In this document: positions 1 through 51,610 of the stretch, one piece after another
Layout of the letters: the number at the start of each line of letters is the position of its first letter
Position numbering within the stretch: the first letter of the stretch is position 1
The notes under the pieces: generated by a model
What the model was told of the DNA's origin: nothing
Database searches by the model: none
What the model saw: only the letters and a program-made list of their open reading frames with translations
Source: a virus
Direction: 5' to 3' (one strand)
DNA length: 51,610 nucleotides
Virus record (IMG/VR): IMGVR_UViG_3300022744_000037
Coordinates: 1 to 51,610 of that record
Made by a program: the position numbers and the translations under genes

Positions 1-994
1 ACTTTATTATGTTTCGCAAATCTGTTCCTCCGCCGCCGTGTGGCTTGAGCTGCACCGGGTACTCGTCGGGTTGGAACGTGTCCACATGGGCCACTTCGCT
101 GTCGCAGTACACGACGGTCACGGACTCGGGCAGGCACTGCTCGATGATGCGGTTGACGTGCCCCGAGAACACCCGCAGTTCCTCGCCACCGATGGAGCCC
201 GACGTGTCCACACCGATCACCATGGGGCCCATCGTCGGCACGCGACTCAGGCCGGGCAGGTACATGCCGTGGGCCATCATGCGGCGATTGGGCCGGCGCC
301 ACGAATAGTCGGCGGACACGAAGCCCACCATGAATCGCTCGAGGATTTCGTACCACGGGGTCTTGACCGTGAGTATGTCGTCCACCAGACGCTCGATGCC
401 GGCGGAGAGCTTGCCCTGCATCTTGGCGGCCTGCGCAGCTTGCGCCAGCTCAACACTGGCTTTCTGCTTCAGCTCCTCGGCCTCGGCAGGCGAGGGCTCA
501 CCGTCGGGGCAGGGGATCAGGTCATCACCCACACCACCACCGCCGCCTTTGCCGTCGTCCTCGTTGTAGAGGTCTTGCCACTTCATGGCTTCAGCGCCCT
601 TGTGGCGCTGGCCACCTTCGATGAAGTCCCCGATGCTGTCCTGCACCAACAGCTCGTTGATCACCTTGTCCATGGCGATGTTGCAGGCCCGCTGGTTGCG
701 GGAGCCGATCACGTCCTGGTGAGCGTGGTGAAAGGCAACGTGCAGCGTTTCGTGCGCCAGAAGGAACACACACTTGGCGACGGTGCCCACGGCGTCCGAC
801 AGGATGAACGCGGGGTTGTAGTAGACCCGGCCACGGGCGTCGGCTGCCGCCGTAGGGATGCTGAATGACTCGATCAGAGGCCGGCGCAGCACAAGGCTGG
901 CATAGAACGGCTGGTCCAGGACGAGCTTGGCTTTGGCTCGGGTGATGAGTTGCGCGGCCTTCTCGCGGTCGGCAGCAGAGAGGGTGGTGGTCAT
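1..994 (-). CDS. vWA-domain metallopeptidase-like protein (C-terminus off window)
   Basis: 331 codons are visible and the frame is still open at the window edge. The N-terminal half has a zinc-protease motif HETLH (H81, E82, H85), followed by an acidic Gly-rich linker at about 143-170. A von Willebrand A domain begins near 255 with the MIDAS motif DTSGS (263-267) and a second MIDAS-type Thr in GGGGTDL near 326. This is the DUF2201-type architecture (putative metallopeptidase plus vWA). It lies 60 bp downstream of a MoxR-like ATPase on the same strand, the classic partner for vWA proteins, so the two probably form an ATP-driven complex. The start ATG follows the leader TAAGGAAGTCCCC, a good ribosome site. 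The substrate is unknown; peptidase activity is inferred from the motif only. Confidence 0.85.
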   Translation of the reverse strand, partial: MTTTLSAADREKAAQLITRAKAKLVLDQPFYASLVLRRPLIESFSIPTAAADARGRVYYNPAFILSDAVGTVAKCVFLLAHETLHVAFHHAHQDVIGSRNQRACNIAMDKVINELLVQDSIGDFIEGGQRHKGAEAMKWQDLYNEDDGKGGGGGVGDDLIPCPDGEPSPAEAEELKQKASVELAQAAQAAKMQGKLSAGIERLVDDILTVKTPWYEILERFMVGFVSADYSWRRPNRRMMAHGMYLPGLSRVPTMGPMVIGVDTSGSIGGEELRVFSGHVNRIIEQCLPESVTVVYCDSEVAHVDTFQPDEYPVQLKPHGGGGTDLRNIIK

Positions 995-1027
995 GGGGAC
1001 TTCCTTACTTGCTTGTTGGTTTGTCGT

Positions 1028-1044
1028 TGAGGCCGAGGGCCTCA
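1028..1044. repeat. Intercistronic hairpin between ATPase and vWA genes
   Basis: TGAGGCC and GGCCTCA form a perfect 7-bp stem around a 3-nt loop in the gap between the two genes. No T-tract follows, so it is more likely an mRNA processing or stability element than a terminator. Confidence 0.4.
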
Positions 1045-1054
1045 CGGCCCCTTG

Positions 1055-2095
1055 TCAGTTCAGCACGCCACTGTTAGCGGATACCCACTCCACAAAGGCG
1101 CGGCTGCTGGAAATGCTCGCGTTCCGCTTGAACGCATCACGCACTGTCAACACACCGAACTCTGGAGGGATGCGCTTGGTGTAACGCACCACACGGTCGA
1201 AGTTCTCCTTCGTTGCGCGGTGAGCGATGGCACCGCACAGAGCGAACAAGGCACCACGCTCCCCTGTACCGGGCAGCCGGATGTTGTCAGGGTCCATCAA
1301 CACCGCGTCGGGGTTGGGCATGGACTCCACGATCTCGCGGAACGCGCTGACCTCCGCCGCAGCACCAGGACCCACAAGGCCCGTAGCGATGGGGAACGCC
1401 AGCTCCTTGGGGCAGTCGTCGCCGGTCGTGAGGCCAACCATCTCCCAGGTACGCTCCGTGGGGTTCTCCCGGCGGTCAGCGTCGAACTGGTTGAGCAGCT
1501 CAGGCTTGAAGCGCAGGAACGCGATGAGCCACATCGGCATGCCCGCCGTCAGCGCCCATTCGGTCCAGCCGTCCAGGTCGCTCTCCATATCCAAGTGCAG
1601 CAGGCGGTTGGCTGTGTGGCTTGGCATACGGTTCGACGCAGCCTTGTCGGTTTGGCGGTTGCCCGTCGCCACCACACGGACGCCGGGGTCCAGGGTCACA
1701 CGACCGACGTGGCGGTCAAGCATCAAGCCGTTGAGTGTGTTGAACATCATCGGCACCGCTTGGTTCAGTTCGTCGATCACGAGCAGGGCTGTACCGTATC
1801 GCTTGGCCATCGCGTTGACACGCAACAGGAAGTCAGGCGGGCTCCAGGTCGTCACGCCGTCCACCAAGTTGGGCAGGCCGGTCACATCCACCGGGTCGTG
1901 GTTAGAAGGGCGGAACATCACCACTGCGCTGTCCTCGTGCGTCACCGGCACACTGGGCAGACCCAACGCATCACGCAGGCCGATCGTCGCAGCGTGGGAC
2001 TTACCGCAACCGGGGGCTCCCCAGATCATCGTGGCTTGGTTGGGTGCGGCCTTGGCAGTGTGAGCGATCAGGGAAACGATTTGACTGTATTTCAT
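1055..2095 (-). CDS. MoxR-like AAA+ ATPase
   Basis: 346 residues. Walker A is GAPGCGKS (26-33), Walker B is LLVIDEL (D108, E109) and sensor 1 is the Asn in ATGNRQ (N146). This is the AAA+ MoxR/dynein-related type, which remodels partner proteins, commonly vWA proteins. The next gene downstream encodes a vWA/HExxH protein, so joint action is inferred. The gene is transcribed from the promoter at 2191-2219, and its leader contains the AGTAAGAAAGT ribosome-site element seen before several leftward genes. Phage MoxR-vWA pairs are known but their role in infection is poorly defined. Confidence 0.9.
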   Translation of the reverse strand: MKYSQIVSLIAHTAKAAPNQATMIWGAPGCGKSHAATIGLRDALGLPSVPVTHEDSAVVMFRPSNHDPVDVTGLPNLVDGVTTWSPPDFLLRVNAMAKRYGTALLVIDELNQAVPMMFNTLNGLMLDRHVGRVTLDPGVRVVATGNRQTDKAASNRMPSHTANRLLHLDMESDLDGWTEWALTAGMPMWLIAFLRFKPELLNQFDADRRENPTERTWEMVGLTTGDDCPKELAFPIATGLVGPGAAAEVSAFREIVESMPNPDAVLMDPDNIRLPGTGERGALFALCGAIAHRATKENFDRVVRYTKRIPPEFGVLTVRDAFKRNASISSSRAFVEWVSANSGVLN

Positions 2096-2123
2096 GGTGA
2101 ACTTTCTTACTGGTTGGTTGAGT

Positions 2124-2153
2124 AGACAAGCTAACTGAACTGTTAGTCTGTCT
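2124..2153. repeat. Imperfect inverted repeat with GCTAAC/GTTAGT in the ATPase leader
   Basis: Two 12-nt arms, AGACAAGCTAAC and GTTAGTCTGTCT (10 of 12 positions pair), flank TGAACT. It lies in the transcribed leader downstream of the 2191-2219 promoter. The half-site GCTAAC is the hexamer that recurs in the phage promoters, so this may be an operator; an RNA hairpin is the alternative. Confidence 0.45.
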
Positions 2154-2190
2154 TGTTGTCGATCTGTTTGATTTCCGACCGACTGATGTA

Positions 2191-2219
2191 ATTGTATAAC
2201 AAATAAGCTAACTTGTCAA
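2191..2219 (-). promoter_or_regulatory. Sigma70-type promoter for the ATPase/vWA operon
   Basis: On the minus strand, -35 TTGACA (2214-2219), a 17-bp spacer and -10 TACAAT (2191-2196). The spacer contains GTTAGC. Predicted +1 is near 2184, giving a leader of about 89 nt. Confidence 0.8.
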
Positions 2220-2554
2220 GTAGTTAGCCGGCTGACCGAAGTCAGTGGTCGCAGTTGGGTCAGGCACACGGTGGTGGCGAAGTCCTCCGTAGTTGACTGG
2301 TAGAAGTACGCTTTTCGGCGGCTGCCGTAGCCGTTGCCGTTGCCGTAGCCGTTGCCGTCGCCTCTGCCGTGGCCGTTGCCTCTGCCGTTGCCGTTGCTGT
2401 AGCCGTCGCCTCTGCCGTTGCCGTTGCTGTAGCCGTTGCCGTTGCTGTAGCCGTTGCCGTTGCCGTAGCCGTTGCCGTTGCCGTTGCCGTAGCCGTTGCC
2501 GTTGCCGTTGCCGCCGCCGCCGCCGTTGCCGCGTGCACAGAGAAGGACGCTCAT
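2216..2554 (-). CDS. Gly-rich small protein, DFxTTxxLxxLRPL family, member A
   Basis: 112 residues: MSVLL start, a Gly-X tract (mostly GN, GY, GR, GD) at about 9-77, then GSRRKAYFYQSTTEDFATTV and a C-terminal LTQLRPL. Six window proteins share this C-terminal motif or a variant. The start overlaps the stop of member B in ATGA, so translation is probably coupled. The DNA is mosaic: the segment coding KAYFYQSTTE matches members C and D, while the last part (2245-2284) matches member B in 39 of 40 positions. Low-complexity reading frames on the other strand and in other frames are shadows, because only this frame has the coupled start and conserved ends. Function unknown. Confidence 0.75.
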   Translation of the reverse strand: MSVLLCARGNGGGGGNGNGNGYGNGNGNGYGNGNGYSNGNGYSNGNGRGDGYSNGNGRGNGHGRGDGNGYGNGNGYGSRRKAYFYQSTTEDFATTVCLTQLRPLTSVSRLTT

Positions 2555-2814
2555 AGCCGTAGCTCCGCGAGTGGTCGCAGTTGGGTCAGGTACACGGTGG
2601 TGGCGAAGTCGTGGGATATGGCTGGGAAGTGCTTGGCGTTGCGCGAGGTTCCGCTGCCTACACCTCCCCCATAGAGGTCGCCGTTCACCCGGACTGTGTG
2701 ACGGCTCCGGCCGTCACCGTCGCCTTTGTCTCGGGTGTACCCACCGCCCGCGCCGTCACCATCGCCGAAGCCTACGGCCCCGTCACCGTAACCGTTCTGG
2801 TGGAGGACTGTCAC
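2551..2814 (-). CDS. Gly-rich small protein, DFxTTxxLxxLRPL family, member B
   Basis: 87 residues from a GTG at 2814 that overlaps the TGA of the upstream gene (GTGA). This start is chosen over an upstream in-frame ATG because it reproduces the family N-terminus (M-T-V-L) and the NTGA coupling of members A, C and D. The body is Gly/Asp-rich (GYGDG, GFGDGDG) without a perfect repeat, and the end reads SHDFATTVYLTQLRPLAE. It is followed by member A with an ATGA overlap. Function unknown. Confidence 0.7.
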   Translation of the reverse strand: MTVLHQNGYGDGAVGFGDGDGAGGGYTRDKGDGDGRSRHTVRVNGDLYGGGVGSGTSRNAKHFPAISHDFATTVYLTQLRPLAELRL

Positions 2815-3116
2815 ACCACACAGCGGATCTGCATGATGACCGCGTGGAAGGGGACTTCGGTGTACCCGCAAGGGTCCAGCACGATGTCTTTGGTTGGGCC
2901 ATCCAGGGCGATCTCGCCCAGGCCCATCGTGGTGCCCCACGAACGGATCACGTTGCCTTCATAGAGGACCATAAGGTCGCCTTGACGCTCAACGTAACCG
3001 ATAACCACCCAGCCGCTCTCGATCACAACGATCTTCTTGATGGCGGTGCGGGGAACAGTCTGGTCGTCCGAAGTCAGGCCGGCGGTTGCCAGTTCGGTGT
3101 TGGTCTTGTTGCTCAT
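2811..3116 (-). CDS. Conserved phage protein of unknown function
   Basis: 101 residues, MSNKTNTELATAGLTSDD start. The middle is beta-rich with ESGWVVIGYVERQGDLMVL, then a conserved-looking WGTTMGLGEIALDGPT and PCGYTEVPFHAVI. I recognise the style of a small conserved phage protein but cannot name a function. The start ATG has an upstream AGGAAGT. It leads the B-A pair, to which it is coupled by a GTGA overlap. Confidence 0.75.
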   Translation of the reverse strand: MSNKTNTELATAGLTSDDQTVPRTAIKKIVVIESGWVVIGYVERQGDLMVLYEGNVIRSWGTTMGLGEIALDGPTKDIVLDPCGYTEVPFHAVIMQIRCVV

Positions 3117-3255
3117 TTGGGTACTTCCTGAATTGCTGGTAAAACACCGCGACGCCGAGTGTCGCGGAACAAACGCACATGGCTAGAACCATGAGTGCGT
3201 ACTTATAAGCGGACTCGGCCCGCTGTTCAATCTTGGCGTGTTGTTTATCGCGCAC
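2989..3255 (-). CDS. Possible small membrane protein overlapping its neighbour
   Basis: A GTG-started frame of 88 codons with one strong hydrophobic segment, YALMVLAMCVCSATLGVAVF. The membrane segment lies in the otherwise empty 128-bp gap between two genes, but the last 43 codons overlap the 101-residue gene in another frame. The GTG overlaps the end of the preceding gene by about 10 bp. No ATG start and a weak ribosome site; it may be a chance frame. Confidence 0.3.
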   Translation of the reverse strand: MRDKQHAKIEQRAESAYKYALMVLAMCVCSATLGVAVFYQQFRKYPNEQQDQHRTGNRRPDFGRPDCSPHRHQEDRCDRERLGGYRLR

Positions 3256-3439
3256 TGTATGGCGAATATCTTTTGTGGGTCGTAACCCAGTCCCGAAGTT
3301 TTCGGTACTCGTCAGGGTGCCCTTGTACGCTCTGAAGAAACACGTCGCTACACTCATTCAGCCGTGCGGTTTGCCGCATGGCCCGCAGACGCATTTGATG
3401 TTCTTCGCGCTTTTCGGCGCGGTTGAGTTTCTTTTTCAT
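3245..3439 (-). CDS. Small basic protein of unknown function
   Basis: 64 residues, MKKKLNRAEKREEHQMRL start, strongly charged and probably helical. Its ATG overlaps the TGA of member C in ATGA, which supports real translation as the next cistron of that operon. No recognisable domain. Confidence 0.55.
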   Translation of the reverse strand: MKKKLNRAEKREEHQMRLRAMRQTARLNECSDVFLQSVQGHPDEYRKLRDWVTTHKRYSPYSAR

Positions 3440-3771
3440 GTGATCTCCGTGAGCGGCCGGAGCCGCGCTAGTTGGATAGTCTCAGTGAAGTCCTCCGTAG
3501 TTGACTGGTAGAAGTACGCTTTTCGGCGGCTGCCGTTGCCGTAGCCATTGCCTCTGCCGTCACCGTCACCGTCGCCGTAGCCGTTGCCGTTGCCGTTGCC
3601 TCTGCCGTTGCCTCTGCCGTAGCCGTAGCCGTAGCCGCCGCCGTTGCCGTCGCCGTTGCCGTTGCCTCTGCCGTAGCCGTAGCCGTAGCCGTAGCCGCCG
3701 TTGCCGTCGCCGTCGCCGTCGCCGTAGCCGTAGCCGTTGCCTCGGCCCCGTTTCTCTAAGAGGACAGTCAT
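3436..3771 (-). CDS. Gly-rich small protein, DFxTTxxLxxLRPL family, member C
   Basis: 111 residues: MTVLLEKRGRGNG start, about 70 residues of Gly-X (GN, GY, GD, GR), then GSRRKAYFYQSTTEDF and a C-terminal LARLRPLTE. It is almost the same protein as member D except for tract length: the pair shares exact DNA blocks of 38 bp at the 5' end and 92 bp at the 3' end, while the tract between is about 70 residues here and about 9 in D. The ATG overlaps the stop of D, and its own stop overlaps the next start. Function unknown. Confidence 0.75.
   Translation of the reverse strand: MTVLLEKRGRGNGYGYGDGDGDGNGGYGYGYGYGRGNGNGDGNGGGYGYGYGRGNGRGNGNGNGYGDGDGDGRGNGYGNGSRRKAYFYQSTTEDFTETIQLARLRPLTEIT
3445..3536. 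repeat. 92-bp exact direct repeat, copy 1
   Basis: Identical to 3780-3871. It encodes the conserved C-terminal half of member C. A 50-bp part of it also recurs at 2279-2328 in member A. Confidence 0.9.
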
Positions 3772-3923
3772 TGCCGTAGCTCCGTGAGCGGCCGGAGCCG
3801 CGCTAGTTGGATAGTCTCAGTGAAGTCCTCCGTAGTTGACTGGTAGAAGTACGCTTTTCGGCGGCTGCCGTAGCCGTTGCCGTTGCCGTTGCCTCGGCCC
3901 CGTTTCTCTAAGAGGACAGTCAA
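3768..3923 (-). CDS. Gly-rich small protein, DFxTTxxLxxLRPL family, member D (TTG start)
   Basis: 51 residues from a TTG at 3923 overlapping the TGA of the upstream gene (TTGA). The start is chosen because the following codons are identical to those after the ATG of member C. It contains only GNGNGNGYG where C has about 70 tract residues, then the same conserved end. The stop overlaps the start of C in ATGA. It is either the contracted product of a C-D duplication or the ancestor of an expanded C. A TTG start with a near-twin ATG gene suggests lower expression. Confidence 0.65.
   Translation of the reverse strand: MTVLLEKRGRGNGNGNGYGSRRKAYFYQSTTEDFTETIQLARLRPLTELRQ
3780..3871. repeat. 92-bp exact direct repeat, copy 2
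   Basis: Identical to 3445-3536; encodes the conserved C-terminal half of member D. Recombination between the copies would delete one gene cleanly in frame. Confidence 0.9.
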
Positions 3924-4480
3924 CCAAACATGCGCTGCAACTTGACGTACAGCGCCCTCGCTTCTGCGATAGTCAACGAGTCGAGGAACTCATCCACGGA
4001 CGCACGAACTGGCGCCACGGGGGGTGCAGTCATCAGTTGTTTCGCTGGCGGGAGTCCGATCAGGCTGTCGAGCGCTGTCTCGTCCACCTCATCCACAACC
4101 CGTGCTGCTTGCACAGTGGTCGCAGTGGGCCGCGCCTTGGGTGTCTTGGCGGGCTCGGGTGGCAGCTCGTACTGTTTCATGCCGTGAGGCGTCGAGTAGG
4201 TGTGTATGTTGCGGGCTTGGGGTGTGCCGGCCGGCCCAGGAAAATACATCTTCTTGGAGGAGCGGACGACAGCCCCGCGCTTGAACAGGATGAGCATGGT
4301 CTGGTTGACCCCGAGCGGCGTGATGTATGCCTTGAATACGCTGTGGAGGTCGGACGCTGTGACCCCTGGATGGTCCTTGATGTAGTTCCACAGACGCTCA
4401 CGCATCGACCCCCGCACTGGCGTGGGTGTGGGCGTAACTGTTTTGGCGTTTGCGAACGCGTGTTGCATAGTGGTTGTCAT
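3920..4480 (-). CDS. Putative winged-helix DNA-binding protein
   Basis: 186 residues. Residues 25-80 (MRERLWNYIKDHPGVTASDL to KKMYFP) look like a winged helix: three helices and a basic wing with KRGAVVRSSKK. A Pro/Ala-rich linker follows, then a short helical C-terminus, SVDEFLDSLTIAEARALYVKL. It heads the operon carrying members D and C and overlaps D by NTGA, so a regulatory link with those small proteins is possible. The assignment is from pattern only. Confidence 0.6.
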   Translation of the reverse strand: MTTTMQHAFANAKTVTPTPTPVRGSMRERLWNYIKDHPGVTASDLHSVFKAYITPLGVNQTMLILFKRGAVVRSSKKMYFPGPAGTPQARNIHTYSTPHGMKQYELPPEPAKTPKARPTATTVQAARVVDEVDETALDSLIGLPPAKQLMTAPPVAPVRASVDEFLDSLTIAEARALYVKLQRMFG

Positions 4481-4561
4481 TTCTTTCTCTCCAGGTTGAA
4501 CTCTACTAATTCATTCACTTGTGTTACCCACAGGGCGTGTCGCCCGAGTACAGCGCCATCA

Positions 4562-5356
4562 TCAGATCGTGTCCGGCTTAGGAAGCTCGCTCACAGGCAC
4601 TTCGATGTGCTTGTAGGCTCCGCCCCACACGAGCGCCCATTTGTCGATTTTCGCCAAGGCACTGGCGTCCACGACGCCGTATGCGGTACTGCGGCCGCAA
4701 GAGATCAGGTTGGCGTACAACTCAGGGTCGTCCAACTTGTCTACCATTTCATCCAGTACATTATGAGCAGTGGTCTTTCCGTAAAAGGCGCTGCGCTGCA
4801 CGACGTAGTGACCGCCACTCAGCGCTAACGTGGCCTGGGCCCACGCTTTGAACGGGGCGAGTCGTGCACGTACCGACTTGGCTATCTCTTTGTCCACTAC
4901 GCGGCGCGTAATCGTTGCAGGCGTGCAGTCATCAGCGAGCTTGTAGTAGCGCACGTCCTCCGGGTCCACGACGAACCGCAACGGCTCGCGGTGCTCGCGG
5001 TAGTATCTGACCGCCCCATTGTCACGCCGGACACCTACCCACATATGCCCTCGGTGGTTAATGGCGAGTAGATTAGAAGGAAGTAGGCGCCCGGCGAACA
5101 GGACCGTGCTCCGTGAGTCGTAGCTCCGAACCACCACGGAGCCGTCGGGAAAATACGCCACCACATCGGTGCGGTGGAGCCGCAGGGCCACCGACTTGTC
5201 TGCGTTGAGTATGACGCGCTTTGCGTCGTTGCGGCTGCGCTCCAGAGGGCGAATGTCCTCGCCCCGTCCGCGGATTGGTGTGATTTGTTCCCACTGCGCC
5301 AACGCTTCAGCGTAACTACGGATGCGTGGGAGGTTGCTGGTACTAATTGAAAACAT
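4562..5356 (-). CDS. Conserved phage protein of unknown function
   Basis: 264 residues, MFSISTSNLPRIRSYAEALA start. The N-terminal third has the feel of a conserved phage family (WEQITPIRGRGEDIRPL, then LHRTDVVAYFPDGSVVV). The rest is mixed alpha/beta with no motif I can assign. The ATG follows the shared leader with AGTAAGGATGTCC. It is the last gene of the set running down from 8000 before a small gap. Confidence 0.7.
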   Translation of the reverse strand: MFSISTSNLPRIRSYAEALAQWEQITPIRGRGEDIRPLERSRNDAKRVILNADKSVALRLHRTDVVAYFPDGSVVVRSYDSRSTVLFAGRLLPSNLLAINHRGHMWVGVRRDNGAVRYYREHREPLRFVVDPEDVRYYKLADDCTPATITRRVVDKEIAKSVRARLAPFKAWAQATLALSGGHYVVQRSAFYGKTTAHNVLDEMVDKLDDPELYANLISCGRSTAYGVVDASALAKIDKWALVWGGAYKHIEVPVSELPKPDTI

Positions 5357-5384
5357 AGGACATCCTTACTTACTGGTTATGTTG

Positions 5385-5603
5385 TCACTCGCCGGTGACG
5401 GTGTTCTTGTTGCGGGGCACGATGCAGAACTCGCGGAGCAGCACGCGGATAAGTTCTCCCACGTCCGGCTCACGAAAGTCGATGTTAGCGTTGGTCCATG
5501 CGTCGTCGATCGCCAAAGCAAGTTCGTGGTTCACTGCTTCTTCTTTGGTGTCGAACTGGCGTCCGTCGTCAGCGATGTAGATGGTCTTGGTGACTTGTCT
5601 CAT
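5385..5603 (-). CDS. Small conserved phage protein
   Basis: 72 residues, MRQVTKTIYIADDGRQFDTK start; this opening (a short strand, then DG-x-x-F-x-T-x-E-E-A) is common among small phage proteins. TAAGGAG lies a few bases before the ATG. Function unknown. Confidence 0.65.
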   Translation of the reverse strand: MRQVTKTIYIADDGRQFDTKEEAVNHELALAIDDAWTNANIDFREPDVGELIRVLLREFCIVPRNKNTVTGE

Positions 5604-5614
5604 GGTTTCGCTCC

Positions 5615-5899
5615 TTACAAACTTGTGTTGTTCATCTTGTCGGCCAACCTACCCGCAGCGGAATAGTGTTGAACCTGGTTGCGTTTCAAGTAGTCGTGCA
5701 GTTTCGTGCGGCTGTCTTTGAGGTGCGCCGTCGTGTCGCGTAACCTGTGCGCCACCAGAAGAATGTCCTCGTCCTTGGCTTCAGGGTGGTTCACCAGTTC
5801 CATGAACGTGTTGGTCATCTTCTTACGCAGCTCCGCCATGTGCAGCCACGTCTCCATGGCCGGCACGATCTTGGGGTTCGGCTTGGGCGTTGCAGTCAT
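5615..5899 (-). CDS. Small helical protein of unknown function
   Basis: 94 residues, almost all predicted helix (METWLHMAELRKKMTNTFME and later HRLRDTTAHLKDSRTKLHDY). The ATG overlaps the stop of the DUF2591 gene in ATGA. No domain recognised. Confidence 0.65.
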   Translation of the reverse strand: MTATPKPNPKIVPAMETWLHMAELRKKMTNTFMELVNHPEAKDEDILLVAHRLRDTTAHLKDSRTKLHDYLKRNQVQHYSAAGRLADKMNNTSL

Positions 5900-6258
5900 G
5901 TGAGTTCCCCCGGAACTTCGGCGGTTTCGCCCAGATTGCTGGTGACGTAGCAGCGCATGGCGGCTACGAGCGGGGTTGGGTCAATCGCTCTGCCGGCGAC
6001 GCAATAACCGTCCATGAAAGCAACCCAGCGCCCACCGCGTGTATCCACTCGCAAGGTAATTCGCTCTCGCTCAATAATTGCCCCGCCTCGTGCCCAGTCG
6101 GTGGATGGGCGGAATTGCACAAACCCACTGGTTACGCGTCCATACAGCACGTTACCGGCGTGAACTTCGCAATCGTTTTGCTTCCCCTCACACACCGCTA
6201 CCAGCCAATCCAATTGCTTCGGTGTGGCTTCAGATACCTTGATTGTTTTCATGTTCAT
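5896..6258 (-). CDS. DUF2591-like phage protein
   Basis: 120 residues. The opening MKTIKVSEATPKQLDWLVA with VCEG, and the closing GWVA-type segments (WARGGAIIERERITL, WVAFMDG), match the DUF2591 phage family as I know it; members are small lambdoid or podoviral early proteins of unknown role. GGAGTAAATC lies before the first ATG; a second ATG two codons later is possible. Confidence 0.75.
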   Translation of the reverse strand: MNMKTIKVSEATPKQLDWLVAVCEGKQNDCEVHAGNVLYGRVTSGFVQFRPSTDWARGGAIIERERITLRVDTRGGRWVAFMDGYCVAGRAIDPTPLVAAMRCYVTSNLGETAEVPGELT

Positions 6259-6261
6259 GAT

Positions 6262-6570
6262 TTACTCCTTGTTGGCAGCTTCTTCTGCCAGGATTTCCGC
6301 GATCAATTGTTTCGCCAACGCTTCGCGGTCTTGCTGTTCAGCCAACGAAACGCCGCGTGTGACGTAGTGCTGGGCAGGGTGTCGAACAAACTGGCACATA
6401 CACCCCGCAGGCAACTCATCGAGCGCATCGAGGCAATAACCATTGAGCGAAAGCACAAGGCCGCCTGGGTTGAGCGCATCGAAGTGGCGTTGGTCAATCA
6501 GGCCCAGTGTGTAGGCCCGGTTCTGGTACGGGCGCTCACTCTCTGCGGCGATGATTGCGGCGTGGTTCAT
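6262..6570 (-). CDS. Small protein of unknown function
   Basis: 102 residues, MNHAAIIAAESERPYQNRAY start. Mixed structure with a helical end (REALAKQLIAEILAEEAA). The ATG overlaps the previous stop (ATGA), and only 3 bp separate it from the DUF2591 gene, so it belongs to the coupled operon. No family recognised. Confidence 0.6.
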   Translation of the reverse strand: MNHAAIIAAESERPYQNRAYTLGLIDQRHFDALNPGGLVLSLNGYCLDALDELPAGCMCQFVRHPAQHYVTRGVSLAEQQDREALAKQLIAEILAEEAANKE

Positions 6571-6683
6571 GATTGCTCCACAACAGTGAATTGTTCGTAG
6601 TCACCTGCATCTGCAAGTGCCTTGTTCGCACCGATGGCCACGTATGCAGCGATGAGGGAGCGGATGGTTTCGTGGTGGGTCAT
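6567..6683 (-). CDS. 38-residue protein of unknown function
   Basis: A short cistron, MTHHETIRSLIAAYVAIGAN start and FTVVEQS end. Both its start and its stop overlap neighbours by ATGA, which is the main argument that it is real. A single helix is likely. Confidence 0.55.
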   Translation of the reverse strand: MTHHETIRSLIAAYVAIGANKALADAGDYEQFTVVEQS

Positions 6684-7261
6684 ACTGTGCCTCCTGCTGT
6701 TTGTGCGTTTTCTCCCGGTGCTGCCTCGTGTGCTGTCAGCAATTCGATAAGATCGTCGGCTTGTTGTTCGCGGGCTGCGTCCGATGCAGACTCCCATGCT
6801 GCGGCCAATGCTGCGTGCCTTGCCGCTGCCCCTGCTGCTGCCCTTGCTGCGGCACATACTGCCCATGCTGTGTACCGCGCAGCCTCTGATGCCTCTGCAG
6901 ACTCCCATGCTGCGTGCCCTGCTGCCTCTGCTGCTGCCCTTGCTGACGCAAGTTCCTCATCAGTCGCTTGGCCGTGCGCGTGGCGTTCGGCTACGTCAAG
7001 TGCGTTGAGGCTGCGCTGGTCGGTCAGCAGGTGCTGGACGCGTCGTGCGTACTTCACAGCAAGCAGCCGCCACAGATTGTCGTGCTGCGGCTCGGCTTGG
7101 AGACACCAAAATGCGTCATCGAGGCTGTTGCTTTCGAGCACAGCCGCGAGGGGGAGAGGTTCGTCGTCAGCCTTTGTTTTGTTGAGCGACTTGAGTAACT
7201 TCGCCCAGCCGCTGGCGCAGGGGTTGTGCTCGCGGATTCGGTTGAGGGTTGTATAAATCAT
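6680..7261 (-). CDS. Phage protein with Ala-rich repeat tail
   Basis: 193 residues from the ATG at 7261, which overlaps the upstream stop (ATGA); in-frame codons further upstream are ignored. The N-terminal half (REHNPCASGWAKLL, KTKADDEPLPLAAVLESN, LDDAFWCLQA) is a conserved domain often seen in phage and prophage proteins. The C-terminal half is a run of degenerate Ala-rich units (AARAAAGAAARHAALAAAWE) that matches short G+C-rich DNA repeats. Function unknown. Confidence 0.75.
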   Translation of the reverse strand: MIYTTLNRIREHNPCASGWAKLLKSLNKTKADDEPLPLAAVLESNSLDDAFWCLQAEPQHDNLWRLLAVKYARRVQHLLTDQRSLNALDVAERHAHGQATDEELASARAAAEAAGHAAWESAEASEAARYTAWAVCAAARAAAGAAARHAALAAAWESASDAAREQQADDLIELLTAHEAAPGENAQTAGGTV

Positions 7262-7590
7262 TTGGTGACTCCTATTGCTTTGGCGATGGCTGCTTGGGCC
7301 TTTTCTGTCCACGGCTCAATCGGCTTCCCGTCAATCCGCACGCCCTTGAATTTCCGTGCACGCCCGGCCATGATCGCGGTGGCTCTTGTCTTAACCCAAG
7401 ACAATCCGAGTGATCCGCGAAAGTACCAGCGACCGCTGTCATGGGGGATGCACTGAACCTCAGTCACCGGCTCGCCATTCATCCACACTAGGTAGTGCTG
7501 GTAGGCTATGCGCTGAATCGTCGCCAGCTTTCCATCTTGCAGCTTTTCGATACGATGATTTGGCATCTGAAGGCAACGTGGAATGCTCAT
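7258..7590 (-). CDS. Conserved phage protein of unknown function
   Basis: 110 residues, beta-rich: QHYLVWMNGEPVTEVQCI then GRWYFRGSLGLSWVKTRA. Start and stop overlap neighbours by ATGA. No named domain. Confidence 0.65.
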   Translation of the reverse strand: MSIPRCLQMPNHRIEKLQDGKLATIQRIAYQHYLVWMNGEPVTEVQCIPHDSGRWYFRGSLGLSWVKTRATAIMAGRARKFKGVRIDGKPIEPWTEKAQAAIAKAIGVTK

Positions 7591-8000
7591 GCTGCACCTC
7601 CACTCACATACTCACGCAGCGGCTTTGTCAGCGCGTCGAATGCGGCTCGGGCGTCGGCTTCGGTGAGCCATATGAGGCCGTTGTGGAGGGCGTGTCGATT
7701 TTCTTCGCCACCAAACCAAGTAGTGATCCTAGAACCACCAAACGAACTAAGCGACCAATACTTTGAGCCGTTAGCCGGAGCCACTTTCTCAGGAGCTGGC
7801 ACTTCGATGCCGTTGATTGTCACGGTGTCGGGAGCGACTCGGTAGCGTTCTGGTTTGAACTCTCCCCGCGCAATCTCATGCAAAAGTGCGCGACCTTGGC
7901 ACTGCACGGCCCATTCACCATCTCCGTTTTGCCACTGAATCTGCTTGCCTGCGGCGATACCCAATAAAACGTGGGCGTAGGGGTTGGGTTTGTTACTCAT
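7587..8000 (-). CDS. Conserved phage protein, first gene of the 8000-5385 operon
   Basis: 137 residues from MSNKPNPYAHVLLGIAAGKQ. An in-frame extension to 8126 is rejected because it would cross the promoter and the leader. The opening (IQWQNGDGEWAVQCQGRALL, then ERYRVAPDTVTINGIEVPAP) belongs to a frequent small phage protein type with a conserved W-x-x-Q core; the role is unknown. The ribosome site is AAGGAAGTCC within the shared leader, and a promoter lies about 100 bp upstream. Confidence 0.75.
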   Translation of the reverse strand: MSNKPNPYAHVLLGIAAGKQIQWQNGDGEWAVQCQGRALLHEIARGEFKPERYRVAPDTVTINGIEVPAPEKVAPANGSKYWSLSSFGGSRITTWFGGEENRHALHNGLIWLTEADARAAFDALTKPLREYVSGGAA

Positions 8001-8030
8001 GGTGGACTTCCTTACTACTTTGTTAGGGTG

Positions 8031-8049
8031 TCCCCGGTTTGGCCGGGGA
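8031..8049. repeat. Leader hairpin of the 8000 operon
   Basis: TCCCCGG and CCGGGGA form a 7-bp stem with a 5-nt loop between the promoter at 8098 and the start at 8000. It could stabilise the mRNA 5' end or attenuate transcription; no T-tract. Confidence 0.5.
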
Positions 8050-8097
8050 GCGAGGGAGTTGGTAGTCCCTAACGAAACACTACTCAACTGAATACAT

Positions 8098-8126
8098 ATT
8101 ATGCCACAAATAGTATCGTTTGTCAA
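8098..8126 (-). promoter_or_regulatory. Sigma70-type promoter for the 8000-5385 operon
   Basis: On the minus strand, TTGACA (8121-8126), a 17-bp spacer and CATAAT (8098-8103). Short CTAAC motifs lie upstream and in the leader. Confidence 0.8.
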
Positions 8127-8162
8127 GTGGTTAGTGGGTGTGTTAGGTGGTCTCGGATGCAG

Positions 8163-8465
8163 TCATAGTGGCCACTCCACCAAGGGTGCCACGCGTGCGA
8201 GGCGGACCGTGTTCATGAAGTCCCGCGCTATGGTGGGCAGCGCCCACATTGGTGGGTTCCAGTTGAGGCCGGTGCCCTCGTCGGATGCTCCCTTCCCGTC
8301 CCCTGTACAGATCAGGTGCCCGTTGTCGTCGTACTCCCTGCGGTGGTAATGAGGTGTTGGTAGAGCCTGTGGCTCGAGGCACTCCCGCCACTTTGAAGGG
8401 CTGTCTGCGTCGCATGGTTTGTACGGGCTGGCGTCCAGTAGGTACGTGATCTCGTAGTCGTCCAT
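8163..8465 (-). CDS. DFxxTxxLxxLRPL-family protein, member E
   Basis: 100 residues, MDDYEITYLLDASPYKP start. It has a short Gly-rich stretch, TGDGKGASDEGTG, and the family-type end ARDFMNTVRLARVAPLVEWP, in which LRPL is changed to VAPL. No hexanucleotide tract. It lies 3 bp downstream of member F, forming the third tandem pair. Function unknown. Confidence 0.65.
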   Translation of the reverse strand: MDDYEITYLLDASPYKPCDADSPSKWRECLEPQALPTPHYHRREYDDNGHLICTGDGKGASDEGTGLNWNPPMWALPTIARDFMNTVRLARVAPLVEWPL

Positions 8466-8468
8466 GTG

Positions 8469-8891
8469 TCACCTCTCAATCAGTGGGCGCAGCCGCGCCA
8501 GTAGGATGGTGGTGGAAAAGTCCCGGTCGATGGACCTCACGAGTCCTCGTGTCATCGGCTGCGCCCTAGGTGTTTGGTTGCGTGCTAGGCTTTTCATGAA
8601 CGCCCAACTGCCTTTACCCGTCCCATCGCCAGCGGCTACTTTGTGGTGGCGCCCCGCGTTGGTTGTGTAAACGGACCCACTCCCGTCCTCACGCGCTCCC
8701 GTGGTGAAGCGGTACTCCTCATCCGGCCCGTCCCCGTTATGCATCCCTTGGTTCGTGAAACTACTGCGTACCCTCCAGTCGTCCATGTTTGTCAGTGGGT
8801 CGAGTATGCTGTCGTTGAACCCCGCCGCCTGTGTAGCTGGCAGGTTTTGCCTCATCATCGCTTGAAGTTTCGATGTCAGTGTTGTGTTCAT
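8469..8891 (-). CDS. DFxxTxxLxxLRPL-family protein, member F
   Basis: 140 residues from MNTTLTSKLQAMMRQNLP; the ATG overlaps the stop of the upstream HTH gene (ATGA), so upstream in-frame codons are rejected. The middle is Gly-rich (NGDGPDEEYRF, AAGDGTGKGSW), and MDDWRVRSSF resembles the start of member E. The end is SIDRDFSTTILLARLRPLIE. It is the longest member and lacks the Gly-X repeat, so it may show the ancestral domain. Confidence 0.65.
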   Translation of the reverse strand: MNTTLTSKLQAMMRQNLPATQAAGFNDSILDPLTNMDDWRVRSSFTNQGMHNGDGPDEEYRFTTGAREDGSGSVYTTNAGRHHKVAAGDGTGKGSWAFMKSLARNQTPRAQPMTRGLVRSIDRDFSTTILLARLRPLIER

Positions 8892-10354
8892 TCTTCCTCC
8901 GTGTACCGAGTGTGCTTGAAGTGCCAACCTGATGGGTGGGTCTTGCCGTCGTTCATCGAGTTGCGGGGGTTCCCAGCTCTGCCTCGCCCTGACGTGAGCC
9001 GCCCCTCACTTGTCCGGTAGGCGTTCGCCGCCCGTTCCACCTGATCGCGCATGTTGGGTATGTACTTGTCGAGCTGATCTTCTGTCCAACCTCTGTACCG
9101 CGTCCCGTCTGCACTCCTGTCCCCGATCAGCGCCAGTCCATCAGCGCCAACCATGAGCTGAAGCCTCTCAAACATAACGACTGGCATCTTCATCGCCGTC
9201 GCTTCCCCGCCGGACAGCAACAGTCTAGGCAACCGCGCTCCTGTGTCTAAGTACCCCGCCGCGCCCCACAAGGTATCGTTCATTACTCGTGACTCGCTGT
9301 GTGCTCGCCGCACATAGGTCAGTGCCAGTTTGAAGTCCGTCCCAAACTTCGTGGTCGTGATGCCGCCGAACCCCAGGGCTCGAGCCCACGACTCCATTCG
9401 TTCCAAGGTTAGGTCCCGAACCACGGTTGGTGCTCTAGTGGCTTGCGGTTTGAGCGCGTCCGTTCGGGTGGTGCTACCGCGAGGGTCAACCTTCGCCGCC
9501 AGCCCCGTTCCCCGCAGTGTGTTGTCCCCGAACCAAGTCTTACCAGCCTCCCAAGCGAGGAGTAGGTTCTCCGACACACCTACGGCCTTTGCTACCTCGC
9601 TCTCTGGTAGTCCACGCACTTTACGTTCGTCGCGCAGGATGTGTATTAAGTCAAACAATGGAAGTGCCACCAGTGGAACCCCGGCGGGCGCCAGCACGCG
9701 CGGCCTTGCAGTCACTGAGGGGGGTAGCTCCGGTATCTGCGGCGAGGACAACATAACCGGCTCGATAGCTTGTCCCTTGAAGTCGTCCGCGCTCGTTTCG
9801 TCGAAGTCGGGCGGATCAAACAAGTTCACGTCGTTGCTGACGTTTACGTCTTTAGTTTCGAGCGTCACCCCACCTCCCCGCCGATCGTAAACGCCCGACG
9901 CCAGTAACTGCCCTAGCCTGTCCAGTTGCCCCAGCTTTAAGTGTTGCGCTAGGCGGTCGCCGTAGTACCGTTCGAGGTGTCGAACAGAACACCCAATCAG
10001 GGGTGCTAGTTCCGATTGTGGGAGACTTAGTTCGTCGAGTAGTGGTTTCAGTTCGTTGAAAATTTTGAAGCTCGACAACCCGTTCAAAGGCCACCGGAAC
10101 GACACTCCACCACGACCCACGCGGTACGCTAACGCGTTCACCTTGTTAGCTGGTGCCATTGCTGCGGCGGATTCTCCCTCCCTCCAGCGCCTGAAAGTTG
10201 CATATGAAACCCCGAACCGTTCGAGGTAGGCCCCACTCGTTCGAGCATGGGCGAGGTTCTTTTGACCCAGGGTTGCGGTGACACCACGTCGAAGGTAGGA
10301 CATGATGGTCAGGGGGTTTGAAGGGCGGGGAGGTAAAGTCACTTTGCAATTCAT
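8888..10354 (-). CDS. Large HTH-containing putative regulator
   Basis: 488 residues from the ATG at 10354 (MNCKVTLPPRPSNPL); an alternative ATG is at 10303. At least one XRE/Cro-like helix-turn-helix is visible, LPESEVAKAVGVSENLLLAW, and two earlier segments look helix-turn-helix-like (ERFGVSYATFRRWREGES; LSLPQSELAPLIGCSVRHLE). The C-terminal half shows no motif I can name. It is the first gene of the leftward block and is coupled to members F and E. A transcriptional regulator is the likely role; repressor or activator cannot be told from the sequence. Confidence 0.65.
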   Translation of the reverse strand: MNCKVTLPPRPSNPLTIMSYLRRGVTATLGQKNLAHARTSGAYLERFGVSYATFRRWREGESAAAMAPANKVNALAYRVGRGGVSFRWPLNGLSSFKIFNELKPLLDELSLPQSELAPLIGCSVRHLERYYGDRLAQHLKLGQLDRLGQLLASGVYDRRGGGVTLETKDVNVSNDVNLFDPPDFDETSADDFKGQAIEPVMLSSPQIPELPPSVTARPRVLAPAGVPLVALPLFDLIHILRDERKVRGLPESEVAKAVGVSENLLLAWEAGKTWFGDNTLRGTGLAAKVDPRGSTTRTDALKPQATRAPTVVRDLTLERMESWARALGFGGITTTKFGTDFKLALTYVRRAHSESRVMNDTLWGAAGYLDTGARLPRLLLSGGEATAMKMPVVMFERLQLMVGADGLALIGDRSADGTRYRGWTEDQLDKYIPNMRDQVERAANAYRTSEGRLTSGRGRAGNPRNSMNDGKTHPSGWHFKHTRYTEEE

Positions 10355-10408
10355 TTGTTGCGACCTGTAGTGATTGAGGGTGTTTTGAGGATTTCGAGGT
10401 GTTGGTGG

Positions 10409-10417
10409 ATTATGCCA
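10409..10417 (-). promoter_or_regulatory. Possible extended -10 for the HTH gene
   Basis: Minus strand TGGCATAAT, an extended -10, about 55 nt before the ATG at 10354. No good -35 is seen at the right distance. Confidence 0.3.
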
Positions 10418-10527
10418 TAACCGCAAGTGATCCTGGCCAGTGACAAGCCACTTTACAGTTTGGGGCCCGAGGCAGGGCAAAAATACAAATCAAACAATAC
10501 ATACAGAGTTTTTGTTATAGCTCATCT

Positions 10528-10616
10528 AAAAAAAATTCGCATTCCTGGCGGTTTGTAAGATTTAACCCACGAAATGGGCTGGAAGCCCATTTATACAAAC
10601 CGCCAGGAATGCGAAT
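10528..10616 (-). terminator. Nested 23-bp inverted repeat with T8 tail
   Basis: The arms at 10535-10557 and 10594-10616 are perfect 23-bp inverses. The 36-nt loop holds a second perfect hairpin, AAATGGGCT-GGA-AGCCCATTT (10572-10592). On the minus strand the outer stem is followed by eight T (10528-10535). As RNA it would be a very strong leftward terminator; as DNA it could extrude a cruciform. The arms are much longer than those of ordinary terminators. Confidence 0.7.
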
Positions 10617-10838
10617 AAAATGCTATATCGACTATCACAACTGTTTGGGCTGTATATTTGTATAAATTAGTTAAAAAGAAAGAAGAAAGAAGAAAAGGGC
10701 TGGCTCTGGCTCCCCCGGCAGGCTGGCGCCTACCGTCCCTTGGTGTACCGTGCGATTGCAGTCATGACTAGAATGCGAACTTTTCTGGGTGCGGCTATCA
10801 CGAAAATCAGCTTGTATAAATAAACCCAGTTTACATTT

Positions 10839-10856
10839 GAGGGCGCCGGCGCCCTC
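10839..10856. repeat. 18-bp perfect palindrome
   Basis: GAGGGCGCCGGCGCCCTC, all G/C apart from its ends, in non-coding DNA. A protein-binding site or the stem of an RNA hairpin. Confidence 0.6.
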
Positions 10857-10934
10857 CCTTGTGGTTAGGACATTCTGACGGGGCTGTTAGCATGTCGCCC
10901 ACTGAACCCCCCATGCTGACCTCGAACGCAAAAA

Positions 10935-10951
10935 GCCCGCGCTAGGCGGGC
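10935..10951 (-). terminator. Intrinsic terminator, second of a tandem pair
   Basis: Stem GCCCGC/GCGGGC with a 5-nt loop; on the minus strand it is followed by TTTTT. It backs up the terminator at 10967-10984. Confidence 0.7.
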
Positions 10952-10966
10952 CCCCCCAAAAAGAAA

Positions 10967-10984
10967 ACCCGCCTAGCGGCGGGT
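10967..10984 (-). terminator. Intrinsic terminator downstream of the 11074-11889 gene
   Basis: Stem ACCCGCC/GGCGGGT with a 4-nt loop; on the minus strand it is followed by TTTCTTTTT. Its loop and stem are nearly the inverse of the 10935-10951 hairpin, so the two could also pair with each other. Confidence 0.7.
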
Positions 10985-11073
10985 CGGTGTTACTGGATGT
11001 ATGCCTTTTTGTAGGCCACCCGTGGCGGGTGCCCTAGGCGCCTAAGCGCAAGGTAGATCTGCCAGTTATACAT

Positions 11074-11889
11074 TTAAGCCACCTTACGGGTACGCTTGGC
11101 TTTCGCCATGGCCTCTGCCACGGCCCCGCCAGCGGCGGCGCTGGCAGTCTCTAGTTGGCTGGCGCGGGCCACCACCTCGGCATCAGGAATCATCCGCAGA
11201 ACTTGCGCCCAATTCTTGTCCAGGAACATTTCCACGGCAGCCAAGTCGGCAACATCCATGCTCTTGATCTTTTCGTTGATCCGGGCCAACACGCCCTTGG
11301 ATACTTCCTTAGCCTCTTTCACCTTTGCGCTCTCGGCATCCTTTGCGATCTTGGCAAGTGCGCGCCGGGCCTGCTCATGAGCCTTAGTGGCCTCCTTGAG
11401 CGCTTCGGCATCGGCATCGGCAGCCGTGATGACCTTCGCAGCCTCAGCCAGCGCGGAGCGCAACTCTGATTCGGGCTTACCCTCCATCGGGTTGACGCGC
11501 TGTTCGGCCTTCTTAACTGCGGCTTCGCTGGTGGCCTTAGGCTTGCTGGGGATCGTGAAGTCAAAACCTTGCTCCTCCACGTAAGCCTTGAGGCGCTTGA
11601 TCATGCGGCCCCACCACACGTTAGCGGCGTCGTCGGTGGCCTTCGGGTACTTGCCCCGGTACACGTCGGAAATAGCGGTCTTGCGGACGGTCTCCCACGT
11701 CTCGAACGTGGGGGCATCACCGATGGCGCGCATCAGCTTATGGAGCGACAAATCAGCATCCGTGTCGGCCTTGAACCATTGGGCGATGGCGGCGACAGAT
11801 TCGCTCACGACCTTGGAATCCACGACAGGCGCGGCGGGCGCGGCGGTCACGACGCCAGCGAAAGAGGCGAGAACTTGAGACTTAGACAT
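11074..11889 (-). CDS. Helical, Ala/Lys-rich protein of unknown function
   Basis: 271 residues from the ATG at 11889, 6 nt after AAGGA; a TTG two codons upstream is not needed. The N-terminal domain (about 30-110: SVAAIAQWFKADTDADLSLH, ETWETVRKTAISDVYRGKYP, WWGRMIKRLKAYVEEQGFDF) looks folded. The rest is long charged Ala-rich helix, probably coiled coil (about 120-215), ending in a basic tail, AKAKRTRKVA. It has its own promoter and tandem terminators, so it is a monocistronic leftward unit beside the packaging genes. A DNA-binding or nucleoid-like role fits the basic tail but is only a guess. Confidence 0.7.
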   Translation of the reverse strand: MSKSQVLASFAGVVTAAPAAPVVDSKVVSESVAAIAQWFKADTDADLSLHKLMRAIGDAPTFETWETVRKTAISDVYRGKYPKATDDAANVWWGRMIKRLKAYVEEQGFDFTIPSKPKATSEAAVKKAEQRVNPMEGKPESELRSALAEAAKVITAADADAEALKEATKAHEQARRALAKIAKDAESAKVKEAKEVSKGVLARINEKIKSMDVADLAAVEMFLDKNWAQVLRMIPDAEVVARASQLETASAAAGGAVAEAMAKAKRTRKVA

Positions 11890-11939
11890 GATCAATCCTT
11901 TAGGTTACTTACTAACTAGACCATCTAGCTAGCGAACAA

Positions 11940-11968
11940 ATTAAACCATAAATCGGTTAGCATGTCAA
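11940..11968 (-). promoter_or_regulatory. Sigma70-type promoter for the 11074-11889 gene
   Basis: Minus strand TTGACA (11963-11968), a 17-bp spacer starting TGCTAACC, and TTTAAT (11940-11945). The leader is about 44 nt. Confidence 0.75.
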
Positions 11969-12026
11969 GACGCTCTGACAGGGATGTTAGTATGTCCTGC
12001 AGGGGGGGTTGCCACACGGCCATGCC

Positions 12027-12054
12027 GGGTGCCAAGGGTACGGGGGGCGGTGGG
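12027..12054 (+). other. G-quadruplex-type G-rich run upstream of terS
   Basis: Four runs of at least three G separated by 6, 3 and 4 nt, preceded by a run of seven G at 12002-12008. This pattern meets the usual G4 rule. It may be structural or part of a packaging site. Confidence 0.4.
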
Positions 12055-12121
12055 TCCAAAGGCCCAGGGGGGCTGGCGTCTCGTTAGGCATCACGTACAC
12101 ATAATCCCCTAATTTTCCTCG

Positions 12122-12134
12122 TGTAAACCAACTT
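12122..12134 (+). repeat. 13-bp direct repeat, copy 1
   Basis: TGTAAACCAACTT, repeated exactly at 12213-12225, 91 bp apart, upstream of terS. Possibly a TerS or regulator binding site. Confidence 0.5.
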
Positions 12135-12212
12135 AACACCCACCGGACCCAAAGCGTCACAAAACCCACTAATCCCCCCAACCAAAAATTTTCCAGACCC
12201 ACAAAAACACTA

Positions 12213-12225
12213 TGTAAACCAACTT
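12213..12225 (+). repeat. 13-bp direct repeat, copy 2
   Basis: Second copy of TGTAAACCAACTT, 17 bp before the -35 of the terS promoter. Confidence 0.5.
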
Positions 12226-12241
12226 GGCATCAGCCCTGGAG

Positions 12242-12270
12242 TTGACAACCACCTCCAAACACGCTAACAA
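12242..12270 (+). promoter_or_regulatory. Promoter of terS, predicting a leaderless mRNA
   Basis: TTGACA (12242-12247), a 17-bp spacer and TAACAA (12265-12270), the -10 lying in GCTAACAA. Seven bases separate the -10 from ATG 12278, so +1 should fall on or next to the start codon. No Shine-Dalgarno precedes the ATG. Confidence 0.6.
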
Positions 12271-12277
12271 TCACACT

Positions 12278-12850
12278 ATGAACGTCTCATCTGCTCTCAG
12301 GCTGGTACACACCGACCCCCGACTGGTTTTCGAGCTGGCTGCAAGGGTGGAGCCACCTGAGGTCATCGCACGCAACTACGACCTGGACCCCCAGACGCTC
12401 CTGGAGCTGATGGAGGTGCCCAACATCAAGCGACTCATCAGGGACAAACGCAAGGAACTGGATGAGAACGGGTTTGTCTTGGCGACCAAGGCCAAGCTGA
12501 TGTTCGAGGACCTCCTGGCCGACGTATACAAGAAAGCCAAGGGAGAGGGGACCAGCCTGTCGGCTGTGTTGGATGCGGCGAAGTTCATGCGCACCGTGGC
12601 GGGGATGGATAAGCCCTCCATGGGGGACTCAACGGCCGAGAAATTCGGCATTTCTATCACCATCAATGCCAATGGTGCCCCCGCCACGGTGACGATCGGA
12701 CAAGCCAACCCGAACAACGCAGCCCCGGTGATCGACGTGCCGACGTTCGAGCGCAAGGAGGAGGCCGACAGCATGGGGTTCGATGAGGCGTCCGTGCCAG
12801 TGTGGCTCCTGGGGCTGCGCACCCATTCCATGGACCTGCACTACGAATGA
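12278..12850 (+). CDS. terS: Putative terminase small subunit
   Basis: 190 residues from MNVSSALRLVHTDPRLVF. The first 75 residues form a helical DNA-binding-type region (ELAARVEPPEVIARNYDLDP, then LMEVPNIKRLIRDKRKELDE), as expected for DNA recognition by TerS. The large subunit follows with an ATGA overlap, which supports the call. The ATG is chosen because upstream in-frame TTG would lie inside the promoter; no ribosome site is visible. TerS binds the packaging site and hands DNA to TerL. Confidence 0.75.
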   Translation: MNVSSALRLVHTDPRLVFELAARVEPPEVIARNYDLDPQTLLELMEVPNIKRLIRDKRKELDENGFVLATKAKLMFEDLLADVYKKAKGEGTSLSAVLDAAKFMRTVAGMDKPSMGDSTAEKFGISITINANGAPATVTIGQANPNNAAPVIDVPTFERKEEADSMGFDEASVPVWLLGLRTHSMDLHYE

Positions 12851-14247
12851 CCACTCAGTACACCCCGTCACCCTCCGTGGTGCCGTTCCTCCTTGCGGAG
12901 AAGTTCGCTAACTTCATCGTCGGGCCCGTCGGGTCCACTAAGACCACTGCGAGCATCATCAAGATCGCCATGGAGGCGAAGAAGGTGAAAGCATGTCGTG
13001 ACGGTATACGCAGAAGCCGATGTGCGGTTATCCGAAATACGAGGCAAATGCTTTGGGACACGACGATCCCTGACTTCCTGAAGTGGTATCCCGACGGGCT
13101 GGCTGGAGCGATGATGAAGACGGACTCAAAGTTCGTCTTGCGGTTCGACGACGTGGAGTGCGAAGTGTTATTCCGGGGGCTAGACGACGCGAACGACGTT
13201 CGACGGCTGTTGTCGTTGCAGCTCACGTTCGGCGTGATGGATGAGTTCCGCGAGATACACCAGGACATCTACAACGCACTGACCGGGCGCTTGGGGCGTT
13301 ACCCAGACAAGACGATGAACGGAGTCGGGGCCTGCGATGACAACGGCGCCCAGGTGTTCAAAGTGTGGGGGGCGACCAACCCGCCGGACGCGGACACGAA
13401 ATGGGAGGAGTTGCTCTCAGACCCGCCAACCAACACACACGTCACGATCCAGCCCAGTGGGCGCAGCCCGGAGGCGGACTGGGTGCAGTTCCTACCCGAT
13501 GGGTACTACGACAACCTGTGTGAAGGCAAGAGTGCAGAGTGGATCGCCGTGTACGTGGATGGGAAGTTCGGCAGCTCACTGGCTGGGAAACCCGTGTTCC
13601 CGGCGTTCAACGCAGGCACGCATGTGGCCAAGGAGGAGCTGACGGTACTCCCCAACACACAGGTGATTATTGGAGTGGACGCCGGTCTGTCGCCAGCGGC
13701 GGTGATCGGGCAGGTGAACTACCAAGGCCGGGTGGTCGTACACGACGCGATCATCAGCGAGAGCATGGGGGCGCTTCGGTTCATTCGAGAGAAGCTGAAG
13801 CCGTTGTTGGCCTCGAAGTACGCCGGCTGCCGCGTGGGTGTGGTGATCGACCCGGCGGCGTTCCAACGGGCGCAGACGGACGAGCGCACCGTAGCGGATA
13901 TGTTCAAGGCCGAAGGGTTCTCCGTGAAGCCGGCCAGGACGAACACGATCACCGCGCGGATCGCCGCAGTGGACCAGTACCTGACACGTACCGTGGACGG
14001 GCAGGCGGGGATCATATTGAACCCATCGGGGGCGCACCCACTCATCGTGGCGCTGCGGGGCAAGTACCGGTACAAGATTTCCACAAAAGGGGAAGTCGAT
14101 GAAACCCCCGAAAAGAGCCACCCGCACAGTGACGTGGCGGACGCCCTACAGTACCTATGCCTACATGCAGATAACGGTTCTACATTAGGTTACTCCCAAG
14201 TTGGCAAGCGGCGCGACGTGGTGAAATCACGTTATCACTACGGTTGA
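12847..14247 (+). CDS. terL: Terminase large subunit
   Basis: 466 residues from MTTQYTPSPSVVPFLL; the ATG overlaps the terS stop. The ATPase domain has a Walker A variant, GPVGSTKTT (about 26-34), and a Walker B, FGVMDEF (about 135-141). The C-terminal RNase H-like nuclease has acidic residues in GVDAGL (about 285), VIDPAAF (about 345) and SDVADALQY (about 440). It packages DNA into the prohead at the portal and cuts it. The length is normal for the family. An in-frame extension upstream of 12847 lies inside terS and is rejected. Confidence 0.93.
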   Translation: MTTQYTPSPSVVPFLLAEKFANFIVGPVGSTKTTASIIKIAMEAKKVKACRDGIRRSRCAVIRNTRQMLWDTTIPDFLKWYPDGLAGAMMKTDSKFVLRFDDVECEVLFRGLDDANDVRRLLSLQLTFGVMDEFREIHQDIYNALTGRLGRYPDKTMNGVGACDDNGAQVFKVWGATNPPDADTKWEELLSDPPTNTHVTIQPSGRSPEADWVQFLPDGYYDNLCEGKSAEWIAVYVDGKFGSSLAGKPVFPAFNAGTHVAKEELTVLPNTQVIIGVDAGLSPAAVIGQVNYQGRVVVHDAIISESMGALRFIREKLKPLLASKYAGCRVGVVIDPAAFQRAQTDERTVADMFKAEGFSVKPARTNTITARIAAVDQYLTRTVDGQAGIILNPSGAHPLIVALRGKYRYKISTKGEVDETPEKSHPHSDVADALQYLCLHADNGSTLGYSQVGKRRDVVKSRYHYG

Positions 14248-14272
14248 CCTGTTAGCATATCTGGGCTATAAC
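14244..14272 (+). promoter_or_regulatory. Promoter of the portal gene, predicting a leaderless mRNA
   Basis: TTGACC (14244-14249), a 17-bp spacer beginning TGTTAGCATAT, and TATAAC (14267-14272). CGCCCGT then leads directly into ATG 14280. The -35 overlaps the terL stop codon. The -10-to-ATG distance is 7 nt, exactly as at terS. Confidence 0.75.
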
Positions 14273-14279
14273 CGCCCGT

Positions 14280-16400
14280 ATGCTCGGACTCACCCCACCT
14301 TCATCCTTTGGCACCACAGTGCCCGCCGCGGCGCCTGCGCCGATCATGTCTGTCGGGGGGATCATGCCGATCATGTCGGCTGCCCAGGTGGACGCCGAAG
14401 CGCGCAAACGCGCCGAGCTTGGTCAGCAGGCCGCGCCGATCCTGGGGCTCGCGCAGCACGTTCGGACTCAATGGACGATTCACCGACAAGCGAAAGAGCA
14501 GACGATCGAGCAGAGGATGCTGTCGAACGTTCGGATGCGCCGCGGCGAGTACGACCCCGACGAGCTGTCGAAGATCCGGGAGCAGGGCGGCTCTGAGATT
14601 TTCATGATGATCGGCTCCACCAAATGCCGCGCGGCCGGGTCCTGGCTCCGTGACGTGATGGTGGCGGTGCGCGATGAGAAGCCATGGACGCTGAAGTCCT
14701 CGCCCGTGCCGACAGTGGACCCCCAGGTCGTGGAGCAGGTGCGCCAACAAGCGATCCAGGCGGTGATGGGCTTCATCATGATGAACGGGGCTCCGCCGGA
14801 CGAGGCACTGATCCGTCCGATGTTGGAGCAGACGCACGACCAAGTGTTGTCAAAGCTCCGCGACGAGGCGAACCAGAAAGTGGCCCGGATGGAGGACAAG
14901 ATGGAGGACCAGCTCACGGAGGGCGGGTTCATCCGAGCGCTCAACGACTTCATCGACGACCTGACCACGTTCCCCACGGCCATCATCAAGGGTCCAGTGG
15001 TGCGGAACAAACCCCGCATGAGTTGGGTGCCAGGGCCCGACGGCCAGTACACCGTCCAATACAACGACGAGCTGGTGCTCGAGTGGGAGCGCGTGGACCC
15101 GTTCGACGCATACCCCCACCCCGCGATGACGGATGTGAACGAGTCGCTGCCGTTCATTCAGCGCCACCGGATGACGCGCTCCCAGCTCACAGAGCTGCTG
15201 GGTGTTGAAGGGTACGACGACGACGCGATCCGCGCGGTGCTCGACCTGTACGGGAAAGGCGGCCTGCACGAGTGGCTGCGCGTGGACACCGCCAAAGCGG
15301 CGGCCGAAGGGAAGTCCACCACGCACATCTTCAACAACCCGGCCGGCGTGATCGACGCGCTCCAGTTCTTCGGCCCCGTGCAAGGCAAGATGCTGCGTGA
15401 CTGGGGGATGACGGAGGAGGACGTACCCGACACCGTGAAAGAGTACCACTGCGAAGTGTGGCTCATCGGGAACTGGGTCATCAAGGCCACACTGAACTAC
15501 GACCCACTGGGTCGCAAGCCTTACTTCTCGACCTCCTACGAGCGCGTCCCCGGCGCGTTCTGGGGCAACAGCGTGCTGGACCTGTGCCGAGACAGCCAAC
15601 GGATGTGCAACGCCGCCGCGCGTGCAATCTCGAACAACATGGGCCTGTCCTCGGGTCCGCAGGTTGGGATCAACGTCGATCGGCTGCCGCCCGGCGAGGC
15701 CGTCGAGCAGATGTACCCCTGGAAGATTTGGCAGTTCACGGACAGCCCGTCGGGCTCGACCCAGGCGCCGATCACGTTCTTCCAGCCGCAATCAAACGTG
15801 CAAGAGTTGATGCAGGTGTTCCAGCACTACAGCGTTCGCGCTGACGAGGACACCGGTGTGCCTCGGTACATGACTGGCGAATCACCAACAGGCGGCGCGG
15901 GGCGCACGGCCTCCGGCCTGTCGATGCTGCTGGGCAACGCCAGCAAGACGATCAAGCAGGTGGTGAGCAACATCGACGTGGAGATCCTGACACCGCTGCT
16001 CGAGCGGCTGTACACCTGGAACATGATGTACTCGGACGACCCAGAGCTGAAGGGTGACGTGAACATCGTGGCCCGCGGCGCGACGAGCATCATGCTCAAG
16101 GAGTCTGCCCAGGTCCGTCGCAATGAGTTCCTGGCCACAGTGGCTAACAGCCCGGTCCTGCAACAGATCGTCGGCCCTCTCGGGATCGCGGAGCTGCTGC
16201 GCGAGTCGGCCAAGACGCTGGACATGCCGAACACCGACTCGATCGTCCCGCCGCCCGAAAAGATCCGCCTCCAGATGCAGATGGCTCAGGCCATGCAGGC
16301 GCAACAGGCAGCGCCGGCCGGGGGCCCGTCACCGGGGAATCAGGATTTGCACAACGGGGCGCCGGCCACAGACAACTTCAGCCCGCCACGCCAAGGCTAA
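14280..16400 (+). CDS. Portal protein
   Basis: 706 residues. The order after terL, the size, and stretches such as DPFDAYPHPAMTDVNESLPF, YERVPGAFWGNSVLDLCRD, RTASGLSMLLGNASKTIKQV and DVEILTPLLERLYTWNMMY are typical of podoviral portal (head-tail connector) proteins. It forms the dodecameric ring at the unique vertex through which DNA enters and leaves. The C-terminus is Gln/Ala-rich (MQMAQAMQAQQAAPAG) and probably flexible. The ATG sits at the predicted +1 of its own promoter without a Shine-Dalgarno. Confidence 0.9.
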   Translation: MLGLTPPSSFGTTVPAAAPAPIMSVGGIMPIMSAAQVDAEARKRAELGQQAAPILGLAQHVRTQWTIHRQAKEQTIEQRMLSNVRMRRGEYDPDELSKIREQGGSEIFMMIGSTKCRAAGSWLRDVMVAVRDEKPWTLKSSPVPTVDPQVVEQVRQQAIQAVMGFIMMNGAPPDEALIRPMLEQTHDQVLSKLRDEANQKVARMEDKMEDQLTEGGFIRALNDFIDDLTTFPTAIIKGPVVRNKPRMSWVPGPDGQYTVQYNDELVLEWERVDPFDAYPHPAMTDVNESLPFIQRHRMTRSQLTELLGVEGYDDDAIRAVLDLYGKGGLHEWLRVDTAKAAAEGKSTTHIFNNPAGVIDALQFFGPVQGKMLRDWGMTEEDVPDTVKEYHCEVWLIGNWVIKATLNYDPLGRKPYFSTSYERVPGAFWGNSVLDLCRDSQRMCNAAARAISNNMGLSSGPQVGINVDRLPPGEAVEQMYPWKIWQFTDSPSGSTQAPITFFQPQSNVQELMQVFQHYSVRADEDTGVPRYMTGESPTGGAGRTASGLSMLLGNASKTIKQVVSNIDVEILTPLLERLYTWNMMYSDDPELKGDVNIVARGATSIMLKESAQVRRNEFLATVANSPVLQQIVGPLGIAELLRESAKTLDMPNTDSIVPPPEKIRLQMQMAQAMQAQQAAPAGGPSPGNQDLHNGAPATDNFSPPRQG

Positions 16401-16403
16401 CTG

Positions 16404-16432
16404 TTGACACAACCAATGTGTTAGCATATAGA
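16404..16432 (+). promoter_or_regulatory. Sigma70-type promoter for the scaffold-capsid genes
   Basis: TTGACA (16404-16409), a 17-bp spacer ending GTTAGCA, and TATAGA (16427-16432). Unlike the two promoters before it, it has a leader of about 14 nt containing AGGAGAA. Confidence 0.75.
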
Positions 16433-16452
16433 ATCGCACCAGGAGAACTCTC

Positions 16453-16632
16453 ATGGCTACCAAGAAACCCGCCGCCAAAGCTCTGTTCAAGGGCAAAGAA
16501 ACCTACAGCGAGGAGCTGAAGGAGGCCAAGGCCATCAAGTCCGGCAAGATCACACCGCAGCAGTACGCCCGTGGTGAGAAGTCGGAAGAAAAGATGGCCC
16601 GCGGGGGCGCTGTGAAAGGACGCAAGTGCTAA
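16453..16632 (+). CDS. 59-residue Lys-rich protein
   Basis: MATKKPAAKALFKGKETYSE start, basic and helical, ending GGAVKGRKC. The ribosome site AGGAGAA is 7 nt upstream. It lies between portal and scaffold, where podoviruses often carry a tiny head protein; its role is unknown. Confidence 0.75.
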   Translation: MATKKPAAKALFKGKETYSEELKEAKAIKSGKITPQQYARGEKSEEKMARGGAVKGRKC

Positions 16633-16874
16633 CACGCCCCACTGACGAGGAGATCCACGCGCTGGCAGTGACCAGCCGGACCCCTCACGGGCAGATTTTG
16701 ATGAAGTACCTCGAGCGCATGGTGGCGGACGTGGACACGAAGCTGAGATCAGCCGATGTGCCCGGCGTGTACCGTCTCCAAGGTCGAAGCGAGGCGCTGC
16801 TTGAGTTCACCGGAGTGTTCCGCGACGCGGTGGCGCTCCACAACAAAGCCGAGAACCGAGCCCCGAGCCGGTAA
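16626..16874 (+). CDS. Small protein between portal and scaffold
   Basis: 82 residues from a GTG overlapping the previous stop by 7 bp. The sequence TPHGQILMKYLERMVADVDT and YRLQGRSEALLEFTGVFRDA is helical and conserved-looking in this genome position. Probably a minor head-assembly protein; no named domain. Confidence 0.7.
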   Translation: MLTRPTDEEIHALAVTSRTPHGQILMKYLERMVADVDTKLRSADVPGVYRLQGRSEALLEFTGVFRDAVALHNKAENRAPSR

Positions 16875-16885
16875 AGGAAAAATTC

Positions 16886-17875
16886 ATGGGAATCCCCGCA
16901 CAGATTCAACGTCAACTGGAGGCTGCTGAAGCTCTCCAGGCCAGCCTGAGTGCTGCGCCGGCACCCGCCGAGCCCGCTCCCGCCCCGGCCGAACCCGTTG
17001 AACCTACCCCGGAACCCCAACCGGAACCCGTTGCTGCCGCGGCGCCTGCGCCCCAGGCATCCTCCGCTGACGAATTGACTTGGGAACAGCGCTATCGCTC
17101 TCTCCAAGGCATGTGGCAATCGCAGAAGGGCGTGATGGCCCAGTATGAACAGCAGGTGCGCAGCCTGACTGAACGACTGGACCAAGCCACTGCGAAGATC
17201 AGCGAGATGGCCAAGCCTGACGCCCAGGCCGAGCAGAAACTGGTGACGGACAAGGACGCAGAAGCGTTCGGACCTGAGTTGATTGAACTTGCGCGTCGCG
17301 TGGCGCGTGAGGAGTTTGGACCGGAGCGTTCCCAGTTCCAGGCCCGCATCGCAGAGTTGGAGAGAACGGTTGCCGTTCAAAACCAGAAACTCGGCGGCGT
17401 GGAGCAAAGCACTGAGAAGCTGTCCGCAGCGACGTTTTACCGTGATCTGGATCGCGCCCTGCCTCAGTGGGAAACAATCCAGGCTACGCCTGAGTGCCAA
17501 GCGTGGCTCGTTAGCCGTATTCCCGGCCAGCGTGGTCGCACATGGCACGACTCGTTGCAAGCAGCAGCCAGCGAGTTCAATTCGGACGATGCAGCGGAAG
17601 TCTTCGAGGCTTTCCTGGCAGCGCACCCGAAGCTGGACCCCCGCCGCGCACCCGAGCCAACGCAACCCAAGCCGAACGCCCAGCGTCAGGTAGCGCCGTC
17701 GAAAACGTCGGCTTCTGCACCTGCCCCTGCCGAGAGCACCGTCTACACACCCGCGGAGTACGAAGCCGCGATGATGCAGATGGTTCGGCTGAACAAGGAA
17801 CGGAAGTACGACGAGGCCGCGGCGCTGGAAGCAGCATTGAACGCCGCAGTAGCTGAAGGCCGAGTACGCCCGTAA
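16886..17875 (+). CDS. Scaffolding protein
   Basis: 329 residues. The N-terminus is helical, then Pro/Ala/Glu-rich (about 24-60), followed by a long coiled-coil-like region (YEQQVRSLTERLDQATAKIS) and a charged C-terminal helix (MMQMVRLNKERKYDEAAALE). The position directly before the major capsid protein and the composition are those of phage scaffolding proteins, which guide prohead assembly and are then removed. Confidence 0.85.
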   Translation: MGIPAQIQRQLEAAEALQASLSAAPAPAEPAPAPAEPVEPTPEPQPEPVAAAAPAPQASSADELTWEQRYRSLQGMWQSQKGVMAQYEQQVRSLTERLDQATAKISEMAKPDAQAEQKLVTDKDAEAFGPELIELARRVAREEFGPERSQFQARIAELERTVAVQNQKLGGVEQSTEKLSAATFYRDLDRALPQWETIQATPECQAWLVSRIPGQRGRTWHDSLQAAASEFNSDDAAEVFEAFLAAHPKLDPRRAPEPTQPKPNAQRQVAPSKTSASAPAPAESTVYTPAEYEAAMMQMVRLNKERKYDEAAALEAALNAAVAEGRVRP

Positions 17876-17901
17876 CTGCGGCTCCTTAAAGGAGCATCCA
17901 A

Positions 17902-18879
17902 ATGGCAACCATTACCCCAGCAGCCCTTTACCCAGTCTCCGGTAGTTACGCGACCACCCCGTCGTACTCCGGCACGTTCATTCCGTCGATTTGGTCGGCG
18001 AAGCTGAACGCGAAGTTCTATGCGTCCACCACCTTCGGTGACGTGTCGAACACCAACTGGGAAGGTGACATCTCCAGCATGGGCGACAAGGTGGTGATCA
18101 ACAACATCCCCACCCTGACTGTGAACGACTACACCGTCGGCACCAACCTGACCTACGAAGTACCCACCCCGAACACCATCGAACTGACGGTGGACAAGGG
18201 CAAATACTTCGCCTTCCAGGTGAACGACGTGATCGACCATCAGGCCAAGCCAAACCTGATGGACACGTTCTCGACCGACGCTGGCAACCAGTTGAAGATC
18301 AAGGTGGACACCGACTGCTGGCTGGCGGTCTACAACCAGTCTGACTCCAACAACGTTGGTGCCAACGCTGGTGCGATCACCCAGGGCTTCAACATGGGTA
18401 CCGACGCGGCTCCCGTGACGTTGACCTCCGCCAACATCCTGTCGTACATCACCCAGATGGCGACGATTCTGGACGAGCAAAACATCCCTGAGTCCGACCG
18501 CTGGCTCGTGATCACCCCGTTCGAGCGCCAGTTGCTGATGAACTCCAACATGGCTCAAGCTCAGTTCATGGGCGACAGCACCTCGATCCTGCGCAACGGT
18601 CGCATTGGTCAGATTGATCGTTTCTCGGTCTACCTGTCCAACCTGCTGCCACGCGCTGCGGCCAACTTCAACTACATCGGCGGTGCTGATGCCGGTAAGG
18701 TGAAGCGCCACACGATCCTGGCGGGCCACAAGTCTGCGCTGACCTTCGCCAGCCAGATCAACAAGGTGGAGACCATCCGTAACCCTAACGACTTCGGCGA
18801 TTACGTCCGGGGTCTGATGGTGTACGGCCGCAAGTGCGTACTGCCCACCGGCCTGACCTGCGGCATCATCGCCGGCTAA
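17902..18879 (+). CDS. Major capsid protein
   Basis: 325 residues, soluble, no low-complexity sequence. It follows scaffold, with AAGGAG before the ATG and a strong hairpin after the stop, as expected for a very highly expressed coat gene. Segments such as LTVDKGKYFAFQVNDVIDHQ and RWLVITPFERQLLMNSNMAQ are typical of HK97-fold capsid proteins of podoviruses. Confidence 0.9.
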   Translation: MATITPAALYPVSGSYATTPSYSGTFIPSIWSAKLNAKFYASTTFGDVSNTNWEGDISSMGDKVVINNIPTLTVNDYTVGTNLTYEVPTPNTIELTVDKGKYFAFQVNDVIDHQAKPNLMDTFSTDAGNQLKIKVDTDCWLAVYNQSDSNNVGANAGAITQGFNMGTDAAPVTLTSANILSYITQMATILDEQNIPESDRWLVITPFERQLLMNSNMAQAQFMGDSTSILRNGRIGQIDRFSVYLSNLLPRAAANFNYIGGADAGKVKRHTILAGHKSALTFASQINKVETIRNPNDFGDYVRGLMVYGRKCVLPTGLTCGIIAG

Positions 18880-18885
18880 TGATCT

Positions 18886-18903
18886 GGGGGGCTCCGGCCC
18901 CCC
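18886..18903 (+). terminator. GC hairpin with UNCG-type loop after the capsid gene
   Basis: Six G/C pairs plus a C-G closing pair around TCCG. No T-run follows, so it probably protects the capsid mRNA 3' end or terminates only partly. Confidence 0.6.
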
Positions 18904-18922
18904 GTTCACACAGGAGAGAAAC

Positions 18923-19300
18923 ATGATCGGACAGATCGTTAAATTCGTGCGCATGGGCCTCTGGGCACCCATGATGACCCCTACGGCGTCCACTGGCCTC
19001 ACCGCCGCGGGCTCGACTCAAGCCACTGCGCTCGCACTGACGGCTGAGTTCAACCAGTTCTCCACCGTGGCTGCCAGCACTGGCGCCACTCTGCCGGCCG
19101 GTAGCGAGCCGGGCGACGAGATCCTGGTGATCAACAACGGTGCTAACGCACTGGCCGTGTACCCCACAGGCACCGGCACCATCAACACCGGCTCGGCTTC
19201 GGCGGCTCTGTCGGTGGCCGCAGGCAAGGCAGCTCGCTTCACCTGCATCGGCGGCGGCACTGGCCTCACCCGTACCTGGGTGGGCATGATCAGCGCCTAA
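18923..19300 (+). CDS. Small virion protein, possible capsid decoration
   Basis: 125 residues, beta-rich and Ala/Thr/Gly-rich (STQATALALTAEFNQFSTVA, GDEILVINNGANALAVYPTG). It directly follows the capsid gene, where decoration or head-fibre proteins are often encoded. AGGAGAG precedes the ATG. The role is inferred from position and composition. Confidence 0.65.
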   Translation: MIGQIVKFVRMGLWAPMMTPTASTGLTAAGSTQATALALTAEFNQFSTVAASTGATLPAGSEPGDEILVINNGANALAVYPTGTGTINTGSASAALSVAAGKAARFTCIGGGTGLTRTWVGMISA

Positions 19301-19312
19301 CGGAGACTCGGC

Positions 19313-19645
19313 ATGGCGACGTTTAGCGACCTCATTTCAGACGCCCTCATCATTCTTCAAGACGTGGCGGGGGAGCGGTACACCGTGCCGCAACTGCTGA
19401 AACATGCTAACAGCGCTATCGCCGAGGCTTTGCTCCTGCGCCCGGACTTCCAGTTCGGCCAGGGGTACACCGGGGTTGGGTCGTATTCTTTGACGGATGC
19501 GGTCCCAATACCTGCTAACTACCACGTATTTGTTGTAGACTACCTCGTGTTCCGCGCTGAAATCCGGGATGACGAGTTTGCAACTGACGGACGCGCGGCG
19601 GCGTTTCTTACCCGATTCCGCACTGGCCTGACAGGAACCAAATGA
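19313..19645 (+). CDS. Neck/head-completion protein (DUF6682-like)
   Basis: 110 residues. GERYTVPQLLKHANSAIAEA and ALLLRPDF followed by a beta segment resemble phage adaptor proteins of the DUF6682 type as I know them. It is coupled to the next gene by ATGA. Likely part of the head-tail joint. Confidence 0.7.
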   Translation: MATFSDLISDALIILQDVAGERYTVPQLLKHANSAIAEALLLRPDFQFGQGYTGVGSYSLTDAVPIPANYHVFVVDYLVFRAEIRDDEFATDGRAAAFLTRFRTGLTGTK

Positions 19646-20298
19646 GCACCGTCCCCTACTCCGCCTTTCTCGATGATGTAATGCCTGACGTTGGCGGGGC
19701 CACTTCGGACGTGGTGCTGCACGCGATCCAGAACTCCTGCATTCAGTTCTGTGAACAAACCAATTTTCTGTGGGAGCGGCAAGATCCGTTCCTTCTCGAG
19801 AAAGACCGCCCTGAGTACGACCTGTTTGCGCCCGCCGGTGCCAAGGTGTTCAAGGTCCTGGAAGTTTGCACTGAACGCTACCCGCTGACGCCCCGTAACT
19901 CGCAGTGGCTGAAGAACAAGTACCCGAACTGGTCCGCGTGGACCGGGATGCCGCGGTACTACAACATGCCCATCGAGACGGTGGTTCGCGTGGTCCCTTA
20001 CCCCAGCGCATCGGACTCCGTTGATCCGACGTTGGACACTTTGACCGTGACCGTCGCGTACAAGCCAACGCGCAACTCCACATTGGTGGACAGTCGGCTG
20101 TACGAGGAGTACCTCGAAGTGATCGCTGCTGGTGCGAAATACCGTCTCATGAGCAGCCCGGCCAAGCCGTATTCCAACGTGGACTACGCCGCGTTGAACT
20201 TCAAGATTTTCTGGCAAGGCGTAGCCAAGGCCAAGCGCGATGTCCAGGGAGCGCTCTCCAATGCCCTGCAACGAGTGACGCCCAACAAGGCCGCATAA
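19642..20298 (+). CDS. Tail adaptor/tubular protein
   Basis: 218 residues. VVLHAIQNSCIQFCEQTNFL, a middle beta region and DSRLYEEYLEVIAAGAKYRL resemble podoviral head-tail adaptor proteins. It follows the DUF6682-like gene by an ATGA overlap. Probably sits under the portal. Confidence 0.7.
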   Translation: MSTVPYSAFLDDVMPDVGGATSDVVLHAIQNSCIQFCEQTNFLWERQDPFLLEKDRPEYDLFAPAGAKVFKVLEVCTERYPLTPRNSQWLKNKYPNWSAWTGMPRYYNMPIETVVRVVPYPSASDSVDPTLDTLTVTVAYKPTRNSTLVDSRLYEEYLEVIAAGAKYRLMSSPAKPYSNVDYAALNFKIFWQGVAKAKRDVQGALSNALQRVTPNKAA

Positions 20299-20307
20299 GG
20301 AGCACCC

Positions 20308-20712
20308 ATGGCTGGATTCAGCACTTACCTCGCCAACGCGATCATCAACTCAAGCCTCAAGGGCCAGTCGTTCCCAATTCCGTCGGGCACGTATTTCGCC
20401 CTGTTCACAGCCGACCCCACCGACACGTTCACGGCAGGCACCGAAGTCTCGGCCGCGTGGTATGTGCGACAAGCCACAGGCACCTGGGCGTCTCCTACGA
20501 ACGGCGTGACGTACAACCAAGCCGCGGCTACGTTCCCTGCGGTTACGGTCTCCAGCGTGACTATCACGCACGTCGGCATCGTGGACGCCATCACTGGCGG
20601 CAACTTGCTGTATTCCCAGGCTCTGACCACCTCGAAGACGCTCAACGTCAACGACGTGTTTGTGATTGATTCTGCCAGCACCAGCGGCGACTTCACCATC
20701 AGCGTCCTGTGA
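20308..20712 (+). CDS. Virion structural protein of fibre type
   Basis: 134 residues, beta-rich, with FALFTADPTDTFTAGTEVSA and VTYNQAAATFPAV. This opening (small N-terminal helix, then GTYFALFTADPT) is common in phage tail proteins. AGGAGCACCC precedes the ATG. Confidence 0.7.
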   Translation: MAGFSTYLANAIINSSLKGQSFPIPSGTYFALFTADPTDTFTAGTEVSAAWYVRQATGTWASPTNGVTYNQAAATFPAVTVSSVTITHVGIVDAITGGNLLYSQALTTSKTLNVNDVFVIDSASTSGDFTISVL

Positions 20713-21152
20713 ACTTCACCCCGATCAACTCCGGCGCGATCAATACGGGCAAGCCTACGCTTGTCCAGCGGGCAACTGTTGCTCTGCAAGCGGCGGCGTC
20801 GATCGTGGCCAATGCGCACATCAACGTGCGCAGCATCATCGCGGCGGTTGGTTCCGCGATCATCAGCATTTCAGGCAAGCACAAGGTTCGGTTCGACGAG
20901 CCAATGCAACTGGATGGGCAAGCCGTTATCACGCTCAAGACACGCGTGAAGTACCGGTTCCCGGTCAGCGTTGCAACCAGCGCCGACATCCTGGTGGTCC
21001 CGACCATGCACCGCCGAAGCCCCATCTCTGCGTCCGCCCAGGCGTACATCTTGGCTACCGGCCGCGCGGTGTTCAGCCCGGTCTACGACAGACCCGCTCC
21101 AGCGTACCGTCAGATGGTTGTGGCTGGGTACAACCGAACCATCAAGGTGTGA
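20709..21152 (+). CDS. Putative virion protein
   Basis: 147 residues from a GTG overlapping the previous stop (GTGA). Repetitive beta-rich sequence (VALQAAASIVANAHINVRSI, VKYRFPVSVATSADILVVP). Likely a tail or fibre-associated component from its place among structural genes. Confidence 0.6.
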   Translation: MNFTPINSGAINTGKPTLVQRATVALQAAASIVANAHINVRSIIAAVGSAIISISGKHKVRFDEPMQLDGQAVITLKTRVKYRFPVSVATSADILVVPTMHRRSPISASAQAYILATGRAVFSPVYDRPAPAYRQMVVAGYNRTIKV

Positions 21153-21154
21153 AC

Positions 21155-21433
21155 ATGATCCTCGGCTCATTCACCCAGACCCCCTACGAGCGGCTGGACT
21201 ACGACATTTACTTCGGTGATTTCTTCCCGTCCGGCGACTCGGTGAACACCCAAGTGACGACGGCTGACACCGGGCTTACGGTGAGTGCGTCCATCAACAC
21301 AGCCAAAGACACCGTGAAGGTGTACGCGAGTGGCGGCAACGCAGGTTCGCGCTACAAAGTGAAGGTCCTCGCCACCTCGGTGCAGGGTCGGATCAAAGAA
21401 GGCGAGTTCTGGGTAAACATCAAGGAAGACTGA
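21155..21433 (+). CDS. Fibre-tail adaptor-like protein
   Basis: 92 residues from MILGSFTQTPYERLDYDIYF. It has the pattern of phage fibre-tail adaptor proteins (DYxIYFGDFFPSGD, then VKVYASGGNAGSRYKVKVLA and GRIKEGEFWVNIKE). A longer frame starting at 20666 overlaps two genes and is a shadow. Confidence 0.7.
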   Translation: MILGSFTQTPYERLDYDIYFGDFFPSGDSVNTQVTTADTGLTVSASINTAKDTVKVYASGGNAGSRYKVKVLATSVQGRIKEGEFWVNIKED

Positions 21434-21434
21434 A

Positions 21435-22847
21435 ATGGCGTACCAGAAATTCGTCAATAACTTCACCTCGCAGTTCAGCGCGGCCGTTAAAGCGTCACCC
21501 ACTTCGGGCACGCCGAGCACGGAACTGGACTACGGAATCCTGCGGCTGCCTTCGAGCGCGGCCACAGCGCTCACCACACTGACGGGCGGGGACTACTACA
21601 TCCTCACTGCGTTCAAACAGAGCGGGTCAGTGGAGAGCGCAGTTGAGATCATGAAGGTGACGGCCATCGACACCTCGGTGATCAATGAGACGCGCATCAC
21701 AGTGACCCGTGGCTTTGAGAGCACGACGATCCAGTCTTATGTAGCTGGCGATTACATCTCGATGCGGTTCACCGCGGCCGGCGCAACGGGTATGGCGCAG
21801 ACTGCCGACTTGGCGGCCAAAGAACCCACCGTCACAGCAGGCACTACCAGCCAGTTCTGGCGCGGGGACAAGGCATGGACTGACTTTGCGACCACGGTGC
21901 GAGCCACAGTCCTCACTGGGCTATCAACGGCCACCAACGCCGCAATCGCGGCCACCGACACGCTTCTGGCGGCGCTAGGCAAACTCCAGGCGCAGCTCAA
22001 CGGCGTTACATCTCTGACAGGGTTGCTGAAATCCAACGGTACGGCTGTGAGCGCCGCCACGGCGGGCACCGACTACCTCGCGCCCCCAACCGGGACGGCT
22101 ATCCAGAAAGCCAACAGCGGAGGTGCACTGGTCAGCGCTGTCTCGAACACCGATTACCTACCGCCGGTCAGCCCAACGGTGTCGTCGGGCAACCTGAACT
22201 TCAGCACTACAAGCCAACGCATTACCGGCGACTTTACGAACGCCACGGTCGCCAGTCGGCTGATGTTCCAAACCACCACGACCAACGGTTCGTCGTTGGT
22301 GGAGGTCATCCCGAACGGTACGCCTTCGGCCGGCACAACTGGCGGCGGCTTTGTCGCCAGTGAAAACAGCGACCCGGCCAACGGCGCGGTAGCACAGCTC
22401 TACGTGATTCGTGGTCAGGAGGTTCGACTCGCATCAGGCCAACGAGGCACAGGCACCAATTTGCCCATGACGTTTGTTGCTGGTGGAGCAGTCCGCATGA
22501 CCCTGGCCACGAGCGGCGCGGCGGTGTTTGCTGGCGGCGTGCAGGAGACGCGTACCGCGATGGGTGCCAACAACGTCGATCTGGCCGCAGGCAACTACTT
22601 CTCCAAGACCATCAGCGGCACGACCACGCTGACAGTGAGCAACGTGCCCAGTTCGGGCACCACGGCGAGTTTCATCCTGGACCTGATCAACGGCGGCAGC
22701 GCCACGATTACTTGGTGGTCCGGTGTGAAATGGGCCGGCGGTACTGCGCCCACGTTGACTGCCGCAGGTAGGGATGTTCTAGGGTTTTTCACCCACGATG
22801 GCGGCACAACCTGGACGGGCCTCGTGCTCGGAAAGGATGTGAAGTGA
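21435..22847 (+). CDS. Tail fibre protein
   Basis: 470 residues, Thr/Ala/Gly-rich and repetitive. The N-terminal 120 residues (VNNFTSQFSAAVKASPTSGT, ILTAFKQSGSVESAVEIMKV, YVAGDYISMRFTAAG) look like a virion-attachment domain. The middle holds spacer repeats (SNGTAVSAATAGTDYL, then ALVSAVSNTDYLPP). The C-terminus is a beta-rich tip. It probably binds host surface structures together with the next protein. Confidence 0.8.
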   Translation: MAYQKFVNNFTSQFSAAVKASPTSGTPSTELDYGILRLPSSAATALTTLTGGDYYILTAFKQSGSVESAVEIMKVTAIDTSVINETRITVTRGFESTTIQSYVAGDYISMRFTAAGATGMAQTADLAAKEPTVTAGTTSQFWRGDKAWTDFATTVRATVLTGLSTATNAAIAATDTLLAALGKLQAQLNGVTSLTGLLKSNGTAVSAATAGTDYLAPPTGTAIQKANSGGALVSAVSNTDYLPPVSPTVSSGNLNFSTTSQRITGDFTNATVASRLMFQTTTTNGSSLVEVIPNGTPSAGTTGGGFVASENSDPANGAVAQLYVIRGQEVRLASGQRGTGTNLPMTFVAGGAVRMTLATSGAAVFAGGVQETRTAMGANNVDLAAGNYFSKTISGTTTLTVSNVPSSGTTASFILDLINGGSATITWWSGVKWAGGTAPTLTAAGRDVLGFFTHDGGTTWTGLVLGKDVK

Positions 22848-23602
22848 GCGTCCACGATCTGATCATGTCAGCCGCAGGTGCAAGCGGCGGTACAGGCCCT
22901 GCGGGCATCGCGTCAGGTCTGGTGTTCTGGCTTGACCCGTCTGACAACTCGACTGTGACAAACGTAAGTGGGGTGTGTTCGCAGCTACTCGATAAGTCAC
23001 CATCTGCGAGGGTGTTGTCACAAGCAACTCCTTCGTTGCGCCCAGAAGTACAGTCAACCACATTTGGGATTCAGGCCATAGGTTTTACTTCAGGTGCGCT
23101 GCTCGACTTCAACAGCGCGTTGAATTTCGGAAGCACGTTCACCGCAGTAATGGTTGCGTCACTGAGTCAAGGTTCTGGCACATACCGAATGATCGGGTTC
23201 TCTAATTCAACAAACACAATCGCGTCAGGAACTGATGCTTTCTTCTGGAATACGGCAAACGCAGCCGCCACCCTGCAAGCACAGGTATCCACTAGAACAG
23301 GCAACGGCAACTCGTACACGTATCTCTATTCTTCAGACTACGCCGCAGGTAAGCATTTAGTTCTTCTTCAAAGTACAGCCACTCCGGGGCAGGGAAAAAT
23401 TCGACTTGACCGCGCCGTGGCTACCATTGGCGGGGATACGTTGGACGGCCCACCACTGATAAATCGTATGGGGTCGGCCAGCGCAGAGCTTTATTCTTCT
23501 TCGGGAGTAATTGGGGAGGTGGCCGTCTATAACCGCATTCTTTCAGCAGGCGAGATAACCACCTTAGAAAACTACCTTAGGACAAAGTGGGGTACACCAT
23601 GA
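22844..23602 (+). CDS. Receptor-binding-type protein, LamG-like, A+T-richer
   Basis: 252 residues from a GTG (GTGA overlap). Residues 25 onward (GLVFWLDPSDNSTVTNVSGV, VVASLSQGSGTYRMIGFSN, GEVAVYNRILSAGEITTLEN, YLRTKWG) match the concanavalin/LamG-type fold common in tail tips. The gene is visibly richer in A+T and uses different codons than its neighbours, which suggests recent exchange of the host-binding tip. Confidence is good for the fold, moderate for receptor binding. Confidence 0.75.
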   Translation: MSVHDLIMSAAGASGGTGPAGIASGLVFWLDPSDNSTVTNVSGVCSQLLDKSPSARVLSQATPSLRPEVQSTTFGIQAIGFTSGALLDFNSALNFGSTFTAVMVASLSQGSGTYRMIGFSNSTNTIASGTDAFFWNTANAAATLQAQVSTRTGNGNSYTYLYSSDYAAGKHLVLLQSTATPGQGKIRLDRAVATIGGDTLDGPPLINRMGSASAELYSSSGVIGEVAVYNRILSAGEITTLENYLRTKWGTP

Positions 23603-24204
23603 ACTACATCAACACACAAACAGGTGAGTATCCGATCCACGAATACGCGCTGCGCGAAATGTTCTCCAACATTTCATTCCCCTCTCCGTTTCAGCCGCCT
23701 GAAGGCTTTGCGGAGGTGCAGTGGACGGAGGCCCCTCCATTCGACAACATCTCACAACAGTCGGTCGAGCAGGCTCCCGTCGAGGTGAACGGTAAGTTCT
23801 TGCAAGTGTGGGCAATCGAGGACCGCACCTCCGGGGAGGCGGCGGCTCGACTCGCGGACGCCAAAGCAGCCAAAAACAACCAGATCAACGCATGGCGCCT
23901 TGCGGCCAACCGGAGCACGTTCCTGCACGGGGGCAAGACCTTCGCGTGTGACGAACTTAGCCGCAGCGACATCGACGGCGTGACCTCATTTGTAACGCTG
24001 AACGGGGCGCTGCCTCCGGGTTGGCCGGGTGGTTGGAAAGCCCAAGACAACACCTACTACGCGATCACAGATGTGGCGGGGTGGACCGCGTTTGTCGGCT
24101 CCATGGTGGCTGCGGGCAACGCTCACTTCGCTAGATCCCAAACGCTCAAAGCACAACTGGCGACAGCAACCACGACGGCAGAGATAAACGCAATCCAATG
24201 GTGA
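23599..24204 (+). CDS. DUF4376-like tail fibre-associated protein
   Basis: 201 residues from MNYINTQTGEYPIHEYAL; the ATG overlaps the previous stop. The C-terminal region (RSTFLHGGKTFACDELSRSD, then VTSFVTLNGALPPGWPGGWK) matches DUF4376, found next to fibres. It may be a fibre chaperone or adaptor. Confidence 0.8.
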   Translation: MNYINTQTGEYPIHEYALREMFSNISFPSPFQPPEGFAEVQWTEAPPFDNISQQSVEQAPVEVNGKFLQVWAIEDRTSGEAAARLADAKAAKNNQINAWRLAANRSTFLHGGKTFACDELSRSDIDGVTSFVTLNGALPPGWPGGWKAQDNTYYAITDVAGWTAFVGSMVAAGNAHFARSQTLKAQLATATTTAEINAIQW

Positions 24205-24207
24205 TGC

Positions 24208-24639
24208 ATGGCCAAGCTCGCACTCTACAAAGGCAAAGGGAAAATTGGCAACGCGTTGATCCGCGCCTGGACGCGGAGCGAGTACAGCCACTGCGAGCTG
24301 GTGGTAGGCGGCATCTGTTACTCCTCGAGCCTCATGGACGGCGGGGTGCGATGCAAATACATCACGCTCGGGCCAGATCACTGGGACATCATCGAGCTGA
24401 CACCCAAGTACGACAGAGCCATACTGACGTACTACGAGAAGACCCGCCAATACAAGTACAGTTGGTTGGATCTGATTCGCAGCCAGATGTTCAATCTCGC
24501 CATGGACGAAGAAGGCGCTGCCTTCTGTTCGGAGTGGTGTGCGGCGGCTATCGGCCTACCAGAGCCAGCGACGTTCAGCCCCAAGACGCTTGCTGAATTT
24601 GTCAAATTTCTCACTAACAGCATCCCCCAAAAGAGTTAA
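24208..24639 (+). CDS. Permuted NlpC/P60 (YiiX/YebB-like) hydrolase
   Basis: 143 residues. The His in SEYSHCELVV (H28) comes before the Cys in AAFCSEWCA (C107), the order of circularly permuted papain-like enzymes of the NlpC/P60 superfamily. Substrates in this group include peptidoglycan peptides and lipids. It opens the lysis region, so a cell-wall role is plausible; virion entry is the alternative. Confidence 0.75.
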   Translation: MAKLALYKGKGKIGNALIRAWTRSEYSHCELVVGGICYSSSLMDGGVRCKYITLGPDHWDIIELTPKYDRAILTYYEKTRQYKYSWLDLIRSQMFNLAMDEEGAAFCSEWCAAAIGLPEPATFSPKTLAEFVKFLTNSIPQKS

Positions 24640-24731
24640 CTCCGTGTACCATCGCAGGTCACAAATGAGTTCCCGCTGGGGTAAATATGCTAACATGCGA
24701 CACCGATGAGCAACTTGTAGGAATTCTCCTC

Positions 24732-24932
24732 ATGCGAGACGATGAAATCGAATTGACCGAACGGGAGATGGCTGTGGCCAAAGCCGCAGCTAGACTCGCA
24801 GTCAAGGAGATCACCGATGATTTCTACAAGGGTGTCGGGCGCACTGTCGTTAACCGCCTCTTGATCGTTTTGGGCGCCGCGGTAGTCGGCGTTGCATACG
24901 GTAAGGGGTGGATTCAACTCCCCTCCAAATGA
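24732..24932 (+). CDS. Small membrane protein, possible holin or inner spanin
   Basis: 66 residues from MRDDEIELTEREMAVAKAAA, with AGGA before the ATG; upstream in-frame ATG lacks a ribosome site. A charged N-terminal helix is followed by one membrane segment (LLIVLGAAVVGVAYGKGW). It overlaps the endolysin gene by ATGA. A TATGCTAACAT motif lies about 40 nt upstream. Confidence 0.65.
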   Translation: MRDDEIELTEREMAVAKAAARLAVKEITDDFYKGVGRTVVNRLLIVLGAAVVGVAYGKGWIQLPSK

Positions 24933-25345
24933 TCAATTCCCGCAGCCTCTACGACCTCCACCCACCTGTTGCGCAGCGAGCTGCGGCGTTCAAGGAAGCC
25001 TGTGCTGAAGCCGGCATAGATGTCCTGATTACCTCCACCTTCCGCGACAGCGAATCCCAGGACGCCCTCTACGCGCAGGGCCGCACGGCTCCCGGAGCCA
25101 TCGTCACCAACGCCCGCGGCGGCGACTCATACCATAACTGGAAGTGCGCGTTCGACTTCGTGCCGATCACCAACGGCAAGCCGATGTGGAATGACCTGGA
25201 CACTATCCGAAAGTGCGGAGCCATCGGTGAAAAGTGTGGACTCGAATGGGCCGGACGCTGGCACACCTTCAAGGAAATGTTGCACTTTCAGTACACCGGC
25301 GGCCTGACGCTGACCGAACTCAAAGCTGGCAAAATCCCTAAATAG
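24929..25345 (+). CDS. M15-family endolysin (D,D- or L,D-peptidase type)
   Basis: 138 residues from MINSRSLYDLHPPVAQRA. The LAS/M15 zinc site is visible: TSTFRDSESQDALYAQGRT, then SYHNWKCAFDF (H69, D76) and MLHFQY (H119). There is no signal peptide, so release depends on a holin. It cuts peptide cross-links of peptidoglycan. The GTG upstream (24908) lies inside the previous gene and is rejected. Confidence 0.9.
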   Translation: MINSRSLYDLHPPVAQRAAAFKEACAEAGIDVLITSTFRDSESQDALYAQGRTAPGAIVTNARGGDSYHNWKCAFDFVPITNGKPMWNDLDTIRKCGAIGEKCGLEWAGRWHTFKEMLHFQYTGGLTLTELKAGKIPK

Positions 25346-25353
25346 GAGCTAAC

Positions 25354-25656
25354 ATGGAGAAGTTTTTAGCAATCCTGTCGCTGTTCCGAAAGGGGTCAGA
25401 AGTTGGCAACCCGGAGTCCTGGAAGACTGGCCAAGTCACGGCGAACGCTGTGGGCGGCTTCATTCTGGCTCTGGTCACAGTCGCAAACGACTTCGGCGCC
25501 AATCTACCTGTTTCTGACGCACAAGCACTGGCTATTGGCGGCGGCTTTTTTGCCCTTGTTAACGTCGTGCTCACTGTGGTTACAAGCAAGCGGGCCGGCC
25601 TCCCCGCCAAGCAACCTGAGCTGCCACCCGACGATAGCACCCGTACTGGTGCGTGA
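25354..25656 (+). CDS. Two-TM small membrane protein, putative holin
   Basis: 100 residues. Two membrane segments (VGGFILALVTVANDFGA and ALAIGGGFFALVNVVLTVV) and a charged hydrophilic tail are the class II holin layout. It is 8 bp after the endolysin, with AGGAGCTAAC before the ATG. Confidence 0.75.
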   Translation: MEKFLAILSLFRKGSEVGNPESWKTGQVTANAVGGFILALVTVANDFGANLPVSDAQALAIGGGFFALVNVVLTVVTSKRAGLPAKQPELPPDDSTRTGA

Positions 25657-25740
25657 TTGTCGGGCGGACGACTTCAGGTCTTTTGAGGCTTGTGTGATAG
25701 GCGTAAAGGTCGGAGTGGCCTGCGCCTTCTAGGAGAACTC

Positions 25741-26007
25741 ATGGAACAACTGATCGCTGTCGTCAACGTCCTTCGCATCGTCGCCCCGATCCTTTCGCAA
25801 CTGATCCAAGCAGCAGAGCAGATGCTGCCGGCCTCCGGCAAGGGAGCAGCCAAACTCGAACTGGTACGCGGGTGGATCAACGCTGCCTTGGAAGCCGACA
25901 AGGCCCTGGCCCCACAACTCGCTGTGGCGTGGCCTGCGGTGCAGACCGCTGTGGCCGTGATCGTCGCTGCATACAACGCCTCCGGCACATTCAAAAAGGC
26001 AAGCTGA
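25741..26007 (+). CDS. Lysis-region protein with amphipathic helices
   Basis: 88 residues from MEQLIAVVNVLRIVAPILSQ with AGGAGAA ribosome site. Two hydrophobic/amphipathic stretches flank GKGAAKLELVRGWINAALEA. It resembles small phage holin-associated proteins of the LLH type, but I am not sure. The preceding 84 bp hold no gene. Confidence 0.55.
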   Translation: MEQLIAVVNVLRIVAPILSQLIQAAEQMLPASGKGAAKLELVRGWINAALEADKALAPQLAVAWPAVQTAVAVIVAAYNASGTFKKAS

Positions 26008-28196
26008 TGGCTGTGATCCCGCTCAAAGTGTTCTCGGGCGAGGTCCCGCAGAAGCCGCCCCACCTGCTCGAAGACGACAACGCCCAGCAGGCGGTAAACT
26101 GCGACTTCTCCCACGGCAACCTTCGCCCCCTGGCAGCAGGCTTCTTCTTGAAGTCCATGGCCAACACTGTGCGCGGGATCTACACCGAGGACGGCCTCAA
26201 CTTCTTCACATGGCCGATCGACACGCTGGCCTACAAAGGCCCGGTGGTGGATGACACTTTCCGCCGGGTCTATTTCTGCAACGCCAACGGGCTGTTCGTC
26301 ACCCAGTCGGACCAGATGCGCCTGAACGGCGGTGAGCCAACCACGGCGTACAAAGTCGGTGTCCCTCCACTGACGGTGGCCCCCACGGTCAAACTATCCA
26401 ACCGCACGTCGCTGCCGGACTACCCAGGTGCTACGATCAAGCTGCGGTTCTTCCGGGACTACCAGGGTAAGCGCTACGACGAGCAAGACATCTCTGCCAC
26501 GTCGAGCACCGAATACTACGAGTACACCTTTACTGAGCCTGCGGCCAGCTCGAGCACCGGCAGCGCTCAAAGCGTGTCCAAGCGCACGGTGTACGCGGGG
26601 GCAGTCGGCAAAATCAGCACCGGCGACGTTCTCGCGTCGCCCATGAGCAGCATCCTGATCGCTTCGGCCACCAAATGTACGATCGTTGCCACAAGCGTCG
26701 TAGTCGATGGCGGGGCGGACGAGCTGTTCTACACCAACGCAGACGGCGTGGCTGTAACGTTCTCTGAGCTGTTGGCGACGGTGGGCTCTGCGGCGTCCAC
26801 TCCAGAGTCGGCCAGCCCTGCGGTCCAAGTGACACTCTACGACCCAACGTCGAAGCAAGACATCTTCGTGGTGTGTAGCTCGAACGCAAGCTCCGGGTCG
26901 ATTCACTCGGACGCAATCCCTGGTGGCGTGGAGGCAATCCTGTCCAAAGTGGACGGAACCACCAACCAGTGGAAGGTCAAACTCGACTACGGCATCTACG
27001 AGACCCGCGCCTACGTGGTCACACTGGTCAACGCCTGGAACGAGGAGTCTCAGAACTCGGACCCAACTACGGTCAACGTGACGTACATGCAGCAGGCGAC
27101 GATCTCGTTCCCCTGGCTGGTCACGCAGACTTACGGCCTCATGGTTCCGAACCGCTACCGGATATACCGTTCCACGGCAGGGACTAGCCCGACGTACCTG
27201 TCTTGCACCACAGCGCCACAAACACTGAACCCAGTGAATGGAACGGTCACGTTTGTGGACACCCTGATCACGGTCAAGGAGACCGATGCGGTTCTGAAGT
27301 CCCAAGACTGGTACATGCCACCTGACGGTCTGCGCAACCTGACGGCCATGCCTAACGGGTTCTTCATGGCCAGCAAGGGCAACACGGTGTACCTGAGCGA
27401 GCCTTACCGCCCCTGGGCATGGCCCTACAGCATGACGTTCCCGTCGTCAGTTGTCGGCATCGTCGCCACGGAACAGACCGCGGTAATCACCACCACGTCA
27501 GCGCCCTTCGTTGTGAACGGGGTGAACCCGGACGGAATGGCCCAGTCTCGTCTGCCGATCCAGCAAGCCGGTGTCAGTCAATACACCACCGCCACACTCG
27601 AGGGCCAAGTGGTGTTCGCGTCGCACGACGGCATCGTCGCCGTAGCGGGCCTGAACGCTTCGCTCAACTCAAGTCAGCAGTTGTTCCGGCGCGACAACTG
27701 GCGTGATCGCTACGACGTGGTGTTGCCTTACATGAAGTGGGCGGTCTACGACGGCGCCCTGGTGGGCTTCTCGACCACGACACAAGACAGCTTCGTCATC
27801 CGTATGGACGAAAACATCGGTGACTACACACAGCTTCGGCTGCAAGTGGACTCCGCGTTCTACCTGCCACAGAGCGACCAGCTCTACTACTCCCAAGGCA
27901 ACTCGCTGTACCAGTATCGTGGCGGCGCAGCCATGACCTACGACTGGTGGTCCAAAGACTTCATCGTACCCAAGCCGCTGAACTTCGGCGCAGTGTACGC
28001 GCGGGTGGATGAGATGACCTCCTTGTCGGTCTACATCGACGGCGTGTTCTGGTGCACGATCCCACTGCCGGCTACGGGCTACTACCGCCTACCTTCGGGT
28101 AAGAAGGGGCGCCGCTGGTCGTTCCGCCTCCAGGGTAAAGGTAACGTGAACGAGCTTCATGTGGCTGAGACGCTGAAAGAATTGGCCAATGTCTGA
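26007..28196 (+). CDS. Large virion structural protein
   Basis: 729 residues from MAVIPLKVFSGEVPQKPPHL; start overlaps the previous stop (TGATG). Beta-rich with fibronectin-like middle segments (AYVVTLVNAWNEESQNSDP, RYRIYRSTAG) and a C-terminal half recalling tail tubular or hub proteins (EPYRPWAWPYSMTFPSSVVG, ATLEGQVVFASHDGIVAVAG). Probably forms part of the tail tube or baseplate. Confidence 0.75.
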   Translation: MAVIPLKVFSGEVPQKPPHLLEDDNAQQAVNCDFSHGNLRPLAAGFFLKSMANTVRGIYTEDGLNFFTWPIDTLAYKGPVVDDTFRRVYFCNANGLFVTQSDQMRLNGGEPTTAYKVGVPPLTVAPTVKLSNRTSLPDYPGATIKLRFFRDYQGKRYDEQDISATSSTEYYEYTFTEPAASSSTGSAQSVSKRTVYAGAVGKISTGDVLASPMSSILIASATKCTIVATSVVVDGGADELFYTNADGVAVTFSELLATVGSAASTPESASPAVQVTLYDPTSKQDIFVVCSSNASSGSIHSDAIPGGVEAILSKVDGTTNQWKVKLDYGIYETRAYVVTLVNAWNEESQNSDPTTVNVTYMQQATISFPWLVTQTYGLMVPNRYRIYRSTAGTSPTYLSCTTAPQTLNPVNGTVTFVDTLITVKETDAVLKSQDWYMPPDGLRNLTAMPNGFFMASKGNTVYLSEPYRPWAWPYSMTFPSSVVGIVATEQTAVITTTSAPFVVNGVNPDGMAQSRLPIQQAGVSQYTTATLEGQVVFASHDGIVAVAGLNASLNSSQQLFRRDNWRDRYDVVLPYMKWAVYDGALVGFSTTTQDSFVIRMDENIGDYTQLRLQVDSAFYLPQSDQLYYSQGNSLYQYRGGAAMTYDWWSKDFIVPKPLNFGAVYARVDEMTSLSVYIDGVFWCTIPLPATGYYRLPSGKKGRRWSFRLQGKGNVNELHVAETLKELANV

Positions 28197-29610
28197 TCCC
28201 AAAGTCCCAACTCTCCCGCCACTCAGCGACATCTCCGACGCGAGCACCCAGCGGGCGCTCGTAGCGCTCAAGGGGATGATGGACGTGCGCAACGGTCACA
28301 TCGGGAGCGGGGACGAAGCGTTCATCACCAAGGCCCAGCTCAAGGATCTGGTGAGCAACAACTTCTCGAGCCTATCCAATACCTACAGCTACAGTACGGG
28401 TAGTGGAGTGGATGGTACAGGGAACTCGGGGGCTGCGGGTGGCGGCACGAATACACGCCCCGACATCGGCGGGATACTCGGCTACCTCCAAGGGTCCATC
28501 ACGGAGTCCATGCTCTACAAGAAGCTGGGCGACCGAATTGACAAGATCGACGCGCCAGCCACAGGACTCATCACGCAGGTTGGCAAGGCTCGCGCGGGAA
28601 TCGCCGCGGAGACGTTCAACCGAGTCAACAGCGACAACGTGATCGTGCAAGCCATCAACACCATCTGGGGTGTGGTGGGCAACTCCAACGCTCTTGTTCA
28701 GAGCGGCAGCTCGGTGACGTTGAACAGCTACGCGGCGCAGGCTGACCAGTGGAACCAACTCCAGGCGCAGGTGGGCGAACACTCCACACTGATCCGCCAG
28801 GAGGCTACTGCGCGAGCCGACGCGGACGGCAAACTCATGGCCCAATACTCGGTCAAGATCGACCAGAATGGGTATGTGTCAGGCTTCGGGCTGTCGTCCG
28901 AGACCCCGACGGCGGGGCCCACCACGTCGAGCTTCATCGTCCGCGCGGACAAGTTTGCGATCGGGTCCCCGAGCGGCCCAGGCATCACGCCAAAGGTGCC
29001 GTTCATCGTCACCACCACACCAATCTCTCGCCCGGACGGGACTACGATCCAGCCAGGGGTCTACATGGATTCGGCCATGGTGGACTCGCTGTACGGCACG
29101 TACATCAATGCGGGTACGCTTGACGCCGGCACCATCTACTCTGGCAGCCAGATCGTTGATCGCTCATCCAAACAGCCGATCCTGTCCACCACGGCCACGA
29201 GTTGGGGCGCGACTATCATTAACTCGGTGGTGTCTCCGGTCACATGGTCCACGTTGCGCATGTACGGCCCAGGTTGGCACAGCTCGGTGCCCGTGAACCA
29301 ACGAGTGCGGTACGCACAGTCCGGCGTCAACCCGGTGGCGTTCACGATCATGGCGTCAGCTACCATCGACCATTGGTTCACGATCTGGGCCCGGTACAAC
29401 ACCGGCACATGGGTTCCGATCACAACGGTACAGGAGCCACAGAGCGGTTACGGCTCGGCTACGGCGGTGATCTCTGGGACCACGTTCATGGACACAAACG
29501 ACTACTTCGACATCGGCGTGTCGGCCACCGACTCCTCGGGTGCGGTGTGGAACGCGGGCGCGTCGGATATTCGCTACCTCACCATCTCTGTTAGCGTCAC
29601 CAACATATGA
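28189..29610 (+). CDS. Tail hub/fibre protein with gpJ-type C-terminal domain
   Basis: 473 residues. The middle (VNSDNVIVQAINTIWGVVGN, then QNGYVSGFGLSSE and SSFIVRADKFAI) matches DUF1983, the domain at the end of lambda host-specificity protein J. A short Gly/Ser linker lies near 75-90. The C-terminal 150 residues are beta-rich and may be a tip. Likely joins tail tube and fibres. Confidence 0.8.
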   Translation: MSDPKVPTLPPLSDISDASTQRALVALKGMMDVRNGHIGSGDEAFITKAQLKDLVSNNFSSLSNTYSYSTGSGVDGTGNSGAAGGGTNTRPDIGGILGYLQGSITESMLYKKLGDRIDKIDAPATGLITQVGKARAGIAAETFNRVNSDNVIVQAINTIWGVVGNSNALVQSGSSVTLNSYAAQADQWNQLQAQVGEHSTLIRQEATARADADGKLMAQYSVKIDQNGYVSGFGLSSETPTAGPTTSSFIVRADKFAIGSPSGPGITPKVPFIVTTTPISRPDGTTIQPGVYMDSAMVDSLYGTYINAGTLDAGTIYSGSQIVDRSSKQPILSTTATSWGATIINSVVSPVTWSTLRMYGPGWHSSVPVNQRVRYAQSGVNPVAFTIMASATIDHWFTIWARYNTGTWVPITTVQEPQSGYGSATAVISGTTFMDTNDYFDIGVSATDSSGAVWNAGASDIRYLTISVSVTNI

Positions 29611-29948
29611 TCACCGGCCCGTTCTACCTCTACGCCCAACCCAACGGCATCCCCGACGTGTCGCCGTATGAGCTGCAACTCGCGTTGTTCCCTGGGTACA
29701 CCTTTGTCGGCAAGTACGACACACGCCCCAATGTGGATGGCAAGCTGTTCTTGGACGGAGAGTTCCGCACCCCAGGCTTACCATACTCCATGCAGCGGGC
29801 CCAAGCGTACCCAGCGATCGGGGACCAGTTAGACGCCCTGTGGAAGTTGATTGGTACAGCAACTGATCTTCCAGCAGAAACACGCGACATGCTAACGAAG
29901 ATCCAAGAAGTCAAGAACGCCTATCCGAAAGTTGACGACACGAAGTAG
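29607..29948 (+). CDS. XkdW-like tail protein
   Basis: 113 residues, ending in a helix with YPAIGDQLDALWKLIGTATD, a signature segment of small tail proteins of the XkdW type. The ATG overlaps the previous stop (ATGA). Confidence 0.75.
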   Translation: MITGPFYLYAQPNGIPDVSPYELQLALFPGYTFVGKYDTRPNVDGKLFLDGEFRTPGLPYSMQRAQAYPAIGDQLDALWKLIGTATDLPAETRDMLTKIQEVKNAYPKVDDTK

Positions 29949-29957
29949 AATCGTCGA

Positions 29958-30452
29958 ATGGACACACCAGAACTGAATCGACTTCATAAGCACGTTCCAC
30001 TCATCGCCGGTTTCCTAAAAGGCGACCAGCGGGCGACTGATTTTGTCGTCTTGGTGTTCCGTGCGCTCCACGTCTGGGACGATCTGATCGACCAGGACAA
30101 AAAGCCGACGGCGGACGAAATCAACTCCGTGTTTTGGGATTTGCTGATTGAGCTGCCAAGAGACCAGTTCTACATGAGCAACTTCCAGTACCTGAACGCC
30201 ACCTTGGTCAACGCAGTGATTAACTGGCACGCGGCCACGGACCTGGAGCGTAACGGCGGGGACCACGACAAGTCCATCGCGTTCATCCTGCGCGGGGCGT
30301 ACATCGACATTGTTTCTGCCGCGGCCCTCTTGGTTGGAGGTGTGGAGTGGGCGAAACAAGTAACGCCGGCCATTCGGCGCTGGGCACACGAGGAGACCTA
30401 CTCGATGTACCTGGACAACCTCAAAGCCGAAACGGAGGCGCGAAATGTGTGA
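29958..30452 (+). CDS. All-helical protein with DD-x-x-D motif
   Basis: 164 residues, predicted all-alpha. HVWDDLIDQDK resembles the aspartate-rich motif of all-alpha isoprenoid synthases, and AHEETYSMYLDN near the C-terminus is rich in acids, but the protein is half the usual size for such enzymes. It sits among tail and internal virion genes. A structural or accessory role is as likely as an enzymatic one. Confidence 0.6.
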   Translation: MDTPELNRLHKHVPLIAGFLKGDQRATDFVVLVFRALHVWDDLIDQDKKPTADEINSVFWDLLIELPRDQFYMSNFQYLNATLVNAVINWHAATDLERNGGDHDKSIAFILRGAYIDIVSAAALLVGGVEWAKQVTPAIRRWAHEETYSMYLDNLKAETEARNV

Positions 30453-31752
30453 TAGCGGCGGCAGCTCCCCCTCGAAAGAGCAAAATGATATGTACGCCGC
30501 CACGGCGCACCAAGCCAATCTGGCTTCGGGCGCTTACGAGCAGTACGGTCTCCCAGGCATCGCTCGGATGGAGCGACAAGGCAACGACTACAAGTCGAAC
30601 GCTAACAAGTCTCGAGTCTCGGACACGGCCATGGCGGACAGCGCGGCGGCCTACGGCAACGCCATGCGCATGGCGGACGCCAACCAATCCGGGTATGGAG
30701 GCCCAACCTCGGAACGTGCAGAGGCCGTTCGCCGCGGTGGCGCGGCCACTCAAGCTGCCGGTGCTGCCGGTGCTGCTGAGAACGCCCGCGAGAACCAAGA
30801 CCGCATGGGTAATGCCTTGCTGGCCGACTCCACCAGCTTGGGCCTGGGGCAAGCCGCTACAGCGCAGAACGCCATGAACGCGGCCTCGAGCACAGCCAAC
30901 GCGATGCAGAACCAGAGCAACTGGGGCGCTCAACAGAACGCGAACGCCTGGGGTTCAGCCGCCGGCGCCGCAGGCTGGGGCATCTCCAACTGGAGCAAGA
31001 TCAAGGAATTCTTCGCGGCCGACGGCGGCGAGGTCCCCGAGCGCGGGTACGCGGGCGGCGGCCCAGTGTCTCCAACCTCTCCACGCTTCAGTGGCGCGGC
31101 GGGGCTCAACCCCAACAACATTCAGCCGGTACAGAACCCCAACCCTCCCCCCTCATCGGGCGGCGGCCCCTTGGGCTCGGCGATGAGCACCATGAGCGCC
31201 CTCAACACGGCGACCAAGTTGGTGGACAAATACTCATCGGGCCTGACAGGCGCTCAGACAGCCCCCGTCTACAGCCCAGCGGCTCCGGTCGGCGTGGATC
31301 TACCTTCGATGGGCTCTATGGCCGGCATGGAAGCCGCGCCCACAGGTGCCGCGCTGTCCGGCGCAACCGGTGTAGGTGAAGCCGTTGGCGGAGCCGCCGG
31401 TCTCGGAGAAGCCGCAGCCGGGGCAGGACTGGCCGCAGAGACCGCAGCCGCTACAGGCGCCGCTACCGCAGCTACGAGCATTGCCCCAGAAGCCTTGGCC
31501 TTGTTGCTCTTACGCGAAGGTGGCGCAGTCCCCAAGGCGGGCATTGGCCGCGGCAGCCGCCTGACCAATGGCAGAGCAGAGAACCCCAGCGGGGGCACAG
31601 TCCGAGGCGCCGGTGGCCCCAAGGACGACATGGTGCCCGCCCGCTTGTCGCCCGGCGAGTTTGTAATGCCCGTCGAGGCTGTAAGCCATTTTGGCTTGAA
31701 GAAGCTGGAATCCATGAGGCAGGAAGCCTTGCGTAACCCACGGAGAAATTGA
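30445..31752 (+). CDS. Internal virion protein with DDMVPARLSPGEFVMP motif
   Basis: 435 residues, mostly Ala/Gly/Asn-rich helix (NAMNAASSTANAMQNQSNWG). Near the C-terminus is GGPKDDMVPARLSPGEFVMP followed by EAVSHFGLKKLE, a motif I know from phage internal or ejection-type proteins. An RGYAGGGPV-type segment follows the helix. Overlaps its predecessor by 8 bp. Probably carried in the head and injected. Confidence 0.75.
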   Translation: MCDSGGSSPSKEQNDMYAATAHQANLASGAYEQYGLPGIARMERQGNDYKSNANKSRVSDTAMADSAAAYGNAMRMADANQSGYGGPTSERAEAVRRGGAATQAAGAAGAAENARENQDRMGNALLADSTSLGLGQAATAQNAMNAASSTANAMQNQSNWGAQQNANAWGSAAGAAGWGISNWSKIKEFFAADGGEVPERGYAGGGPVSPTSPRFSGAAGLNPNNIQPVQNPNPPPSSGGGPLGSAMSTMSALNTATKLVDKYSSGLTGAQTAPVYSPAAPVGVDLPSMGSMAGMEAAPTGAALSGATGVGEAVGGAAGLGEAAAGAGLAAETAAATGAATAATSIAPEALALLLLREGGAVPKAGIGRGSRLTNGRAENPSGGTVRGAGGPKDDMVPARLSPGEFVMPVEAVSHFGLKKLESMRQEALRNPRRN

Positions 31753-32072
31753 TGTCCACTGTTGATGAACTGATCGCCAAGTACAACGCCGAGCCCGTCT
31801 GCGGCCGTTTGATTGCCCGTGTAGGCGGTCGCAACGAGTACATCGCTGACTACGGCCCCACCGGTTTCATGCTGACCGAAGTTGGCTTGAAGCTCGAAGA
31901 AGGCATCTTGCAAGCGGACGCCCGCCCGGCCAGTACCGATGAGTTTGCTGCGCCCGTCGAGGCCCCCAAGGCCAAAACCCGTGCGAAGAAAGCCGCTGCG
32001 GCCGAAGACACCCCCGTCAAAACTGACAGCGACGACTTGAGCGGTCGATTGGACGAAGCTCTGGGTCAATAA
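31752..32072 (+). CDS. Small protein between ejection proteins
   Basis: 106 residues from MSTVDELIAKYNAEPVCGRL; TGATG overlap with the previous gene. A compact N-terminal half is followed by a Lys/Ala/Glu-rich tail. No family recognised; likely virion-associated by position. Confidence 0.65.
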   Translation: MSTVDELIAKYNAEPVCGRLIARVGGRNEYIADYGPTGFMLTEVGLKLEEGILQADARPASTDEFAAPVEAPKAKTRAKKAAAAEDTPVKTDSDDLSGRLDEALGQ

Positions 32073-32086
32073 ACTGAGAGGCCACC

Positions 32087-33514
32087 ATGGCAGGACTGAT
32101 GAACTTTGGAGCCGCAGCCCGCGGCCTAGTTTCGGGTTATGAGCAGGGCACCAAGTTCCGTCGTGACGAGGAGGCCGCTCAGTTTGCTGAAGAACAGCGC
32201 AATCGTCAGCGCAAAGACTGGCAAAAGGCAGATACCCTGGAGAACGAACTCTCCCAGGACGCCTACGCTTACGGCGCGGGCGACGAGGGCCCGGTTCGCA
32301 CTGAACGCGACCTACCCACCACTCTGAAGGCCCAGGCCGGCACGATGGCCCGCCACGGCAAAGTCAAGGAATCGGCGGAGACCGCCGGCCTTGCTCGTGG
32401 GGAAAAGAAGGGTGGCCGAGAGGAGCGCCTGCTCGACAACCGCGATCGCATTTTTGCGGACTATGGCAAGCACCTCGCCATGATCGACGGCGGGGACACT
32501 GGACACGTTGACTGGGCCAAGCAGTTCGGCCCGTCGTTCAATGACGACTCCCTGGGTGGCCCCGGCCACGCAGGGTACAAGGTCATGTTCGACCCCACCT
32601 ATGCCACCGCCCACTACGTCAGCCCTGATGGCCAAGTGGTTAAGACCGGCGAATGGAACTCCGCCAACGCCCGCGTCGCGGCCAAGGCCCTGATGGAAGC
32701 GCGTCTTGCGGCCCTGTCCCCTGAGGACTACCAGCAGCAACGAGCTGCCGGCTTGGAAGACCGCAAAGTAGGTGCCACCGAGCTGGGCGCTCGCGCGACC
32801 ATGCGCAACGCCGAGACCCAGGAACGGTTCCGCCAAGACCAAGCGCCATTGCTTGCAGCCCAGGCTCGCGCGGCGGACTCTCAGGTCGGACTCAACGCAG
32901 CCCAGGCTCGCGCGGCGGACTCTCAGGTCGGACTCAACGCAGCCCGTGCCGCGGGTGGCGGTGCGAGCGGGGCGGTCAACAACGCCCTGGTGGATCTTGC
33001 AGGCAAGTACGCCGAACTCACGCCGGAACAACAACGCGGCGCCGAGGGGCAGACCATCATACGGCAAGCCGCCATCCTCAAGGCCAAACTCGACCCACTG
33101 ACCGTGCTCAGTGACAACAAGCCCGGCAAGGCCCCAGTCACATTGAACGATGCCCAGAAACTCGCGTACCCGAAGTACGTTGAGCAAGTGCTGGCTAACC
33201 CGAAGATGACCACCAGTGAACGGGCAGCTTTGGGCGCCAAGCTCGGGCTGACACCCGAAATCACCGGGGCGCAGCCAGTGGACTATGTTTCCGCGTTCCA
33301 GGCGGGCGGCCCCGGTAAGGGCGGAACATCCACCAAGCCCGGTCCAGTGGCAGGCACACAACCTAACACGTCGGACAAGACTACTAACGCGCTGCGTTCG
33401 CTCGTACAATCCGGGGTAGGTATCCCCGGAGCGCCACAACCTGCTGTACCCGACTGGGCGAGCATGGAGCCCCAGCAACCGGGCTTCGGACTACCGGGAT
33501 ACCGCCTACGCTAA
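32087..33514 (+). CDS. Internal virion (ejection) protein
   Basis: 475 residues. Long helical, Gln/Ala/Arg-rich (YEQGTKFRRDEEAAQFAEEQ, QRAAGLEDRKVGATELGARA), typical of podoviral internal proteins. Residues about 257-286 are a duplicated 14-residue unit, AQARAADSQVGLNA, encoded by an exact 42-bp tandem repeat. It precedes the 2063-residue protein. Confidence 0.75.
   Translation: MAGLMNFGAAARGLVSGYEQGTKFRRDEEAAQFAEEQRNRQRKDWQKADTLENELSQDAYAYGAGDEGPVRTERDLPTTLKAQAGTMARHGKVKESAETAGLARGEKKGGREERLLDNRDRIFADYGKHLAMIDGGDTGHVDWAKQFGPSFNDDSLGGPGHAGYKVMFDPTYATAHYVSPDGQVVKTGEWNSANARVAAKALMEARLAALSPEDYQQQRAAGLEDRKVGATELGARATMRNAETQERFRQDQAPLLAAQARAADSQVGLNAAQARAADSQVGLNAARAAGGGASGAVNNALVDLAGKYAELTPEQQRGAEGQTIIRQAAILKAKLDPLTVLSDNKPGKAPVTLNDAQKLAYPKYVEQVLANPKMTTSERAALGAKLGLTPEITGAQPVDYVSAFQAGGPGKGGTSTKPGPVAGTQPNTSDKTTNALRSLVQSGVGIPGAPQPAVPDWASMEPQQPGFGLPGYRLR
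32855..32944 (+). repeat. 42-bp exact tandem repeat (2.1 copies) in an ejection gene
   Basis: The unit beginning GCAGCCCAGG recurs at 32855, 32897 and partly at 32939. In-frame, so copy-number change would keep the protein open. Confidence 0.85.
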
Positions 33515-33522
33515 GGACACTC

Positions 33523-36500
33523 ATGCCGACGATCGACGAAATCCGCTCCGCTGCCCCATGGACCCAGGGGCTCTCTGATGTTGAAATCCTCGATCACGCG
33601 GCCAAGATGACCGGCCAGCCTCTCGAGGCTGTAGCGGCGGACTTCGGCGTCAAGCTCAACCAGACGCGCAATCCCCTGGCGGTCGCCAACGACACGGTGA
33701 TCGAAGCGGTTAACGCGGGTGTGGGTGGAATCAAAGCCGTGGGGGACTTTGTTTCCCCTGGCAACTCCATGTCCCAGGGCATCGCAGGGCTCATGCGCCA
33801 AGGTGAGCGCTCACAGTCTCTGCCGGTTCAATACCAGAAACACCTCCTCAATCAAGCCCTGGATTCGGGTAGCGTGGGTGAGGAGTTGAAAGGCGTCGGC
33901 CGGTACGTCGTCAACAACCCACTCCTTTCCGCGGCCCAGGCCGCCGGCAACATAGCCGTACCCGGCGCAGCCATTAAGGGCGCTCGCGGCGCTGCTGGGT
34001 TGATGCGCCTTGGTGATCAGGCCATAGCTCGCGCGGGCATAGGCACCAGCATGGGCGTAAGTGCCGCAATGGGCGGCGGCGACGCAGCGGGCGACGCTTA
34101 CGACGCCGTAATGAATTCCCAAGCACTGGCAGACGTACCCCTCGCGCAGCGCCAGATCATGGCCACTGACGCGGCCCGCAAAGCCAGCGTCGTTCCTGCT
34201 GCTATCGGCGCGTTCACCGGTCGCGTAGGTGCGGAGGGAGCCCTGGCTCGTAACGTTTCCAAGGGCGTACTCAAGACGGCCGGCGAGGAGTTTCTGTCCG
34301 AAGGTTTTGAGGAAGGCGCTACCAAGCTGTCGGCCAACCTCGCCGCGAGCCAATACGACCCGTCAATCCAAGCGTTCAAAGGGGTTGCAGGTGCGTCGGC
34401 CCTCGGTGGCGTCATGGGCGCTGGCACTGGTGCTGCTACAGCCGTGGGGCTCCGCCAACCTAAGAGCCTGCTCCCCGGCGCGAACCCGAACGCGGTCAAC
34501 ACGGACGGCACGCAGAACACCGCAGTGCCTCAGTTGGGCTACAACCCTAATGCGGGCGCCATGACCGTGTTCCCTGACGGATCGGTAGCTACCAGTGAAG
34601 AAGCAGCGTTCCAGCGTCGGTATGCGCCCCAGTCGTCTGATGGCAGTTTTGATTATGCCCCTGTAGGGTTTCCGAAGCAGTACCCGGAAGCACCCTACAA
34701 CTACCAGAACGCCGTTCCGTGGGAACCGACCCATGTGTTGCCTGGGGCAACTCCTACGCAAGCAAACCAAACCCAGGTGCCACTGATGTCAGGGCAGCCG
34801 GATATGTTCGACCCCCTCCACGATCAAGCCAACGGGCCTGCGATGGTGGAGCAAGAATCGGCTCCGGTTGAACAGGATACGCAAACTCTGCCGTTGTTCC
34901 ACAACGCTCGTGATGCTGAGATCACTGCGGTACTGCGCAACGCCAACGGCGGAAGAGCCAACAAAAACTTGCTTACGTTCGCGCAGCGGTTCAAGCAGGC
35001 GATGAACGACCCGCAGCAGCTCGAGGACTTGCTGGCAAACACCAAATTGGTGTCCGGCGACGTAGTTGAGAAGGCCGCCGAGCTGGCGGAGATTTACCGC
35101 AGCCAGGCTCTACAGATGATGCGCGACCGCAACTCTGAGAGCGCGGAACCCACGACCACCCTGGCAGATCAGATCGCGGAACCCACGACCACCCTGGCAG
35201 ATCAGATCGCGGACACGGACGCCCGCGTTGCTGGTGCAGAACAACAGCGGGCCCAAGCGGAGCGACTCGACATTCTGAACCGAGTGCTCGACGACCCAAC
35301 TACGAAGAACCCCGCCGCGCGGTTCCAGGCTGCGTTGCGCAAGCTAGGGTACACCAACACAGTGGTCAGCGAGCAAGAGCTGGCCCGCATCCAGCGACAC
35401 GAAGACATCCGTACTGCGCTCGCTGACACCGTGGAGCACACGCCCAATGAGATGGATGTGGAATCGTTGGTGCCTGAAAAGAAGGTCAAGGTTGTTGCGC
35501 CCGCGCCCACAGCCAAACGCGGAAACCCACTGACCAACCCGGCGTACTTTGAGCTTACGAAGTCCCCTGGCCCAATGGACGTTGCCGCAATCGAGCGCGC
35601 TGAAGCCAAGCGAGACCGGAAAGCCGCCACGCAGGCTGAATCCGAGGCGCCCGCGCCCACTGCCAAGGGGCAAGGTGAGTTGTTCACCAAACGCGGTGAA
35701 CCCACAGCTAAGGCTGACTGGCAACGCCAGCAAGCGAAAGCCGAAAACAAAGCTGCACCCGCCGCCAAGCCGGCTACTAAGCCTGCACCAACAAAGAAGG
35801 GACCCGATGCCGCCGCCAAGACTCAGGACACTCGAAAGAAAGCAAGCCCGCCGACAACGACGGAAACTACGAATGAAGACCTTACGAGCAACGTCACCGA
35901 GAGCCCTGAACAGCAACGTGAGCGCCTCACCGGCCGGCTCAACAAACTGATCTCTGGCAAGACGGCCCTGGATCTTCAGGACGAGGCGGCCATCGCCGAC
36001 GCGATTGAACGTGGTGATTTCGACGAGGCCAAGGCCAAGCTGCATGACGTTGAGACCGCAATCCGCGAGCGTCGCTACCGCACTCAGGCCCAGGCGGCAC
36101 CGGCCAACGCCATCAGCCATTCTGCGCTTGAGCGCATCGTCGCCAGCATCGAACGCGCCCTGGGCGGGCATGTCAGCGTCGCCATCATGGATGACGTAAC
36201 GCAGTTCGACCCCAAGCAACGCCCAGGCTCCCGTGCCGGTGTGATGGATCGCGGCAACATCATTCTGTTCCGTAGCGGCATCGCCAGCGGCATCGAAGGT
36301 CAGAAAACGATCTTCCACGAGCTGTTCCACAAGGGGCTGCGCAAACTGCTGTCCCCCGGTGAGTACACAGGCACGCTCAATCGGCTGTACAACAGCAGCG
36401 CCGAGATCCGCGCGATGGCCGACGCGTACCTGAACAGCGCAACCGGCAAAGCTGACACCGCCGGCATGAACACGGCCGACGCCCGCGCCCTGGCGGTTGA

Positions 36501-39500
36501 CGAAGCCCTGGCCGAACGAGCTGAAACCCTGGACCTCAAGCCTAACACAATCCGTCAGATGGGTAACTGGTTGGCCGACGTTGCCGATCGCCTGGGGCTG
36601 AAACAACTCGCACAGTGGCTGCGCTCGGCGCCCATGTCACAACTGGACACATTCATCCGGGACACGATGATGGCCGGTATGCAGGTCAGCATAAACTCAG
36701 GAACCAACTTCCGCCCTGGCACCAGTGCCTTCGATCGCTGGCTCGGCAACTACGACCCGACGAACCCCGACATCCGTTATCGCACCGTCACTGAAGCCCG
36801 CGAGTCCATGGCGGACGTTCTCAAGTACGACGTGCTGGATCGGATGCGCCGTGGCAAGCTGGGGTTCGCGTTCCTTCGCAACATCGCGGAGAAGTACCAG
36901 GGCAAGCTGGCGAGCGTGGCTCCCCACGTCAAGTCTGTGCTGTCCATGGGCGCAACTGCCGAGGCGTACCGCGACAGCGCTTTGAAGGTCCAGGACGCCC
37001 TGGACGCCCTGCCCGCAGCGCACCTGAAGCAAGTCACCGAGCTGATGGCCGACGCCACCGTGGCCAACGTAGCAATCGAGGGCACCAACGCTCACTTGGC
37101 TCCCAAGGAACGGGTAGCCGCCCAGGCGCTCAAGGACCGCTTCGACGTGTTGACCTCACAGCAGAAGACCGCGTACCGGCTCGCCCGCGACACCGCCAAG
37201 AAGTTCTGGGCTGACCGCGCCGAGCTGATCAAGGCCACCTCCAACTCGATCTACAAGCCGCTGCTCGACGATGCCCGCGCCGCAGGCGACACCAAGAAGG
37301 TCAAAGTCCTTGAGCGCGAGTTGAACGCCTACTTGGCTGAGACCGATCGACTGCTCAACAGTTTGTCCGGTGATTACTTCCCGCTGCTGCGCCACGGTGA
37401 CTGGCTGGTGGTGCGCAAGTCCAAAGAGTTCACGGATCTCCAGAAGCAGCGCGATGCCGCCTTCGACCACCTGAACACTCTGCTGGACAAGTACGAAGTT
37501 CCACGAGACCGGACTCAAGCCAAGCAAATCCGCGCGTACAACAAGAAGCTGGAGAAGGCCGGCGAGGAGCCCCTGGGTAACTTCACGCCGGAGCAGGCCG
37601 AGGAGATCAAGCAGGCGCGCAGCGAGTACCACAAGCTCGAGTCCGAGCTGGAGGCCATGAAGGGCAAGGAAGGCCATTACTACGTGGCCGCCTACGAACG
37701 CAAGTCCGAGGCCGTGGCTGATCAACGCAACAACGGCGGCGAGCTGTCACTCAAGCAAGACCACCACCGCGAGCTGAACCCCATCACTCGGGCCGCCCTG
37801 GGCCGCCTGGAGGAGTCGATGGCTGCCACCATGCGTGGAGCCGGTAACGTGGAGGCGCTACGTGACGCCAAGCGAGCCATGTATCAGATTTTCCTGACGC
37901 AGCTCCCCGACCGCTCGGCGATGAAGCGCGAAGCCAAACGTAAAAACGTCGCTGGTTTTGACCGCGACATGAAGCGCAACATGGCCCAGTCGATGATGAC
38001 GGACTCGTTCTACCTGTCTCGTCTCAAGCACATGGACGACGTGATGGGTACGCTGAACGCGGTGCGCACTGAAGCCCGTGAGAGCGGCGACGCGCATCTG
38101 CAGGAGGTCGGTGAGGAACTCGCCCGCCGCCAAGCCAAGTCCATGGAGTTCGTTGATACCCCACTGCAAGACAAGGCCAGCGCCTGGACGTACTTCGCAA
38201 CCTTGGGGGCCTCACCCGGCTTCCTGCTGTCGAACATGCTCCAGCCTTTCATGGTATCCGCGCCCATGCTGATGGCTCGCCACTCGGGCAGCATCTCCGC
38301 CATGGGTAAAGCCTGGGCTGAAGTGGCTGCGCTCACCAAGTCATCGCTGGGCACCAACAAACGCGGCGAGATCCGCTACACCGACGCCCCCTTCACCCCT
38401 GGTGAGAAGGTCATGTTGGACGCGCTGAAGGCGCAACGACTCATCACCACGACGCTGACCCACGATCTGACCACGATCGCCGACGGCGGCAAGGCTGCCA
38501 AGTGGGCCCAACGCGTCGCGGCGCCCGGCCACTACATCGAAGTGCTGAACCGCATGAGCACCGCCCTGGCGGCCTACCGCCTGGAGCTGGCCAAGACTGG
38601 CAACGAAGCCATGGCGCAAAGCTACGCCGAACGCGTGCTGGCCGACACCCACTTCGACTACTCGACGGAGAACTCACCCTACTGGATGAAGCCCGGTGCG
38701 GTGCCCGTGGGCAAGCTGCTGTTCCAGTTCAAGAAGTACCAAGCGGCCATGATCGCGCTGTACGCTAAGAACATCTCCCACGCACTCAAGGGTGAAACCC
38801 CTGAAGTACGCCGTGAAGCCCGTCGCACGCTCCTGGGGCTGTTCGCCACCACTGGCGCAATGGCTGGCTCCTTCGGTCTGCCGGGTATGGGTGCGGTCAT
38901 GATGGTGGCCAACCTGATCGCCAAGGCGTTCGGGGACGATGACGATGAACCGTTCGACGCGGAAGTGGAGTACCGCAACTGGTTGGTTGATGTGGTCGGC
39001 GACAAGACTGTCGCGGACGTTCTGGTCAAGGGGCTGCCGACGCTGCTGGGCGCTGACCTCTCCAAGAAAATTGGTTCGGGCGACTTGATCCCGAACCCTG
39101 ACGTGGGCAACTCCAAGAACTCCCGCGACGCCTACAAAGAGCTGCTCGCCAGCTCGGCCGGTCCGTTCCTGGGGGGCATCCTCCCCCGCTGGTTCGACGG
39201 CGTGGACTTCATGATGAAGGGCGACGTGACCCGCGCGGCGGAGTCGTTCCTGCCGAAGATGCTGGCTGATCCGGTGAAGGCTTGGCGCTTTGGTAACGAT
39301 GGGGTGACGACCCGCCGCGGCAACGTCATGGTTGGCGCTGACGAGCTGTCTTCGTGGGATCTGTTCCTCCAGGCTTCCGGTGTTACCCCCATGGAAATGT
39401 CCGATGCCTACGACGCCCGCAACGCGATCGAGAACCGCAAGCAGGCCATCAGCTCCAGGGCTCAGACTTTCAAAGAGCAGTGGGCCACCGCTTTCAACAA

Positions 39501-39714
39501 GGGCGACACCGACAAGACATCCTCGCTCCAGGATCGACTGGCCAAGCTCAACGAGTCGCGCACAGCGAGCGGGTTCAAGCCTATCACCTACAGCGAACTG
39601 CTCAAGGCGGCCAAGACCCAGCAGGACGTGAACCGCAGCTACCAGACGACTGGCGGGGCGGTCGGCAAGAACGCGAAGCTGGCAGAGCAGGCTCGGTTTG
39701 CGCAAGAGGAATAA
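33523..39714 (+). CDS. 2063-residue polyvalent internal virion protein with zincin domain
   Basis: The N-terminus (1-300) is helical and Ala/Gly-rich, with hydrophobic stretches that could insert in membrane. A low-complexity Pro/Lys/Thr linker covers about 600-800. A metallopeptidase-like domain follows with HELFH (H932, E933, H936) and a downstream acidic helix, ALAVDEALAERAE. Residues about 1300-1500 are long charged helices. About 1540-1900 resembles the large polyvalent-protein domain LPD38 (AWTYFATLGASPGFLLSNML). Such proteins are carried in the head and enter the cell with the DNA. The exact order is inferred by eye. Confidence 0.8.
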   Translation: MPTIDEIRSAAPWTQGLSDVEILDHAAKMTGQPLEAVAADFGVKLNQTRNPLAVANDTVIEAVNAGVGGIKAVGDFVSPGNSMSQGIAGLMRQGERSQSLPVQYQKHLLNQALDSGSVGEELKGVGRYVVNNPLLSAAQAAGNIAVPGAAIKGARGAAGLMRLGDQAIARAGIGTSMGVSAAMGGGDAAGDAYDAVMNSQALADVPLAQRQIMATDAARKASVVPAAIGAFTGRVGAEGALARNVSKGVLKTAGEEFLSEGFEEGATKLSANLAASQYDPSIQAFKGVAGASALGGVMGAGTGAATAVGLRQPKSLLPGANPNAVNTDGTQNTAVPQLGYNPNAGAMTVFPDGSVATSEEAAFQRRYAPQSSDGSFDYAPVGFPKQYPEAPYNYQNAVPWEPTHVLPGATPTQANQTQVPLMSGQPDMFDPLHDQANGPAMVEQESAPVEQDTQTLPLFHNARDAEITAVLRNANGGRANKNLLTFAQRFKQAMNDPQQLEDLLANTKLVSGDVVEKAAELAEIYRSQALQMMRDRNSESAEPTTTLADQIAEPTTTLADQIADTDARVAGAEQQRAQAERLDILNRVLDDPTTKNPAARFQAALRKLGYTNTVVSEQELARIQRHEDIRTALADTVEHTPNEMDVESLVPEKKVKVVAPAPTAKRGNPLTNPAYFELTKSPGPMDVAAIERAEAKRDRKAATQAESEAPAPTAKGQGELFTKRGEPTAKADWQRQQAKAENKAAPAAKPATKPAPTKKGPDAAAKTQDTRKKASPPTTTETTNEDLTSNVTESPEQQRERLTGRLNKLISGKTALDLQDEAAIADAIERGDFDEAKAKLHDVETAIRERRYRTQAQAAPANAISHSALERIVASIERALGGHVSVAIMDDVTQFDPKQRPGSRAGVMDRGNIILFRSGIASGIEGQKTIFHELFHKGLRKLLSPGEYTGTLNRLYNSSAEIRAMADAYLNSATGKADTAGMNTADARALAVDEALAERAETLDLKPNTIRQMGNWLADVADRLGLKQLAQWLRSAPMSQLDTFIRDTMMAGMQVSINSGTNFRPGTSAFDRWLGNYDPTNPDIRYRTVTEARESMADVLKYDVLDRMRRGKLGFAFLRNIAEKYQGKLASVAPHVKSVLSMGATAEAYRDSALKVQDALDALPAAHLKQVTELMADATVANVAIEGTNAHLAPKERVAAQALKDRFDVLTSQQKTAYRLARDTAKKFWADRAELIKATSNSIYKPLLDDARAAGDTKKVKVLERELNAYLAETDRLLNSLSGDYFPLLRHGDWLVVRKSKEFTDLQKQRDAAFDHLNTLLDKYEVPRDRTQAKQIRAYNKKLEKAGEEPLGNFTPEQAEEIKQARSEYHKLESELEAMKGKEGHYYVAAYERKSEAVADQRNNGGELSLKQDHHRELNPITRAALGRLEESMAATMRGAGNVEALRDAKRAMYQIFLTQLPDRSAMKREAKRKNVAGFDRDMKRNMAQSMMTDSFYLSRLKHMDDVMGTLNAVRTEARESGDAHLQEVGEELARRQAKSMEFVDTPLQDKASAWTYFATLGASPGFLLSNMLQPFMVSAPMLMARHSGSISAMGKAWAEVAALTKSSLGTNKRGEIRYTDAPFTPGEKVMLDALKAQRLITTTLTHDLTTIADGGKAAKWAQRVAAPGHYIEVLNRMSTALAAYRLELAKTGNEAMAQSYAERVLADTHFDYSTENSPYWMKPGAVPVGKLLFQFKKYQAAMIALYAKNISHALKGETPEVRREARRTLLGLFATTGAMAGSFGLPGMGAVMMVANLIAKAFGDDDDEPFDAEVEYRNWLVDVVGDKTVADVLVKGLPTLLGADLSKKIGSGDLIPNPDVGNSKNSRDAYKELLASSAGPFLGGILPRWFDGVDFMMKGDVTRAAESFLPKMLADPVKAWRFGNDGVTTRRGNVMVGADELSSWDLFLQASGVTPMEMSDAYDARNAIENRKQAISSRAQTFKEQWATAFNKGDTDKTSSLQDRLAKLNESRTASGFKPITYSELLKAAKTQQDVNRSYQTTGGAVGKNAKLAEQARFAQEE
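35143..35212 (+). repeat. 33-bp exact tandem repeat in the polyvalent gene
   Basis: Two copies (35143 and 35176) encode AEPTTTLADQI twice. In-frame; likely a recent duplication in a linker. Confidence 0.85.
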
Positions 39715-39738
39715 AAAAAGCCCCGGCGAACCGGGGCT
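39713..39738 (-). terminator. Terminator between convergent operons
   Basis: Stem AGCCCCGG/CCGGGGCT with loop CGAA; on the minus strand it is followed by seven T. It ends the leftward replication operon and overlaps the stop codon of the 2063-residue gene; the hairpin can also act on the rightward transcript. Confidence 0.85.
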
Positions 39739-39760
39739 ACCAACCAACAGAAAAGTGTCG

Positions 39761-39892
39761 TTACTCTACCACACCCTGATTGAGCATGGCTTCCACCTCG
39801 GCGACGAGCGGTAGCGCCGCCTCCAGGGTGGGACTGATGTGACCCTCACTGTTGGTGAGGTCCTGCAAGATCACTTCGATTTCCTCGATCAC
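39761..39892 (-). CDS. 43-residue acidic protein
   Basis: Starts at a GTG that overlaps the primase stop (GTGA); an upstream GTG at 39970 would overlap the primase by 80 bp. Sequence MIEEIEVILQDLTNSEGHIS, then a helical end. Last gene of the leftward operon. Unknown role. Confidence 0.5.
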   Translation of the reverse strand: MIEEIEVILQDLTNSEGHISPTLEAALPLVAEVEAMLNQGVVE

Positions 39893-42771
39893 TTGACGGC
39901 TTTCAGTTGCGCAACCGACTCCATCGCAGAGGTCTCCCCAGCCGTAGCGAGTAGGTCGATTTTGTAACACCGGCTTGGTGCTGTTGCGTAGTCGTTGGTG
40001 CCCTTACCGAGAGAGAAAGGCGCGACTTGCAACGAAGCCCACTGGCGCATCACCAGCTCCCCTGTCATCTGGCGGTAGTCCGCTTGGTTTTCTGAACACC
40101 AATGACGGATAACGCTGATCGGCAAGTACAACGTACCGGTCTGTGAGATGACACGCCCGACAAGTTCACCTCTTGGAGCGTGAAGAACATGAGCCTTCCC
40201 TGCGGCGCCGCCACGAGCGTCCCCCTCACGGTCAGTTACGAGGAATCCCGAGGACAGCTGGTTAACCATGGTGCCGAACTGCTCCAGCACGCTGGTCTCG
40301 TTCTCACCCATCAAGTCGCGCATTGTACGCACCTGACGAATGGCCCAATCCAGCAATTTACCGAGGTCGAACTTGATGAGCCCCAGCTTTTTGGCCAGGG
40401 TAAGCCCTGTCACGATGGCGCTCATGCCGGCGGCCCAGAACCGCTCATCCTGGTTAATGCCTGCACGGGTAGAAATCAGGTCGCGCACTTTGACGAGGGT
40501 ATCCCGCACCGTGGATTCGTTCTCCACGATGAACTTGATGTACTCCCGTCCAGCAGCACCCCAGCAGTTGGTGGCCTTACCGAACACGCGATCCGCTTCG
40601 ACCTTCGACATGACGTTGGCTGGACGTTGGAACTTGAACTCAAAGACTCGAGCGATCTCAGGGTTCGCGTTGGCCTTCGCCGCCGCCAAGGTTGACTGCG
40701 CCGAGCGGTTGGAGGTACTGGCCATGATGGTGTTCCAGCCGTACACGTTGGTGCGCAGCCCGCCATCACCTGTGGCTCCAATGCGACCCTGCCCCTGAGA
40801 GAAGGTGTACACGAGGTCTGACAGCTCCAGGCCCTTCACGTTGGTCATCTCATCGAGCAGGATAGGGAGGCTCCCCATCAGGCCGATGTAGGCAAACAAA
40901 CCCTTCGTGGTGGCTTGCTGCTTCGTGATCATCAGGCGCCGCGGGTCCCCGTAGAGGCCTAGGCCCACCATGCCCGCAGTTGACTTACCCAGGCCGGATT
41001 CTGGGCTGTAGGCGTTCACCACGCAGCCCGCCATCGTGTTACCCAGGAACTTCACCAGCGGAGCGCCGAAGGCGGTGCCCAGCATCCATTGGTACTGCTC
41101 GTTGTTCGGGCGGTTGTACGCCGTGTCCACAGCAGCAACCCAATCTTCAACCGCACCCGCGGGCTCGAACGCTTCGAGAAAGGTCAAGGCGTCACCCTGG
41201 ACCCGCACGCGCCGCTCGCCTTCTTTGGTGAACAGGGTATCCCCTAAGAGGAACCCGCCATCCTTCTGCCAGCCGAACGTCTTGTAAGCCGCCACCTCAT
41301 CGGTGGATGCCTTCAACGCGCTGAACCAATCGGTGATGTATGCTTCCATTGACTTCTTCGTTCCGTAATTCGAGACCACACCCTCCCGCCCAAACGCGGC
41401 GAACAGGTCCCGGCCGCCGGTACTGATGGCTTCAGCCGACACTTCAAAGCGTCGGTATTTGCCCATGCGCTCCCGGCTGATCCAGGTGGTGCCCACGCTG
41501 TCGGTACGGTGGTGCGTCTCGGGCCAGATGAACTGGTTGAGGAACGCAATGTCAGTCAAAACACCTTCGTGGTCCTTCTTCCATTCACACAGCGCATCGT
41601 TCTTCCAGGTGTACTTTTCGCGCATCGACTCGGGCAGCTTGGGAATATCGGTGACGATCTCGGGAGAGTCGTCGGCCAATTCTTCCTCGATCACGTCCGA
41701 CTCCGGCACCACGGTTCCTAACTGGATCGGACTTTTGATCTTTCCAGCGAACTTGCAACCGGCGCAGCCGGCAGGGTTGGCCTGCTCGAACTTAGAGCAC
41801 GTCGTGGGGCCAGCGGGCCATTGGTCGATCTTCTGCTGCGTGGCTCCGGCTTCGTAGGCCGGGTGGCCTGCGCTCCACTCGTGGCAGAGACGCTCACCGT
41901 CGATCACGAACTTGACAACACCCAGGCAGGCGTACCACAGGGGCTCCGACACATCCCCAAGGGAGTTGCGAAAATCCCGGATCTGTTGACACTTGTCCGC
42001 CACTTCCTCGCCGGAGGCCGGGGGGTACTCGGTGCCAGCGCTCAGGTCGCTGTTCAGATCACTGGTGACGCGGGGCTCGTGGACCTTCTGGATCGTCAAG
42101 CTGTGAGACTTGAACAACGTCATGAGGTGGTCTGCGAAGGCCGCCGCGTCGAGCTGGGCCGGAACATCACCCAACACCTTGACTACCTTGGGGGTGTCGC
42201 GCTTGCGGTTGTACGTGCCAACCGGGCGCAGGATGGAGGCGATGTCGGTGGTGCGGGATGGGTCGTGCTTGATCTTGAAGTGCTCAACGACTGCGCGGAA
42301 CACGCGGGCCAGTCGGCGCCATTGGGTGGCAGGCACATCGGCGTTGAACACCCAGTAGCAGTGAACGCCGTACCCAGAGCTGACCAGCAGGGGGCGGGGC
42401 AGTTGGGTCTCGTTGCACATGCGGAACACTTCACTGATGGCAGTGCGAGCGTCCGGGTAGTCCTTCTTCTCACCACAGTCCAGGTCGAGCCACAGGCTTT
42501 TGGCCCATCCGGCGTTGTCCTGGGTGCGGTATCGGCGCTTGGGGCGACCGTTGTCGTAGGTCTCGCCGGTCTCTACAAACGCTTCTTTGAACGACGCGCA
42601 AGCATGGTAGACAGCTTCTCCCTTGGCATCGGCTTGCTCGGCAATGTCGGCCGCGATGCTGGCTGATTCTGTTGGCTTATGAATCCACGGTTTATCCTCC
42701 GCTCTCTTTATGGCTATGAACTTGAACCCCTGCTTAGGCAGGATGTGTGAAAGAAATGCTGCTGTTTCCAA
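39889..42771 (-). CDS. AEP primase - DUF927 helicase
   Basis: 960 residues. The N-terminal third is an archaeo-eukaryotic-type primase: WLDLDCG (metal-binding DxD, about 95), SSGYGVHCYWVF and RTTDIASILRPVGTYNRK. The C-terminal half is a DUF927 superfamily helicase with Walker A SPESGLGKST (near 590) and Walker B PILLDEMTN. It primes and unwinds phage DNA. The start is a TTG preceded by GGGGGTAG; no ATG is near. Downstream genes of the operon follow at once. Confidence 0.88.
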   Translation of the reverse strand: METAAFLSHILPKQGFKFIAIKRAEDKPWIHKPTESASIAADIAEQADAKGEAVYHACASFKEAFVETGETYDNGRPKRRYRTQDNAGWAKSLWLDLDCGEKKDYPDARTAISEVFRMCNETQLPRPLLVSSGYGVHCYWVFNADVPATQWRRLARVFRAVVEHFKIKHDPSRTTDIASILRPVGTYNRKRDTPKVVKVLGDVPAQLDAAAFADHLMTLFKSHSLTIQKVHEPRVTSDLNSDLSAGTEYPPASGEEVADKCQQIRDFRNSLGDVSEPLWYACLGVVKFVIDGERLCHEWSAGHPAYEAGATQQKIDQWPAGPTTCSKFEQANPAGCAGCKFAGKIKSPIQLGTVVPESDVIEEELADDSPEIVTDIPKLPESMREKYTWKNDALCEWKKDHEGVLTDIAFLNQFIWPETHHRTDSVGTTWISRERMGKYRRFEVSAEAISTGGRDLFAAFGREGVVSNYGTKKSMEAYITDWFSALKASTDEVAAYKTFGWQKDGGFLLGDTLFTKEGERRVRVQGDALTFLEAFEPAGAVEDWVAAVDTAYNRPNNEQYQWMLGTAFGAPLVKFLGNTMAGCVVNAYSPESGLGKSTAGMVGLGLYGDPRRLMITKQQATTKGLFAYIGLMGSLPILLDEMTNVKGLELSDLVYTFSQGQGRIGATGDGGLRTNVYGWNTIMASTSNRSAQSTLAAAKANANPEIARVFEFKFQRPANVMSKVEADRVFGKATNCWGAAGREYIKFIVENESTVRDTLVKVRDLISTRAGINQDERFWAAGMSAIVTGLTLAKKLGLIKFDLGKLLDWAIRQVRTMRDLMGENETSVLEQFGTMVNQLSSGFLVTDREGDARGGAAGKAHVLHAPRGELVGRVISQTGTLYLPISVIRHWCSENQADYRQMTGELVMRQWASLQVAPFSLGKGTNDYATAPSRCYKIDLLATAGETSAMESVAQLKAVK

Positions 42772-42850
42772 GCTACCCCCGAGGCGAGCCGCATAGGCTA
42801 ACGTATGACACGCCCTGTTGCAACGACAACCGGGGACGACAAGTCAAGGA

Positions 42851-43126
42851 TTACTGGTTAGCAACCTTGTTCAAAGACTTCATGAGGACCTTTTTGAGTT
42901 CCTCGTTTCTGCTTTTCTCGTCAGTGTCTCGAGCCGCGGGTAGCGGCAGCATTTTCAGTTCCACCGCAAGCGCAACGGCTTGCAGCAGGCGCTCCACCTT
43001 GGGACGGCGGAGCTTGTGGATGGGGTGCCCGTTGACCCAACTGCTCACGGACACACGGCTGACCTGGAGGAAAGCGCCAAACTCAGCCTGGGTGATACCC
43101 GATGCTTTGAGAATGGAGAAGTCCAT
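42851..43126 (-). CDS. Cro/CI-type HTH protein
   Basis: 91 residues. GITQAEFGAFLQVSRVSVSSWVNG (about 10-33; shown by its first and last parts) is an XRE-type helix-turn-helix. The rest is helical. The ATG overlaps the previous stop (TGATG). A regulator of lysogeny or replication is likely, since it lies between the SSB-like gene and the primase. Confidence 0.75.
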   Translation of the reverse strand: MDFSILKASGITQAEFGAFLQVSRVSVSSWVNGHPIHKLRRPKVERLLQAVALAVELKMLPLPAARDTDEKSRNEELKKVLMKSLNKVANQ

Positions 43127-43389
43127 CAGGCCCTCCAGATACGGACACCTTTGCGAACGCCGGAGTCGGAGCGTTCTTCCACGTAACGTGTGACCAGCTT
43201 GATGCCCGCGCGGCGTGCGTAGGAGGCGGCTGCTCGTTGGATGCGCTTCACATCTTCGCGCTTAGTGGCCAGCTCCAGGTAGCTGTGGCCCTCGGCGGCG
43301 TTCTTCAGATCCCCGAAAGAGTAGCGTGGGGTCCGGCCGGCGGATTCAACTTTGGGGATCGGGATGTTCTTGTCGATTTGTACTGCCAT
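43126..43389 (-). CDS. DUF7303-like small phage protein
   Basis: 87 residues from MAVQIDKNIPIPKVESAGRT. The family shows a conserved opening, a GD-type helix and a C-terminal arginine-rich strand (YARRAGIKLVTRYVEERSDS). A further in-frame start upstream is rejected because of an AGAACATC ribosome site at 43389. Overlaps the HTH gene by TGATG. Confidence 0.7.
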   Translation of the reverse strand: MAVQIDKNIPIPKVESAGRTPRYSFGDLKNAAEGHSYLELATKREDVKRIQRAAASYARRAGIKLVTRYVEERSDSGVRKGVRIWRA

Positions 43390-43399
43390 GATGTTCTCC

Positions 43400-43424
43400 A
43401 AAAAGACGGGCCCGAAGGCCCGCC
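43400..43424 (-). terminator. Intrinsic terminator between SSB-like gene and DUF7303
   Basis: CGGGCC-TTCG-GGCCCG hairpin followed by TCTTTTT on the minus strand. It would reduce expression of the HTH and primase genes relative to the SSB-like gene. Confidence 0.8.
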
Positions 43425-43440
43425 GTGGTGTGGGTAGGGG

Positions 43441-44457
43441 TTAGTCGTCCAGCTCGCCGAGCACATCGTCCAGCTCGGACTCCAGGCTGTTCTCGACCAC
43501 CTTCGCCTTGGGCTTGGCCGCGGGCTTGGCTTCCACGACTTCAGCCACCTCGTCTTCGCTGACGGCCGGCTTGGCCTTCGCCTTGGGCTTCGGAGCTTCC
43601 TCCACCTCGTCCTCCGCGGGGGCAGCCTTGACCTTCGGCTTCGGCTTCGGAGCTTCCTCCTCCGCGGGGGCAGCCTTGGCCTTCGGTGCCGAACCCTTCA
43701 GCTCGCTCACGGAATCGTCGTCCGCAATATCCACAGGGGCTTCGCCGGGCTGGCCCAGGATCGACTTGATGACGTCACTGCCAACAACGTCTTGCACTTG
43801 GTCAAACTCCTCTTGGCTCAGGAAGGACAGCGCCTTGAAGGTCAGCTTCGGAGTAGCCGCTTCGCGGTCGAAACCCAGCTTGGTCAGCACGGCGTTGTAG
43901 GGCACGTTGCGCTTGGCCAGGGTCGTACCATAGTCAGCTAGGGGCTTCAGCGATGCTGGCGGAACGCGCAGCAGCATGGGGGCTTCCATGTCGTCCACGT
44001 TGGCGATCGCCACGCGGCGGCTGTCAGAACAAGCCTTCAGCTTCTTGCCGGACTCGTCGATCTTGGAGCCCCATTGGTTCTTGGGGCAGGCCGCGCACTT
44101 CTTGGATTGCGGCGATTCCACAGAGCTGTCCGGGGCGGTGCCGTCGTGGCTGAAGCAATCAGGCTTGCCATCCGAACCATCCACGTAGCCCTTGGCGTAC
44201 CAGACTTTGGACAGGCCAGCGTTGGCCTTGAGCAGCACCACGTTGATGGAGGTGGCCGGTTCGTCCTGGTCCGAGGGGTTCATCACCATCTCGCGCTCGC
44301 CGCCCTTCACCACGGTGAAGGTCTTGCCCTTGATGGACATGACGGCGAAGCCACCGCCGCCCACGTTGGCGGTCAGTTCGGAGGCCAAAGCCTTAGCGGC
44401 TTCGGGGTTCAGGTATGCGGGCAGCTTGGCGGATTCAAAGGGGACGATTTGGGTCAT
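43441..44457 (-). CDS. SSB-like protein with zinc motif and acidic tail
   Basis: 338 residues. The N-terminal 200 residues are a mixed fold with Cys residues in CFSHDG, KKCAACPKN and KACSDS that could bind zinc. The C-terminal 100 residues are Lys/Ala/Glu/Pro-rich, ending in LESELDDVLGELDD, the acidic tail typical of ssDNA-binding proteins. It lies next to helicase and primase genes. ssDNA binding is inferred. Confidence 0.65.
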   Translation of the reverse strand: MTQIVPFESAKLPAYLNPEAAKALASELTANVGGGGFAVMSIKGKTFTVVKGGEREMVMNPSDQDEPATSINVVLLKANAGLSKVWYAKGYVDGSDGKPDCFSHDGTAPDSSVESPQSKKCAACPKNQWGSKIDESGKKLKACSDSRRVAIANVDDMEAPMLLRVPPASLKPLADYGTTLAKRNVPYNAVLTKLGFDREAATPKLTFKALSFLSQEEFDQVQDVVGSDVIKSILGQPGEAPVDIADDDSVSELKGSAPKAKAAPAEEEAPKPKPKVKAAPAEDEVEEAPKPKAKAKPAVSEDEVAEVVEAKPAAKPKAKVVENSLESELDDVLGELDD

Positions 44458-44475
44458 GTTGGTTTCTCCTGTTGG

Positions 44476-44712
44476 TCAGTTGTTGCGGTTGTGGCAGCCG
44501 ATGCGGACAGTGCGGTCAGCATGCTCAACCAGGGTTTTCAGCGTATCCAGCTTCTGAATCACGGTGCCGTCGGTGTGGTCCACCAACACGCGGCCGATCA
44601 GCTCCGCCAATCCAAACAGCACTTCGGGGGTCTGAAACCCTTTGTTGCTGATCGCATCTCCGGCGGTACGCCACACGCCGGCGATTTTTTCTTTGTTCAC
44701 AGAAATTTCCAT
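44476..44712 (-). CDS. Small protein of unknown function
   Basis: 78 residues, MEISVNKEKIAGVWRTAGDA start, helical (FGLAELIGRVLVDHTDGTVI). AGGAGCCCCCC precedes the ATG. It lies between the SSB-like gene and the 127-residue gene. Confidence 0.6.
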   Translation of the reverse strand: MEISVNKEKIAGVWRTAGDAISNKGFQTPEVLFGLAELIGRVLVDHTDGTVIQKLDTLKTLVEHADRTVRIGCHNRNN

Positions 44713-44721
44713 GGGGGGCTC

Positions 44722-45105
44722 CTATTTGCCACGCCGCACACCGACGACCACTTCGGCGCTGTAATTCAGGCCGGGTGGGAGGTCCTCGTTGGCGGTTTTG
44801 TACTCCTCCACAGCCTTCTTGGAGGCGCGGAGGTCTGCCAGTTCCCAGGCGTTGTTCGCAAGGATGAACGCCCGGAAGACTTCACGGTCAGCCACTGTAC
44901 AGCTAGAGCGCGTCGAGCGGTAGCAGGTGCCAGCAGCGGTACGAACCGACTCGGTGCCCGTTTCCTCGAAGTGGTTGAGCATCACGCCCTCCACCTTCTT
45001 GAGCAACTCCTCGATTCGCTCGATTTTGCCGTCGTACTCGGCCTTGATAGTGGCCTTCTTGTCACGCAGGGCGACGTACTTCTCGACCAGTGTGTTTATG
45101 TTCAT
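44722..45105 (-). CDS. Coiled-coil phage protein
   Basis: 127 residues. The N-terminal 45 residues are a charged coiled coil (KYVALRDKKATIKAEYDGKI). The middle (ESVRTAAGTCYRSTRSSCTV, then FILANNAWELADLRASK) resembles conserved small phage replication-cluster proteins. First gene after the promoter at 45134. Confidence 0.7.
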   Translation of the reverse strand: MNINTLVEKYVALRDKKATIKAEYDGKIERIEELLKKVEGVMLNHFEETGTESVRTAAGTCYRSTRSSCTVADREVFRAFILANNAWELADLRASKKAVEEYKTANEDLPPGLNYSAEVVVGVRRGK

Positions 45106-45133
45106 GGGATACCTTTCGTTGGTTGGTGCGTTA

Positions 45134-45162
45134 ATTATAGTGTGAGACTAACAGCATGTCAA
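45134..45162 (-). promoter_or_regulatory. Consensus sigma70 promoter for the SSB-primase genes
   Basis: Minus strand TTGACA (45157-45162), a 17-bp spacer beginning TGCTGTTAG, and TATAAT (45134-45139), both hexamers perfect. The -35 abuts the stop of the helicase gene. Confidence 0.85.
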
Positions 45163-45163
45163 G

Positions 45164-46723
45164 TCAGTTGTCTCTCATTTCACTTTTTATCAAGTCTAAC
45201 AGAACGCCTTGCATTTCTCCGCGGTGTTCTAAGCGATTGTACATCTTCCGTTCTACATTACTACCCTCCAAATGAATGATGTGCTGGTGCAATGTTTGCC
45301 CCTGACGGGTGATTCGGCCGCACGCCTGCTCGTAGACGGAATAGTCATTCGTTGGTATGTACCAAGTGATGACGTTCGCCCTCGTTAGCGTGAGCCCGTG
45401 GGCCATACACTTCGGGTGAGCTACTAACACCTGGAGCCCGTTAGCAGTGTTCTGGAACTGGCTGAAGATCGTGTCACGTTCGGCCTTCGGGGTCTCCCCG
45501 TGGACCACGCCCACTTCATACCCATCGGCGCGGAGTTCTTCCGCGATCCGCTCCAAGCCGCCTGTCAGTGGTACATAGACAATCACTTTTCCATCGGCAG
45601 ACTCAATGATCTCTTTGACTGCAGCGATCCGCTCCGGGGTGGGGAGAATCATCCGGCCACCGTCGTCTTGGTACGCCACGCCACACGCCACTTGGACGAG
45701 CTTCATGGTCTTGACCGCCTCGTTGATTGCAGTCACTTGTCCGCCCTCAAACTCCGCCCGCAGCGAACGCACCATGTCCTCGTAAGCCTTCTTCTGTTCA
45801 GTGCTCATCTCCACATGGCGGGTGGAGAACGTGCAAGGCGGCAAGTCCAGGCACTCCTCGCGCTTGAACAGGATCGACGGCTGCATCGCCTCTTTGACGA
45901 TGTGCGCCGCGTTGTCCCTGGGGGCCCACTTGAACTGGTTGATCTGGCGCATCACGAGGTCACGGAACCTCGAGAAATACTTGGGCACCTTGTCTGGTGC
46001 GATCAGCCGGCACTGCGCCCAGGCGTCCGTGGGAGCCTTCGGCGTCGGAGAACCTGTCATGCCCCACACCCAGCGGCGGCTGGTGCAGAGGGAGTTGAGC
46101 GCCTTCCAGCGATCGGTGCTGGAGTTACGGAACTCAGCCAGCTCATCCACGATCACCGCGTCGATGTCGTCGCGGGCCTTGAGGTCGTCCAGTAGAACTT
46201 TCACCCCGTCGTGGTTGATGATGTACACGTCCACGTCTTGGGCCAGCAGCTTCTGCCGCTTGGCTTTCGACCCATGGAGCACAGCGCACTCCAGATGAGG
46301 GAAGTGGTTGAAGATTTCATCAGCCCACACTCGGTCCAGGGTGGACAGGGGGGACACCACCAACACCTTACGGCACAGGCCTGCTTTGCGAAGGTAGTCC
46401 ACCGCCCACAGCACCGAGAGGGTCTTGCCGGAGCCGATCTGGTTCAGAACGAACGCACGACTGTGCATCGTCAGAAACTCAGCCGTCACAGCTTGGTGCT
46501 CGAACGGCTTGTAGCGCCCAGACCACTCGTAGTAGTGGCGGATCGGGAAGGGCACCTTAAAGCCAATGTTGTTGAGGACTTTGACTTCCTCGTCCTTGTG
46601 CGGGACCGCCACCAGGGTACGACCCTTGTAAACGAACGTCTTGGCTGTAGGAATAATCGTGGTGATCCGCTCAGGGTCGCGGCTGTTGATCACCACCTTG
46701 CGGTGTTTCTTAGAGATCAGCAT
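45164..46723 (-). CDS. SF2 (SNF2/DEAD-like) helicase
   Basis: 519 residues. Motif I is NQIGSGKT (94-101), motif II is IVDEL (about 195), GSPTPKAP is motif III-like and QACGRITRQGQ (about 470) is motif VI. A short N-terminal extension precedes the ATPase core. It may act in replication start or remodel DNA. Last gene before the 45134 promoter, overlapping the upstream gene by 7 bp. Confidence 0.88.
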   Translation of the reverse strand: MLISKKHRKVVINSRDPERITTIIPTAKTFVYKGRTLVAVPHKDEEVKVLNNIGFKVPFPIRHYYEWSGRYKPFEHQAVTAEFLTMHSRAFVLNQIGSGKTLSVLWAVDYLRKAGLCRKVLVVSPLSTLDRVWADEIFNHFPHLECAVLHGSKAKRQKLLAQDVDVYIINHDGVKVLLDDLKARDDIDAVIVDELAEFRNSSTDRWKALNSLCTSRRWVWGMTGSPTPKAPTDAWAQCRLIAPDKVPKYFSRFRDLVMRQINQFKWAPRDNAAHIVKEAMQPSILFKREECLDLPPCTFSTRHVEMSTEQKKAYEDMVRSLRAEFEGGQVTAINEAVKTMKLVQVACGVAYQDDGGRMILPTPERIAAVKEIIESADGKVIVYVPLTGGLERIAEELRADGYEVGVVHGETPKAERDTIFSQFQNTANGLQVLVAHPKCMAHGLTLTRANVITWYIPTNDYSVYEQACGRITRQGQTLHQHIIHLEGSNVERKMYNRLEHRGEMQGVLLDLIKSEMRDN

Positions 46724-46989
46724 TGCAGAAAATTAACCATGGCTCGCGCCGATTCTTCGTTGTGGAACGGGCCATAGACTTCAGCCTCGCCGGAAGCCCA
46801 CCACACCACGTAATACTCGCGGCTAACAAACGGCCACTTCCAGGCCCACACCCGTTTATAGAACAAGATCATAGTCGGAACCCGTCCATCGTAAAACCTC
46901 CACAGCTCTTGCGGCGTCTCCGCCATTCGGGACAGGAGTGCCTTTGACCCCCACGACTCTGCGGTTTGGTAGAACTCCCACTTCGTCAT
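46717..46989 (-). CDS. Small protein of unknown function
   Basis: 90 residues, Trp-rich (WAWKWPFVSREYYVVWWASG, then YGPFHNEESARAMVNF). ATGA overlap with the previous gene and 7-bp overlap with the helicase. No family named. Confidence 0.6.
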   Translation of the reverse strand: MTKWEFYQTAESWGSKALLSRMAETPQELWRFYDGRVPTMILFYKRVWAWKWPFVSREYYVVWWASGEAEVYGPFHNEESARAMVNFLQC

Positions 46990-47237
46990 ACCGACATCCT
47001 CATCGCCACCGAGATGGCTTGGATGTGCTGCCGAAATCGCTCTGGGTCCGAAGTATCAATCGCAGGGATCTTGAACAAAATCGGGTCCTCCTTCGGCTCC
47101 TTGGTGCGCACCAGTGCCACCAGCAGTACGTCCCTAACGAGGTCCTCGCGGGTCCGTACCTGGAACCCGTTTCTGTGAGCGGGACCTATCAGCTCGAGCC
47201 GGAGCTGGTCCTCCGCGCTCCAATGAATAATAGCCAT
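46986..47237 (-). CDS. Small protein next to attP
   Basis: 83 residues, MAIIHWSAEDQLRLELIGPA start, basic, partly helical (DLVRDVLLVALVRTKEP). The operon entry lies just beyond the attP; no clear promoter is seen. Overlaps its follower by ATGA. Confidence 0.6.
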   Translation of the reverse strand: MAIIHWSAEDQLRLELIGPAHRNGFQVRTREDLVRDVLLVALVRTKEPKEDPILFKIPAIDTSDPERFRQHIQAISVAMRMSV

Positions 47238-47273
47238 GCGAACCCGGCCTTTCTGTCGTACTACAAACTGTTA

Positions 47274-47279
47274 TATAAT
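47274..47279 (+). promoter_or_regulatory. -10 element upstream of the tRNA half
   Basis: TATAAT, 11 nt before the 5' end of the tRNA-Asn half, in plus orientation. The -35 is poor. It may drive the rebuilt tRNA gene after integration. Confidence 0.5.
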
Positions 47280-47289
47280 GCGCTCCGAT

Positions 47290-47333
47290 TCCCCGATAGC
47301 TCAGTTGGTAGAGCGACGGACTGTTAATCCGTA
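47290..47333 (+). other. attP core: 5' half of tRNA-Asn(GTT)
   Basis: The sequence from TCCCCGATAGCTCAGTTGGT through the anticodon stem-loop (GTT at 47323-47325) to position about 45 matches the 5' half of a bacterial tRNA-Asn; the expected 3' half is absent. It lies against the 3' end of the integrase gene, the usual place for attP. The phage probably recombines within this identity region and leaves a rebuilt tRNA whose 5' half is phage DNA. Not an intact tRNA gene. Confidence 0.8.
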
Positions 47334-48151
47334 CCTCGCAGGACATTATCTATTGTCCTGGACGATTCCATCAAATGCCCCACTTTTAGGTGGGCGTATC
47401 GACGAACCATCTGTACCGATTTCCAGCCGCCCATTTCCTGGAGCGCGTACATCTGCACCCCTGCCTGAGCCAGCCACGAAGCCCATGTGTGCCTCGTCGC
47501 ATCGTGCCACCGGAACCCCACTATCCCTGCCCGCTTCAAGGCGTCCTGCCATGCCCTGGTGTTGACGTTGCGCACCGGCTTGCCGCAGTAGGTGAAGACC
47601 CACCGGTGGTGCTTGCCTATCTGCTTCGTCAGGACGGACATGGCCACGTCGTTCAGTGGGACCCCGAGGGGCTCACCGTTCTTCGTGTCGGGCACATACA
47701 GCGCCCTGGCGTCCATGTCCACCCAATCCCATTGCATATGCTTGACGTTGCCCTGGCGTAGACCGGTGGCGAGTGCGAAAAGGAACATATCCGCGGCGTG
47801 CGGTTGCAGCTCCTGAATCAGTCGCTGCACCTGTTCTTTCGTCAAGCTCCGAATTCTCCGCTTGGGCTCCGGGTACGTCTTGAGCGCTGGCATCGCGTCC
47901 AACCACCCCCACTCTCGTTGCGCGGCTCGCATGATCGCTCGGATGAGCGCCACATACCGGTTACGGGTGGCAGGGGTGTTCTTCTGCTCTACCACTTTTC
48001 GCACCATGTCTCGGGTGATGTCCCTGAGGCGGCGACCTTCAAGATGCGGGCCCAACCAATCCAGCTTTGCCCTGTCGCCACGGATGTCTGCCTTCTCACT
48101 GCGTTCATCCAACCACTTCTGTGCTGCTTCTTCCCACCGGTAGGTTTCCAT
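47324..48151 (-). CDS. int: Tyrosine integrase
   Basis: 275 residues. Catalytic set: R132 (ATGLRQG), K157 (TKNG), H216 and R220 (WHDATRHT), W243 at the His/Trp position, Y252 (VRRYAHL). The N-terminal region (1-100) is a SAM-like core-binding domain. AGGAGCC precedes the ATG. Its TAA stop lies in the tRNA anticodon, so the last codons are part of the attP identity region. It directs site-specific integration into the host tRNA-Asn gene. Confidence 0.93.
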   Translation of the reverse strand: METYRWEEAAQKWLDERSEKADIRGDRAKLDWLGPHLEGRRLRDITRDMVRKVVEQKNTPATRNRYVALIRAIMRAAQREWGWLDAMPALKTYPEPKRRIRSLTKEQVQRLIQELQPHAADMFLFALATGLRQGNVKHMQWDWVDMDARALYVPDTKNGEPLGVPLNDVAMSVLTKQIGKHHRWVFTYCGKPVRNVNTRAWQDALKRAGIVGFRWHDATRHTWASWLAQAGVQMYALQEMGGWKSVQMVRRYAHLKVGHLMESSRTIDNVLRGTD

Positions 48152-48191
48152 CAGGCTCCTGTTCCGGCCGGGTTCGCGTTGTAAGGGTAGC

Positions 48192-48527
48192 TCAAAGTCC
48201 GTTCGCTTTGAAGTAGGCCCGCACGTCTTCCGCGCTGGCGGCCAGGATGTAGTGCCCGCCGGCCATCTCGATTTCGCGCTGGCGGTCCTTTTGGTTGGTG
48301 GACTGCTCGCCCTTGGGGGCTTTGGCCTCGATGGCCACGGGAGTCAGCTTGTAGAACCCCACGAAGTCGGGGATGCCGTTGACACCCATGGGTCCCATCT
48401 TGATCGGCATGTACATCCACCCAGTGATCACTTCCGGCGCTTGCTTGGCGCCGGCGAACCACACGCCCTTGGAGGTGAGGAACTTCTTGATGTCGTCCTT
48501 CACCACGCCCTCGGGGGTGCGTGCCAT
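48192..48527 (-). CDS. VRR-NUC endonuclease
   Basis: 111 residues. GIPDFVGFYKLTPVAIEAKA (catalytic D and E-x-K) followed by QKDRQREIEMAGGHYILAAS is the VRR-NUC (PD-D/E-XK) signature. Such small phage enzymes are thought to cut branched DNA. TGATG overlap with the next gene upstream. Confidence 0.88.
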   Translation of the reverse strand: MARTPEGVVKDDIKKFLTSKGVWFAGAKQAPEVITGWMYMPIKMGPMGVNGIPDFVGFYKLTPVAIEAKAPKGEQSTNQKDRQREIEMAGGHYILAASAEDVRAYFKANGL

Positions 48528-48715
48528 CAGTGGAACCTCTCATACTGCAGGTCCGCCACGTCGATGCCGTTCTCCTGGAGGCGACGCACGCACTTCTCAG
48601 CAAACAACAGCGCGAAGTCCAGACGCCGGGCCAGATCGCGCTCAACATCCGTGGCATCGTTGCTGTTGTAGACCCGGTTGAGGGTCTCCTCGTCGGAGTA
48701 GTGTTCGGGCCTCAT
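48527..48715 (-). CDS. Small protein in the nuclease cluster
   Basis: 62 residues, MRPEHYSDEETLNRVYNSND start, helical (RDLARRLDFALLFAEKCVRR). Coupled at both ends to nuclease genes. Unknown. Confidence 0.6.
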   Translation of the reverse strand: MRPEHYSDEETLNRVYNSNDATDVERDLARRLDFALLFAEKCVRRLQENGIDVADLQYERFH

Positions 48716-48969
48716 TTCGAGGGCCTTTTGTTCTTCGAGCGGTTGACGGCCGCAGGCACCACCTGGAGGTTGCTCTTAGCCGTGTAGCTTCCACCCAGGG
48801 CCAGTTGCTGTTTGTGGTCCACCTCCATGCCGTCACCCTTGTGGACTTTACCCTCGCGCATCATTTCGCGGCGGGCTCGGTTGCGGGCCACTCGCTTGGC
48901 GACCTCATCAGGCTCGGCCTGATGCTTCTTGTCGTAAGCGGTGTACTCATTGCCTTTTTTCGCGGTCAT
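48712..48969 (-). CDS. HNH endonuclease
   Basis: 85 residues from MTAKKGNEYTAYDKKHQAEP. MEVDHKQQLALGGSYTAKSN and LQVVPAAVNRSKN carry the HNH core (DH, N, N). Ribosome site GGAAAAGCG; start overlaps the RecB-like stop (ATGA). An extension to 49017 lies in the upstream gene and is rejected. Probably DNA nicking for packaging or recombination. Confidence 0.8.
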   Translation of the reverse strand: MTAKKGNEYTAYDKKHQAEPDEVAKRVARNRARREMMREGKVHKGDGMEVDHKQQLALGGSYTAKSNLQVVPAAVNRSKNKRPSK

Positions 48970-49637
48970 CGCTTTTCCTTCCAAAATTCGCAGTTGGCCC
49001 TGCCAACAGGACACCAACCATTACATAATCCAGATGGCCTCGGCACCCACTTGTCGTTCTCGAATGCGTACTTCATACGCTCAACTCGCGGGGCGAACTC
49101 TTGCCAGATCCCACTGATGTCATCGCGGGTGAATTTCTCCCGGTCGATCTTCTTGTCCGGCAACCAAACAAACCCCGTGGTGATCTGATCCAGGTAGGGC
49201 TTGTGGTGGAACAGCAGTGCAGCAAACAGTTGGAGCTGCGTGCTTTCAGGCTTACGCTTGCCGGTCTTGTAGTCCAGCGCGATGGCCTTGGTGCCACGCT
49301 CCACGGAGTAGTCCACGATCCCTCGGCACCATGCCGACTTGTCGAACCACTTGACCGGCTGGAACGACTTGTTGATCGCCAACTGGAGTTCCGCGGATCG
49401 TTTGCCGGGCACGACCATCAGCTTCTGCGCAAGCGGCTGCCACTGACTGTACTTTTCAGGTAACGGCTGCTGCTTCAAAACGGAGGTCTCGAAGGCTTCG
49501 TGAACAGCGTTGCCATGTGTAGCCGCTTCGTTCTGCGGCTCTGTCACCACCTTGGCCACTTTGGTTAGGTAGTGCTTGCGGGGGCACGTCTCGAACGACG
49601 TGAGGGAGCTGTAGCTCCAGGCAGGCATGTTAGCCAT
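48966..49637 (-). CDS. Cas4/RecB-like PD-(D/E)XK nuclease
   Basis: 223 residues from MANMPAWSYSSLTSFETCPR. The pattern is that of RecB/Cas4 nucleases: CPRKHYL at the N-terminus, GNAVHEAFE, IVDYSVERGTKAIALDYKTG (catalytic D and D-x-K), QLQLFAALLF, and C-terminal Cys in CNGWCPVGRANC, which with the first Cys could hold an Fe-S cluster. Likely a recombination exonuclease. Confidence 0.85.
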   Translation of the reverse strand: MANMPAWSYSSLTSFETCPRKHYLTKVAKVVTEPQNEAATHGNAVHEAFETSVLKQQPLPEKYSQWQPLAQKLMVVPGKRSAELQLAINKSFQPVKWFDKSAWCRGIVDYSVERGTKAIALDYKTGKRKPESTQLQLFAALLFHHKPYLDQITTGFVWLPDKKIDREKFTRDDISGIWQEFAPRVERMKYAFENDKWVPRPSGLCNGWCPVGRANCEFWKEKR

Positions 49638-49878
49638 GGTTAGCAACTCGCTCCACCAGGGCCATGTACCCACAAGCGTCAACCTGTGAGTCACGGTGCA
49701 TCGGCGTGTTAGCAAGCCGCGCAACCTTCAGCAACACCATCAAGTACGCCACGTCCTCGTAAGTCAGGGACCCGCTTGCCAGCCCGCGGGCCTTGAGGTA
49801 GTGGGTCCAGAAAGCGGCGATCGTTTCCAGGTTCTTGCCGGGGTTCCCGTAAGTCTGTTCACGATCGCCGTAGATCAC
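49630..49878 (-). CDS. DUF6378-like protein
   Basis: 82 residues from a GTG that overlaps the previous stop (GTGA). YGDREQTYGNPGKNLETIAA then DVAYLMVLLKVARLANTPMH and DSQVDACGYMALVERV match DUF6378 as I know it. Family members usually begin some residues earlier: in-frame codons upstream (ILDEARQ) fit the family but lack an ATG, GTG or TTG nearby, so the start is uncertain. An ATG at 50076 would overlap the previous gene by about 200 bp. Confidence 0.65.
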   Translation of the reverse strand: MIYGDREQTYGNPGKNLETIAAFWTHYLKARGLASGSLTYEDVAYLMVLLKVARLANTPMHRDSQVDACGYMALVERVANHG

Positions 49879-50498
49879 TTGCCGGGCTTCGTCGAGGATG
49901 CTTTTTGAAACGCCTTGGAGAGCGCTGTCACCGGTTTGGGGTGCTCCACTTGCACCAGTCGCTTTCGTTTTGCGGGCGGCCGGTCGAGTACCGCCTTTGC
50001 CTCGGCCAAGTCCTTCTCGAGCTTGTCGTCCACTCGGCGCCAATATTCGTTGGCTGCCTCGTTTCGTTCTTTCCATGTCAGGTTGCCTTTCGATGCGATG
50101 AATTCATTGCGTTCACGCATCCATGCGGTCTGCGTTACGCGCTTGTACTGGTCGCGCTTGTCCGCGGTGAGAGGGTTCCCACGTACCAGCTCCTCCAATT
50201 GGATGGCCTTTGTGAGTCTCTCACGCTTCTCGCGCATCAGTTCGCGCTGATAGTCTACACGTTTGGATTGCGGAACGGCACGTCTTTTCTGTTGGGCCAG
50301 AGCGACGAGTTTGTCGAGTACCTCGGGGTTGGTGAGGCCCACATCCACCAGGGCATTGAGCGGCTCTAGCGCCCCACCAAACAACATCGGGGTGTCGTCC
50401 CAGTTGACCACAATGTCCTTGATCTGGGCGACCCGTCGCACAAAGGCCGTGGAGCTGATCAACAGCGAAAGGCCGGCAGCAATTTTCGTTTTATCCAT
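49875..50498 (-). CDS. Helical basic protein of unknown function
   Basis: 207 residues from MDKTKIAAGLSLLISSTAFV, with AGGTGATGTT before the ATG; in-frame extension to 50627 crosses the promoter. N-terminal 100 residues look folded; the rest is charged helix (RVDYQRELMREKRERLTKAI, AANEYWRRVDDKLEKDLAEA) with a basic tail. No family named. Confidence 0.65.
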   Translation of the reverse strand: MDKTKIAAGLSLLISSTAFVRRVAQIKDIVVNWDDTPMLFGGALEPLNALVDVGLTNPEVLDKLVALAQQKRRAVPQSKRVDYQRELMREKRERLTKAIQLEELVRGNPLTADKRDQYKRVTQTAWMRERNEFIASKGNLTWKERNEAANEYWRRVDDKLEKDLAEAKAVLDRPPAKRKRLVQVEHPKPVTALSKAFQKASSTKPGK

Positions 50499-50529
50499 AA
50501 CATCACCTGTACTCCTAAAAGGAATATGT

Positions 50530-50558
50530 ATATTACGACTATAGGTTAGCCGTGTAAA
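50530..50558 (-). promoter_or_regulatory. Sigma70-type promoter for the nuclease-integrase operon
   Basis: Minus strand TTTACA (50553-50558), a 17-bp spacer beginning CGGCTAACC, and TAATAT (50530-50535). It lies right after the DNA polymerase stop. Confidence 0.75.
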
Positions 50559-50560
50559 GT

Positions 50561-51256
50561 CTACTTGCAGTACCCGTAACGCTTTGCGTGGTCGCCTTCG
50601 CTCCAGGTGATCAGCTCCGGCCACCACTTCGGCGGCTGGCGCATCCGGTCGTTCAGCACCTTGGAGAAATCATCCACGTCGCTGGTCGGGATGGAATAGG
50701 CCAATTCGTCATAGACCTCCAAGCCGGGGCGGAAACCAGTCTCCTTGAACACATCAAACGCCACGTCGTAGATCACGTCGCGGGCCAGGGCTTGCACGAT
50801 GTTTTCCACCGCCTTCGGGCCGGTGATCCGTGCCTTGTGGCGGCCTTCGCCGTAGAACAGGCTGTACTTCTCCCGGCCATCGTTCCACACACCGTCACGC
50901 TCCTTGTGTAGCCCTGGGTAACGGATCAATCGGCCGCTGGGCAGGCGGAAACCCTCAGAGCAAGTCTTGACCAACCCCCACGGGTCCACGTCAACTTCCG
51001 CGCCTTCGATCACGGCGAGCAGGGCTTTGCCCGAGGTTTTCCACCCAGCCACGATCTCAGCGTAGGCCGCCCGCCACGTAGAGACGGCGCTCTTAGACTC
51101 CTCGTCGGAGAGGCGGAGGCCACCCATAACGCGGGCGACTTTTTGGAAAGTCGAAGGCCCTGCGCCAAAACCAAGCCCCAATTGACAGTTGGAGACTAGC
51201 TTACCTTCACAAGTGAAACGATGTCGGGGTCCGCACTCGAGCAAGTCCCATACACG
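50561..51256 (-). CDS. DNA polymerase I-type polymerase, C-terminal part, with intein C-terminus
   Basis: The extein begins with CQLGLGFGAGPSTFQ (Cys codon 51185-51187), equivalent to the family A segment after the O helix. It contains GFRLPSGRLIRYPG, ENIVQALARDVIYDVA and the motif C VYDE in LEVYDELAYSIP, where His is usual in place of Tyr. Immediately before the Cys is an intein C-terminal block: RVWDLLECGPRHRFT, GKLVSN, then Cys+1, with Ser instead of the common penultimate His. The upstream polymerase part lies outside the window. It copies phage DNA. Confidence 0.85.
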   Translation of the reverse strand, partial: RVWDLLECGPRHRFTCEGKLVSNCQLGLGFGAGPSTFQKVARVMGGLRLSDEESKSAVSTWRAAYAEIVAGWKTSGKALLAVIEGAEVDVDPWGLVKTCSEGFRLPSGRLIRYPGLHKERDGVWNDGREKYSLFYGEGRHKARITGPKAVENIVQALARDVIYDVAFDVFKETGFRPGLEVYDELAYSIPTSDVDDFSKVLNDRMRQPPKWWPELITWSEGDHAKRYGYCK

Positions 51257-51610
51257 CCTTTGGGTTTGCAGGACGGCTGCGCCCAACGCTCCACGATTTG
51301 TTCGGCGGTCAGCCCCTTGGATAGCAGGCTGCGCAGAGTGTTGTCCGCGTACCTCACTTCCGGGTGGTTCAGTCTGAATTCGTGGAAGTCCCTCGATCGG
51401 CTGCGCCGCTGGTTCGCTACGTTCTGCTTGCGCGTCACCCACCGCAAATTGCCCGGTTCGTAGTGGCCGTTGTTGTCGATCCGATCCAGCTCCTTCGTCC
51501 GCTCCAGGCCAAGGTTGTTCATCACCCACACAGCCGCTGCGGCCACCGTTGGAAACATGAACTCCACCCCCCGACCCCCGTACCGATCGTAACCCTGGTC
51601 GTTCGGGTTG
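51196..51610 (-). CDS. HNH homing endonuclease domain of the intein, different frame
   Basis: 138 codons visible, open at the window edge. NPNDQGYDRYGGRGVEF, then KELDRIDNNGHYEPGNLRWV is the HNH signature (DRIDN, H, N). It stops at TAG 51196-51198 in the frame +1 to the intein C-terminal block. One extra A at the AAA of CCCAAAGG (51259-51261) would join the two frames. Either a frameshift mutation, a sequence error, or a separate overlapping gene. In the intact form it would cut intein-free alleles to spread the intein. Confidence 0.75.
   Translation of the reverse strand, partial: NPNDQGYDRYGGRGVEFMFPTVAAAAVWVMNNLGLERTKELDRIDNNGHYEPGNLRWVTRKQNVANQRRSRSRDFHEFRLNHPEVRYADNTLRSLLSKGLTAEQIVERWAQPSCKPKGVYGTCSSADPDIVSLVKVS

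What the first reader, a model, noticed from the sequence alone, without database searches (positions are those of the whole stretch)
2216..8891. Six-member family of small proteins in three tandem pairs sharing a DFxxTxxLxxLRPL C-terminus
Members A (2216-2554), B (2551-2814), C (3436-3771), D (3768-3923), E (8163-8465) and F (8469-8891) end in the same motif or a variant (E has VAPL for LRPL). They come as pairs F-E, D-C and B-A, each pair directly downstream of a different non-family gene, two of which look DNA-binding. The N-terminal parts differ and are Gly-rich. Several paralogues with a fixed tail and a changing Gly-rich body in one phage suggest a modular effector or targeting-tag family. 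I know of no description of this.
Basis: partly seen in the sequence, partly recalled or inferred. Interest (0 to 1): 0.8.

Follow-up and report, generated by a model that had tools for sequence, protein, structure and literature searches.

The report
Gly-repeat phage proteins sharing a tail
Six small phage genes share one C-terminal tail that is copied between them by recombination, and four of them belong to a widespread, apparently undescribed phage gene pair in which a conserved small protein (DUF6948-like) sits beside a fast-changing glycine-repeat protein; what the pair does is unknown.

Summary
The six C-termini are real. DFxxT[IV]xLxx[LV]xPL ends A-F, 3-9 residues before each stop, with no seventh copy. 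Codons differ mainly at third positions, so the protein is conserved. Each member is chained to the gene before it, five by a 4-nt start/stop overlap. A is a chimera: C's body joined to B's tail exactly at the DF codons.

The tail itself is an orphan: nothing convincing in IMG/VR, 85,000 genomes, cultured phages, Pfam or PHROGs. The context is not. The gene before B-A (2811-3116) is DUF6948-like. In IMG/VR, DUF6948-like genes and (Gly-X)n genes (X = Tyr, Asp, Asn, Ser) are strongly linked: 58 of 69 (GX)n loci have one directly upstream, against 0 of 108 other loci. Conversely, 51 of 53 clusters of this subfamily have (GX)n next door. Tandem (GX)n copies with a fixed tail and changing body recur in unrelated phages with other tails.

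So A-D are a tailed, multiplied version of a common two-gene phage module; E and F share only the tail. The mechanism is inferred: a disordered, self-associating (GX)n partner of a folded DUF6948-like protein, with the tail as docking segment. I found no paper on it.

The parts
2216..2554 (-). A: (Gly-X)n protein, 112 aa; body like C, tail like B; last gene of its array
2551..2814 (-). B: degenerate (Gly-X)n protein, 87 aa, GTG start, overlaps the stop of 2811-3116 by 4 nt
2811..3116 (-). DUF6948-like gene, 101 aa, directly before B-A
   Evidence: 49% identity over 73 aa to the L130 gene; E 7e-18 to a profile trained without the window
3245..3439 (-). 64-aa ORF whose ATG overlaps C's stop by 4 nt; not a family member
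3436..3771 (-). C: (Gly-X)n protein, 111 aa
3768..3923 (-). D: as C with a short tract, 51 aa, TTG start, overlaps the stop of 3920-4480 by 4 nt
3920..4480 (-). 186-aa gene before D-C; weak MarR-like similarity only
   Evidence: PHROG 1687 at E 0.11
8163..8465 (-). E: tail-sharing protein without the Gly repeat, 100 aa (VAPL variant)
8469..8891 (-). F: tail-sharing protein without the Gly repeat, 140 aa; overlaps the stop of 8888-10480 by 4 nt
8888..10480 (-). 530-aa helix-turn-helix protein before F-E
   Evidence: Pfam HTH_3 above cut-off
2243..2284 (-). tail motif of A (others: B 2569-2610, C 3451-3492, D 3786-3827, E 8181-8222, F 8481-8522)
2191..2219 (-). sigma-70-like promoter at the end of A, before the ATPase gene
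   Evidence: TTGACA-17-TACAAT, 11 of 12; consensus match only
8098..8126 (-). sigma-70-like promoter after E
   Evidence: TTGACA-17-CATAAT, 11 of 12; consensus match only

Best explanation
A-D are a multiplied, tail-bearing version of the variable partner in a widespread two-gene phage module: a conserved small DUF6948-like protein (here 2811-3116) plus an adjacent (Gly-X)n protein, usually read from a start overlapping or close to its stop codon. The (Gly-X)n gene duplicates in tandem, its tract changes in whole hexamers, and its C-terminal tail is kept by selection and copied between paralogues by gene conversion. E and F carry the same tail on bodies without the repeat. Shown here: the family, codon-level conservation of the tail, the chimera, the linkage in both directions, and hexamer-level change of the tract between near-identical Barbavirus genomes. 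Inferred: the two proteins act together; the tract (Tyr spaced by Gly, Asp, Asn, Ser) is disordered and works through composition and weak self-association; the conserved tail is the specific docking segment; several copies raise the dose or give variants of one adaptor. The physiological target is not known.
For: Tail conserved at residue level, mismatches mostly at third codon positions. Chimera A with breakpoint at the DF codons. Gene 2811-3116 is 49% identical to a DUF6948-like gene that also precedes a (GX)n gene and hits a window-free profile at E 7e-18. (GX)n ORFs have a DUF6948-like gene directly upstream in 58 of 69 loci, against 0 of 108 other loci. Sampled by the DUF6948-like subfamily instead: 60 of 78 loci followed by (GX)n; 44 downstream, 7 upstream and 2 neither among 53 clusters, random stretches 37 of 971. 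One ORF with DUF6948 and (GX)43 fused, L139. Tandem (GX)n copies with fixed ends in L160, L119, L147, L292. Barbavirus: flanking genes 314/315 and 210/210 identical, (GX)n protein 69 against 79 and 83 aa.
Against: Only B-A follows the DUF6948-like gene; D-C and F-E follow other genes. E and F lack the tract. The gene 2811-3116 has no direct Pfam DUF6948 hit; membership rests on intermediate sequences. The tail is absent from all other (GX)n proteins seen, so it cannot be essential to the module in general. Structure prediction of E and F was uninformative. No binding, assembly or phenotype data exist.
Confidence: 0.6

Rival explanations
1. Effector or targeting-tag family: the tail binds one host protein and the Gly-rich body is a spacer or variable head; the DUF6948-like neighbour is incidental.
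For: The tail is the only invariant part and sits on unlike bodies, including E and F; no other phage shares it, as expected of a lineage-specific host target.
Against: The DUF6948-like neighbour is not incidental in other phages. No host target or similarity to a known binding motif was found.
Confidence: 0.2
2. The conserved stretch works as nucleic acid: ribosome-binding and coupling signal, regulatory site or recombination hot spot; the protein is a by-product.
For: Start/stop overlaps and a GGAG before the next ATG in B, C, D and E but not in A, which ends at a promoter. Gly codons in tracts are frozen, mostly GGC even in AT-rich phages.
Against: Among old copies the tail differs mostly at third codon positions while residues are kept. 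The GGAG lies after the motif, not in it.
Confidence: 0.1
3. Neutral tandem duplication: recent copies kept alike only by gene conversion, without function.
For: C/D tails and A/B tails are nearly identical in DNA; no relatives carry the tail.
Against: B, D, E and F tails have diverged at most third positions yet keep the residues; the DUF6948-(GX)n linkage is general.
Confidence: 0.08

Closest known systems
DUF6948 (Pfam PF22253)
   Same: The gene before B-A belongs to a divergent branch joined to DUF6948 proteins by intermediate sequences.
   Different: No direct Pfam hit in the window; family of unknown function; the description concerns single domains, not a pair with (Gly-X)n.
(Gly-X)n hypothetical proteins of phages, e.g. 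Barbavirus gp017 and RcapNL_00046
   Same: Hexamer-coded Gly-X tract, small size, place next to a DUF6948-like gene.
   Different: A, C and D add a 30-residue conserved C-terminal part; four copies in one genome, two of them away from the DUF6948-like gene.
Tandem (Gly-X)n arrays with fixed tails: L160 (EPNLTSAGATVVEE), L292 (TALTTTDGDGWVIHILT)
   Same: Several paralogues with constant ends and changing Gly-rich body, in a record that also has a DUF6948-like gene.
   Different: Different tail sequence; members without the repeat (like E and F) were not seen there.
SSB-type C-terminal tips and other short docking tails behind disordered linkers (from memory)
   Same: Gly-rich disordered stretch followed by a short conserved C-terminal segment.
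   Different: No DNA-binding domain and no acidic DDDIPF-like tip; a resemblance of layout only, not tested.

Membership tests
DUF6948 (PF22253), for gene 2811-3116 | Direct match to the Pfam model above its cut-off | tested here: not met
   No Pfam family at E <= 1; no match of PF22253 in the window
DUF6948-like genes next to (Gly-X)n genes | Match to a profile of such genes trained without the window | tested here: met
   E 7e-18, the only hit in the window; without the two nearest subfamily members the smaller profile misses it
(Gly-X)n phage proteins, for A, B, C, D | Tract of alternating Gly and Tyr/Asp/Asn/Ser, one Gly codon | tested here: met
   A and C: GGC 28 of 30 in the longest tracts; D short; B degenerate
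(Gly-X)n phage proteins, for E and F | Tract of alternating Gly and Tyr/Asp/Asn/Ser | tested here: not met
   Only GDGTGKG and GDGKG pieces
DUF6948-(Gly-X)n gene pair | (Gly-X)n gene adjacent to a DUF6948-like gene | tested here: met
   B overlaps the stop of 2811-3116 by 4 nt; C, D, E and F are not adjacent to it
DUF6948-(Gly-X)n gene pair | The two proteins act together | not testable with these tools
   Fusion in L139 is indirect evidence only
A known family carrying the DFxxTxxLxxLRPL tail | Tail found in a described family | tested here: not met
   No match in Pfam, PHROGs, NCBIfam, cultured phages, IMG/VR or GTDB genomes
Type II toxin-antitoxin (HipB-like regulator at 8888-10480) | NCBIfam couple_hipB above its cut-off | tested here: not met
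   21.8 bits against a cut-off of 71.65

The most novel reading that the evidence does not exclude
DUF6948-like plus (Gly-X)n is an undescribed, widespread phage two-component system in which a conserved folded protein works with a hypervariable disordered partner whose codons are frozen while its Tyr/Asp/Asn/Ser order is free; the proteins form assemblies during infection and lineage-specific tails, such as the one in this window, set what is recruited.
Probability: 0.3. Interest if true: 0.85.

Novelty: new variant of a known kind. Interest (0 to 1): 0.6.

Why it matters
Phage early regions are full of small proteins of unknown function, and low-complexity ones are easily overlooked because search tools mask them. 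Linking (Gly-X)n proteins to one conserved partner turns scattered hypothetical genes into a module that can be tested in cultured phages (RcapNL in R. capsulatus SB1003, Barbaviruses in Rheinheimera BAL341). The tract is a natural experiment: 115 cultured Barbavirus genomes hold the pair, and between types whose flanking genes are almost identical the tracts differ in length and order. The window's family adds a handle: a conserved tail that can be cut off or moved.

Tried and rejected
Homologues of the tail: tblastn of D, E and F in cultured phages, close-relative scans with F and D, two degenerate DNA patterns in IMG/VR, one in 85,000 genomes, profile search in 30 related records, protein search with F there, and a tail profile over 33,159 C-termini of fetched loci. 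All hits were chance ORFs or unrelated proteins; a portal protein in L232 matches as TEDFSITIQFASVRPL, which I treat as chance because the pattern selected it. Pfam, PHROGs and NCBIfam: only low-complexity hits for the Gly-rich members (TrAA12, PHROG 10432). AlphaFold of F and E: mean pLDDT 39 and 38, not used, so no fold search was run. DUF6948 profile against PDB sequences: nothing at E <= 10 (78). I suspected an Sm-like barrel for DUF6948 (a weak SM-ATX hit, E 0.031) but could not test it. Similarity of the tail to the ends of (GX)n proteins in L247 and L264 (PDINFYICQLQLL, TDDVSIVLCQMRLL) is visible by eye but not significant. Growth of the tract by single-hexamer slippage alone: adjacent identical units are only slightly above shuffles (0.335 against 0.316) and repeated blocks slightly longer than expected (6.36 against 4.91), so block recombination fits better. 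Barbavirus transcriptome: the paper reports two temporal clusters (PMC9305737), but the gene table is a supplement I could not open.

Full report
What was claimed and what is there. The window is a 51.6-kb virus record. Its portal and major head protein match PHROGs 332 and 267; the nearest cultured relatives by portal are Rhizobium phages at 37% identity, then Pelagibacter, Roseobacter and Puniceispirillum phages. It encodes an integrase. The six ORFs lie on the - strand in the leftward arm between a gene for an ATPase (PHROG 1297; 1055-2095) and the terminase. The C-terminal motif is present in all six, 3-9 residues before the stop, and nowhere else. It is not chance.

Protein or DNA? Comparing B, D, E and F, mismatches fall mostly at third codon positions (for D against F: 2, 2 and 9 at positions 1, 2 and 3). 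So the residues are under selection. Recent copying is also visible. D and C have identical tail DNA. A is a chimera: 57 of 60 nt upstream of GACTTC match C, while 34 of the 36 nt after it match B. The tail therefore moves between paralogues as a block, with the breakpoint at the DF codons.

Arrangement. A, B, C, D and F start with a 4-nt overlap on the gene before (ATGA, GTGA, ATGA, TTGA, ATGA); E starts a few bases after F's stop. A GGAG lies just upstream of the next ATG at the end of B, C, D and E, but not of A, which ends at a promoter. The two best sigma-70-like sites of the arm lie directly after A (2219-2191) and E (8126-8098), so both arrays seem to end transcription units (consensus matches only). 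In the related contig L004 the homologue of the 264-aa gene (4562-5356) abuts the ATPase gene, so the block with D-C and B-A is accessory.

The tail is an orphan. tblastn in 50,697 phage records, relative scans, degenerate patterns over IMG/VR and over 85,000 prokaryote genomes, and a profile over 33,159 C-termini of fetched loci gave only chance hits. Relatives with a looser version of the motif could be missed, and metagenome contigs were not available.

The Gly-rich bodies are not an orphan kind. Most encode small proteins: a short head, a (Gly-X)n tract, sometimes a short tail. Across 110 tracts X is Tyr 1158, Asp 720, Asn 484, Ser 471 and everything else rare. Within a phage one Gly codon is usually used almost exclusively (155 of 155 GGC in L160), mostly GGC even in AT-rich phages (19 of 28 low-GC loci at 90% or more, against a mean of 25% in their long ORFs), and the third base of the X codon is nearly as fixed, while the order of X is close to random. 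Tandem paralogues with fixed ends recur: five in L160 (tail EPNLTSAGATVVEE), four in L119, four in L116, three in L122, two in L147, four in L292 with tail TALTTTDGDGWVIHILT.

The partner gene. The ORF directly before these genes was repeatedly of one type; of ten such upstream proteins sent to Pfam, six hit DUF6948 above its cut-off. A profile from 64 such genes, with the window left out, finds a DUF6948-like gene directly upstream of the tract in 58 of 69 loci that hold enough upstream DNA, elsewhere in the locus in 5 more, and in 0 of 108 other fetched loci (1.12 Mb in all). In the window it hits only 2811-3116, at E 7e-18; that is the gene before B-A. The converse was sampled by the window gene's own subfamily: of 78 loci, 60 have a (GX)n ORF at its 3' end. 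After merging near-identical genes, 53 clusters split into 44 with (GX)n downstream, 7 only upstream and 2 without, against 37 of 971 random stretches. Fusions point the same way: L139 carries DUF6948 followed by (GX)43 in one ORF, and the PHROG 18306 profile is matched by the tracts of A and C at positions 61-137 (weakly, E 0.01-0.02) and by DUF6948 proteins at 150-238.

Natural variation. Barbavirus genomes carry the pair as gp018-gp017 (Barba1A numbering), annotated only as hypothetical. Between Barba1A and Barba19A the DUF6948-like gene differs at 1 of 315 nt and the gene after the tract at 0 of 210, but the (GX)n protein is 69 against 79 residues (83 in Barba31A) with units reordered; Barba15S has gained one hexamer. 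So the tract changes fast, in frame, in an otherwise frozen neighbourhood. Rhodobacter phage RcapNL has the same pair.

How it most likely works. Shown: the two genes are linked, closely spaced and sometimes fused; the tract keeps composition and frame but neither order nor length; the tail keeps its residues. Inferred: they act as one unit; a Tyr-Gly-Asp/Asn/Ser tract without fixed order is disordered and acts through composition, most simply by weak self-association; the tail, the one part with a fixed sequence, is where a specific contact is made; E and F reuse the tail on other bodies. I give the structural part (tailed, multiplied partner of a DUF6948-like module) about 0.85 and the assembly/docking mechanism about 0.35; the stated confidence of 0.6 is a compromise for the combined statement. 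The target in the cell is open.

Novelty. DUF6948 is catalogued as a family of unknown function; I found no paper naming it and none describing (Gly-X)n phage proteins (open-access full text only). The window's tail is new as a sequence. I file the finding as a new variant of a kind known at sequence level, and put the reading that the whole module is a new sort of system in the novel case. All claims of absence are limited to the collections named.

Noticed in passing
window 47290-47343 (+): A tRNA-like match (Rfam RF00005, 30.5 bits, gathering score 29) overlaps the 3' end of the integrase gene 47324-48151 (-); ARAGORN finds no complete tRNA. Possibly an attachment site derived from a tRNA gene.
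   Followed up: no
window 8142-8165 (-): After E's last codons the DNA continues ATGACTGCATCC..., like the ATGACTGTCCTC start of C: possibly the remnant of a lost further copy.
   Followed up: no
L317, L320, L321, L322 (Barbavirus): (Gly-X)n gene rearranged between Barbavirus types whose flanking genes are 99.7-100% identical at DNA level.
   Followed up: partly
loci L112-L231: In (Gly-X)n tracts the Gly codon is usually frozen to GGC, also in AT-rich phages, although the order of the X residues is nearly random; synonymous changes are almost absent. I have no full explanation.
   Followed up: partly
L172 1659-2282, L139 4963-5622: (Gly-X)n tracts fused to other domains of unknown function: DUF7666 in L172, DUF6948 in L139.
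   Followed up: no
window 6680-7312 (-): 210-aa ORF with an Ala-rich stretch of similar short units (AAAEAAGHAAWESAEASEAARYTAWAVCAAARAAAG...), overlapped in another frame by ORF 6567-6908.
   Followed up: no

Follow-up and report, generated by a model that had tools for sequence, protein, structure and literature searches.

A phage attP carrying the 5′ half of tRNA-Asn and a −10 element beside a P22/SfV-type integrase gene

Genetic elements that integrate into tRNA genes rarely replace the 5′ part of their target. In the Islander collection 3760 islands have a 3′ tDNA fragment and 159 a 5′ fragment (159/3919, PMC4383910), and bacterial tRNAs rebuilt upon integration are, with very few exceptions, expressed from their original promoter (PMC8371274). 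Archaeal integrases of the pTN3 type make use of the 5′ half, and expression then comes from the integrase promoter, an arrangement that bacteria rarely show (PMC8371274). T7-like cyanophages have attPs that correspond to the first half of tRNA-Leu, and their integration has been detected by PCR (PMC8776855). A 5′-half attP with a phage-borne −10 element is therefore an uncommon arrangement but one already documented.

Here we describe a site of this type in viral DNA of 51,610 bases, the whole of which is referred to as the window. We consider, with a probability of roughly 70%, that it is an attP of the uncommon 5′-half class and that integration would rebuild tRNA-Asn from the phage −10 element and 5′ half. 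The closest parallel is provided by the cyanophages P-SSP7 and S-TIP37 (PMC8776855), where attP also lies downstream of a tyrosine integrase gene and carries, behind a −10-like box, the first half of a host tRNA. These differ from the window in the tRNA (tRNA-Leu), in the kind of phage and in the placement of the box, which ends 19–20 nt upstream as opposed to 10, and in P-SSP7 the integrase gene and half-tRNA are codirectional and followed by an RNA polymerase gene. With the pTN3/TKV4-type archaeal integrases (PMC8371274, PMC5495485) the element likewise supplies the 5′ half and the rebuilt tRNA is parted from its original promoter, but the element is an archaeal plasmid, the target is tRNA-Leu and integration disrupts the integrase gene itself. 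The P22/SfV-type phages share with the window the integrase family, a core in the anticodon arm, the position of attP by the 3′ end of the integrase gene (int) and the convergence of int with the tRNA; their attPs, by contrast, hold the 3′ half, and the host promoter stays in control. The 5′-fragment islands of Islander, compared here as a statistical class and not by individual members, are alike in that a new 5′ part, brought by the element, takes the place of the displaced one (PMC4383910). In phages with tRNA-dependent lysogeny (PMC10865867) the tRNA supply of the lysogen also depends on phage DNA, but those phages rely on a complete tRNA gene of their own and have a short core, where the window phage would rebuild the host tRNA.

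The half-tRNA and the upstream box

The half-tRNA reads TCCCCGATAGCTCAGTTGGTAGAGCGACGGACTGTTAATCCGTA and corresponds to positions 1–44 of tRNA-Asn(GTT) (Table 1). It is the sole Rfam match at gathering level in the window (RF00005, 30.5 bits), ARAGORN identifies no complete tRNA there and no matching 3′ half of tRNA-Asn occurs elsewhere in the window. The 44-nt block exactly matches host tRNA-Asn genes in two Burkholderiaceae genomes (L007 and L008). These are the only two genomes of the genome-contig collection with the exact 44-mer, a Burkholderiaceae MAG and Ca. Vallotia tarda, in both cases as the start of a complete tRNA-Asn, and this likeness to Burkholderiaceae tRNA-Asn is the one pointer to the host. 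An exact search of the genome contigs with the promoter plus tRNA start gave no match. An exact 27-mer gave five matches in the viral contigs, four being complete tRNA-Asn genes and one broken by the contig end, none of them a comparable attP.

The attP carries the 5′ part of the tRNA through the anticodon arm without the 3′ part, and the integrase gene not only adjoins the fragment but has its stop codon (TAA, 47324–47326) inside the anticodon loop. The preliminary description of this DNA had proposed an attP with the 5′ half of tRNA-Asn instead of the usual 3′ half, preceded by TATAAT. The exact host match, the Rfam match, the lack of a 3′ half in the window, the adjoining tyrosine integrase and the presence of the hexamer all agree with that proposal. 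Its stated extent, through the anticodon loop, is correct in including the loop, but the block is slightly longer and takes in the whole anticodon arm to position 44.

Table 1. Features at and around attP; positions refer to the window.
Feature	Position	Strand	Basis
Best-placed but poor −35, TTCTGT	47251..47256	+	Promoter score; hosts mostly have TTGACA or a close variant there
TATAAT −10 element	47274..47279	+	Sequence; box and spacing as in host tRNA-Asn genes; −10 score tied best in genome
GC-rich discriminator, GCGCTCCGAT	47280..47289	+	Resembles host tRNA-Asn leaders; compare L280, L281, L300
tRNA-Asn(GTT) 5′ half, attP identity block with host attB	47290..47333	+	Exact host match; Rfam
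Likely crossover region, anticodon arm (ACTGTTAATCCGTA)	47320..47333	+	Overlap with 3′ blocks of relatives
Tyrosine integrase, P22/SfV type, 275 aa	47324..48151	-	PF00589, E=3.3e-30
VRR-NUC endonuclease, phage DNA right of integrase	48192..48527	-	
83-aa ORF across attP from int, same leftward block	46986..47237	-	Gene order as between VRR-NUC and SNF2 helicase in RHph_TM3_14A
SNF2-type helicase, phage DNA left of attP	45164..46723	-	phrog_62, E=3.5e-104; 42% to phages RHph_TM3_14A and Rollin

The TATAAT hexamer ends 10 nt upstream of tRNA position 1 and is one of two in the window, counting both strands (expected 2.25). By our own arithmetic the chance of its lying in the right orientation no more than about 20 nt from the start of the tRNA is roughly 4e-4. 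Similarity between the window and Burkholderiales hosts starts near this box in the best matches (query 33–35, which is 47272–47274), L280 matching at 93% over query 34–92 and L281 at 95% over query 35–92 (47273/47274–47331). Most host tRNA-Asn genes that we read, these being best matches and hence selected for likeness, have TATAAT or a variant some 9–15 nt ahead of the tRNA, followed by a GC-rich discriminator; their usual −35 is TTGACA or a close variant. In the window the −10 box and discriminator are present, with a poor −35 separated from the box by a 17 nt spacer. The combined −35/−10 score of 11.3, a rough value given that the promoter matrices are general consensus frequencies, ranks 13 of 103,128 genome positions yet falls under the host median of 14.0. 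A consensus promoter scan requiring at least 4 of 6 matches per hexamer does not list this putative promoter. The simplest reading of the host-like box, spacing and discriminator is that they belong to a captured host segment, which would run from the −10 element to position 44. The putative attP promoter may be weak on account of its −35.

A comparable box is evident in the cyanophages. Viral contigs were scanned for the first half of tRNA-Leu and 80 loci were read (L172–L251, T7-like cyanophage contigs), of which 69 lack the 3′ part by a simple test; a few of the 69, L213 and L219 among them, look like complete genes missed by that test and were omitted from the count of boxes. At the GGGAG-type sites the motif TANA[AC]T ends 19 or 20 nt before the tRNA in all 40 distinct upstream sequences, compared with an average of 0.8 and at most 5 when these are shuffled, although the motif was picked after viewing the sequences and the 40 sites represent related phages, not independent events. 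The occurrence of a −10-like box at 40 of 40 cyanophage half-tRNA sites is a new observation. The cyanophage box may also serve the RNA polymerase gene, which in P-SSP7 lies downstream of the half-tRNA in the same direction. The box in the window points against the gene block, so that this confounding effect of a downstream gene is removed.

The integrase and the crossover

The integrase shares 39–42% identity with those of SfV, Aaphi23, Edno5 and HK75, most of the top matches spanning more than 95% of the length, and up to 54% with Burkholderiales prophage integrases, a sequence relationship that places it in the P22/SfV-type family. Relatives with E ≤ 1e-45 are present in 62 of 399 sampled Burkholderiales genomes. 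At the loci inspected a complete tRNA (Thr, Lys, Asn, Arg, Phe and others) usually lies just past the 3′ end of int and faces it, which is what an element that brings the 3′ half should produce. Free SfV-type attPs (the thrW and Arg sites) match the tRNA from position 31 or 32 to the 3′ end, the mirror image of the block described here, and integrated copies have a complete tRNA gene; the picture in L014 and others is similar. None of the integrase relatives inspected showed a 5′-half site. In the viral contigs a single-sequence query returned no close relatives, and an alignment query returned 80 more distant ones, among which no 5′-half site was seen. In one contig (L023, 2320–2380) the stop codon of an integrase relative (52%) directly adjoins the 3′ half of a tRNA-Phe located on the same strand, and the contig ends just after; the core adjoins int, with the tRNA orientation opposite to that in most relatives.

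The window block (positions 1–44) and the blocks of the relatives (31/32–76) share the anticodon arm, and on the basis of this overlap with the attPs of relatives the crossover is likely to occur in that arm of the host tRNA-Asn gene. On this reading the phage holds a host-derived stretch that begins at the −10 box of tRNA-Asn, ends at position 44 and is joined to the 3′ end of its int gene, and strand exchange by the integrase would take place in that arm of the host gene. The geometry of such a crossover dictates a rebuilt tRNA consisting of the phage −10 element and 5′ half together with the host 3′ half. At one prophage end the phage part would thereby join the host 3′ half (GGTCCCTGGTTCGAGCC...) to give an intact tRNA-Asn, which would equal the L007 tRNA, a sequence that folds as a cloverleaf. 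The other end would retain the host promoter and 5′ half, now directed at the int gene and yielding no tRNA. Thanks to the captured −10 element and discriminator, transcription of the rebuilt tRNA would continue, presumably in constitutive fashion, and a viable lysogen would be expected. No other tRNA is available in the window to complement a disrupted gene. Among the genomes searched we found no lysogen, attL or attR.

The alternative best able to account for these data, though we judge it unlikely, is that the site is a relic: host DNA was acquired through an aberrant excision, deletion removed the tail of the integrase, the spacer and the 3′ half of the tRNA, and the site or the integrase fell into disuse. 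The HxxR motif of the integrase reads HDATRH(T) (window 47500–47540, minus strand), a one-residue insertion with respect to HDLRH(T). With a motif pattern that allowed up to four residues, 46 of 46 matches in relatives read HD(L/I)RH and the insertion is absent. The spacing of this motif sets the protein apart from the P22/SfV family, its membership of which stands by overall sequence, and the insertion may have impaired the enzyme, the activity of which is in doubt. An integrase tail that ends early, with the stop inside the tRNA, a promoter without a good −35 and the lack of lysogens are likewise compatible with a relic. However, the integrase frame is intact over 275 aa, the −10 box has been retained, and 44 nt are still identical to hosts where drift would erode such a match.

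It is also conceivable, but improbable, that the box is a promoter of the free phage, driving RNA antisense to the int mRNA and so limiting integration, with the tRNA half serving as core only. The −10 element does point right, into the antisense strand of int and against the leftward gene block. Nevertheless, the element matches a host tRNA-Asn promoter in position, discriminator and homology, and a −10 box is also retained at the cyanophage half-tRNA sites, although in P-SSP7 fragment and int run in the same direction.

Phage genes on both sides

The leftward block that contains the site comprises, in order, DNA polymerase, exonuclease, HNH (a weak match), VRR-NUC, int, attP, two small ORFs, SNF2 helicase and primase. 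The order in Rhizobium phage RHph_TM3_14A matches: polymerase, exonuclease, VRR-NUC, a pair of small ORFs, then SNF2 helicase; its annotation lists no integrase at the corresponding spot. Identities to the RHph_TM3_14A proteins are 34% for VRR-NUC and 38% for the exonuclease; the one small ORF that was compared has no similarity. Sister phages identified by the helicase (40 loci, up to 55%) carry no related integrase in the fetched stretch. Elsewhere the window includes a long GCCGTTGCC-type repeat array with 12- and 18-nt steps, in two blocks (2231–3922), and an ORF of 2063 aa (33523–39714, plus strand). The carrier phage is podovirus-like.

Since there is phage DNA on both flanks the site is an attP and not a host junction. 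The 60-nt block is of host type, and the half-gene with its −10 element might accordingly be host DNA at a prophage junction or in a chimeric assembly, but we regard this as very unlikely and set it aside because the phage genes on both sides form one leftward block, syntenic with RHph_TM3_14A. Scarcely credible is tRNA-dependent lysogeny, where the host tRNA is lost on integration and replaced by one that the phage encodes: it is known in actinobacteriophages (PMC10865867), and the layout in roseophage CRP-810 is similar, but the core here is long and would rebuild the tRNA, and the explanation was rejected as a complete phage tRNA gene of the same isotype is absent from the window.

Consequences for the lysogen

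The preliminary description held that the rebuilt tRNA gene would be transcribed from phage DNA and that the phage would in consequence control an essential host tRNA. The first statement follows from geometry, which yields a phage-derived −10 element and 5′ half provided that the crossover is in the anticodon arm; the genomes searched yielded no prophage junction. The second goes too far. The −10 element and discriminator resemble a captured host tRNA promoter, the −35 is poor and no regulation is visible, and control by the phage would be a matter of interpretation. Some hosts possess more than one copy of tRNA-Asn, and the tRNA at a given locus is therefore not necessarily essential.

A broader idea, which we regard as doubtful, is that phages with int and attP located inside a lytic block have switched repeatedly to 5′-half attPs bearing a −10 element of their own. 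The tRNA of the lysogen would then rely on a phage promoter, host survival would be tied to the state of the prophage, and the box conserved in 40 of 40 cyanophage sites and the independently captured one in the window would both be instances of a single rule.

Most elements that occupy tRNA genes leave transcription to the host promoter. In the present case that promoter would be lost, and the fitness of a lysogen would depend on the promoter borne by the phage. The site provides a second bacterial phage setting, now with a P22/SfV-type integrase, in which to ask whether half-tRNA attPs need a promoter.
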